DNA of 35,905 nucleotides from Actinomycetes bacterium (GTDB lineage: Bacteria > Actinomycetota > Actinomycetes > Propionibacteriales > Propionibacteriaceae), in NCBI GenBank assembly GCA_021803025.1, contig JAJZQV010000022.1:1-35905 (forward strand). The letters are read 5' to 3'. The notes under the pieces are model-generated. The model saw only the letters and a program-made list of their open reading frames with translations. It did not search any database and was not told where the DNA came from. Shown one piece after another: positions 1 to 35,905 of this stretch. Numbering within the stretch: position 1 is the first letter of the stretch; each line of letters begins with the position of its first letter. The position numbers and the translations under genes were made by a program.

Positions 1-5
1 GTTTT

Positions 6-97
6 TCGATTCACCATGTTAAGTAGGCTAATTTTATGGTCTCATGGCAGATTTGCCATGAGAACATCCAGTTCGCCTACTTAACATGGTGAACCGA
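6..97. repeat. 92-bp nested palindromic element, copy 1
   Basis: The outer arms are at about 11-27 (TCACCATGTTAAGTAGG) and 76-92 (CCTACTTAACATGGTGA). An inner perfect 9-bp hairpin (CTCATGGCA / TGCCATGAG, loop GATT) lies at 41-62. The element aligns without gaps to 22076-22167 (about 84% identical by hand) and to 33078-33169. Its left tip reads TCGAT where the other copies have TCGGT, so the last base pairs of the outer stem are imperfect here. It lies just past the 3' end of the glycogen phosphorylase gene. The neighbour on its left is outside the window. No protein is encoded. The nature of the element (REP/MITE-like repeat, bidirectional terminator or protein-binding site) is unknown to me. 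Confidence 0.85.
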
Positions 98-130
98 CCG
101 GGCCCACATAACATGGTGAACCGACCGGGC
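82..130. repeat. Tandem duplication of the palindrome's right arm
   Basis: The 22 bases at 82-103 (TAACATGGTGAACCGACCGG plus GC) recur exactly at 109-130, a 27-bp period. The duplicated unit contains the right outer arm of the 92-bp element plus flanking GACCGGGC, without the left arm or the inner hairpin. It looks like a local slippage or partial duplication event, and it shows that copy 1 has been rearranged at its right edge. Confidence 0.8.
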
Positions 131-147
131 TGCATAGCCACCCGACG

Positions 148-2721
148 TCAGCGGTCGGGGGTCGCTCCCCAGATGCGGGAGAGGTAGTCGCGCATCGACC
201 GGTCGGACGAGAAGAAGCCGCAGCGCGCGATGTTGAGGATCGCAGAGCGGGTCCATGCCTCCTGGTCCGCGTACGCCTCCTCGACCCGCTCCTGGGCGTC
301 GATGTAGGCCTGGTAGTCGGCCAGTGCCATGTACGGGTCATGCTGGACCAAGTTCGAGACGACCGTGTCGAACGCCTGGCGGTCCCCGTCCGAGAACGCG
401 CCGGACGCGATGAGGTCGATGGCGCTCTTGAGCGTCGGGTTGGTCTCGTAGTACTCGCTCGGGTGGTAGCCGGACGCGGTGAGCGCGGCGACCTCCGGCT
501 CGGTCATGCCGAACAGGAAGAAGTTCGCGTCGCCGACGAGCTTGCGGATCTCGATGTTCGCGCCGTCGTCCGTACCGATCGTCAGCGCGCCGTTGAGGGC
601 GAACTTCATGTTGCCCGTACCGGACGCCTCCATCCCCGCGAGGGAGATCTGCTCGGACAGGTCGGCCGCCGGGATGAGCTTCTCGGCGAGCGTCACGTTG
701 TAGTTGGCGGGGAACGCGACCTTGAGCTTGCCCTTGACGCGCTTGTCGGCGTTGATGGTGTCGGCGACCCGGTTGATGAGGTAGATCGTCTCCTTGGCCA
801 TCCGGTAGCCGGGAGCCGCCTTGGCGCCGAACACGACCGTACGTGGCGTGACCGTCGCGGGGTCGAGTCGACCCGAGATGAGCCCGTCGTACAGCGTGAC
901 GATGTGGAGCAGCTTGAGGCTCTGGCGCTTGTACTCGTGGAGCCGCTTCACCATGACGTCGAGCAGGCTGCCCTCGGGCAGGTCGATGCCGTCCCTGGCC
1001 CGCAGCAGTCCGTACAGGCGGCGCTTGTTGGTTTCCTTCGAAGCGCGGAACGCCGCTCGGAAGTCCTCGTCCTCGGCGTACGGCTCGAGCCCCTCGAGCC
1101 GGTCGAGGTCGGTGACCCAGCCGGGGCCGAGCGCGTCGGTGATGAGGGCGCTCAGCGACGGGTTCGCGAGCCGGATGAACCGGCGCGGCGTGACGCCGTT
1201 CGTGACGTTGGTGAACTTGTCCGGCCAGTAGCTGGAGAAGTCAGGCAGGACCTTCTCTGCGAGCAGCCCGGACTGGATCTCGGCCACACCGTTCACCTTG
1301 GTCGCGGCGACGGTCGCGAGGTAGGCCATCCGGATGGAGCGCTGGGGGTACTCGGTGACGATCGACATGCGCCGCGCGCGCAGCTCGTCCTCGGGGTGGG
1401 CCCTGCGGACCTCGGCGAGGAAGATGTCGTTGATCTTGAAGATGATCTCGAGGTGACGCGGCAGCAGCCGGCCCATCAGCTCGGCGGACCACATCTCCAG
1501 TGCTTCCGGCAGGAGCGTGTGACAGGTGTACGCGAAGCACTGCGTCGTGATCTCCCACGCCTCGTCCCAGGGGAGCTTCTTCTCGTCGACGAGGATGCGC
1601 ATGAGCTCCGGCACGGCGATGACTGGGTGCGTGTCGTTGAGCTGGAACATGATCCGCTTGGGCAGGTCGTGGAGGTCGAAGTCCTCCTCGAGCATCTGCT
1701 CGATGAAGTCGTGGAGCGAGCAGGCGACGAAGAAGTACTGCTGCTGCAGCCGCAGCTCCTTGCCCTGCGGGGTCGAGTCCTCCGGGTACAGCACCTTCGT
1801 GATGTTCTCCGCGAACGTCTGGGCTCGTACGGCCTCGGCGTAGTCGCCGGCGTTGAAGATCGCGAGGTCGAACGCCTTCGTCGCCTGGGCGCTCCACAGG
1901 CGCAGCGTGTTGACGCGACCGTTCTGGTAGCCGGGGACCATGAAGTTGTACGGGACCCCGAGCACGTTCCACGCGGGTATCCAGCGGGTACGGGTCACAT
2001 CGCCGTCGAGGTACGTCTCCGTGTGGCCGCCGAAGTCGACCCGAACCGCAGCCTCGGGGTGCGGGAACTCCCACGGGCCGCCCAGAGAGAGCCAGGTGTC
2101 GGGCTGCTCGACCTGACGGCCCTCGACGAACGTCTGCCGGAAGATGCCGTACTCGTAGCGGATGCCGTAGCCGATGCAGGGAACGCTCATCGTGGCGAGG
2201 GAGTCGATGAAGCAGGCGGCGAGGCGGCCGAGGCCGCCGTTGCCGAGACCCGGCTCGACCTCCTGGGCGCGGAGCGTCGCGATGTCGAGCCCGCAGCTCT
2301 CGAGCGCCTTCTCCGCGATCTCCGTGAGGTCGGTCGCGAGGAGCGCGTTGCCGAGCTGTCGGCCGAGCAGGTACTCGGCCGACAGGTAGCCGATCGTCTT
2401 CGCCTTCGAGAGCCGGTTGTGTCGTACCGTCTCGAGCCAGCGCGCCATGAGGTAGTGACGCACGGTCTTGGCCAGCGCGAGGTACTGGTCGTTGACCGTG
2501 GAGCCGGACAGCGACACTCCCTGGCTGCCGTTGAGCTCACGGAGGAACTCCTTCACGAAGCCGTCCACCGAGTGGGGCGGCGTCGTGACCGGGGCCATGG
2601 CGATGGGATGGGTCGGCTGGAAGTGCGGGCCGAGCCGGCGCGTCTCGCTGCTGGGCGTCTCGTCCGCGTGAACGGCTGGAGCGTTCACGTCGGCCTCGTC
2701 GGGGATGGACTCTGCGGTCAT
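148..2721 (-). CDS. glgP: Glycogen/starch/alpha-glucan phosphorylase
   Basis: Glycosyltransferase family 35 enzyme, 857 aa from the chosen ATG at 2721, close to the usual 800-850 aa. It releases glucose 1-phosphate from alpha-1,4-glucans by phosphorolysis in the cytoplasm. The pyridoxal-phosphate attachment signature is clear near the C-terminal third (EASGTGNMKFALNGALTIGT, PLP lysine in GTGNMK), followed by DDGANIEI. Other family blocks are NGGLGRLAACFIDS, QLNDTHPVIAVPELMR and VKRLHEYKRQ. An in-frame extension up to 2874 is arginine-rich and unlike the family, so I reject it. The first about 50 residues (acidic, Pro-rich) before the conserved core are variable. It is divergent from the rhomboid gene at 2916. 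Substrate (glycogen or maltodextrin) cannot be told from sequence. Confidence 0.96.
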   Translation of the reverse strand: MTAESIPDEADVNAPAVHADETPSSETRRLGPHFQPTHPIAMAPVTTPPHSVDGFVKEFLRELNGSQGVSLSGSTVNDQYLALAKTVRHYLMARWLETVRHNRLSKAKTIGYLSAEYLLGRQLGNALLATDLTEIAEKALESCGLDIATLRAQEVEPGLGNGGLGRLAACFIDSLATMSVPCIGYGIRYEYGIFRQTFVEGRQVEQPDTWLSLGGPWEFPHPEAAVRVDFGGHTETYLDGDVTRTRWIPAWNVLGVPYNFMVPGYQNGRVNTLRLWSAQATKAFDLAIFNAGDYAEAVRAQTFAENITKVLYPEDSTPQGKELRLQQQYFFVACSLHDFIEQMLEEDFDLHDLPKRIMFQLNDTHPVIAVPELMRILVDEKKLPWDEAWEITTQCFAYTCHTLLPEALEMWSAELMGRLLPRHLEIIFKINDIFLAEVRRAHPEDELRARRMSIVTEYPQRSIRMAYLATVAATKVNGVAEIQSGLLAEKVLPDFSSYWPDKFTNVTNGVTPRRFIRLANPSLSALITDALGPGWVTDLDRLEGLEPYAEDEDFRAAFRASKETNKRRLYGLLRARDGIDLPEGSLLDVMVKRLHEYKRQSLKLLHIVTLYDGLISGRLDPATVTPRTVVFGAKAAPGYRMAKETIYLINRVADTINADKRVKGKLKVAFPANYNVTLAEKLIPAADLSEQISLAGMEASGTGNMKFALNGALTIGTDDGANIEIRKLVGDANFFLFGMTEPEVAALTASGYHPSEYYETNPTLKSAIDLIASGAFSDGDRQAFDTVVSNLVQHDPYMALADYQAYIDAQERVEEAYADQEAWTRSAILNIARCGFFSSDRSMRDYLSRIWGATPDR

Positions 2722-2915
2722 TGGGTCACCGTAACGCTGCCGTCTTTGAGAGGCGATATCGTCCACCCTCTGCACAGAGCGTGTCGAGATGCGAGCCGAA
2801 CCCGACCTTGAACGTGCTATACGGCGGTATGCGGGACCGTCCGTGCGGCATGCCAGGATGTTCCCGTGAGTCATGGGACCGGAATCTCGCCGACGCGACC
2901 AGCGAGGGACGACGC

Positions 2916-3821
2916 GTGACCGAGACGGGGTCGATGACGTGCTACCGGCACGAGGGCGTCGCAGCCGGCATCGTGTGCACGCGCTGCAAGAGGCCGATCT
3001 GCCCGGCGTGCATGGTCGACGCAGCCGTCGGCTTCCAGTGCCCGGAGTGCACCCGGCAGGGTGCGCGGGAGACGCGGCAGGGCCTCCTGCCGTACGGCGG
3101 CTACCCCAGCCGTGACCCGCGCCTGACGTCGATCGTGCTCATCGTCGTCAACGTCGTCGTGTGGCTTCTCGCCTCGAGGGGCTCGCTCGGCGACCATCTC
3201 GGGCTCGCACCACGGGGAGTGTGCCTCGCCGCGAACGACCCCACGTCGTACTACCCGGGCGCACTCCAGGCGGCCTGCACGGCCAACGGCGGCGCCTGGG
3301 TGGCGGGCGTGTCGAGCGGCGCCTGGTGGCAGGTGGTCACGTCTGTGTTCACGCACCTGACGTTCGTCCACCTGGCCGTCAACATGGTCTCCCTGTTCGT
3401 CATCGGACCCATCATCGAGCGCGTCCTCGGGCGGACGCGGTTCCTCGTGCTCTACGGGATCTCGGGCCTCGCGGGCTCGGCGAGCGTCATGTGGCTGACG
3501 AGCCCGGACGCCTCGACGGTCGGCGCATCGGGCGCACTGTTCGGCCTCATGGGTGCCCTGCTGCTCCTCTCGTACAAGGCGAAGGGCAACTTCGTCCAGG
3601 TGCTCGTCGTCCTCGGCGCCAACGTCGCGTTCACGCTGTTCTACGTGGGGACGATCTCGTGGCAAGGCCATTTCGGCGGCCTGGCCGGGGGACTCGTCGC
3701 GGCGTGGGTCATCGCGTACGCCCCGCGGGAGCGCAGGCGCCAGGTCCAGGTGTACGGACTGGCGGCTCTGACGATCCTCATCCTCGCCGCGATCGTCGCG
3801 AAGGCTCTCATGCTCGGCTGA
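2916..3821 (+). CDS. Rhomboid intramembrane serine protease with N-terminal zinc finger
   Basis: 301 aa from a GTG start preceded by AGGGAC; an ATG six codons later is an alternative. Residues 9-45 hold a cysteine/histidine cluster (C9, H12, C21, C24, C29, C32, C42, C45) resembling a B-box-type double zinc-binding module. About six membrane segments follow from residue 71. Rhomboid signatures are present: N156 in the HLAVN segment, the catalytic serine motif GASG (S205) and the catalytic histidine H252 in WQGHFGG. The protein should therefore be an active intramembrane protease with its zinc finger on the cytoplasmic side. The fusion of a B-box-like module to a rhomboid is, to my knowledge, common in Actinobacteria. 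The substrate is unknown. It is divergent from the phosphorylase gene. Confidence 0.9.
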   Translation: MTETGSMTCYRHEGVAAGIVCTRCKRPICPACMVDAAVGFQCPECTRQGARETRQGLLPYGGYPSRDPRLTSIVLIVVNVVVWLLASRGSLGDHLGLAPRGVCLAANDPTSYYPGALQAACTANGGAWVAGVSSGAWWQVVTSVFTHLTFVHLAVNMVSLFVIGPIIERVLGRTRFLVLYGISGLAGSASVMWLTSPDASTVGASGALFGLMGALLLLSYKAKGNFVQVLVVLGANVAFTLFYVGTISWQGHFGGLAGGLVAAWVIAYAPRERRRQVQVYGLAALTILILAAIVAKALMLG

Positions 3822-3867
3822 GTCGCCAGGCCTTGGGGAGCTAGGGTCGGCCTCAGGGGGTGCCACC

Positions 3868-4788
3868 ATGCAAGAACTGCTCACGACGCTGGGACCGCTC
3901 ACCGCGGACCGCGTGGGGATGGTGCTGCCCCACGAGCACATCTTCGTCGACCTGGCGCCCATCGGCGCGGCGAGCTACCAGAGCGCCGACCCGGACGACG
4001 TGGTGCGGCTCATGGCTCCCGAGATCGAGAAGATCCAGGAGCAGGGGGTCAGCGCACTGGTCGAGTGCACGCCCGTTGGCGTCGGCCGCAGGGTCGACGT
4101 CGTCTCGGCCGTCTCGCGGGCCACACAGTTCCCCGTCGTTGTCGCGACCGGCATCTACCGGGAGCCGTGGGTGCCGGAGTGGGCGCACGCGGCCACGGAG
4201 TCGGCCCTGGCCGAGTGGATGCTGGGCGAGCTGACCGACCAGGTCGAGCAGACGGGCGTACGGGCCGCATGGATCAAGCTCAGCGCCGGCGACGACGGGA
4301 TCACTCCGACGGAGTCGAAGATTCTGAGGGCCGCGGCGCACGCCGGCGCACAGACCGGCGCGGTCATCGGCAGTCACACGGTCCACGGTCGTGTGGTGCG
4401 TGACCAGCTCGACATGCTCGAGGGCGCCGGGTACTCGCCCGAGCGCTTCATCTGGATCCACGCCCAGTCCGACCCCGACGTCGCGCTCCACCTGGAGATG
4501 GCCGAGCGCGGCTGCTGGGTCGAGTACGACAACATCGGCAGCGACGACCCCGGAGACGCCCGGCTCGTCGCGTGGATCCTCGAGCTGCTTGCGGCCGGCC
4601 ACGGCGACAGGCTGCTGCTCAGCCAGGACAGAGGGTGGTACAGCCCCTCGACGCCGGGCGGCGGCACGCCGCGCCCGTTCACGTACCTGGTCAGGGAGTT
4701 CCTGCCCAGGCTGCGCGAGGCGGGCGTGGACGAGTCCACGATCACGCGACTCACCTGCACGAACCCCTTCCACGCCTTCAGCCGATGA
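3868..4788 (+). CDS. Phosphotriesterase-family metal-dependent hydrolase
   Basis: 306 aa from ATG, with a G-rich ribosome-binding site (CAGGGGG) about 7 nt upstream. It belongs to the amidohydrolase superfamily, phosphotriesterase/lactonase branch. The binuclear metal ligands can be traced: HEH (H22, H24) near the N-terminus, K137 in WIKLSAGDDG (the lysine normally carboxylated), H170 in GSHTVHG, H198 in IWIHAQSD, and D254 in LLSQDRGW. Members of this branch hydrolyse lactones or organophosphates; many bacterial homologues have no assigned substrate, so I name only the family. It lies 46 bp downstream of the rhomboid gene on the same strand, so co-transcription is possible but there is no obvious functional link. 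Confidence 0.9.
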   Translation: MQELLTTLGPLTADRVGMVLPHEHIFVDLAPIGAASYQSADPDDVVRLMAPEIEKIQEQGVSALVECTPVGVGRRVDVVSAVSRATQFPVVVATGIYREPWVPEWAHAATESALAEWMLGELTDQVEQTGVRAAWIKLSAGDDGITPTESKILRAAAHAGAQTGAVIGSHTVHGRVVRDQLDMLEGAGYSPERFIWIHAQSDPDVALHLEMAERGCWVEYDNIGSDDPGDARLVAWILELLAAGHGDRLLLSQDRGWYSPSTPGGGTPRPFTYLVREFLPRLREAGVDESTITRLTCTNPFHAFSR

Positions 4789-5317
4789 CGCACGAGCACG
4801 ATCCGGGCCCTCACGGCCGGCGAAGCCCCTCGTGCTCCCTCCCGCAGCGCCGCCGCCGAGCATCGGCGCCGCTCGGTACCGTGATGGCGTGACTGCCCGC
4901 CCCCCCGGCGGTGGCGCTGCTTTCGAACCAGCTCCGCGTCTACCTGTTCCGCGATGACCGCGGTCGCGCGCTGTACGCGCGGACGCGCCGGCGACCGGCG
5001 ACGCCGTGTCTGGTCGTACTGGGGCGACCTGCGGGGACGTCGGCAACTCGCCCGCCTCGCGGAAGGACCGTGCGACGAGCGACTCTGTCGGCAGCTCGAT
5101 CTCGGCCGGGGCCCCCCGCTGGTAGTGCTTCACCCAGGGCGCGACCACGGCGACGACACGACTGCCCGACCCTCCCCGCCCGCGGGCGACCCGACCCCTC
5201 GGCACCATCCGCGTGGCCGGGGCGGCCTGGGTGAGAGCAGCCCTCGGCGGCCCGTCCAGCGCGGCCCGCGGCGCCGCTCGGTAGAGTGTCGGCTTTCCAC
5301 GTACCAAGGAGCAACGG
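4789..5317. other. 529-bp gap between hydrolase and OTC genes
   Basis: No intact gene is convincing here. On the plus strand a GTG at 4889 opens only a 22-codon frame. On the minus strand a stretch around 4960-5208 has coding-like composition (see separate entry). The ribosome-binding site of the next gene (AAGGAGC, about 5305-5311) closes the gap. I saw no strong terminator hairpin or regulator-binding palindrome. Confidence 0.5.
4960..5208 (-). pseudogene. Possible coding relic on the minus strand, unidentified
   Basis: Read on the minus strand from about 5208, this stretch translates to protein-like sequence including APWVKHYQRGAPAEIELPTE and SLVARSFREAGELPTSPQ. Its third codon positions are almost all G or C, as in real genes of this genome. 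The frame stays open into the antisense of the upstream hydrolase, with no proper stop or ribosome-binding site, and the part beyond about 4960 turns into Arg/Gly/Pro-rich shadow sequence. I read it as a possible fragment of a lost gene, but chance is a real alternative because high GC alone gives long open frames. No family was recognised. Confidence 0.25.
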
Positions 5318-6322
5318 ATGGTCGACCTGGTCGGTCGGAGCTTCCTCAAGGAAGTCGACTTCACCCGCGAGGAGTTCACGTACCTCGTGGACCTCGCCGC
5401 GGACCTCAAGGCGGCGAAGAAGTCTCGCCGCGAGACGACGATGCTCGAGGGCCTCAACCTCGCGCTGATCTTCGAGAAGACCTCGACCCGTACCCGCGCG
5501 GCCTTCGAGGTCGCCGCGTACGACCAGGGCGCCCACGTCACCTACCTCGACCCGTCCGGCTCCCAGATCGGGCACAAGGAGTCCCCGAAGGACACGGCCC
5601 GGGTGCTGGGCCGCATGTACGACGGGATCGAGTACCGCGGCGCGGGACAGTCGATCGTCGAGGAGCTCGCGAAGCATGCCGGCGTGCCGGTCTGGAACGG
5701 CCTCACCAACGAGTGGCACCCCACGCAGAGCCTGTGCGACCTCCTCACGATGCGTGAGCACACGGGCAAGGACTTCTCCGACATCTCGTTCGCGTACGTC
5801 GGCGACTCCCGCTACAACACGGGGAACTCCCTCCTGGTGACCGCCGCGCTCATGGGCATGGACGTACGGATCGTGGCGCCGACGCCGCTCCAGAACTGGC
5901 CCCACGTCGTGAGGCAGGCGCAGTCGCTCGCCGAGGAGTCGGGTGCCCGCATCACGATCACCGACGACGTCGACGAGGGCGTCAAGGGCGTGGACGTCGT
6001 CTACACGGACGTCTGGGTGTCCATGGGCGAGCCCAAGGAGGTGTGGCTGGAGCGGGTGCCGATGCTCCTGCCGTACCGGGTCGACCGGAGCCTTCTCGAC
6101 CGCACCGGCAACGCCGACGTGAAGTTCATGCACTGCCTCCCGGCGTTCCACGACCTCAACACGTCGCTCGGCTCGGAGGTCCAGCGCCTGTCGGGTATCG
6201 ACGGCGGCCTCGAGGTGAGCGACGAGGTCTTCGAGTCGGAGGCGAGCATCGTGTTCCACCAGGCCGAGAACCGCCTCCACACGATCAAGGCCATCCTCGT
6301 CGCGACGCTGGTCGGCGCATGA
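5318..6322 (+). CDS. argF: Ornithine carbamoyltransferase
   Basis: 334 aa from ATG, with AAGGAGC upstream. It condenses ornithine and carbamoyl phosphate to citrulline, or runs the reverse phosphorolysis in catabolic enzymes. The carbamoyl-phosphate loop STRTR is at residues 56-60, HPTQ at 134-137, and the ornithine-binding/catalytic HCLP block (MHCLPAFHD) near 270. Length and the GSQIGHKES / [18 protein letters not shown] segments match the long enterobacterial ArgI/ArcB type rather than the approximately 310-aa ArgF usual in actinobacterial arginine operons. No other arg or arc gene is adjacent, so an anabolic or catabolic role cannot be decided and arcB is an alternative symbol. Its stop overlaps the next start (ATGA at 6319-6322). 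Confidence 0.93.
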
Positions 6323-6801
6323 AGGTCCTCATGGTCTGCACGGGCAACATCTGCCGCTCGCCCATGATGGAGCGGGTGGCCGCCGCTCACGCCGCACGCG
6401 AGAGCGTGGACGTCCGGATCATCTCGGGCGGTACGTCCAGCGAGGAGACGGGCAACCCCATCGACCATCGCGCCCGCCGAGTGCTGGAGCGCGCCGGGTA
6501 CGACGCCGGCCACCATCGCGCCCACCAGGTCACCGCGCGCGAGGTGGAGGAGGCCGACCTGGTCATCGCCGCCGAGGAGCACCACCGGCAGCGGCTGCTC
6601 CGGCTCGCGCCCGAGGCCGACGTGCGGCTGCTGAGCGACTTCGACCCCGACCTGGCCGACGGTACGGGCCTGCCCGACCCCTGGTACGGGCCCGACTCGG
6701 ACTTCGACGAGACTCTCACGGCGGTGGAGGCCGCGATGCCGGGCCTGCTGGCCCACCTCAAGGAGCGTACGAACTGGGCCCAGGGCGTCAGGACGGTGTG
6801 A
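6319..6801 (+). CDS. Low-molecular-weight protein tyrosine phosphatase
   Basis: 160 aa. The ATG at 6319 overlaps the stop of the carbamoyltransferase gene, implying translational coupling. The N-terminal phosphatase loop is complete: V-C7-TGNIC-R13-S, the C-X5-R-S signature with nucleophilic C7. The general-acid loop is DPWYGPD near residues 115-121. The family removes phosphate from protein tyrosine, or in some Firmicutes arginine; the substrate here is unknown. Pairing with an OTC gene is unusual and gives no clear functional clue. The last 14 bases overlap the 3' end of the convergent gene at 6788-7420. Confidence 0.92.
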
Positions 6802-7420
6802 CCCGCAGGTTCGAGAAGTAGGCCTCTGTGCCGACGTCGACGAACAGCCCGATGTCGCCCCGCGGGGCGGCTGCTCGGTTCACCGGGATGACAAGGGACA
6901 CGTCGCCGTCGACGAGGGCGACGAGGCGGGTGCCGTCGATCTGCACCGAGACCCGGGTCCACTGGTCCAGGCCCGGGGCGGAACCCGTCGAGGGGGTCGG
7001 GGGCTGGAGGCTGTCGAACGGCCACTGCTGGTACGTGACGAACTGGGCGGCTCGGCGGGTCCACGCGGTCGGAGGCTTGTGACGCGGGCCGTTGAGGGGA
7101 CGCACCTCGGCCTGCCGGGAGCGGCGGTCGCGGTTCGAGACACGATAGGCGAGGCCTGCGAGAGGGGCGGCGGCGGGCGACGCACCCTCGTACAGCCGGC
7201 TCCACACGTCGACCTCGAGGGCGACGTCCTCGAAGCAGATGGGCAGCGAGACGAAGGTCGGGAGGTCGACGCTGCCACCGTCATCGTCTCGGTAGCGGGT
7301 CATGTCCTCGGAGAGCGCGACCCTCAGGGACGTCCGGCCGTGAACGTGCTTGATGTGGGCGACGTCGGTGTGAGCGACGGCGCGCCCGGGCACGACCGCG
7401 AGGTCGTACGTCACGTCCAT
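6788..7420 (-). CDS. Hypothetical protein with LamG/jelly-roll-like fold
   Basis: 210 aa from ATG at 7420, with GGAG about 9 nt upstream. There is no signal peptide or membrane segment. Alternating beta-strand-like segments ([57 protein letters not shown]) resemble the concanavalin/LamG beta-sandwich seen in glycosidase-associated and DUF1080-like domains: strands, then a turn with DG, and a C-terminal 'GDIGLF...YFSNLRV' strand pair. Carbohydrate binding is therefore an inference from fold resemblance only. It runs tail to tail with the phosphatase gene and overlaps it by 14 bp. The fold call is moderate; the existence of the gene is fairly secure from its conserved-looking core. Confidence 0.65.
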   Translation of the reverse strand: MDVTYDLAVVPGRAVAHTDVAHIKHVHGRTSLRVALSEDMTRYRDDDGGSVDLPTFVSLPICFEDVALEVDVWSRLYEGASPAAAPLAGLAYRVSNRDRRSRQAEVRPLNGPRHKPPTAWTRRAAQFVTYQQWPFDSLQPPTPSTGSAPGLDQWTRVSVQIDGTRLVALVDGDVSLVIPVNRAAAPRGDIGLFVDVGTEAYFSNLRVTPS

Positions 7421-7883
7421 CTGGTCGGCTCCATTCCGGTCCCTTGCATGGACAAGAGTGCCATACCCAGGTCGAGCAGGGTTGAACGCCGGGCCGGATC
7501 ACTCTCGGCCCCCATCTGAGCCGCTGTGATGGAATGGCCGGTCATATCCAAGAAGTCTCTCATCGTCGGGTTGTGGCGCGCTCGCCATCGCCTTCGAGTC
7601 GATGAGCGTGGGTACCGCCATGCCGGCCGCGGCCGCCGACCTCGGCCAGCGCGAGCTGTACACCACAGACGCCCGGCGAGAGCCCGAGATCGCGACCGCG
7701 CGACAGACCGCGGAACGCCGAGCCCCGCCCGTCCGCGATGTCCATCCGCGACCTCCAAATGTGAGCAGTTCACCCCCTGCCGATGTGTACGCCGTGGCAC
7801 CTCGCTGTGGCTCCGCTGTGAGCCTGCGGGGCTTCAGCGCGCTTCAAGGCAAGCGGCCTGTGGCAACGGGAGACGGCGGGAGG

Positions 7884-7920
7884 AGCAACGAAAAGGGCCC
7901 ACGGCGTGTGCCGTCGGCCC
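7884..7920 (-). terminator. Rho-independent terminator of the candidate small RNA
   Basis: On the minus strand an 11-bp stem with one mismatch (GGGCCGACGGC / GCCGTGGGCCC) and ACAC loop is followed by TTTTCGTT. The T-run makes the orientation unambiguous: it ends transcripts coming from the right, which has no protein gene on that strand for hundreds of bases. Confidence 0.8.
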
Positions 7921-7998
7921 GAAGGGATCTGCTCGCTTGTGGCGCGGGCCCGCCGGGGGGATAGGGGGCCCGCGCCGCAACCAAGCAGATGCTCCATG
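7884..7998 (-). ncRNA. Candidate small RNA resembling actinobacterial 6C RNA
   Basis: Read on the minus strand from about 7998, an outer 7-bp stem (ATCTGCT at 7990-7984 with AGCAGAT at 7933-7927) encloses a 10-bp perfect stem (GGCGCGGGCC / GGCCCGCGCC, 7976-7967 with 7950-7941). The 16-nt loop of that stem is CCCTATCCCCCCGGCG, containing six consecutive cytosines. A rho-independent terminator follows immediately (7920-7884). A structured, C-rich-loop RNA of about 100 nt ending in a terminator fits what is known of the actinobacterial 6C sRNA (also called B11 in Mycobacterium), which regulates mRNAs by C-rich loop pairing to G-rich sequences. The exact 5' end is inferred and may lie near the palindrome at 7995-8006. 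Family identity is my judgement from structure, not from a covariance search. Confidence 0.6.
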
Positions 7999-8269
7999 CT
8001 TGCATGTTCCGCCCACGTACGCCAGTGATGGGGAGAGCGTTTCGTCCGGGGGTGAGCACCAACCGCTCGACGCCGCGGGCGCGACCACGACGTGGGTGAC
8101 CCGACGCGCGGGACGGCAGGCGGCGAGAGCGGCGCCGGCCCGGGTGGGTGCCGATCTGCCCGGTCGGGGGTTGGCTCCTCGTCCGGGGTGACAGAGTGGG
8201 GTGGGTCGGCCCCAGTGGCCTGGGGGCGGCAGGACGACACCCGTATCGGGTCGAGACGAAGGAGACAGT

Positions 8270-8791
8270 GTGGACGCTCGCGACATCCTCGTCGACGCGG
8301 CAGGACGGCCGGTCGACACCGCGCGGCAGGTGCTCAAGGGAATCACACCGGACATCGCCAACCGCATGCCGGACGACGCCCACTCCTCCATCACTTGGCT
8401 GGTCTGGCACTCCGGCCGCCAGATGGACGCCCAGCTTTCGGGGCTGTCGGGTACTCCCCAGGTCTGGCGGGAGGCTGGCTGGGCGGACCGGTTCTCCCTC
8501 GACCGGCCCAAGGACGCCATGGGGTTCGGCGACGAGCCGGCGGACGTGGCGAAAGTGACGGTCACCGACACAGCGCTGCTCACCGGCTACCTCGCCGCGG
8601 TGGTGGACGCGCTCGTCGCGTACGTCCGGGGCCTGTCGGACTCCGACCTCGACGACGTCATCGGGCACTTCGGGGGCGAGCCGGTCACCCGGGGCGTACG
8701 GATCGTCAGCATGATCGACGACGCCGTCGCCCACGTGGCGCAGGCCGCGTACCTCCGCGGCCTCCTCGAGAACTGGCGCATCGGGTACTGA
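8270..8791 (+). CDS. DinB-like four-helix protein (DUF664/mycothiol transferase-like)
   Basis: 173 aa from GTG at 8270, with GAAGGAGAC directly upstream. The predicted all-helical protein has the DinB-superfamily pattern of spaced histidines: WLVWHSGRQMDAQL near residues 45-55 and DDAVAHVAQAAYLRGLL near the C-terminus, which in the superfamily bind a divalent metal. Actinobacterial members include mycothiol-dependent transferases/isomerases and many uncharacterised DUF664 proteins; the specific reaction is unknown. In-frame upstream starts at 8201 lack a ribosome-binding site and add arginine-rich sequence. The gene stands alone, with no operon partner on its strand. Confidence 0.75.
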   Translation: MDARDILVDAAGRPVDTARQVLKGITPDIANRMPDDAHSSITWLVWHSGRQMDAQLSGLSGTPQVWREAGWADRFSLDRPKDAMGFGDEPADVAKVTVTDTALLTGYLAAVVDALVAYVRGLSDSDLDDVIGHFGGEPVTRGVRIVSMIDDAVAHVAQAAYLRGLLENWRIGY

Positions 8792-8824
8792 CAGGCGGCG
8801 CCCGCGACGCGGGCGGTCTCGCCG

Positions 8825-8989
8825 TCAGCCGCATCTCCAGATGCCTGGTGTCTGCGGAGGCCAACTCGTGTATCCGGGGCGTTGTCGGGGAAGAACCCCG
8901 ACGAGCTCGGGATCGGTCTGCGACAGCCTCGAGACACGGTCACCGAAGAGCCGGTCGTGGTTCCGCTGGGCGATCGGGTTGCTGGACAC
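8825..8989 (-). pseudogene. Remnant of carboxymuconolactone decarboxylase-family gene
   Basis: A GTG at 8989 has a good ribosome-binding site (GAGGAG, 5 nt spacing) and starts 13 bases after the stop of the aldo-keto reductase gene. The first 30 residues (SSNPIAQRNHDRLFGDRVSR, then LSQTDPELV) look like the N-terminus of alkylhydroperoxidase/carboxymuconolactone decarboxylase-family proteins, in which 'DPELVE-FFDNFAFDEV' usually follows. Here the frame breaks down into GVLPRQRPG, while the adjacent frame reads ELVGFFPDNAPD, which resembles the expected continuation. The frame ends after 54 codons without the catalytic CxxC/His region. I read this as a frameshifted, truncated third gene of the dehydrogenase/reductase operon. 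The family assignment rests on remembered N-terminal similarity only. Confidence 0.5.
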
Positions 8990-9002
8990 GGCGCTCCTCG
9001 AC

Positions 9003-9971
9003 TCAGAAGGACCGTGGGATGTGTGGCACGTAGTGCTCCTCGAGGGCGGTGACCTCGTCGTCAGTGAGGACGAGGTCCAGCGCGGCAACGGCGTCGGTGA
9101 GGTGGTGGAGCTTGGTCGGACCGACGATCGGCGCACTGACGACCGGCTTGGAGAGCACCCACGCGAGGGCGACCTGTGCCATGGGGACGCCTCGAGCCTC
9201 GGCGACCCTCTGCACCGCGTCGACGATGGGCGCGTCGGCGTCCTGGTCGTACCGCTTGCCGACCGGGTCCACGTCCATGCGCGCCGTCGTCTGACCCCAG
9301 GGGCGGCACACGCGCCCCTTGGCGAGCGGCGAGAACGGGATGGACCCGACGCCGGAGTCGGCGAGCAGGCCGAACATCTCCCGCTCCTCCTCACGCATGA
9401 TGAGGTTGTACTCGTCCTGCATCGAGATGAACCTCGTCCAGCCGTTCAGATCGGCGGTGAACTGCATCTTGGAGAACTGCCACGCCCACATGGCGGAGGC
9501 TCCGATGTAGCGCGCCTTGCCGGCCTTGACGACGTCGTGGAGCGCCTCCATCGTCTCCTCGACCGGGGTGTTGGGGTCGAAACGATGGATCTGGTACAGG
9601 TCGACGTAGTCGGTGCCGAGCCGCCGTAGCGACGCGTCGATGTTCTCCATGATCGCCTTGCGGGACAGGCCGGAGCCGCCCGGGCCGGGGTGCATCGGGA
9701 AGTGCACCTTCGTGGCCAGGACGATGTCCTCGCGACGGCTGTACGTGCGGATGGCGCGCCCGACGATCTCCTCCGAGGTGCCCAGCGAGTAGACGTTCGC
9801 CGTGTCCCAGAACGTGATGCCCAGCTCGACCGCCTGCTGGAAGAACGGCTGCGCGTCGTCGGAGCCCAGCGCCCACTGGTTGAACCCGCTACTGGTGTCG
9901 CCGAAGCTCATGCACCCCAGTGCGATGCGGCTGACCTTCAGCCCCGAGCTCCCGAGTCGTGTGTACTGCAT
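9003..9971 (-). CDS. Aldo/keto reductase
   Basis: 322 aa, NADPH-dependent (beta/alpha)8 oxidoreductase. The catalytic tetrad is visible: D56 and Y61 in FWDTANVYSLGTSEE, K88 in VLATKVHF and H129 in LYQIHRFD. C-terminal nucleotide-binding blocks (SPLAKGR, PIVGPTKLHHL) are present. The ATG at 9971 shares a base with the stop of the upstream alcohol dehydrogenase gene (TGATG), so the two are translationally coupled. It belongs to the AKR type with the signature QDEYNLIMREEEREM; the carbonyl substrate is unknown. A long in-frame extension on the 5' side is only antisense/alternate-frame sequence of the dehydrogenase. Confidence 0.93.
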   Translation of the reverse strand: MQYTRLGSSGLKVSRIALGCMSFGDTSSGFNQWALGSDDAQPFFQQAVELGITFWDTANVYSLGTSEEIVGRAIRTYSRREDIVLATKVHFPMHPGPGGSGLSRKAIMENIDASLRRLGTDYVDLYQIHRFDPNTPVEETMEALHDVVKAGKARYIGASAMWAWQFSKMQFTADLNGWTRFISMQDEYNLIMREEEREMFGLLADSGVGSIPFSPLAKGRVCRPWGQTTARMDVDPVGKRYDQDADAPIVDAVQRVAEARGVPMAQVALAWVLSKPVVSAPIVGPTKLHHLTDAVAALDLVLTDDEVTALEEHYVPHIPRSF

Positions 9972-10999
9972 CAGTCCACCTCTGCGTTCGGTCGTACGAG
10001 CGACTTGATCGCACGCCGTGTGTCCATCGCGGCGTACGCCTCGGCGATCTCGGACAGCGGCAGCTCCAGGTCGAACACGAGTCCCGGGTTGATCGTGCGG
10101 GAGAGTACGAGGTCGAGCAGGTGCGGCAGGTACGCGCGGCAGTTCGCCGGGCCGCCCTTGATGCCGATGTTCTTCCAGAAGAACCGCTCCACCGGGAGGT
10201 CGCCGTGCGGGACGCCGACGAGGCCGATGGTGCCGCCGACACGAACCGCACCCGCGGCCTGCAGGCGCGCCTCCTCGGTGCCGACGCACTCCAGCACGCA
10301 GTCCGCGCCGATGCCCTCGGTGAGGGCCTGGATGGCCGCGATGCCCGCCTCGTCGCGCTCGGCGACGATGTGCGTGGCGCCGAAGGCCGTGGCGACCTTC
10401 TGCCGGGCTTCGTGGCGGCTCATCGCGATGACCGTCGGCGCGCCCAGCTGGACGGCGGCGAGAACGGCGCACAGCCCGACCGCACCGTCACCGACGACCG
10501 CGACCGTCGTGTCCGGCCCGACGCCCGCGGAGACAGCGGCGTGCCAACCCGTACACATCACGTCCGACAGCGTGAGGATGCTGGGGATGAGGTCCTCGTC
10601 GGGCATCCCCGGCGTGGCGACGAGCGTGCCGTCGGCCAGCGGGACCCGCAGCCTCTCGGCCTGGCACCCGTCGTAGTGGGCGGCGTTGAGGCAGTTGGCG
10701 GTGGCGCCCTTGCGGCAGGCCGCGCACGTGTTGTCGCAGGGGTTGAAGCCGCCGACGACGAAGTCGCCGGGCTTCACCGAGGTGACGGCGTCGCCGACGG
10801 CCTCGACGACGCCGCAGTACTCATGGCCGATGGGCGTCGGCTTGGTCACGGGCGCGATGCCGCGGTAGCGCCACAGGTCCGACCCGCAGACGCAGGCGGC
10901 TGTGACGCGGATGACCGCGTCGGTGGGCTCGAGGACTTCTGGCTCGGGACGCTCCTCGTAGCGGACGTCCCCGGGTGCGTGAATGACTGCTCCGTACAT
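9971..10999 (-). CDS. Zinc-dependent alcohol dehydrogenase family protein
   Basis: 342 aa from ATG at 10999, chosen because GGGGTGAG lies about 5 nt upstream; a GTG three codons earlier (11008) is possible. It is a medium-chain dehydrogenase. Catalytic zinc ligands are in CVCGSDLW and GHEYCGVVEAVGD, and the structural zinc cluster is the four cysteines of CDNTCAACRKGATANC. The dinucleotide-binding GXGXXG motif is VVGDGAVGLC. It oxidises or reduces an alcohol/aldehyde with NAD(P); the substrate is not deducible. It is the first gene of a two-gene operon with the aldo/keto reductase, with a decayed third gene behind it. Confidence 0.93.
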   Translation of the reverse strand: MYGAVIHAPGDVRYEERPEPEVLEPTDAVIRVTAACVCGSDLWRYRGIAPVTKPTPIGHEYCGVVEAVGDAVTSVKPGDFVVGGFNPCDNTCAACRKGATANCLNAAHYDGCQAERLRVPLADGTLVATPGMPDEDLIPSILTLSDVMCTGWHAAVSAGVGPDTTVAVVGDGAVGLCAVLAAVQLGAPTVIAMSRHEARQKVATAFGATHIVAERDEAGIAAIQALTEGIGADCVLECVGTEEARLQAAGAVRVGGTIGLVGVPHGDLPVERFFWKNIGIKGGPANCRAYLPHLLDLVLSRTINPGLVFDLELPLSEIAEAYAAMDTRRAIKSLVRPNAEVD

Positions 11000-11134
11000 G
11001 CCACTCACCCCACCACACGCGAAGGGCCGGTGGGAGACACTGCGAAGACCCCTCTCCGCGGAACCTGTCTTGCCCAGCCCAGGGCTCCTCGGTGGCGCGC
11101 CGGCTGTGTCCTCGGGGGCGTGCAGTGCGCAGCG

Positions 11135-11542
11135 TTACCGCGGCGGGACGACGCCAGCGCGGACGAGGTAGCCGAGCAGCCCGTCGGTGAGCTGCAGCCG
11201 CTCGAGCTCGTCGAAGGGAACCCACCGGACGTCGGCCGCGTCGTCGCCCGCGCGCAGCGTGCCCCCGACGACCGTGGCCGCGAAGTCATGGACCTCGAAC
11301 GCGCGGTCGCCGGCGGGGATGACGAGGTTCCAGAGCTCCGCGCCGACGGTCACCTCGAGCCCGGTCTCCTCGTACGCCTCCCGCGCAGCCGCCTCCCCGA
11401 GCGTCTCCCCAGGCTCGACGCGGCCGCCCGGTACGGACCAGCGGCCGAGCATGGGCTCGTGACCGCGCCGGACGAGCAGGATCGCGCCGTCGGCGACGAT
11501 CACGGCGCTGGCGCCGAGGATGTGGTCGGACACGTCACCCAT
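11135..11542 (-). CDS. Nudix hydrolase
   Basis: 135 aa from ATG at 11542. The Nudix box is complete: G40-X5-E46-X7-R54-E-A-Y-E-E-T-G61 (GRVEPGETLGEAAAREAYEE and following TG). It should hydrolyse a nucleoside diphosphate linked to another moiety, using Mg2+; the SVPGGRVEPGET segment is typical of MutT/ADP-ribose-type small Nudix enzymes, but the substrate is open. A GTG at codon 4 (VSDHIL) is an alternative start. Longer upstream in-frame sequence is antisense to the MFS gene region and is rejected. It is transcribed in the same direction as the alcohol dehydrogenase operon, 135 bp upstream of it. Confidence 0.88.
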   Translation of the reverse strand: MGDVSDHILGASAVIVADGAILLVRRGHEPMLGRWSVPGGRVEPGETLGEAAAREAYEETGLEVTVGAELWNLVIPAGDRAFEVHDFAATVVGGTLRAGDDAADVRWVPFDELERLQLTDGLLGYLVRAGVVPPR

Positions 11543-11767
11543 TCTCGACGAGGACGCGACCATTCGCGCACAGCCTCCCTGCTCGCCATTGCCTGGGCAA
11601 CGCCGGTACGGGTTAGGCTGCCGGTCATGACGGGATCTCCCGGCCGCCGGGGCACGCGGCGCTGAACCAGCCGTACGCGTGCCTGCTCCCGATCTCTGAG
11701 TCCGGCAGGCTCCGCGGCACGGTCGGCGCACATCCGACGCCCACCACCGCGACCAGAAAGTCCCTCC

Positions 11768-12898
11768 GTGTTCGTCCTCGCCCTGGCCTACCTGGCCTTC
11801 GCCAGCCTCGCCCTTCCTCCCTCCATGCTCGGCGTCGTCTGGCCGTCCATGCGGCTCTCCCTGGGCCAGCCGCTCAGCGCCGCCGGCCTCGTGCCGCCGG
11901 TCGGCGTCGCGGCGGGGCTGGTCTCGACGACGCTCGCCCCGTACATCGCCCGGCGTATCGGCATCGGACGCGTACTCTCCCTCGGCACGTTCCTCACCGC
12001 CGCCGCGCTGGCGGGCTCGGCGGCGAGCACGTCGATGTGGCAGTTCCTCGCCAGCGTGGCCGTGAGCGGGCTGGGTGCTGCCGCCGTCGACACCACGCTC
12101 AACACGTATGCGGCCAGGAGGTTCGGCCCGCGTCAGATCAACCTCATGCACGCCTCGTACGGGGTCGGCGCGGCCGTGTCGCCCCTCATCGTCACCGCGG
12201 TCCTCGTGGCGGGGCTGAGCTGGCGGTGGTCGTACGTGGTCGTGCTGGGCCTCCAGCTCGCGGTCGCCGTCACCTTCAGCGCGACCTGGCGGCGCTGGGA
12301 GGTGGCCGTCCCCGCGGCCGCCGCCACGATCTCCCGGGCGAGCCGGGTGTGGAGCACCGACTCCGCACTGGGCATGGCCATGGCTGCGGTCCAGAACGGC
12401 ATCGAGTCAGCCGTGGCGATCTGGGCGTTCACGTACCTCACCGCGCTCGGCGTCCCGACCGTCGTCGCCGGCGGGATCGCATCGGGCTACTGGCTCACGC
12501 TCGTGGTCGGCCGCGTCGCCTTCGGGTCGCTCGCCGAGCGGGTCGGCGCCTGGAGGGTCATGGCGATCGCCGTCATCCTGCTGCTCGTGGCGGCGGTGCT
12601 CGTCAACGTCGGGCTCCCCGTCCCCGCGATGGCCGCGGTCCTGCTGTTCGGCGTGGCAGCGGCACCGATGTACCCGCTGCTCGTCCTCACGACGGCCGGA
12701 CGGACCTCGCCCGCGGTGGCCGACCGGGTCATCGGCTTCCAGGCCGCGGCCTCGTCCATCGGCGCGGCGACCGTGCCGGGACTCGTCGGCGTGATGCTGG
12801 CGGCCGAGCTGCGCGCGTTCGGCTGGTCTCTCGCGGCACTGTGTCTCGTGGCCGCGGCTCTCCTCGTGCTCATGCGGATGCGGGTACGCCGCCGCTAG
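11768..12898 (+). CDS. MFS transporter
   Basis: 376 aa from GTG at 11768; there is no strong ribosome-binding site, so a leaderless or slightly different start is possible. About twelve hydrophobic segments span the whole protein. Features typical of the major facilitator superfamily are LGAAAVDTTLNTYAARRFGP in the TM4 region with LMHASYGVGAAVSPL after it, and a basic cytoplasmic loop around 'GSLAERVGAWRVMAIAV' between TM8 and TM9. It is shorter than the approximately 400-aa norm, with little N-terminal cytoplasmic tail. The substrate is unknown; both drug and sugar exporters have this layout. It is followed after 30 bp by a convergent gene. Confidence 0.88.
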   Translation: MFVLALAYLAFASLALPPSMLGVVWPSMRLSLGQPLSAAGLVPPVGVAAGLVSTTLAPYIARRIGIGRVLSLGTFLTAAALAGSAASTSMWQFLASVAVSGLGAAAVDTTLNTYAARRFGPRQINLMHASYGVGAAVSPLIVTAVLVAGLSWRWSYVVVLGLQLAVAVTFSATWRRWEVAVPAAAATISRASRVWSTDSALGMAMAAVQNGIESAVAIWAFTYLTALGVPTVVAGGIASGYWLTLVVGRVAFGSLAERVGAWRVMAIAVILLLVAAVLVNVGLPVPAMAAVLLFGVAAAPMYPLLVLTTAGRTSPAVADRVIGFQAAASSIGAATVPGLVGVMLAAELRAFGWSLAALCLVAAALLVLMRMRVRRR

Positions 12899-12928
12899 AC
12901 CGGGGACGTCCGGGTTCCCGACGCGGCC

Positions 12929-14206
12929 TCAGCGCGGCTCGTCGCCGATGTCGTACAGCTCGTCGTCCTCGAAGTCGACGGTGCGTTCGCCGAGCTTGTC
13001 GATCGGCTTCTCCCGGGGGGCGACGACGGCGACGGCGACCGCCGTCGTCACGGGCACGGAGAGCACGAGCCCGATGGAGCCGACGAGGGACCGTACGACC
13101 TCACCGGCGAACTGCTCGCGGAGCAGCATGCTGAACAGCGGCCTCTCGTACACCGTGAGCAGCAGCAGGACGCTCATGATGGCGCCCGCCGAGGCGAACA
13201 GGATCGTGTAGACGCTCGACGCGATGTGGTCACGGCCGATGCGCATCGCCTTGACGAACAGGTCGCGCGGGGACTGCCGCCCGGCGCCGGCGAGCTCCCA
13301 CACGGCTGACGCCTGGGTGATCGTCACGTCGTTGAGGACGCCCAGCCCGGCGATGATGACGCCGCAGATCACGACCGAGGTGAGGGTCAGGTCCGGTGCC
13401 GTCGCGGACAGCACGACGTCGTCCTCGCCCGCCACGCCGGTGAGGTGGGCCCACTTCGTCGCCCCCCAGCCGAGCAGCGCCGACATGATGAGCCCGAACA
13501 GCGTGCCGACAAGGGCTGTCGTCGTCCGGGCGGAGAAGCCGTGCGCCGCGTACAGGACGACGAACATGATCGCGGACGACCCTACGAGGCCCACGAGCAC
13601 GGGGTTGTGGCCGACGATGAGCGCCGGGAACATGAACTGGGTCAGGATGAAGCCGGAGAAGGCGAGGCCCACGACCGCGAGGGCCCCGCGCCAGCGGGCG
13701 ACGACGACGACCGAGGCCACGAACACGAGCGTGAGGGCGACCATCGGCAGCGTCCGCTGGAAGTCGGCGAACTGGTACCCGGGCTCCGCCCCCTGGATGG
13801 GCGTGCGGTACAGCGTGACGCCGGTGCCGGGCGTGATCCCGGATGCGTACACCGCTGCGGTCACCGTGACCTGTACGGACTGTCCCTTCTCGGGCCCCTC
13901 GTCGAGCCGCACTGTCAGCTGGCCGCACGTCGACCCGTCGCCCGTCGCCGAGCCCGACACCGCGTCGCAGTTCGTCTCGGTGACCTCCGTGACGGTGCCT
14001 TTGGGGATCGTCAGCCCGGGAACAGCCACCGTCCTGTTGTCCTGGCTGAGGTGCGCCGAGACGTTGTGGGGCCACAGCCAGACCAGCGCTGCGACCGTCC
14101 AGATCGCCACAGGAATGAGGATCCAGACGAGCGTACGGAGCGCGCGCCGGGACCTCAGGGCGTCCGCCGCCGAGACCGCCTGCTCAGCGAAGTGGTGATG
14201 AGCCAT
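12929..14206 (-). CDS. YibE/F family membrane protein
   Basis: 425 aa from ATG at 14206, with AGGGTAGGT upstream. One N-terminal membrane segment (about 25-45) is followed by an approximately 90-residue extracytoplasmic domain (50-150, including CDAVSG and CGQLTV that could form a disulfide). Then come seven or so membrane segments. The core blocks GLGVLNDVTITQASAVWEL and RIGRDHIASSVYTILFAS are characteristic of the YibE/F family. The function is not established; some homologues have been linked to transport. The acidic C-terminal tail ends EDDELYDIGDEPR. Only 22 bp separate its start from the divergent glycosylase start at 14229, so the promoters must overlap. Confidence 0.9.
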   Translation of the reverse strand: MAHHHFAEQAVSAADALRSRRALRTLVWILIPVAIWTVAALVWLWPHNVSAHLSQDNRTVAVPGLTIPKGTVTEVTETNCDAVSGSATGDGSTCGQLTVRLDEGPEKGQSVQVTVTAAVYASGITPGTGVTLYRTPIQGAEPGYQFADFQRTLPMVALTLVFVASVVVVARWRGALAVVGLAFSGFILTQFMFPALIVGHNPVLVGLVGSSAIMFVVLYAAHGFSARTTTALVGTLFGLIMSALLGWGATKWAHLTGVAGEDDVVLSATAPDLTLTSVVICGVIIAGLGVLNDVTITQASAVWELAGAGRQSPRDLFVKAMRIGRDHIASSVYTILFASAGAIMSVLLLLTVYERPLFSMLLREQFAGEVVRSLVGSIGLVLSVPVTTAVAVAVVAPREKPIDKLGERTVDFEDDELYDIGDEPR

Positions 14207-14228
14207 CTGCGTACCTACCCTTGCGCGT

Positions 14229-15191
14229 GTGACCTCGGGACCGGCCCAATCTACCGACCGGCGCTGGGTGGTGCCCGTCCACAGAACGGTCAGGGGAGCC
14301 GCCCGGCTGCTCGACCCGTGCCTCTCCCGGCTCCGGCGCGGCATCTCCGACCCGACGCTCCGGCGGGCTCCCTCCGGGTGGTGGCGGACGGCTCGGAGTG
14401 CGTACGGCCCGGGGCTGCAGCACCTCGTACGGTTGGGCGACGACGTCGTCGCGACGTGCTGGGGACCCGGCGCGGAGTGGCTCGCCGAGCAGGCGCCACG
14501 GCTGCTCGGGGCAGCCGACGAGGTGTCTGACTTCGACCCGCGCCCCCACCGCGCCGTCGCCGAGGCTCACCGTCGGCGTCCCTGGTTGCGCCTGGGCCGT
14601 ACGGACCTCGTGCTCGACGCCCTCGCCCCGACGTCCATCGAGCAGGTGGTCACCGGCAAGGAGGCGTTCCGGGCCCAGCGCCTGCTCCTCCATCGTTTCG
14701 GCGACCGTCCCGAAGGCCCTGCGGCTGAGGAGTCGCATCCGGCGCACGGGATGCGCGTGCCCTTGTCAGCTGCACAGTGGCTGTCGGTCCCGAGCTGGGA
14801 GTTCCTGCGCGCCGGGATCGAGGAGCGCCGTACTCGGGCCATCGTCGCCGGCGCGCGGACGGCGAGGTCGCTGGAGCGGCTGGCGTCCGGCGAGTTCTCC
14901 GGGGACGCCGACTCCGCGCTGCGGTCGTTGCCGGGAGTCGGGCCGTGGACGTCCGCGAACGTCCGCCAGCGGGCACTGGGCGACGCGGACGCGTGGAGCA
15001 TCGGCGACTACCACGTGGGCCACACGATCAGCTACACCCTGGTCGGCGAGCAGCTCGACGACGACGCCGTCACGGAGCTGCTCGAGCCGTACCGCGGCCA
15101 CCGGTTCCGCGTCGAGGTTCTGCTGGCCGATCTTCCGGGCCCCGAACGTCACGGTCCCCGGCGCACCCTCCCCACGCACCTCCCCCGGTGA
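14229..15191 (+). CDS. DNA-3-methyladenine glycosylase family protein (AlkA-like, HhH-GPD)
   Basis: 320 aa from GTG. The helix-hairpin-helix motif LRSLPGVGPWTSANV at about 231-245 is followed by the catalytic aspartate D260 in WSIGDYHVGH, the HhH-GPD arrangement of AlkA-type base-excision glycosylases. The first about 110 residues correspond to the N-terminal AlkA-like domain, and the enzyme is longer than E. coli AlkA (282 aa). It would excise alkylated purines from DNA in the cytoplasm. Only 22 bp lie between this start and the divergent membrane-protein gene, leaving room for little or no leader; a leaderless mRNA or a later start is possible. Confidence 0.88.
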   Translation: MTSGPAQSTDRRWVVPVHRTVRGAARLLDPCLSRLRRGISDPTLRRAPSGWWRTARSAYGPGLQHLVRLGDDVVATCWGPGAEWLAEQAPRLLGAADEVSDFDPRPHRAVAEAHRRRPWLRLGRTDLVLDALAPTSIEQVVTGKEAFRAQRLLLHRFGDRPEGPAAEESHPAHGMRVPLSAAQWLSVPSWEFLRAGIEERRTRAIVAGARTARSLERLASGEFSGDADSALRSLPGVGPWTSANVRQRALGDADAWSIGDYHVGHTISYTLVGEQLDDDAVTELLEPYRGHRFRVEVLLADLPGPERHGPRRTLPTHLPR

Positions 15192-15222
15192 TCCGGGAGC
15201 CGGCGACAGGACCTGCTCCGCG

Positions 15223-16770
15223 CTACTCGGGCTCGGCGTGCTCGGTGCTCGTCGCGGGCAGCCAGACCGTGAACTCGGCACCACCCTCAGGCGCGCGGCC
15301 GGCCTTCACCCAGCCGCCGTGGGAGTTGATCGTGTGCGCGACGATCGACAGGCCTAGTCCCGTACCGGGCGTGTTCCGCGAGAGGTCCGAGCGGTAGAAG
15401 CGGTCGAAGACGTGCGGCAGGTCCTCGTCGGCGATGCCGGGGCCCTGGTCGGAGACGACGACGGTCTGGTCCTTCATGACGACGGTGATGAGGCCGCCGG
15501 AGGGCGAGAACTTCACGGCGTTGTCGATAAGGTTCGTGAACGCGCGTTCGAGCGTGTCCGGGTTCCCCACCAGCTCGTGCTCGGAGAGATGAACGTCGAA
15601 GATCATCGAGGGGCCGCGCCGCTTCGCCCGGGTGACCGCGTTCGCGACGACGTCCTGCAGGTCGATCGGCTCGCGCGCCGCCTCGACGTGGTCCTCGCGC
15701 GAGAGCTGGACGAGGTCGCCGACGAGCTGCGTGAACTCGCCCAGCTGCGCGGCCACGTCCCGGAGGATGTCGGAACGGGCTCCTTCCGGGAGCATGCCCG
15801 ACTTCTCGTCGGCGATGAGGAGCTCGATGTTCGTGCGGAGCGAGGTCAGGGGGGTACGGAGCTCGTGCCCGGCGTCGGCGATCAGACGGCTCTGGCGTTC
15901 CCGGCTCGACGCGAGGGAGCGCATCATCGAGTTGAACGACCGGGACAGGTCCGCGAGCTCGCTGTCGCCCTCGGTCTCGATCTGGATGAGCTCGTCGGTC
16001 TCCGTGATGCGGGCGACCGCGAGAGCCAGCCGCCTGATGGGCCGCAGGGACGAGACCGCCACGAGCCAGCCGGAGATTGCGGCCGCCAGGATGCCGAGGA
16101 CCGCGACCGCGACGAGGATGAGCGCCACCTGGTGCAACGTCGCCAGAGTGGGTTCGAGCGAGCGGCCGATCACGAGCGCGTACCCGTCGCCCGTCGTCTG
16201 GCCCTCCTCCTGCGACGTCAGCGGTACGGCCACGATCCGGTACAGCTCGCCGTTGCTGGCCATGCCCGTACGGGCCGAGGAGCCTTGCTGCGTCCTGGCG
16301 ACCGCGATCTCCGCCGGCCCGATGTCGAAGCTCACGGTCTCGCCCGGGATCGACACGACATCCTTGTTGGACTTGACCAGCACGAGCACGACGTTGGCGG
16401 CCTTCAGCGCGTCCGCGTTGAGCCCCCCGGTCGACTCGATGTCCTGCGACACCGACCCGGCGGTGAAGTTGGCCACCGAGAGCAGCTCGCTGTCGAGCTG
16501 TGCGTACAAGGACACCTGGGTCGTGAAGTACGCGCCCATGCCCGCCAGCGCGACCGAGATCGCCACCGCGAGCGCCGTCAACCAGACGATGCGCCCCTGC
16601 AGCGTGTCGCGCAGGTGCCACGTCAACCAGGTCGGCCAGCGCACCTCGATGGGGAGGAACTTGGGCAGGGTACGTCTCGGCCGCGTCTCCTGCGGCCGAA
16701 GGCGGAGCGTGATCGTGCGCTCCGGGTCCACGGTCGAGGGTGCGACCGGCGGGACCGGACGGTCCGTCAC
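15223..16770 (-). CDS. mprB: Sensor histidine kinase (MprB-like)
   Basis: 515 aa from GTG at 16770, whose start overlaps the response-regulator stop (GTGA). An N-terminal cytoplasmic extension of about 58 residues precedes TM1 (about 61-82). An extracytoplasmic sensor domain of about 130 residues follows, then TM2 (about 215-238), a HAMP linker, the dimerisation/phosphoacceptor helix with H302 in [16 protein letters not shown], and the ATPase boxes N ([10 protein letters not shown]), G1 ([10 protein letters not shown]), F (FDRFYR) and G2 (GTGLGLSIV). The phosphoacceptor segment matches mycobacterial MprB closely, which responds to envelope stress. Orthology is an inference and the ligand is unknown. 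No pepD-type protease gene is adjacent. Confidence 0.9.
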
Positions 16771-17465
16771 GGCGGCGTCTCACGCAGGACGTAGCCGATC
16801 CCTCGCACCGTGTGGATGAGGCGGGAGCCGCCGTCCTGCTCCGTCTTGCGCCGCAGGTAGCCGATGTAGACCTCGAGCGAGTTCGCCGTGGTCGGGAAGT
16901 CGAAGCCCCACACCTCGTTGAGCAGCCAGTTGCGCTCGAGGACGCGGCGCGGGTTCTCCATGAACGTCTGGAGCAGCGCGAACTCCGTACGGGTCAGCGA
17001 GATCCGGCGGCCCGCCCTGGTCACCTCGCGCGTCTGCGGGTCGAGCGACATGTCGGCGAACGTGAGGTGCTCGGCGTCGGTGGCCGCCTCCCCGTCCACG
17101 CCGTTGCGCGAGCGGCGGGTCAGGGCACGCAGCCGCGCCAGCAGCTCGTCGAGGGCGAACGGCTTCGCCATGTAGTCGTCGCCGCCGGCGTCCAGCCCGT
17201 CCACGCGGTCGTTGACGGCGTCCCGGGCGGTGAGGACGAGGATCGGCACGTCGTTGCCCGACTGGCGCAGCATCCGCGTCGTCTCCAGGCCGTCGAGTCG
17301 GGGCATCATGACGTCCATGATGACCGCGTCGGGACGCGAGCTGGACAGGCGGGCGAGCGCCTCCAGTCCGTCGCCCGCGGTGATGACCTCGTAGCCGCTG
17401 TAGTGCAACGACCGGCTCAACGAGTCCCGTACGGCCTGGTCGTCGTCCACCACGAGGATCTGCAT
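16767..17465 (-). CDS. mprA: OmpR/PhoB-family response regulator (MprA-like)
   Basis: 232 aa from ATG at 17465. The receiver domain has acidic pocket DDD (7-9), phosphoacceptor D51 in VIMDVMMP, T79 and K101 in YMAKPF. The C-terminal winged-helix DNA-binding domain is clear ([47 protein letters not shown]). It is co-transcribed and translationally coupled with the kinase gene. It lies downstream of the ribosomal-protein operon on the same strand, separated by the hairpin at 17552-17592. The ribosome-binding site is weak (AGAGTAAG). By family it would activate stress-response sigma and protease genes; its targets here are unknown. Confidence 0.92.
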
Positions 17466-17551
17466 GTGCTTACTCTGCCATTGACTTCCGGTGGGTGACG
17501 ACGCGCCACTTGGGCGGGGACAAAAGGACGGTCCGCCGAGCTTCCCGAGAC

Positions 17552-17592
17552 GCACCACGCCCTCCCCGCTGGTGCCGGGGAGGGCGTGGTGC
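17552..17592 (-). terminator. Strong hairpin ending the rpsF-ssb-rpsR-rplI operon
   Basis: A perfect 16-bp stem (GCACCACGCCCTCCCC / GGGGAGGGCGTGGTGC) with a 9-nt loop begins 11 bases past the rplI stop. No T-run follows on the minus strand, so it is a U-less actinobacterial type of terminator or a processing/3'-protecting stem. It separates the ribosomal operon from the response-regulator gene downstream. Confidence 0.75.
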
Positions 17593-17602
17593 GGTGAGCG
17601 GC

Positions 17603-18052
17603 TCAGGCAGCCACGACGTCCACGGTGATGTGGGCGGTGACCGCATCGTGGAGCTTGATGCCGACCGTGTGGTTGCCGGTGGTCTTGATGGGCTTCGCGA
17701 TGACGACGGAGCGCTTGTCGAGGGCGGGGCCACCCGCCTTCTTCACAGCGGCCACAACATCGGCCGACGTGATCGCGCCGTACAGCTTGCCCTCGCTGGA
17801 GCCGGTACGAGCCGAGAGCGAGACGGGGAGCGCCTCGAGCTGGGTCCGTACCTGCTGGGCGTGCTCGATGCCGCGGATCTCGCGGGCGTCACGCGCACGC
17901 TGGATGCCGAGGATCTGCTTCTCCGCGCCCTTGGTCCACGCGATCGCGTAGCCCTGGGGCAGGAGGAAGTTGCGGCCGTAGCCGGGCTTCACGTCAACGA
18001 TGTCGCCGGCGATGCCGAGCTTGTTCACGGCGGCGGTCAGGATGAGCTTCAT
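17603..18052 (-). CDS. rplI: 50S ribosomal protein L9
   Basis: 149 aa, the standard length. The N-terminal RNA-binding domain contains [20 protein letters not shown], the family signature (residues 14-33); a central charged helix and a C-terminal domain ([15 protein letters not shown]) follow. L9 binds domain V of 23S rRNA and supports reading-frame fidelity. It is the last gene of the rpsF-ssb-rpsR-rplI operon, 17 bp behind rpsR with AAAGGAG in the spacer. A long hairpin follows it. Confidence 0.97.
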
Positions 18053-18069
18053 GTCGCAGTGCTCCTTTC

Positions 18070-18309
18070 TCAGCGGGCGGTTGACGCGTAGGGCAGCAGG
18101 GCGAGCTCACGCGCGTTCTTCACGGCGATCGCGACCTTGCGCTGGTCCTGGACGGAGAGGCCGGTCACCCGGCGCGCACGGATCTTGCCGCGCTCCGAGA
18201 TGAACTTGCGCAGGGTGGCGACGTCCTTGTAGTCGACGTGGCCGATCCGCACCGACTTCATCGGGACGATCTTCTTCTTGCTCACAGGCTTGCGCTGTGG
18301 TGAGGCCAT
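18070..18309 (-). CDS. rpsR: 30S ribosomal protein S18, cysteine-free form
   Basis: 79 aa from ATG at 18309, preceded by AAGGAGAG. The core [20 protein letters not shown] and C-terminal ALLPYAST identify S18, a component of the 30S platform next to S6. The zinc-binding Cys positions of C+ S18 forms (CxxC before the DYKD block) are replaced by VPMKSVRIG, so this is a zinc-independent (C-) form although it sits in the main rpsF-ssb-rpsR-rplI operon. In mycobacteria the C- form is the alternative paralogue elsewhere, whereas in many Micrococcales the sole S18 is, as I recall, of this kind. An in-frame extension upstream to 18573 is antisense/shadow. Confidence 0.96.
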
Positions 18310-18382
18310 TGTGGTGCTCTCCTTCATGAGCCCGGCAGGTGCCGGAATGTGCCTTGCTCGCTCACGCGAGCGGATGTGTGTA

Positions 18383-18907
18383 TCAGAACGGGGGCTCGTC
18401 GGACTGTGCCGACGCCCACGGGTCGTTGTCCGGCTGACGCGGCTGCGAGCTCTGGCCGCTCCAGCCGCCGCCGCTCTCGTTGCCCGCGCGGTTGCCGGAC
18501 GAGCCCTGCCAGGCGCCGCCACCACCCTGGCCGCCGGAGCCGGCGGGGGTACGGGTGACCTTGGCCGTCGCATACCGAAGGGCCGGGCCGACCTCGTCGA
18601 CCTCGACCTCGAAGACCGTGCGCTTCTCGCCCGAGTTGGTCTCGTACGACCGGGACTTGAGCCGGCCGCTCACGAGGACCCGCATCCCCTTTTGGAGGGA
18701 CTCCGTGACGTTCTCGGCGTACTGGCGCCACACCTCGCAGCGGAGGAAGAGCGCCTCACCGTCGCGCCACTCGTTGGTCTGGCGGTCGAAGGTGCGCGGC
18801 GTCGAGGCCACGGTGAACGTGGCGACGGCCGAACCCGACGGCGTGAACCGGAGCTCGGGATCGGCGGTCAGGTTGCCGATGAGCGTGATGGGTGTCTCTC
18901 CAGCCAT
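18383..18907 (-). CDS. ssb: Single-stranded DNA-binding protein
   Basis: 174 aa from ATG at 18907, with GGAGGACC immediately upstream. The OB-fold domain covers residues 1-115 ([47 protein letters not shown]). A flexible Gly/Ser/Gln-rich linker (about 122-160) leads to the acidic interaction tip ending DEPPF, the equivalent of DDIPF, which recruits replication and repair proteins. Its position between rpsF and rpsR is the classic bacterial arrangement. The length is typical for actinobacterial main SSB. Confidence 0.97.
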
Positions 18908-18984
18908 GGAGGTCCTCCAGAACTCGTGGGTTGTCAGTGCCTAGCCTGCCGTGCGGCGAACCGCCCGGCGGACTTATGCACAGG

Positions 18985-19293
18985 TCACTTCGCGTCGGGC
19001 CGGAAGACCTTGTTGCGCAGGATCTTGTCGTCGAGCGTCAGCCGCCGGCTGAGCTCGTTCACAACAGCCGGCTCGCACGAGAGCTGGACGAAGACGTACA
19101 CGCCCTCGGTCTTGTACGCGTTCTGCGAGTCGTTCTTGATGCGGTAGGCGAGACGACGCCGTCCGGCGAGATCGGTGTTGGCAATGGTGCCGCCACCGTC
19201 GGTGATCACCTTCAGGTGGTTCTCGATGAGCGTTGGGACCTGGCGGTCGTCGACATCAGGGTCGACGATGACTGCCACTTCGTAGGAGCGCAT
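18985..19293 (-). CDS. rpsF: 30S ribosomal protein S6
   Basis: 102 aa from ATG at 19293, preceded by AGAGGAGG. Conserved S6 features are the N-terminal MRSYEVAVIVDPDVDD, GRRRLAYRIKN in the middle (S6 signature) and the C-terminal strand DDKILRNKVFR. It binds S18 in the 30S platform. It is the first gene of the operon, with 77 bp before ssb. A much longer in-frame upstream extension (to 20754) runs antisense through alanine dehydrogenase and is rejected. Confidence 0.97.
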   Translation of the reverse strand: MRSYEVAVIVDPDVDDRQVPTLIENHLKVITDGGGTIANTDLAGRRRLAYRIKNDSQNAYKTEGVYVFVQLSCEPAVVNELSRRLTLDDKILRNKVFRPDAK

Positions 19294-19635
19294 GCGCGAA
19301 TCAACCTCCTCTGGTCTTCGCGGCCACGAGCGTGTCCCGTGGCAGGAGGGCGGATGCAGCGGCCGGTCCCGATCTGCGGGCCGGCCGACGACCCAGGTTA
19401 GTCGTCGCCGCCTCGCGTTGTCGAACCAGCCGGGACCGCAAGGCTCCCCCCAAGTCAGACGAAGCCCTGCAGCCACCGCCGTTGCCTCACGGCTGCGAGC
19501 GACATGGTGGCGGTTGCCGGTTCCGCCCGGCGTCTCGGAAAGAGGAGTCTCATGTCGTTCGGGTGAGCCGGGTGACGGCGAGGGGGGTCCGCATGATCGA
19601 ATGCGGGTGTCGCGTCCCAGAGGCAAGGAGTCCCC
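19294..19635. other. 342-bp divergent intergenic region (rpsF / ald)
   Basis: It carries the start regions of the ribosomal operon (minus) and alanine dehydrogenase (plus). A possible minus-strand promoter is listed separately. Near the plus gene, AAGGAG at 19625-19630 is its ribosome-binding site. A short ATG frame on the minus strand (19455-19709) is not convincing. I saw no clear operator palindrome for ald regulation. Confidence 0.5.
19395..19425 (-). promoter_or_regulatory. Possible promoter of the rpsF operon
   Basis: On the minus strand, TTCGACA (near 19425-19419) and TAACCT (19400-19395) are spaced like -35 and -10 boxes of a housekeeping promoter, about 100 bases before the rpsF start. 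The -10 match (TAnnnT) is good; the spacer is 17-19 nt depending on which -35 hexamer is chosen. Confidence 0.35.
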
Positions 19636-20751
19636 ATGACCCGGATCGCCGTTCCCGCGGAGGTCAAGAACAACGAGTTCCGCGTGGCCATCACGCCCGT
19701 GGGCGTCAACGAGCTCGTCCGAGCCGGGCACGAGGTCTTCGTCCAGTCGGGAGCCGGCCTCGGCTCCTCGCTGTCCGACGACGACTTCGCCGCTCAGGGC
19801 GCACAGATCGTCGACGGCGCGGACGAGACCTGGCAGGCGGGCGAGATCGTGCTCAAGGTCAAGGAGCCCGTGGAGAGCGAGTACCACCGCCTGCGCGACG
19901 ACCTCACGCTCTTCACGTACCTGCACCTCGCCGCCGACCTTCCCGGCACTCAGGCGCTCCTCGCGGCGGGCACGACGGCGATCGCGTACGAGACCGTCCA
20001 GCTCCCGAGCGGGCTGCTGCCGCTGCTGTACCCGATGAGCGAGGTCGCGGGCTGCCTCGCGCCGCAGGTCGGTGCGCACGCGATGATGAAGCCCGAGGGC
20101 GGGATCGGCGTGCTCATGGGCGGCGTCGGCGGTGTCGCGAACGCGAGGATCGTCATCCTGGGCGCCGGTACGGCGGGACAGAACGCGGCCAACATCGCGC
20201 TCGGCATGGGGGCCGAGGTGACACTGCTGGACACCGACCTCGACAAGCTCCGCCTCACGTTCTGGCGGTACGACAACAGGGTCCGCCAGATCGCGTCGAG
20301 CGCGCTCGCGATCCGCCGCGAGGTGCTCGAGGCCGACATGGTCATCGGCACGGTGCTCGTACCGGGCGCGCGGGCGCCCAAGCTCGTGACCAACGACCTC
20401 GTCGCGCAGATGAAGCCCGGCTCGGTACTCGTCGACGTGGCGATCGACCAGGGCGGCTGCTTCGAGGACTCGCGCCCCACCACGCACGCGGACCCCACGT
20501 TCCCCGTGCACGGCTCGACGTTCTACTGCGTCGCCAACATGCCGGGCGCCGTTCCCCGCACCTCGACGTGGGCGCTGACCAACGCGACCCTTCCGTACGT
20601 GATCAAGCTCGCCGACATGGGCTGGCGCGATGCGCTGCGTGCCGACGCGTCGCTCGCGAAGGGCCTCAACACGCATGCCGGGGAGGTCACGTACAAGGCT
20701 GTCGCTGAGGCGTTCGGGCTCGAGTACCGCCCTGTGGAGTCGCTGCTCTGA
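19636..20751 (+). CDS. ald: Alanine dehydrogenase
   Basis: 371 aa from ATG, with AAGGAG upstream; this is the family's exact usual length. It catalyses reversible NAD-dependent oxidative deamination of L-alanine to pyruvate and ammonia. Features are the N-terminal IAVPAEVKNNEFRVAITP, substrate-binding/catalytic lysine in VLKVKEP (about 74-76), catalytic H97 in TYLHLAAD, the Rossmann loop GAGTAGQNAA (about 176-185), and the aspartate in VDVAIDQGGCFE. In mycobacteria ald is induced by alanine and by low oxygen; nothing in the upstream region allows me to claim that here. It is monocistronic. Confidence 0.97.
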   Translation: MTRIAVPAEVKNNEFRVAITPVGVNELVRAGHEVFVQSGAGLGSSLSDDDFAAQGAQIVDGADETWQAGEIVLKVKEPVESEYHRLRDDLTLFTYLHLAADLPGTQALLAAGTTAIAYETVQLPSGLLPLLYPMSEVAGCLAPQVGAHAMMKPEGGIGVLMGGVGGVANARIVILGAGTAGQNAANIALGMGAEVTLLDTDLDKLRLTFWRYDNRVRQIASSALAIRREVLEADMVIGTVLVPGARAPKLVTNDLVAQMKPGSVLVDVAIDQGGCFEDSRPTTHADPTFPVHGSTFYCVANMPGAVPRTSTWALTNATLPYVIKLADMGWRDALRADASLAKGLNTHAGEVTYKAVAEAFGLEYRPVESLL

Positions 20752-21085
20752 CACGGTGACGGGCGGCCGGCCCGGAGGCGAGCCTCTCGGCGAGGCCAGC
20801 GCGAACGCGGCCGAGGTCGTGACCTGCGGCGCATCCCGCCGATGTGGTCACGGCCCCGATATGGCTTCGCGCGCTTCGCGGCGCACTCCGCGCGGTCCCC
20901 GGCTGAAGGATCTGCCCCCAGATCCCGTCTGCGAGGACCGTAGGGGCCGACCCTGACATGCCCCGCATTCGGGAGAGTTTTCTCACGTTGACCGTGGCCC
21001 AGCATGCCGTCGAGGCCGGACGCCGGCGACACGACGGCTGCGGACCGGCTGAGGTCCCGGCGGGTTACTCGGCGAGAATGTACGG
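20752..21085. other. 334-bp gap between ald and mmuM
   Basis: It contains short GC-rich inverted repeats, for example GAGGC-GA-GCCTC at about 20777-20788, none convincing as a terminator. A TTGACC at about 20989 has no good -10 partner. GAGAATGT at 21074-21081, a few bases before the GTG of the next gene, looks like a -10 region and would make that gene leaderless. No coding frame is credible. Confidence 0.4.
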
Positions 21086-21943
21086 GTGATCATCGACGGG
21101 GGGCTCTCGAACGCGTTGGCCGACCGGGGGCACGTGCTCGCCGACGACCTGTGGACGGCTCGGCTGCTGCGTGACGCGCCCGAGGAGATCGTGGCCGTAC
21201 ACCGGGCGTACTTCGAGGCCGGGGCCGAGGTGGCGACGACGGCGAGCTACCAGGCGTCGGTCGGAGGGTTCACGGCTGCGGGCCTCAGCACGGCGGAGGC
21301 CGAGCGCCTCATCGTACGGTCGGTGCAGCTTGCGCGTGAGGCGGCGGCCGCCTTCCCGGGCGCGAAGGTAGCCGCCTCGGTCGGCCCGTACGGGGCGGTG
21401 CTGGGCGACGGCTCCGAGTACCGGGGACGGTACGGGCTCAGCGCGACGGCGCTGCGGGACTTCCACCGCCCCCGGATCGAGCTGCTCCTCTCCGCCGAGC
21501 CGGACCTGCTCGCCGTCGAGACGGTGCCTGACGTCGACGAGGCGGTGGTGCTCGCCGCACTGCTCGACGAGTACGGGACGCCTGCCTGGCTCTCGTACAC
21601 GGTCGCAGACGGGCTGACGCGCGCCGGACAGGCGCTCCAGGAGGCGTTCGCAGTCGCGGCCGGCGTCGACTGCATCATCGCGACGGGCGTGAACTGCTGT
21701 GCACCGGGCGACGTGCTCGAGGCGGTGCAGACTGCGGTCGCGACGTCCGGTAAGCCGGCGATCGCGTACCCGAACTCCGGCGAGACCTGGGATGCGGAGA
21801 ACCACCGCTGGGTCGGTGCGGGGTCGTACGACCTCTCGCTCGTCCCGGCCTGGCGCGCCGCCGGGGCCGCGCACATCGGCGGGTGCTGCCGCGTCGGCCC
21901 GGCGGCGATCGCGGCCCTCGCCGCGCTGCCGGGGGTTCGCTGA
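21086..21943 (+). CDS. mmuM: Homocysteine S-methyltransferase
   Basis: 285 aa from GTG at 21086. It transfers a methyl group from S-methylmethionine (or S-adenosylmethionine) to homocysteine, giving methionine. The zinc ligands are visible: one cysteine in ATGVNCCAP and the adjacent pair in IGGCCRVGP near the C-terminus. The N-terminal block IIDGGLSNALADRG and TTASYQASVGGF are typical of MmuM/BHMT-type barrels. There is no ribosome-binding site, but a -10-like GAGAATGT lies just upstream, so a leaderless transcript is likely. No permease gene (mmuP) is adjacent. The gene is convergent with pyruvate carboxylase, with palindrome copy 2 between them. Confidence 0.92.
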   Translation: MIIDGGLSNALADRGHVLADDLWTARLLRDAPEEIVAVHRAYFEAGAEVATTASYQASVGGFTAAGLSTAEAERLIVRSVQLAREAAAAFPGAKVAASVGPYGAVLGDGSEYRGRYGLSATALRDFHRPRIELLLSAEPDLLAVETVPDVDEAVVLAALLDEYGTPAWLSYTVADGLTRAGQALQEAFAVAAGVDCIIATGVNCCAPGDVLEAVQTAVATSGKPAIAYPNSGETWDAENHRWVGAGSYDLSLVPAWRAAGAAHIGGCCRVGPAAIAALAALPGVR

Positions 21944-22075
21944 GGGGCCGCCGGCAGCCAGGGCTGACGTCGCCGGCAGCAGTGTGGTGAGGGGCGCGCT
22001 CACCCCGAAGAGCGCGGCCGACGCCAGCGCGCTCCTCACGCGGTCGTTGCGCCGCGCGTGGGCGGTGGTGCGGTG

Positions 22076-22167
22076 TCGGTTCACCATGTTAAGTGGGCAC
22101 GTTGTACGTTCTCATGGCAAATCGGCCATGAGAACCTCCTGTTCACCCACTTAACATGGTGAACCGA
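22076..22167. repeat. 92-bp nested palindromic element, copy 2
   Basis: The outer arms are perfect over 22 bases at the tips: TCGGTTCACCATGTTAAGTG (22076 on) against CACTTAACATGGTGAACCGA (to 22167), extending two further GG/CC pairs inward. The inner hairpin has an 11-bp perfect stem GTTCTCATGGC / GCCATGAGAAC with loop AAATCG (about 22108-22135). It aligns without gaps to the copies at 6-97 and 33078-33169. It sits in the 250-bp space between the convergent mmuM (ends 21943) and pyc (ends 22194) genes, so it would be transcribed from either side as the same hairpin. Confidence 0.9.
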
Positions 22168-22193
22168 CCACGCCGCCGACCCCCTGGGGGGTC

Positions 22194-25100
22194 TCAGGGG
22201 GCGACCACCAGCAGGAGGTCGCCGCCCTCCACGGCCTGGGCGTGGTGGATGGCGAGGCGCTGCACCGTGCCGGCGACCGGAGAGGTGATGGCAGCCTCCA
22301 TCTTCATCGCCTCGATGGTCGCGACCTGCTGGCCGGCGGTGATGACGTCCCCCTCGGACACGATGAGGGTCACGACGCCGGCGAACGGCGCGGGGACGTG
22401 GCCCGGGTTCTTGGGGTCCGCCTTCTCTTTCACCGCGACGGTCGGCTTCACGGACTCGTCGCGGACGGTGACGACGCGCATCTGGCCGTTCATGAGGCAC
22501 ACGACCTGACGCATGCCGTGCTCGTCCGGCTCACCGATCGAGTGCAGGCTCATGAGCAGCGTCTTGCCGCGCTCGATCGGGACGGCGTGCTCCTCTCCGA
22601 CGACCATGCCGTGCAGGAACTGCCGTGTCGTGAGCACGATGAGCTCGCTGTACAGCTCCACCGCGTCCTCGTAGTCCTTGGTCGGACCTGGGAACAGCAG
22701 CCGGTTGAGCGTCCGGCGGGGATCCGCCTTGAGCGCCGCCTCGTCCTCTGCCGAGAGCTCGGTGACGACGGGCTTCGTCACGCGGCCGACGAGCGCCTTG
22801 GTCCGGAACGGCTCGGGCCAGCCGCCCGGCGGGTCCCCGAGGTCGCCGTTAAGGAAGCCGATGACGGACTCCGGGATGTCGTACGCGCCCGGGTTGGCCT
22901 CGAAGTCGGCCGGGTCGGCGTTCGCCCCGACGAGAGCCAGGGCGAGGTCGCCGACGACCTTGGAGGACGGCGTGACCTTCACGATGTTGCCGAGGATCTT
23001 GTTCGCCGCCGCGTACATGTCCTCGATCGCCTCGAACCGGTTCCCCAGGCCGAGCGACATGGCCTGCTGGCGCAGGTTCGACAGCTGGCCGCCGGGGATC
23101 TCGTGGTGGTACACGCGGCCGGTCGGGCCGGGAAGCCCCGACTCGAACGGGCCGTACAGGAGACGGACGGCCTCGAAGTACGGCTCGAGCGATGCGGCTG
23201 CCTCGAGGGACAGGCCCGTCGGCCGGTCCGTACCGTCCGTCGCGGCGATGAGCGCCGACATCGACACCTGGCTCGTCGTCCCCGCCCACGCGGCGTTCGC
23301 GACGTCGACCGCGTCGACCCCGGAATCGATCGCGGCGAGCAGGGTGCCGAGCTGACCGCCGGCCGTGTCGTGCGTGTGGAGGTGCACGGGCAGGTCGAAC
23401 CGCTCGCGCAGCGCCTTGACGAGGACCTTGGCCGCCGGAGCCCGCAGCAGGCCGGCCATGTCCTTGATGGCCAGGATGTGGGCGCCCGCCTCGACGAGCT
23501 GCTCCGCGAGGCGCAGGTAGTAGTCGAGCGTGTAGAGCTTCTCCCGCGGCGACAGCATGTCGCCCGTGTAGCAGAGTGCCGCCTCCGCGACGCCGTACGG
23601 TGTCTCGCGCACGGCCTCGATCGCCGGCCGGATCTGGTCGACGTTGTTGAGGGCGTCGAAGATGCGGAAGATGTCGACGCCGGTCGCGGCCGCCTCGCGG
23701 ACGAACGCACGTGTCACGGCCAGCGGGTACGGGGTGTACCCGACGGTGTTCCGGCCGCGCAGCAGCATCTGCAGCGGGATGTTGGGCATGAGCTCATGCA
23801 GCTGCGCGAGCCGGGTCCAGGGGTCCTCCTTGAGGAAGCGGAGCGCCACGTCGTACGTGGCCCCGCCCCAGGCCTCCATCGACCACAGGCCCGGCAGCAT
23901 GCGGGCGACGTGCGGCGCGACGTTGATCAGGTCGCGCGTGCGTACCCGCGTCGCGAGCAGGGACTGGTGGGCGTCCCGGAAGGTCGTGTCCGTGACGGCG
24001 ACGGTCGTACGGTCGCGCAGCGCCTTCGCGAACCCCTGAGCGCCGAGGCGTACGAGCTCGTCGCGGGACCCGGCGGGCGGCGGCGCGTTGAGCGCCTCGC
24101 CGAGGTCGGGGAGCTTCTCCCTGGCGACGATGGGAGTGCGGGGCTCGCCGTAGGGCTTGTTGAGGCTCACGCTCGCCAGGTACGTCAGCAGCTTCGTCGC
24201 GCGGTCGGCGGGGACCGGGTGGTCCACGAGGTGGGGCCGCTCGTCGATGAAGCCGGTCGTCACGCGGCCGGCGAGGAAGTCGGGGTCGGCGAGGACGGCC
24301 TCGAGGAAGCCGATGTTCGTCGACACCCCCCGGATCCGGAACTCGCTGAGCGCGCGCGCCGCGCGACGTACAGCCGTCTGGAAGTCATGGCCGCGGCACG
24401 TGAGCTTGACGAGCATCGAGTCGAAGTGGGCGCCGATCTCGGAGCCGGTGAACACGGTGCCGCCGTCGAGACGGATGCCCGCGCCGCCCGGAGAGCGGTA
24501 CGTGGTGAGCGTGCCCGTGTCCGGCCGGAAGCCGTTCGACGGGTCCTCCGTGGTGATCCGGCACTGCAGCGCCGCCCCCCGCACCTGTACCGTGTCCTGG
24601 CTCAGGCCGAGGTCGGCGAGGGTCTCGCCCGCGGCGATCCGGATCTGGCTGGACACGAGGTCGACGTCGGTGACCTCCTCGGTGACGGTGTGCTCGACCT
24701 GGATGCGCGGGTTCATCTCGATGAACACGTACCGGCCGTCCTCGCCGAGCAGGAACTCGACGGTACCGGCGTTGACGTAGCCGATGTGCCGGGCGAACGC
24801 GACGGCGGAGTCGCAGATCCGCTGGCGGAGTTCCGGGTCCAGGTTCTGGGCCGGGGCCATCTCGATGACCTTCTGGTGGCGGCGCTGCAGGGAGCAGTCC
24901 CGCTCGTACAGGTGGATGACCTCGCCGGTCGCGTCGGCGAGGATCTGCACCTCGATGTGGCGCGGCCGGACAACCGCCTCCTCCAGGTACATGCGCGGGT
25001 CCCCGAAGGCCGACTGCGCCTCGCGCATCGCCTCGGTGAGGGCGGCCTCGAGCGCGTCGGCGGACTCGACGCGCCGCATCCCGCGACCGCCACCGCCGGA

Positions 25101-25580
25101 CACGGCCTTGACGAAGACAGGGAACCCGATCTGGTCGGCGCGGCCGAGGAGGGTGGCCACGTCGTCGGAGGGCTCGGTACTCCGCAGCGTGGGCAGTCCG
25201 GCCTCGCGGGCGGCCGCGATGGCACGCGCCTTGTTGCCGGCCAGCTTGAGCACGTCGTGGCCCGGCCCGACGAACGTGATGCCCGCATCGACGCAGGCCT
25301 GGGCGAGGTCGGGGTTCTCCGAGAGGAAGCCGTAGCCCGGGTAGATGGCGTCGGCGCCCGCTTCGACGGCGGCGCCCACGATGCCCGCCACGTCCAGGTA
25401 TGCGCGGACCGGGTGGCCCACCTCGCCGATCTGGTACGACTCGTCTGCCTTGAGCCGGTACTCGCTCAGCCGGTCCTCGAACGGGAAGACAGCGACGGTC
25501 GTGATGCCCAGCTCGGTCGCGGCACGGAAGGCGCGTACCGCGATCTCCCCGCGGTTGGCCACCAGAATCTTGCGGAACAT
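22194..25580 (-). CDS. pyc: Pyruvate carboxylase
   Basis: 1128 aa from ATG at 25580, preceded by an excellent GAGGAGG. The single-chain enzyme carboxylates pyruvate to oxaloacetate with ATP and biotin. Domains in order are biotin carboxylase (about 1-450; FRKILVANRGEIAVRAFRA, glycine loop KAVSGGGGRGMR, EMNPRIQVEHTVTEEV), carboxyltransferase barrel (about 530-810; DTTFRDAHQSLLATR, metal-binding HLHTHDTAGGQ, catalytic lysine in AIKDMAG) and the biotin carrier domain with biotinyl lysine K1093 in EAMKMEA, 35 residues from the end. Length equals mycobacterial Pyc. It is anaplerotic and monocistronic here. A start 11 codons upstream (25613) is less likely. Confidence 0.98.
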   Translation of the reverse strand: MFRKILVANRGEIAVRAFRAATELGITTVAVFPFEDRLSEYRLKADESYQIGEVGHPVRAYLDVAGIVGAAVEAGADAIYPGYGFLSENPDLAQACVDAGITFVGPGHDVLKLAGNKARAIAAAREAGLPTLRSTEPSDDVATLLGRADQIGFPVFVKAVSGGGGRGMRRVESADALEAALTEAMREAQSAFGDPRMYLEEAVVRPRHIEVQILADATGEVIHLYERDCSLQRRHQKVIEMAPAQNLDPELRQRICDSAVAFARHIGYVNAGTVEFLLGEDGRYVFIEMNPRIQVEHTVTEEVTDVDLVSSQIRIAAGETLADLGLSQDTVQVRGAALQCRITTEDPSNGFRPDTGTLTTYRSPGGAGIRLDGGTVFTGSEIGAHFDSMLVKLTCRGHDFQTAVRRAARALSEFRIRGVSTNIGFLEAVLADPDFLAGRVTTGFIDERPHLVDHPVPADRATKLLTYLASVSLNKPYGEPRTPIVAREKLPDLGEALNAPPPAGSRDELVRLGAQGFAKALRDRTTVAVTDTTFRDAHQSLLATRVRTRDLINVAPHVARMLPGLWSMEAWGGATYDVALRFLKEDPWTRLAQLHELMPNIPLQMLLRGRNTVGYTPYPLAVTRAFVREAAATGVDIFRIFDALNNVDQIRPAIEAVRETPYGVAEAALCYTGDMLSPREKLYTLDYYLRLAEQLVEAGAHILAIKDMAGLLRAPAAKVLVKALRERFDLPVHLHTHDTAGGQLGTLLAAIDSGVDAVDVANAAWAGTTSQVSMSALIAATDGTDRPTGLSLEAAASLEPYFEAVRLLYGPFESGLPGPTGRVYHHEIPGGQLSNLRQQAMSLGLGNRFEAIEDMYAAANKILGNIVKVTPSSKVVGDLALALVGANADPADFEANPGAYDIPESVIGFLNGDLGDPPGGWPEPFRTKALVGRVTKPVVTELSAEDEAALKADPRRTLNRLLFPGPTKDYEDAVELYSELIVLTTRQFLHGMVVGEEHAVPIERGKTLLMSLHSIGEPDEHGMRQVVCLMNGQMRVVTVRDESVKPTVAVKEKADPKNPGHVPAPFAGVVTLIVSEGDVITAGQQVATIEAMKMEAAITSPVAGTVQRLAIHHAQAVEGGDLLLVVAP

Positions 25581-25728
25581 CACCCTCCTCGAGGCGTCGT
25601 ACGCGGCAGCCACAACCTACCCGGCCACGGCGGTACGGACGAGGCTTCCACCGCCTGGGAGGACGTTGGGGCGTCCTGCAGGGGACGTCCACGTCCCTTC
25701 GCGGCGCAGCGGGATGGCGTGGGCCGGT

Positions 25729-26145
25729 TCAGGCCTCCATGGCGCGGAGCGCGCCCTCGGCGGCGGAGAGGACCTCGTACCAGCGCGGGTGCTCGAGGTA
25801 CGCGATGTCCGGCGCGTCCCCGAGCTCGAGGATCAGGGCACCGAGCTGCCGGCCCAGCACCCGCATGGCCGGGACCTCGCTGGCGCGCAGCACCGAGCCC
25901 ACGGCGCGGTCGGGGCGCGGGAGGATCTCGCACTCGTCGTACAGGCAGGCCAGGTGCTCGGCGAGCGAGTCGTAGTCGTCGTCGCCGGCCACGTCCTTGC
26001 CCCAGTGCCGCTGCTGGTGGCTCTCGTCCGCGAGGGCGGACAGAGTCACCCACACGTCGAGCCGCATGGCGGGATACCGCACCGACTGGCCCTGCGCGAC
26101 GACGTCGGCCTCACGCGCTTCCAAGGAGCTGAAGGTGATGCTCAT
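25729..26145 (-). CDS. SCO4402-like conserved actinobacterial protein
   Basis: 138 aa from ATG at 26145; a start at 26181 is possible but less likely. The protein is acidic, soluble, and has no membrane segment. The arrangement RYPAMRLDVWVTLSALADES..., then CLYDECEILPRPDRAVGSVL and a C-terminal LGALILELGDAPDIAYLEHP matches, from memory, proteins annotated as the SCO4402 family, which have no known function. It lies between pyc and the uracil-DNA glycosylase gene on the same strand, with over 140 bp to each, so it is probably transcribed alone. Confidence 0.7.
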   Translation of the reverse strand: MSITFSSLEAREADVVAQGQSVRYPAMRLDVWVTLSALADESHQQRHWGKDVAGDDDYDSLAEHLACLYDECEILPRPDRAVGSVLRASEVPAMRVLGRQLGALILELGDAPDIAYLEHPRWYEVLSAAEGALRAMEA

Positions 26146-26303
26146 GTCCTGAGGTCCGTTCTGTGCCAGGGAGTGACACATGCGAACCTAAGCCGGACCC
26201 GGCGAGAGGTCGTTGAGTGTGAAACCTTCCTCATCGTGAGGGGAGTCGCTGCCCGACCTCGCCCACGGTGAGCATCAGGCCTTGTGGCCCGCGGATCATG
26301 ACG

Positions 26304-27131
26304 TCAGACGGGCGACCCCAGCCGCGTGACGACCGCGTCGAGCATCTCCTCGGTGAGCCGGCCGGTGAACGTGTTCTGCTGGGAGACGTGGTAGCTGCCC
26401 ACCATCCGCACGTCGCCCTGCGGGGTCCGCAGCAGCGTCTCCGCGCCGTGACCGAACCGAGGGGCTGGAGCGTCGGCTCCCCACCCGAGCCGCTTGGCCG
26501 CCCGGAGCGTCCCGGACCAAGCGATGCCCCCGAGCGCGAGGATCGACCGGAGCGGCAGCGCGAGCTCGAGATCCCGGTCGAACCACCCGCCGCACGTCGC
26601 GAGCTCCATCGGCGTCGGCGTGTTCGCCGGCGGGGCGCAGTGGGTCGACGGCACGATCCGTACCCGGGACAGCCTCAGCCCATCCCCGGCAGCGACCGAC
26701 GACGGCTGCGACGCGTACCCCGCGCGGTGCAGCGCCGCGTAGAGCCAGTCGCCGGACCGGTCCCCGGTGAACATCCGGCCGGTACGGTTCGCGCCGTGCG
26801 CCGCCGGTGCGAGCCCGATGACGAGGATCTCGGGATGCGGGTCTCCGAAGCTGGGCGACGGCCGACCCCAGTACGGCTGGCCGGCGTACGCCGTGCGCTT
26901 CGTCACCGCCACCTCCTCGCGCCACGCAACGAGCCGGGGGCACGCCCGGCACACGCTGACGTAGGCGTCGAGTGCCGGCAGGTCCCGCGCGCCGGCCGCG
27001 AGCCGTCGCACGTCTCCGGCGTCACCGGCAACGGGCGTGTCGGCTGTCGCGGGATCGTCGGGCCAGCCGGTGCCGGGCGGGACGGGCGAGTCGAACAGCT
27101 CACCGGTGACCGGGTGCGGAAGCTGCTGCAT
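26304..27131 (-). CDS. Uracil-DNA glycosylase, family 5 (UdgB-like)
   Basis: 275 aa from ATG at 27131. Motif 1 [19 protein letters not shown] (about 106-124) is the family-5 form, lacking the polar active-site residue of family 1/4, and the C-terminal motif includes [13 protein letters not shown]. Four cysteines (C61, C64, C165, C180; [10 protein letters not shown] and HCAPPAN...ATC) are placed as the ligands of the [4Fe-4S] cluster known in family 4/5 enzymes. Family-5 enzymes remove uracil and other deaminated bases from DNA. The gene is divergent from endonuclease IV with a 210-bp shared upstream region, placing glycosylase and AP endonuclease of base-excision repair side by side. Long upstream extension of the frame is antisense to nfo. 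Confidence 0.93.
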
Positions 27132-27341
27132 GGCCCCATTCTCTCTGCAGCCTCCCCGCGAGATTCTCACCCTGACCTCCCCGGCGAAGGCCCGGGTGGC
27201 GACGGAGCCGACACAAGATCCGCTTTTTCGTACCTCAGCCGGTGTACGAGTGCGTATAGCGCCCGGTGAGGGGCATCTGCGGTACGAAACGGCGGCTCTC
27301 GCCCGGGACCCGCTGTCGGCGCCGCGCCGTACAGTCGGGCC

Positions 27342-28139
27342 ATGACCGTCAGCTTCGGAGCCCATGTCGACCAGGACGACCCTGTCGCCGCCGCGATGGC
27401 CCTCGGCGCGAGCCTCTCGCAGTTCTTCCTCGGCGACCCGCAGGGCTGGAAGGCCCCCACGGTGGGGTACGCGGCCGGGGCAGAGGCGCTCAAGGCCGCC
27501 GCGGCCGCCGCCGGGATCGACCTGTACGTCCACGCCCCATACGTGCTCAACGTCGCGACGACCAACAACCGGGTGCGGATCCCCAGCCGCCAGCTGCTGC
27601 AGAAGCAGATCACGCTGGCCACGGCGATCGGCGCCAAGGGCATCATCGTGCACGGCGGCCACGTCGGGAACGAGGACGACCTCGCGATCGGGTTCGACAA
27701 CTGGCGCAAGTGCATCGACGGTCTCGACATCACGCTGCCGCTGCTCATCGAGAACACGGCGGGCGGCACGGGCGCCGTGGCCCGCCAGCTCGAGCGCATC
27801 GACCAGCTGTGGTCGACGATCGCCTCCGCCTCGGGCGTCGAGCACGTGGGCTTCTGCCTGGACACGTGCCACGCGCACGCGGGAGGCATCGAGCTCGCCG
27901 GCCTCGTCGACAAGGTGAAGGCGATCACGGGACGCATCGACCTCGTCCACGCCAACGACTCGCGGGACGCCTTCGACTCCGGCGCCGACCGCCATGCCGA
28001 CCTCGGCACCGGGCTGTGCGACCCGGAGGGACTGGCGGAGGTGATCGGTACGGCCGGCGCCCCCATCGTCTTCGAGACCCCGGGGGCCAAGCAGGGCCAT
28101 GCGGGAGACATCCGCTGGGTCGCCGAGAACGTGCGCTGA
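27342..28139 (+). CDS. nfo: Deoxyribonuclease IV (AP endonuclease)
   Basis: 265 aa from ATG, xylose-isomerase-like TIM barrel with three zinc ions. Metal-ligand motifs in order are [41 protein letters not shown] with the following DRHADLGTG, and FETPG. It cleaves the phosphodiester bond 5' to abasic sites left by DNA glycosylases. It is somewhat shorter than E. coli Nfo (285 aa), as in other Actinobacteria. The adjacent P-loop gene starts one base past its stop, so the two form an operon, and the divergent gene is a uracil-DNA glycosylase. Confidence 0.96.
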
Positions 28140-28140
28140 C

Positions 28141-28686
28141 GTGGCGGACCTGCTGTTCCTCACCGGCGCCCCCGGCAGCGGGAAGTCCACTCTGGCAAGG
28201 CGCTTCGTCGACGACCGCCCGCTCTCGCTGCTCCTGGACATCGACACCCTGCGCAGCCACCTGGGCGCGTGGCGCGACGACCCGGGCGCGGCAGGCCTCG
28301 CCGCGCGGCAGATCGCACGCGAGATGGCCCGAGTCCACCTCGGCTCCGGGCACGACGTGGTCGTGCCCCAGTTCGTCGCCCGCACCGAGCTCGTCGACCA
28401 GCTCCGCGAGGTCGCGGCGGAGACGGGGAGCAGGTTCCTCCTCGCCGTGCTGGTGAGCAGCCCGGAGGAGGCGGCGGAGCGGTTCGCGGCCCGCGCCGGC
28501 TCGCCCGAGAACAACCACCGCGACGCCGCCGAGCTGCAGCGTACGGTCTGGACGACGCCGGTCGAGGAGTCCTACCGCGCGATGCTCGCGATGCTCGAGG
28601 GCTACGACGACGTCCGCCACGTCACCTCGGTCCCCGGCGACGTCGACGGCACGTACGCAGAGCTCGTTCGCCGGCTCCAGGAGTGA
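28141..28686 (+). CDS. P-loop kinase-like NTPase (AAA_33 type)
   Basis: 181 aa from GTG, starting one base after the nfo stop. A Walker A motif GAPGSGKST is at residues 9-17. A short [17 protein letters not shown] and following helical segment resemble small AAA_33/zeta-toxin/ chloramphenicol-phosphotransferase-like kinases. An arginine-containing lid ([20 protein letters not shown]) is visible. The phosphoacceptor is unknown. Operon position with endonuclease IV suggests a nucleic-acid-end or nucleotide-related substrate, but that is only inference; a small-molecule kinase is equally possible. Confidence 0.75.
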
Positions 28687-28720
28687 AGCCGACGACGACG
28701 GCCCGCGCCAGGACGGTTGC

Positions 28721-29269
28721 TCAGGCCAGCTTGCCCAGCGCGATCGCCGCGTGCAGGAGGCAGGCGATCGTCTCGCCGTCGGTGATCCGTCCCGCCGAGA
28801 CCATGGCCATGACCTCGGGCCAGGGAACCCAGCGCGCCGCGCTGATCCCCTCGACGGCGGCGCCATGGCCGTCCGTCAGGCGGGTCACGTCCTGTGCGAG
28901 ATAGACGTGCTCGGGGGCTCGGCACACGCCGTTGAGCGCTCCCATCGTGCCGATGAGCCGCCACCTCGCCGCGACGTAGCCGGTCTCCTCGTACAGCTCG
29001 CGCTGGGCCGCGACCAGGAGATCCTCGCCGTCGCTCCCTCCGGCCGGCACCTCGACGGACGGACCCACGGTGTGCCTGTCGATCGTCTCGAGCAGCACCT
29101 CGCCGTCGGCGTTCACGGCCACGACGAAGACCGCCGGATGCCTCAGCTCCACGACCCCGTACAGGCCAGCCGACCCGGACGGGGTGACGACCTCGTCCTC
29201 GACGACCCTGATCCAGAGGTTCTCGTACGCGACCCTGCTCGACGTCACCTGCCACACGGGAGGCGACAC
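28721..29269 (-). CDS. Nudix hydrolase (ADP-ribose pyrophosphatase-like)
   Basis: 182 aa from GTG at 29269. The Nudix region PAGGSDGEDLLVAAQREL YEETGY has the essential catalytic E/R/E positions (E-X7-REL-X-EE-X-G), but the first loop is one residue shorter than the usual GX5E spacing, as in some ADP-ribose pyrophosphatase-like proteins. The upstream beta-sheet blocks (VTSSRVAYENLWIRVVEDEV, GLYGVVELRHPAVFVVAV) are typical of that subfamily. It hydrolyses an unknown nucleoside-diphosphate derivative. It is convergent with the P-loop gene (34 bp apart) and divergent from the permease remnant. Confidence 0.82.
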   Translation of the reverse strand: MSPPVWQVTSSRVAYENLWIRVVEDEVVTPSGSAGLYGVVELRHPAVFVVAVNADGEVLLETIDRHTVGPSVEVPAGGSDGEDLLVAAQRELYEETGYVAARWRLIGTMGALNGVCRAPEHVYLAQDVTRLTDGHGAAVEGISAARWVPWPEVMAMVSAGRITDGETIACLLHAAIALGKLA

Positions 29270-29376
29270 TACGCCCGTCTCGACCCCCAGACCGCCGTCG
29301 GGCGAGCACCGTCCGTGTCCTACGTTCGTCGGGTTCCCCGGCCGCTCGGAGGCGGCCCCCTCACCGGAGAAGGTCC

Positions 29377-29640
29377 ATGAGCCTGTTGCGCACGAAGTCG
29401 ATCGAGCAGTCGATCGCCGACACCGACGAGCGGCCCGACCTCAAGCGCGCGTTCACCGTGCCGTTCTCCCCTGTCCTGCCGATCGTGTCGGCCGCGATCT
29501 GCGCGTACCTCATGCTCAATCTGTCGGTCGAGACGTGGCTCCGGTTCCTCATCTGGCTCGTCATCGGGTTCGTGATCTTCTTCACCTACTCGCGGTCGCG
29601 GTCCCGCCTGGCCAGGCGGCCGGTCATGGTCGAGAGATAG
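29377..29640 (+). pseudogene. Amino-acid permease (APC) with large internal deletion
   Basis: An 87-codon open frame with a good ribosome-binding site (GGAGAAGG) encodes MSLLRTKSIEQSIADTDE, the typical N-terminus of cationic amino-acid APC permeases. This is joined directly to a C-terminal permease tail: DLKRAFTVPFSPVLPIVSAA followed by two membrane segments (about 32-50 and 52-70) and a basic end. In intact family members (about 480-500 aa, 12 or more membrane segments) these two pieces are separated by roughly 400 residues, all of which are missing, while frame and start are kept. I read it as an in-frame internal deletion. A two-helix peptide could still be made. The alternative is that it is a genuine small membrane protein using AA_permease_C-like sequence. 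Confidence 0.7.
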
Positions 29641-29730
29641 ACCGCGGGGGCTCCGAAACGATTCAGTCCGGCCTCCCTCGGCGTCTCCCCGGGGTGAGGT
29701 CCGTTCCCTGGAAGGGCTACTGTCACCCTC

Positions 29731-31821
29731 ATGGCGAAGAGCATCTACGTGATGTCGCCGGAGGGCCTGGTCGGCAAGTCGGCCATCGCCCTCGGTGTCA
29801 TCGAGGCCCTGGCCCGCGAGGTCTCCTCGGTCGGCGTGTTCCGTCCGATCATCCGCTCCGACGGGCGTGACGGCATCCTCGAGACCCTGGTCAGCCAGCC
29901 CGCCGTCAACGGGGTGTACGACCTGTCGTACGGCGTCGAGTACGCGGCCGTGCATCGCGACCCTGACGAGGCGCTGAGCGAGATCATCGCGAAGTACTCG
30001 GAGCTGCAGTCCCGGTACGACGCGATGGTGATCCTCGGCTCCGACTTCACCGACGTCCTCGGCAGCACGGAGTTCGCGTACAACGCGACGATCGCCGCGA
30101 ACCTCAACGCGCCCGTCCTGCTCGTCGTCCGGGGCAACGACAAGACGCCCGAGGGCGTCCGCCACCTCGTCGACAACGCACTCGACGAGCTGACGATGCA
30201 CCACTGCCAGGCCGTCGGCGTCGTCGCGTCGCGGATCGCCCCCGATGCCCTCGCCTCGTACCGCGAGGCGCTCGCCGGGATCGACCTGCCCCTCGTCACC
30301 GCCATCCCGGAGCACAAGGTCCTGCCTGCCCCGACCGTACGGACCCAGTTCCGCGCCGTCGGCGCGACGATGATCCGCGGCAACCAGCAGCTGCTCGACC
30401 GTGAGTCGCAAGGCGTGATCGTCTGCGGCATGACGCTGCCGAACGTCCTCGACCGGCTCTTCCCCGAGGCCACCGTGGTCACGGCCTCGGACCGCATCGA
30501 CCTCATCCCCGGCCTCCTGCTCGCCCACACCTCCGGCGCCTTCCCTCCCATGGCGGGGCTCGTCCTCGTCGGCGGCTACGACCTCCCGCCGAGCGTGCAG
30601 AAGCTCATCGACACGCTCGACTCCGACCTGCCCATTGCCACGACGACCGCCGGCACCTTCACGACGTCCGAGAAGCTCTTCGGCCTCGAGGGGTCTGTCA
30701 CCGACTCGGCGCGCAAGATCGAGATCGCGCGTGGCCTGTTCGGTGACAACGTCGACGCCGGCGCGCTCATCGAGGCCATGCACGTCTCGCACGCCGACGT
30801 CCGAACGCCCCTCATGTTCGAGTACCAGCTCATGCAGCGGGCCCGCGCCGACAAGCGCACGATCGTGCTGCCCGAGGGAACCGAGGACCGGATCCTGGAG
30901 TCGGCCGTCGTACTGCTGCGCCGCAACGTCGCCGACCTCATCCTGCTCGCGCCCGAGCACGTCGTGAACCAGCGCTCAGGCCACCTCGGCATCAACCTCG
31001 CCCGCGCCCGCTGCATCGACCCGGCAGACCCCGAGCTCCGCGAGAAGTTCGCCCAGGAGTACGCGAGGCTGCGCGCCAAGAAGGGCGTCACGATCGAGCA
31101 GGCGCGCGACAAGATGGCCGACCTCTCGTACTTCGGCACGATGATGGTCCACTTCGGCATGGCCGACGGGATGGTCTCGGGCTCGATCACGACGACCGCG
31201 AACACGATCCGGCCGTCACTGGAGTTCATCAAGACGAAGCCGGGGACCTCGATCATCTCGAGCTCGTTCCTCATGTGCCTTCCGGACCGCGTCCTCGTGT
31301 TCGGCGACTGCGCCGTGAACCCCGACCCGACCGCCGAGCAGCTCGCGGACATCGCGATCTCGTCGGCCCAGACGGCCGTGGCGTTCGGGATCGAGCCGCG
31401 GATCGCGATGCTCTCGTACAGCACGGGCTCCTCGGGCTCCGGCGCCGACGTCGACAAGGTGCGCGAGGCGACGCGCCTGGTCAAGGAGCGCGCCCCGGAG
31501 CTGCTCGTCGAGGGGCCGATCCAGTTCGACGCCGCGATGGACCCCAGCGTGGCCCGTACGAAGCTGCCCGACTCCCAGGTCGCGGGCCGGGCCACTGTCT
31601 TCGTGTTCCCCGACCTCAACACCGGCAACAACACGTACAAGGCTGTCCAGCGCACCGCGAACGCCGTCGCCATCGGCCCGGTGATGCAGGGCCTGAACCG
31701 GCCGGTCAACGACCTTTCGCGCGGCGCCACCGTGGACGACATCGTCAACACCGTCGCGATCACCGCGATCCAGGCCCAGGCCGTCCCGGCCGGCACCCCG
31801 TCCCCGTTCGCCGAGCAGTAA
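29731..31821 (+). CDS. pta: Phosphate acetyltransferase, long (DRTGG-containing) form
   Basis: 696 aa from ATG. It interconverts acetyl-CoA and acetyl phosphate. The N-terminal third (about 1-200) is the BioD/CobB-like P-loop-fold domain (SIYVMSPEGLVGKSAIALGVIEAL), a DRTGG-type regulatory domain follows (about 215-330), and the catalytic PTA_PTB domain occupies about 370-690 (RTIVLPEGTEDRILES, MADGMVSGSITTTANTIRPS, PDLNTGNNTYKAVQRTA). Domain layout matches E. coli-type Pta. It is followed 16 bp later by ackA, the usual pair. Confidence 0.97.
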   Translation: MAKSIYVMSPEGLVGKSAIALGVIEALAREVSSVGVFRPIIRSDGRDGILETLVSQPAVNGVYDLSYGVEYAAVHRDPDEALSEIIAKYSELQSRYDAMVILGSDFTDVLGSTEFAYNATIAANLNAPVLLVVRGNDKTPEGVRHLVDNALDELTMHHCQAVGVVASRIAPDALASYREALAGIDLPLVTAIPEHKVLPAPTVRTQFRAVGATMIRGNQQLLDRESQGVIVCGMTLPNVLDRLFPEATVVTASDRIDLIPGLLLAHTSGAFPPMAGLVLVGGYDLPPSVQKLIDTLDSDLPIATTTAGTFTTSEKLFGLEGSVTDSARKIEIARGLFGDNVDAGALIEAMHVSHADVRTPLMFEYQLMQRARADKRTIVLPEGTEDRILESAVVLLRRNVADLILLAPEHVVNQRSGHLGINLARARCIDPADPELREKFAQEYARLRAKKGVTIEQARDKMADLSYFGTMMVHFGMADGMVSGSITTTANTIRPSLEFIKTKPGTSIISSSFLMCLPDRVLVFGDCAVNPDPTAEQLADIAISSAQTAVAFGIEPRIAMLSYSTGSSGSGADVDKVREATRLVKERAPELLVEGPIQFDAAMDPSVARTKLPDSQVAGRATVFVFPDLNTGNNTYKAVQRTANAVAIGPVMQGLNRPVNDLSRGATVDDIVNTVAITAIQAQAVPAGTPSPFAEQ

Positions 31822-31837
31822 GAAGAAGGTTTCCACT

Positions 31838-33028
31838 GTGCCCACACCGATCCTCGTCCTGAACTGCGGTTCGAGCTCGATCAAGTACCAGGTCATCGAC
31901 GTCGACGACGAGTCCCGCCTCGCGAGCGGCCTGGTGCAGAAGATCGGGCTGCCCGACACGAGCCTGGAGCACACGAGCGACGGTGAGACGCACCGCCTCG
32001 ACCGGATGGTGGCCGACCACCAGCAGGCGCTGGAGCTCGTGGTGAGCGCGTTCGAGAGGTACGGCCCGGCACTGTCCGACGTCGTGGCCGTCGGCCACCG
32101 GGCCGTGCACGGCGGCGAGTTTTTCCGCGCCCCGGTGCGGATCGACGACGACGTCATCGCGAAGCTGCGCGAGCTCTCGCCGCTTGCGCCCCTGCACAAC
32201 CCGCCCGCCATCGACGGCATCGAGGCCGCCATGGCGAGCCTGCCCGACGTGCCCCACGTGGCCGTCTTCGACACTGCGTTCTTCTCGACGCTGCCGGCGG
32301 AGGCGTACACGTACGCGATCGACGCGGGCATCGCGAAGAAGTACGCGGTGCGCAAGTACGGCTTCCACGGGACGAGCCACAAGTACGTGTCCGAGCGGGT
32401 CGCCGAGCTCATCGAACGCCCGTACGACGAGGTCGACCAGATCGTCTGCCACCTCGGCAACGGCGCGTCGATCTCCGCGATCCGCGGCGGCGTCGCCGTG
32501 GACACCTCGATGGGGCTCACCCCGCTGCAGGGGCTCGTCATGGGCACCCGCTCCGGTGACGTGGACCCGGGCCTGCACGCCTATCTCTCCCGTGAGGCGG
32601 GCATGTCCGTCGGCGAGATCGACCGCCTCCTCAACTCCCGCTCGGGCATCGCCGGCCTCACCGGCGGCTCGAGCGACTTCCGCGACCTCGCGACGCGCAT
32701 CGAGGCGGGCGACGCGGCGGCCAAGCTCGCGTACGACGTGTACATCCACCGGCTCGTGAGCTACATCGGCTCGTACCTCGCCATCCTCGGCGGCATCGAC
32801 GCGATCACGTTCACCGCAGGCGTCGGGGAGAACGACGACGCGGTCCGGGAGTCCGTGTGCAACCGGCTCGCTCCGCTGGGCTTCCTGCTCGACGACGAGG
32901 CGAACAGGATCCGTTCCAAGGAGCCGCGCCGGATCAGCCAGCCCGACTCCCCCATCCAGATCCTCGTGGTCCCCACCAACGAGGAGCTCGCGATGGCGCG
33001 GGAGACCCACAAGCTCATCTCGGCCTGA
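31838..33028 (+). CDS. ackA: Acetate kinase
   Basis: 396 aa from GTG at 31838, with AAGAAGG upstream, 16 bp after pta. It converts acetyl phosphate and ADP to acetate and ATP, or the reverse, in the cytoplasm. ASKHA-fold signatures are VLNCGSSSIKYQ at the N-terminus (phosphate-1 loop), GHRAVHGGEFF, FDTAFFSTLP, CHLGNGASISAIRGG, and TAGVGENDDAVRE near the C-terminus. Length is standard (about 400). With pta it makes the overflow/assimilation route between acetyl-CoA and acetate. Confidence 0.97.
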   Translation: MPTPILVLNCGSSSIKYQVIDVDDESRLASGLVQKIGLPDTSLEHTSDGETHRLDRMVADHQQALELVVSAFERYGPALSDVVAVGHRAVHGGEFFRAPVRIDDDVIAKLRELSPLAPLHNPPAIDGIEAAMASLPDVPHVAVFDTAFFSTLPAEAYTYAIDAGIAKKYAVRKYGFHGTSHKYVSERVAELIERPYDEVDQIVCHLGNGASISAIRGGVAVDTSMGLTPLQGLVMGTRSGDVDPGLHAYLSREAGMSVGEIDRLLNSRSGIAGLTGGSSDFRDLATRIEAGDAAAKLAYDVYIHRLVSYIGSYLAILGGIDAITFTAGVGENDDAVRESVCNRLAPLGFLLDDEANRIRSKEPRRISQPDSPIQILVVPTNEELAMARETHKLISA

Positions 33029-33033
33029 CGTCA

Positions 33034-33061
33034 CGAGACGCCCCGGGCGAAGGCGTTCTCG
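33034..33061 (+). terminator. Weak hairpin after ackA
   Basis: CGAGACGCC and GGCGTTCTCG can pair with a single bulged base around a 9-nt loop, 6 bases past the ackA stop. There is no T-run. It precedes the larger palindromic element, so the two could act together as transcript end for pta-ackA. Confidence 0.35.
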
Positions 33062-33077
33062 GGTTGGGCGCGGCCTG

Positions 33078-33169
33078 TCGGTTCACCATGTTAAGTAGGT
33101 GAGTGGTCGGTTCTCATGGCGTACAGGCCATGTGAACATCCGAGTCACCCACTTAACGTGGTGAACCGA
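33078..33169. repeat. 92-bp nested palindromic element, copy 3
   Basis: Outer arms start TCGGTTCACCATGTTAAGT and end ACTTAACGTGGTGAACCGA, pairing on inward through AGGTGA/TCACCC with a G-T and an A-C position. The inner hairpin is GTTCTCATGGC / GCCATGTGAAC with one mismatch. It aligns without gaps to copies 1 and 2 (about 82% identical to copy 2 by hand count). It lies between convergent genes: ackA ends 49 bp to its left and the rhomboid-like gene ends 32 bp to its right. The outermost base pairs extend one step further (GTCGG...CCGAC). Confidence 0.88.
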
Positions 33170-33201
33170 CACCCCCCCGGACGGACCCACCCAGCACACC
33201 G

Positions 33202-34062
33202 TCAGCGGGCGCGACGCTGCTGACGCAGCTCCTCGAGACGTCGGCGCTCGCGCGCGGTGAGAGAGTCGAGCCCCTGAGCCATGATCTTGTCGAGGAGGGC
33301 GTCCATCTCCTCGTCCTCCCGGGCCGGCGGCTCGGGGACGATCCAGGGCCCCTGGACGACGTTGCTGGCGCCAGCCGGCGTGCGCGGCGGCGTGACCCTG
33401 CGACGGCGACGCCGTTCACCCCGCGTGTACGCGCGCCCCGGGATGAACCGGTAGCGGCTCAGCAGTCCGGCGACCTTGGCGACCGCCGCGGCGGCGAAGA
33501 GGCTGAGCACGAAGTGGAGCAGTCCGATCCAGTACCGGGCGCCGACGTACTGGAGCAGCGGCAGGATCACGATGACGAGGCCGAGCACCCACGCGGGGAT
33601 GCCGAAGAAGAACGGCATCCGCGGGTTCTCGGCGATGAAGATGAGGACGGTCATCATCGCGAGCGTGCCGAGGCCCCCCAGCTGCGGCGCGTCGACGCGG
33701 AACGCGAGGCCGAGCAGGACGGCGAGCACAGCACCAGAGAGGGTGATCCCGACGAGCATCCACCCGAAGCGGCCCTTGCCGAGCTCGCGCTCGAGCTGGC
33801 GGCCGGTGAACCAGAACACCACCGCGTTCCACAGCGTCCAGAAGCTGGTGTCGCTCGCCAGCGGCCAGGTGACGAGCTGCCAGACGAACCCGTGGAGGAC
33901 CAGGCCGGGCGACAGTGCCAGGTAGGAGATGACGGCGCTCGAGACCGCGGAGACGATCATCATGAGGATCGAGATGCCCGCGACGAAGTCGGTGGTCCCC
34001 ACGCCGTAGGACCTGATGTGGAACCAGGGCCTCTCCTGGTCCGATCCGGACAGCCAGCTCAC
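33202..34062 (-). CDS. Rhomboid-like membrane protein without catalytic motif
   Basis: 286 aa from GTG at 34062. Six or so hydrophobic segments cover about residues 25-205, in a rhomboid-like order: WLASDTSFWTLWNAVVFWFTGRQLE corresponds to the N-H region before TM3, and GGLGTLAMM lies where GxSG would normally be. No GxSG serine is present, so a catalytic serine is lacking. The soluble C-terminal tail ends in MDALLDKIMAQGLDSLTARE followed by an Arg-rich helix, the 'LDKI...G.dSLt..E' motif found behind rhomboid domains (DUF6576). It is probably an inactive rhomboid (pseudoprotease) acting by binding membrane proteins; this is inference. Long upstream extension is antisense to the SDR gene. Confidence 0.8.
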   Translation of the reverse strand: MSWLSGSDQERPWFHIRSYGVGTTDFVAGISILMMIVSAVSSAVISYLALSPGLVLHGFVWQLVTWPLASDTSFWTLWNAVVFWFTGRQLERELGKGRFGWMLVGITLSGAVLAVLLGLAFRVDAPQLGGLGTLAMMTVLIFIAENPRMPFFFGIPAWVLGLVIVILPLLQYVGARYWIGLLHFVLSLFAAAAVAKVAGLLSRYRFIPGRAYTRGERRRRRRVTPPRTPAGASNVVQGPWIVPEPPAREDEEMDALLDKIMAQGLDSLTARERRRLEELRQQRRAR

Positions 34063-34245
34063 GCGCACCACCGTACCCACCCGCGCCCACTGCGTCACAG
34101 GGGCGACGTCTCGTAGGTCGAGCAGCAGCTCGGGTTGTGCGTTCTCCACAAGCAGAAGCCGCCTGAATGCGGCGATACAACAAACCGGAAAGGCAGGGCG
34201 AGGGCGCTTCGACACCCGCTCGCGAAGTGTCGTAGCGTGACCGTC

Positions 34246-35019
34246 ATGGCTCTCGCGCTGGTGACCGGAGGGACTGCAGGCATCGGCCGTGCCTTCGCGG
34301 TCGAGCTGGCGTCCCGCGGCTGGGACCTGGTGCTCGTGGCCCGCGACAGCGCGCGCCTCGAGACCGTCGCCGAAGAGCTGCGGACCACCTACGGGCACAC
34401 CGTGGAGACCGTCACCGCCGACCTCGCCCGCCGCGAGGACGTGCTGCGGGTCGCGGAGCGCATCGAGGACACGTCCTCCCCCGTCGAGATGCTCGTCAAC
34501 AACGCGGGCTTCGGCATCCACGCGTCCCTGCTCGACAAGGACTTCTCCATCCAGGAGAAGGCGCTCGACGTCATGTGCCTCGCCGTCCTGGTCCTCTCCG
34601 GGGCCGCCGGCCGGGCGATGTCCGCCCGCGGCCACGGCTCGATCATCAACATCGGCTCGTCCTCGGGCATCATCACGACGGGCAACTACTCGGCGGTGAA
34701 GGCCTGGGTGAACACCTACACCGAGGGCCTCGCCAACGAGCTCCGCGGCACGGGCGTCCGGGTCACCGCAGTCCTCCCCGGCTGGGTGCACACCGAGTTC
34801 CACGAGCGCGCCGGCATCAACGCCTCCAAGCTGCCCGAGATGGTCTGGCTCGAGGCGGACGAGCTCGTCCGGGAGGCGCTCGACGACAATGCCCGCGGCA
34901 AGGTGATCTCCGTGCCGAGCAGGCGCTGGAGCACCGCCTACTGGGTGGGCCGCCACGCCCCGCGGCCGCTCATCCGCTGGGTGTCGCGCAAGCTCTCCAA
35001 CTCCAGGAAGAACCCGTAG
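34246..35019 (+). CDS. Short-chain dehydrogenase/reductase
   Basis: 257 aa from ATG at 34246. The Rossmann cofactor motif TGGTAGIG is at 7-14, NNAG at 85-88, and the catalytic triad is S139 with Y148-x3-K152 in NYSAVKAW. A basic-residue VARD turn (31-34) after the second strand favours NADP(H). Two GTG codons three and one codon upstream are alternatives; TAGCGT just before resembles a -10, suggesting a leaderless mRNA. Its stop TAG abuts the next ATG without a gap. Context (acyltransferase, FAD oxidase) suggests it reduces a lipid intermediate, possibly an acyl/alkyl-dihydroxyacetone phosphate; this is inference. Confidence 0.9.
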   Translation: MALALVTGGTAGIGRAFAVELASRGWDLVLVARDSARLETVAEELRTTYGHTVETVTADLARREDVLRVAERIEDTSSPVEMLVNNAGFGIHASLLDKDFSIQEKALDVMCLAVLVLSGAAGRAMSARGHGSIINIGSSSGIITTGNYSAVKAWVNTYTEGLANELRGTGVRVTAVLPGWVHTEFHERAGINASKLPEMVWLEADELVREALDDNARGKVISVPSRRWSTAYWVGRHAPRPLIRWVSRKLSNSRKNP

Positions 35020-35829
35020 ATGGCGGAGGCCGACCGCGGGCGGTACCAGTCCGAGATCTTCGCCGGGATACGGTTCGTGTCCCAGGAGCTGCTGCTCCGG
35101 CCGTTCATCTGGCGCATCCTCAAGGTCAACATCCACGGGCTGGCGAACATCGAGAACCTCGAGTCCCCGTTCGTCGTCGTCGCGAACCACTCGTCCCATC
35201 TCGACGCTCCGCTCGTCGTGGGCGCGTTGCCCCGTCGGCTCACGAAGTTCCTGGCGACCGGCGCCGCTGCCGACTACTTCTACGCCTCGAAGCTCAAGTC
35301 ACTGTCCACCGCGCTCGTCGCGAACACGTACCCCATCGAGCGCCGCGGGCTTCGTACCCGCAAGGGCCTGTCCAAGCAGCTCCTGTCCGACGGTGTGCCG
35401 CTGCTGATCTTCCCGGAGGGTACGAGGTCGCGCACCGGCGCCATGGGGCCGTTCACGCCCGGCGTCGCCGCGCTGTGCATCTCGCACAACGCTCCGTGCG
35501 TACCGATCGCCCTCGTCGGCGCGTTCGCCGCCTGGCCGTACGGGCAGGGGCACCTGCCGCGCGGGCGCCCCGAGGTCCACGTCGTGATCGGCCACCCGCT
35601 CACGCCCGCGCCCGGCGAGATCGCCCGGCAGTTCAACGAGCGGATGCGCCGAACCGTGCAGCAGCTGCACGACTCGACCGCGAGGGCCTATGGACTACCC
35701 ACCCTGGACGACTACGCTCGGGCCGTCTCGTTGCGGCAGGCGTCCGTGCCGTCCGCAGTGAGTCCCGTGACACCACCAGAGGTTCCGAACGACGATGGCG
35801 GGAAGCCCGCCGGCAAGGACGACAGATGA
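35020..35829 (+). CDS. 1-acylglycerol-3-phosphate acyltransferase family protein (PlsC-like)
   Basis: 269 aa, starting on the base after the SDR stop. Acyltransferase motif I NHSSHLD (N56-D62, H-X4-D) and motif III FPEGTRSRTG (131-140) are intact; motif II-like YPIERRG is at 104-110. It transfers an acyl group to a glycerophosphate-type acceptor at the membrane. The C-terminal about 35 residues are Pro/Asp/Lys-rich and probably disordered. Its TGA overlaps the next start (ATGA at 35826-35829), so SDR, acyltransferase and the next gene form a tightly coupled operon. Confidence 0.93.
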   Translation: MAEADRGRYQSEIFAGIRFVSQELLLRPFIWRILKVNIHGLANIENLESPFVVVANHSSHLDAPLVVGALPRRLTKFLATGAAADYFYASKLKSLSTALVANTYPIERRGLRTRKGLSKQLLSDGVPLLIFPEGTRSRTGAMGPFTPGVAALCISHNAPCVPIALVGAFAAWPYGQGHLPRGRPEVHVVIGHPLTPAPGEIARQFNERMRRTVQQLHDSTARAYGLPTLDDYARAVSLRQASVPSAVSPVTPPEVPNDDGGKPAGKDDR

Positions 35830-35905
35830 GCGAGAACAGGACCCGTCGCGTCGGACCGGCCTCCGTGAAGCAGCAGAAGTGGTGGGGCTGGGGCGCGGAG
35901 GGCAC
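35826..35905 (+). CDS. FAD-binding oxidase, N-terminus only (alkyl-DHAP synthase-like)
   Basis: Cut by the window end after 26 codons. The visible residues end QQKWWGWGAEG. A K-W-x-G-W-G segment near the N-terminus is characteristic of the vanillyl-alcohol-oxidase-type FAD proteins related to alkylglycerone-phosphate synthase. With an SDR and a PlsC-type acyltransferase directly upstream and coupled starts, an ether-lipid synthesis role is suggested. So little of the protein is visible that the family call rests on this one motif. Confidence 0.55.
   Translation, partial: MSENRTRRVGPASVKQQKWWGWGAEG

What the first reader, a model, noticed from the sequence alone, without database searches (positions are those of the whole stretch)
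34246..35905. Possible ether-lipid operon at the right edge
An SDR, a PlsC-type acyltransferase and the start of a protein with the KWWGWG motif of alkyl-DHAP-synthase-like FAD enzymes are fused by zero-gap and ATGA junctions. Together they could replace an acyl with an alkyl chain on dihydroxyacetone phosphate, reduce the product and acylate it. Ether lipids of this kind are little studied in aerobic Actinobacteria.
Basis: inference. Interest (0 to 1): 0.6.

Follow-up and report, generated by a model that had tools for sequence, protein, structure and literature searches.

The report
Bacterial ether-lipid operon, peroxisome-like enzymes
Three neighbouring genes in this actinobacterium, together with a fourth elsewhere in its genome, look like a bacterial counterpart of the route by which animal peroxisomes make ether lipids, and would offer genes for ether lipids already reported in related bacteria.

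Summary
The window ends at a contig edge; its last 127 bases open contig C116, where the third gene runs to its stop (578 aa). The protein matches alkyl-DHAP synthases (Dictyostelium ADPS E 6e-114, guinea-pig AGPS E 3e-83; next family, glycolate oxidase, 4.5e-21) and keeps the mutagenesis-tested residues (Dictyostelium R352, R447, Y508). Among the 80 best named relatives (of 536), PlsC adjoins AGPS in 77 and SDR in 73. In 31 of 80 a fatty acyl-CoA reductase (FAR) lies nearby, 17 times directly upstream of the SDR. The window's genome has a 44% identical FAR elsewhere. In 198 family genomes 102 have both genes, 3 AGPS only, 10 FAR only, 83 neither. Published chemistry fits: ether-linked alkyl glycolipids in Propionibacterium (Arachnia) propionicum, dimethyl acetals in Subtercola; genomes named for both genera carry the operon. 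Against it: seven presumed Cutibacterium genomes lack both genes although alkyl-ether PG is reported there. The role of PlsC is open.

The parts
34246..35019 (+). SDR, 257 aa; proposed alkyl-(and acyl-)DHAP reductase. Alternative in-frame GTG start at 34237
   Evidence: PF00106 E 3.2e-41; best NCBIfam hit mycolate reductase, 162.5 bits, far below its cut-off of 380; PDB hits are generic SDRs, best E 1.5e-32; YxxxK in 73 of 73, TGxxxGxG in 70 of 73 adjacent homologues
35020..35829 (+). PlsC-type acyltransferase, 269 aa; proposed DHAP acyltransferase or alkyl-G3P sn-2 acyltransferase
   Evidence: PF01553 E 1.4e-19; PDB best hit 1-acyl-G3P acyltransferase 5kym E 1.9e-12; NHxxHxD in 77 of 77 and PEGTR in 70 of 77 adjacent homologues
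35826..35905 (+). Start of the AGPS-like gene (ATGA overlap with PlsC); continues on contig C116 as L006:48-1784, 578 aa in all
   Evidence: contig overlap; domains; PDB hits; residues; fold
35877..35894 (+). KWWGWG motif (residues 18-23) near the N-terminus of AGPS
   Evidence: invariant in 11 of 11 aligned orthologues; KWNGWG in guinea-pig AGPS
31838..33028 (+). ackA (acetate kinase; pta at 29731-31821 precedes it). Upstream neighbour, probably not part of the pathway; recurs upstream in 28 of 80 named loci, once on the other strand
   Evidence: neighbour clustering (29 loci, the window's own included)

Best explanation
The three genes form an operon for the glycerol-ether step of membrane lipid synthesis. 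A fatty acyl-CoA reductase, encoded elsewhere in this genome, supplies fatty alcohol. An acyltransferase makes 1-acyl-DHAP. The AGPS-like flavoenzyme, using oxidised FAD as a scaffold with no net redox change, swaps the acyl group for the fatty alcohol to give 1-alkyl-DHAP. The SDR reduces this to 1-alkyl-G3P, and a PlsC-type enzyme adds the sn-2 acyl chain. The product enters phospho- or glycolipids as 1-alkyl-2-acyl-glycerol. Shown: gene order, AGPS membership by sequence, fold and catalytic residues, intact motifs, FAR in the same genome, conserved synteny and co-inheritance. Inferred: every reaction, the order of steps, and a saturated alkyl ether as end product.
For: AGPS: 2uuu E 6.1e-114 and 4bby 2.7e-83, then glycolate oxidase 4.5e-21. 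The first 37 Foldseek hits are all AGPS. R329, R423 and Y484, equivalent to Dictyostelium R352, R447, Y508 (important by mutagenesis, PMC3509576 passages), are kept in 20 of 20 orthologues of the class sample, 79 of 79 aligned named loci and both PDB sequences; the 80th named locus, L068, has them too. Operon: PlsC 77 of 80, SDR 73 of 80. FAR near the operon in 31 of 80, same strand directly upstream of the SDR in 17. Own FAR: 44% identical, E 4.4e-182; PF07993 E 1.8e-46; PDB fatty acyl-CoA reductase 7eoz E 6.1e-50; its operon homologue L074 has PF07993+PF03015+PF12710. Co-inheritance: 102/3/10/83 of 198 family genomes (AGPS E<=1e-120, FAR E<=1e-60); in the class sample 19 of 20 AGPS-positive but 29 of 177 AGPS-negative genomes have FAR. 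The mammalian alkyl-DHAP reductase DHRS7B is also an SDR (PMC13200781 passages). Chemistry: ether-linked alkyl glycolipids in P. propionicum (passage in PMC11237483); dimethyl acetals in four Subtercola species (PMC5945732); operon in L059 (Arachnia propionica MAG), L088 (S. lobariae), L091 and L093 (S. boreus), with FAR beside it in the three Subtercola loci.
Against: No enzyme or lipid of this organism was measured. Seven genomes of one genus, taken to be Cutibacterium because they alone in the family have CAMP factor, have neither AGPS nor FAR at the cut-offs used, yet alkyl-ether PG is reported in C. acnes, so the operon cannot be the only source of such lipids in the family. FAR occurs without AGPS in 10 of 198 genomes (7 of them one genus, three from genomes 60-82% complete) and AGPS without FAR in 3. 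FAR is not in this genome's operon; it overlaps hisA by 4 bases. The SDR is closest to generic SDRs, so its substrate is a guess from context. In 5 of 19 other class-sample orthologues, all from one unnamed family, and in a named Frankia and a Kineococcus, AGPS has no SDR or PlsC directly upstream. The ten ~35%-identical paralogues keep the same three residues, so these residues alone do not single out this clade. A review places the anaerobic plsA/plsR genes in Propionibacteriales.
Confidence: 0.85

Rival explanations
1. The FAD protein is an ordinary 2-hydroxy-acid oxidase or dehydrogenase (glycolate/D-lactate type), and the lipid genes are chance neighbours.
For: Same FAD_binding_4/FAD-oxidase_C architecture; the best NCBIfam hit is glycolate oxidase GlcD, 132 bits, and no AGPS model is among its 7 hits.
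Against: GlcD is far below its cut-off of 567.9. Non-AGPS PDB hits are weaker by more than 60 orders of magnitude, and none of those listed reaches R423 or Y484. Foldseek ranks AGPS chains in places 1-37. The lipid neighbours recur in 73-77 of 80 loci.
Confidence: 0.04
2. Same pathway, but the operon's PlsC is only the sn-2 acyltransferase on 1-alkyl-G3P, and acyl-DHAP comes from another enzyme.
For: The only PDB hit is a 1-acyl-G3P acyltransferase; NCBIfam AGP_acyltrn is the top hit though below cut-off.
Against: The genome has two other PF01553 proteins with better scores that could serve the sn-2 step, which would leave the operon copy free for DHAP; those two were not classified. The motifs do not decide.
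Confidence: 0.5
3. Ether lipids in these bacteria come from the anaerobic ester-reduction route (PlsA/PlsR or Ger), and the AGPS operon does something else.
For: A review states that plsA/plsR occur in Propionibacteriales (PMC9702350 passages).
Against: PF06050 has no match at E<=1e-10 in this genome or in 197 of 198 family genomes, while two of 14 control genomes rang. That PF06050 marks PlsA/Ger is recalled, not tested here.
Confidence: 0.06
4. The FAR homologue serves wax-ester or storage-lipid synthesis, and the fatty alcohol for AGPS comes from elsewhere.
For: FAR without AGPS in 10 of 198 family genomes and 29 of 177 AGPS-negative class genomes; FAR is outside the operon here.
Against: In 17 loci FAR lies on the same strand just upstream of the SDR, its stop 24-81 bases before the start of SDR similarity, and 102 of 105 AGPS-bearing family genomes have it.
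Confidence: 0.12

Closest known systems
Peroxisomal ether-lipid pathway of animals (GNPAT, AGPS, DHRS7B, FAR1/2)
   Same: Same four enzyme classes: acyltransferase, AGPS flavoenzyme, SDR reductase, fatty acyl-CoA reductase; the three AGPS residues identical
   Different: A bacterial operon with zero-gap and overlapping junctions; PlsC-like instead of GNPAT; FAR carries an extra C-terminal HAD domain
Dictyostelium ADPS (2uuu)
   Same: 37% identity, same fold, R352/R447/Y508 conserved
   Different: Bacterial; the 2uuu stretch aligned here does not include the N-terminal KWxGWG region
Myxococcus xanthus AgpS and ElbD ether-lipid genes (from passages of PMC11868695 and PMC11948995)
   Same: Bacterial AGPS route; FAR and PlsC-like parts linked to ether lipids
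   Different: ElbD is one multidomain protein; here the activities are separate genes. The M. xanthus sequences were not compared
Anaerobic PlsA/PlsR and Ger
   Same: Also yields bacterial ether or vinyl-ether lipids
   Different: Reduces finished ester lipids; PF06050 not found in this genome

Membership tests
AGPS (alkyl-DHAP synthase) | FAD_binding_4 plus FAD-oxidase_C, full-length match to known AGPS | tested here: met
AGPS (alkyl-DHAP synthase) | Catalytic Arg, Arg and Tyr (Dictyostelium R352, R447, Y508) | tested here: met
   R329, R423, Y484; chain numbering offset by 3, worked out by hand
AGPS (alkyl-DHAP synthase) | HHH loop near the C-terminus (its role is recalled) | tested here: met
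   H520-H522, invariant in 11 of 11. The counts are biased because HHHxVG was used to pick ORFs; L068, the one locus dropped, also has HHH
AGPS (alkyl-DHAP synthase) | Overall AGPS fold | tested here: met
   Foldseek places 1-37 all AGPS, TM (query) 0.60-0.69; model pLDDT only 64.6
AGPS (alkyl-DHAP synthase) | Gate-keeping helix of ADPS | not tested
   described in PMC3509576; not examined on the model
AGPS (alkyl-DHAP synthase) | Acyl-to-alkyl exchange activity | not testable with these tools
   needs an enzyme assay
Acyl/alkyl-DHAP reductase (DHRS7B-like SDR) | SDR domain with nucleotide-binding glycines and YxxxK | tested here: met
Acyl/alkyl-DHAP reductase (DHRS7B-like SDR) | Closer to DHRS7B/Ayr1 than to other SDRs | tested here: inconclusive
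   PDB and NCBIfam give generic SDRs; no DHRS7B sequence was compared
PlsC-type LPLAT acyltransferase | Hx4D and EGTR motifs | tested here: met
Fatty acyl-CoA reductase (FAR) | NAD_binding_4 plus Sterile domain, match to a solved FAR | tested here: met
   NAD_binding_4 and solved-FAR match on the own FAR; Sterile seen on the operon homologue L074 only
Anaerobic PlsA/Ger ether route | PF06050-type dehydratase-like protein (domain content recalled) | tested here: not met
   0 in own genome, 1 of 198 in the family at E<=1e-10
Myxobacterial ElbD | One protein with FadD, ACP, FAR and PlsC parts | tested here: not met
   No such extra parts among the hits of the FAR protein (own, NCBIfam; homologue L074, Pfam); no search for an ElbD elsewhere in the genome was made

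The most novel reading that the evidence does not exclude
Actinobacteria carry a complete, stand-alone version of the peroxisomal ether-lipid pathway as a FAR-SDR-PlsC-AGPS gene set, with the operon PlsC as a bacterial DHAP acyltransferase. In relatives such as Subtercola and Herbiconiux, the FAR is flanked by two ferritin-like proteins, one with an intact diiron ligand set and one degenerate. These could form a soluble desaturase that makes the vinyl-ether bond: a third route to plasmalogens beside CarF/PEDS1 and PlsA/PlsR. The window's own genome lacks a match to this desaturase-like protein at E 1e-10 and would make saturated alkyl ethers.
Probability: 0.25. Interest if true: 0.82.

Novelty: new variant of a known kind. 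Interest (0 to 1): 0.62.

Why it matters
Ether lipids and dimethyl acetals in some Actinobacteria have been reported as structures or chemotaxonomic markers; none of the papers that our searches listed ties an operon to them. The operon names candidate genes and predicts which genera make these lipids, so the question becomes testable by knock-out. It also offers bacterial relatives of a human pathway in which loss of AGPS causes rhizomelic chondrodysplasia punctata type 3, and it could show whether the peroxisomal pathway has bacterial relatives as a whole unit.

Tried and rejected
Ordinary FAD oxidase: rejected on score gap, residues, fold and context. Anaerobic PlsA/Ger route: judged unlikely for this genome. 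CarF/PEDS1-type desaturase PF10520: no hit in 30 of 30 genomes, but none of the 14 control genomes rang either, so absence is not shown. Choosing between the two roles of PlsC by motif led nowhere. The AGPS model from 11 sequences is only moderate (pLDDT 64.6) and was used for fold ranking only. A rooted tree of AGPS was not built, because only two eukaryotic sequences were at hand.

Literature: no paper describing this operon in Actinobacteria is among those listed by searches (0 papers; 20 of 269 listed; 5 of 5; 25 of 10,727; 15 of 354; 15 of 19; 15 of 1,326; 6 of 6); the lists were capped, so this is not proof of absence. AGPS homologues in actinobacterial MAGs are in print (PMC11868695 passages), and a fatty-alcohol-forming FcrA together with AGPS in some other bacteria (PMC11948995 passages). 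Pasciak 2003 (JBC) was not held; what it found is taken from passages and a reference entry in PMC11237483. Of no paper was more than passages, or a listing with the start of the abstract, seen.

Rows dropped or special: L068 was left out (its ORF failed my HHHxVG filter) but has the residues. L040 and L041 lack upstream sequence (contig starts). L080, L085 and L115 have an SDR elsewhere in the locus. L096 (Frankia) and L108 (Kineococcus) have neither gene directly upstream; in L108 an SDR lies just downstream on the other strand. The search for related loci kept only the best 80 of 536 relatives, so 77/80 and 73/80 describe near relatives only. In the class sample 14 of 19 orthologues besides the window's own have both neighbours and 5 have neither. 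The ten paralogues are the ten best-scoring ones, not a random draw.

Full report
WHAT IS THERE. The window is the whole of contig C43 of a 3.37-Mb, 191-contig genome. Its nearest named relatives are MAGs, two of them titled Propionibacteriaceae (L037-L039); I take its family for that one. At its right end lie an SDR gene (34246-35019), a PlsC-type acyltransferase gene (35020-35829; its ATG follows the SDR stop with no gap) and the start of a third gene at 35826, overlapping the PlsC stop as ATGA. The last 127 bases are identical to the first 127 of contig C116, and there the third gene runs on to a stop at L006:1784, 578 aa. In three close relatives the genes lie on one contig with the same PlsC-AGPS junction.

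THE THIRD PROTEIN. It has FAD_binding_4 and FAD-oxidase_C. In the PDB sequences it matches Dictyostelium alkyl-DHAP synthase at E 6.1e-114 and guinea-pig AGPS at 2.7e-83; the next family is glycolate oxidase at 4.5e-21. A profile of 11 orthologues gives 3.6e-148 and 9.6e-111, with D-lactate dehydrogenase next at 7.1e-28. An AlphaFold2 model of moderate quality (pLDDT 64.6) has AGPS chains in the first 37 Foldseek places. A review reports that R352, R447 and Y508 of Dictyostelium ADPS matter for catalysis (PMC3509576, passages). Counting along the alignment (offset 3, by hand), these are R329, R423 and Y484 here. They are identical in 20 of 20 orthologues of the class sample (own included), 79 of 79 aligned named loci, the ten best-scoring distant paralogues and both PDB sequences. 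By the same counting they fall on guinea-pig R419, R515 and Y578; PDB entries titled Arg419His and Tyr578Phe exist. At residue 214 the clade shares Asp with the two eukaryotic enzymes, while the ten paralogues have Gln.

THE OPERON IS CONSERVED. One scan of GTDB genomes gave 536 relatives, of which the best 80 were kept. PlsC is adjacent in 77 of 80 and SDR in 73 of 80, in the order SDR-PlsC-AGPS. The hosts include Propionibacteriaceae, Jiangella, Georgenia, Ruania, Subtercola and Herbiconiux. In an even sample of the class, 20 of 197 genomes have this clade at about 57% identity or more (own included); 14 of the other 19 have both neighbours and 5, all of one unnamed family, have neither. Of the ten best ~35% paralogues none has them. 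In the family, 105 of 198 genomes have the gene at E<=1e-120.

THE FATTY-ALCOHOL SUPPLY. Clustering the ORFs of the 80 loci plus the own locus turned up a ~780-aa protein in 31 loci. In 17 it lies directly upstream of the SDR on the same strand, its stop 24-81 bases before the start of SDR similarity. In 13 it lies upstream on the opposite strand and in one (L115) beyond the AGPS gene. One example, L074, carries PF07993, PF03015 and a HAD domain. The window's genome has one homologue, 785 aa, 44% identical, at C54:10913-13270 minus, overlapping hisA by 4 bases; its best PDB match is a fatty acyl-CoA reductase, E 6.1e-50. FAR and AGPS go together: of 198 family genomes 102 have both, 3 AGPS only, 10 FAR only, 83 neither; in the class sample 19 of 20 AGPS-positive and 29 of 177 AGPS-negative genomes have FAR (from; the Fisher P values there ignore shared descent).

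MECHANISM. FAR makes the alcohol; an acyltransferase makes acyl-DHAP; AGPS exchanges acyl for alkyl with FAD as scaffold (mechanism as reviewed in PMC3509576); the SDR reduces the ketone, as the SDR DHRS7B does in mammals (PMC13200781, abstract and passages); a PlsC enzyme acylates sn-2. The genome has three PF01553 proteins, so either acylation could be the operon's. No reaction was shown.

CHEMISTRY IN RELATIVES. PMC11237483 (passages) says that ether-linked alkyl glycolipids were found in Propionibacterium propionicum; the taxonomy puts strain F0230a of that name in Arachnia propionica. A MAG named Arachnia propionica has the operon (L059); the strain whose lipids were studied was not examined. 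Four Subtercola species have 6.9-17% iso-C16:0 DMA plus other dimethyl acetals (PMC5945732 table, partly from earlier papers); S. boreus and S. lobariae loci carry FAR, SDR, PlsC and AGPS. Kineococcus rubinsiae has 2.9% anteiso-C15:0 DMA, which its authors read as a sign of plasmalogens (PMC7472656 passages); K. xinjiangensis, another species, has the AGPS gene without adjacent PlsC (L108). Another Subtercola paper lists no DMA, but 2-OH C14:0 in several species (PMC9287328 passages); PMC7472656 reports that the MIDI system called anteiso-C15:0 DMA by that name, so the two may be one peak (inference).

AGAINST. Seven genomes of one genus, the only ones of the family with CAMP factor and so presumably Cutibacterium, have neither AGPS (E<=1e-120) nor FAR (E<=1e-60), yet PG with alkyl ether is reported in C. 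acnes: another route, uptake or misassignment. The anaerobic PlsA/Ger type is an unlikely source, since PF06050 was found in only 1 of 198 family genomes, though a review places plsA/plsR in Propionibacteriales. The SDR and PlsC have no diagnostic match.

KNOWN OR NEW. All four enzyme classes are known. AGPS homologues in actinobacterial MAGs are in print (PMC11868695). The FAR-SDR-PlsC-AGPS operon and its link to actinobacterial ether lipids appear in none of the papers listed by searches, whose lists were capped. I file it as a new variant of a known kind.

Noticed in passing
L091:2000-2794 and 7512-8324 (minus); also L078, L079, L084, L087, L088, L093-L095, L097-L099, L101, L107, L112, L113, L115: A ~264-aa ferritin-like protein with E45, E77xxH80, E141, E171xxH174 invariant in 15 of 15 aligned lies within the 10-kb flanks in 17 of 80 named loci, 16 of them with a second copy. 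The six second copies read by eye have lost metal ligands. Best but weak fold matches are acyl-ACP desaturases and R2-like oxidases (E 0.0045). It is in 26 of 197 class genomes, 13 of them with this AGPS clade and 21 with FAR; not in the window's genome at E 1e-10. Candidate plasmanyl desaturase in the dimethyl-acetal-bearing Subtercola.
   Followed up: partly
33076-33171: Between ackA and the rhomboid-like gene: an inverted repeat with 45-nt arms, 82% complementary, 6 nt apart. The stretch 33070-33180 folds as RNA at -67 kcal/mol (z -9.4), with no Rfam match. Possibly a two-way terminator or a small mobile element.
   Followed up: partly
G000:C54:10913-13270 (L117:1465-3822 minus): FAR carries a C-terminal HAD-IB hydrolase-like domain and overlaps hisA by 4 bases; the role of the HAD domain is unknown.
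   Followed up: no
L006:48-1784 versus L027-L036: A second, ~35% identical actinobacterial AGPS-like group keeps the catalytic Arg/Arg/Tyr but has Gln for Asp214 and lacks the SDR/PlsC neighbours (ten loci): possibly another alkyl synthase or a different activity.
   Followed up: no
33202 to about 34083 (minus; start not determined): Divergently transcribed rhomboid-domain protein with DUF6576 next to the operon.
   Followed up: no
L104:3608-5539, L065, L045, L070, L097, L107, L110, L111, L114: An AMP-binding (acyl-CoA-synthetase-type) gene recurs within 10 kb of the operon in 9 of 80 loci; could activate fatty acids released by AGPS.
   Followed up: no
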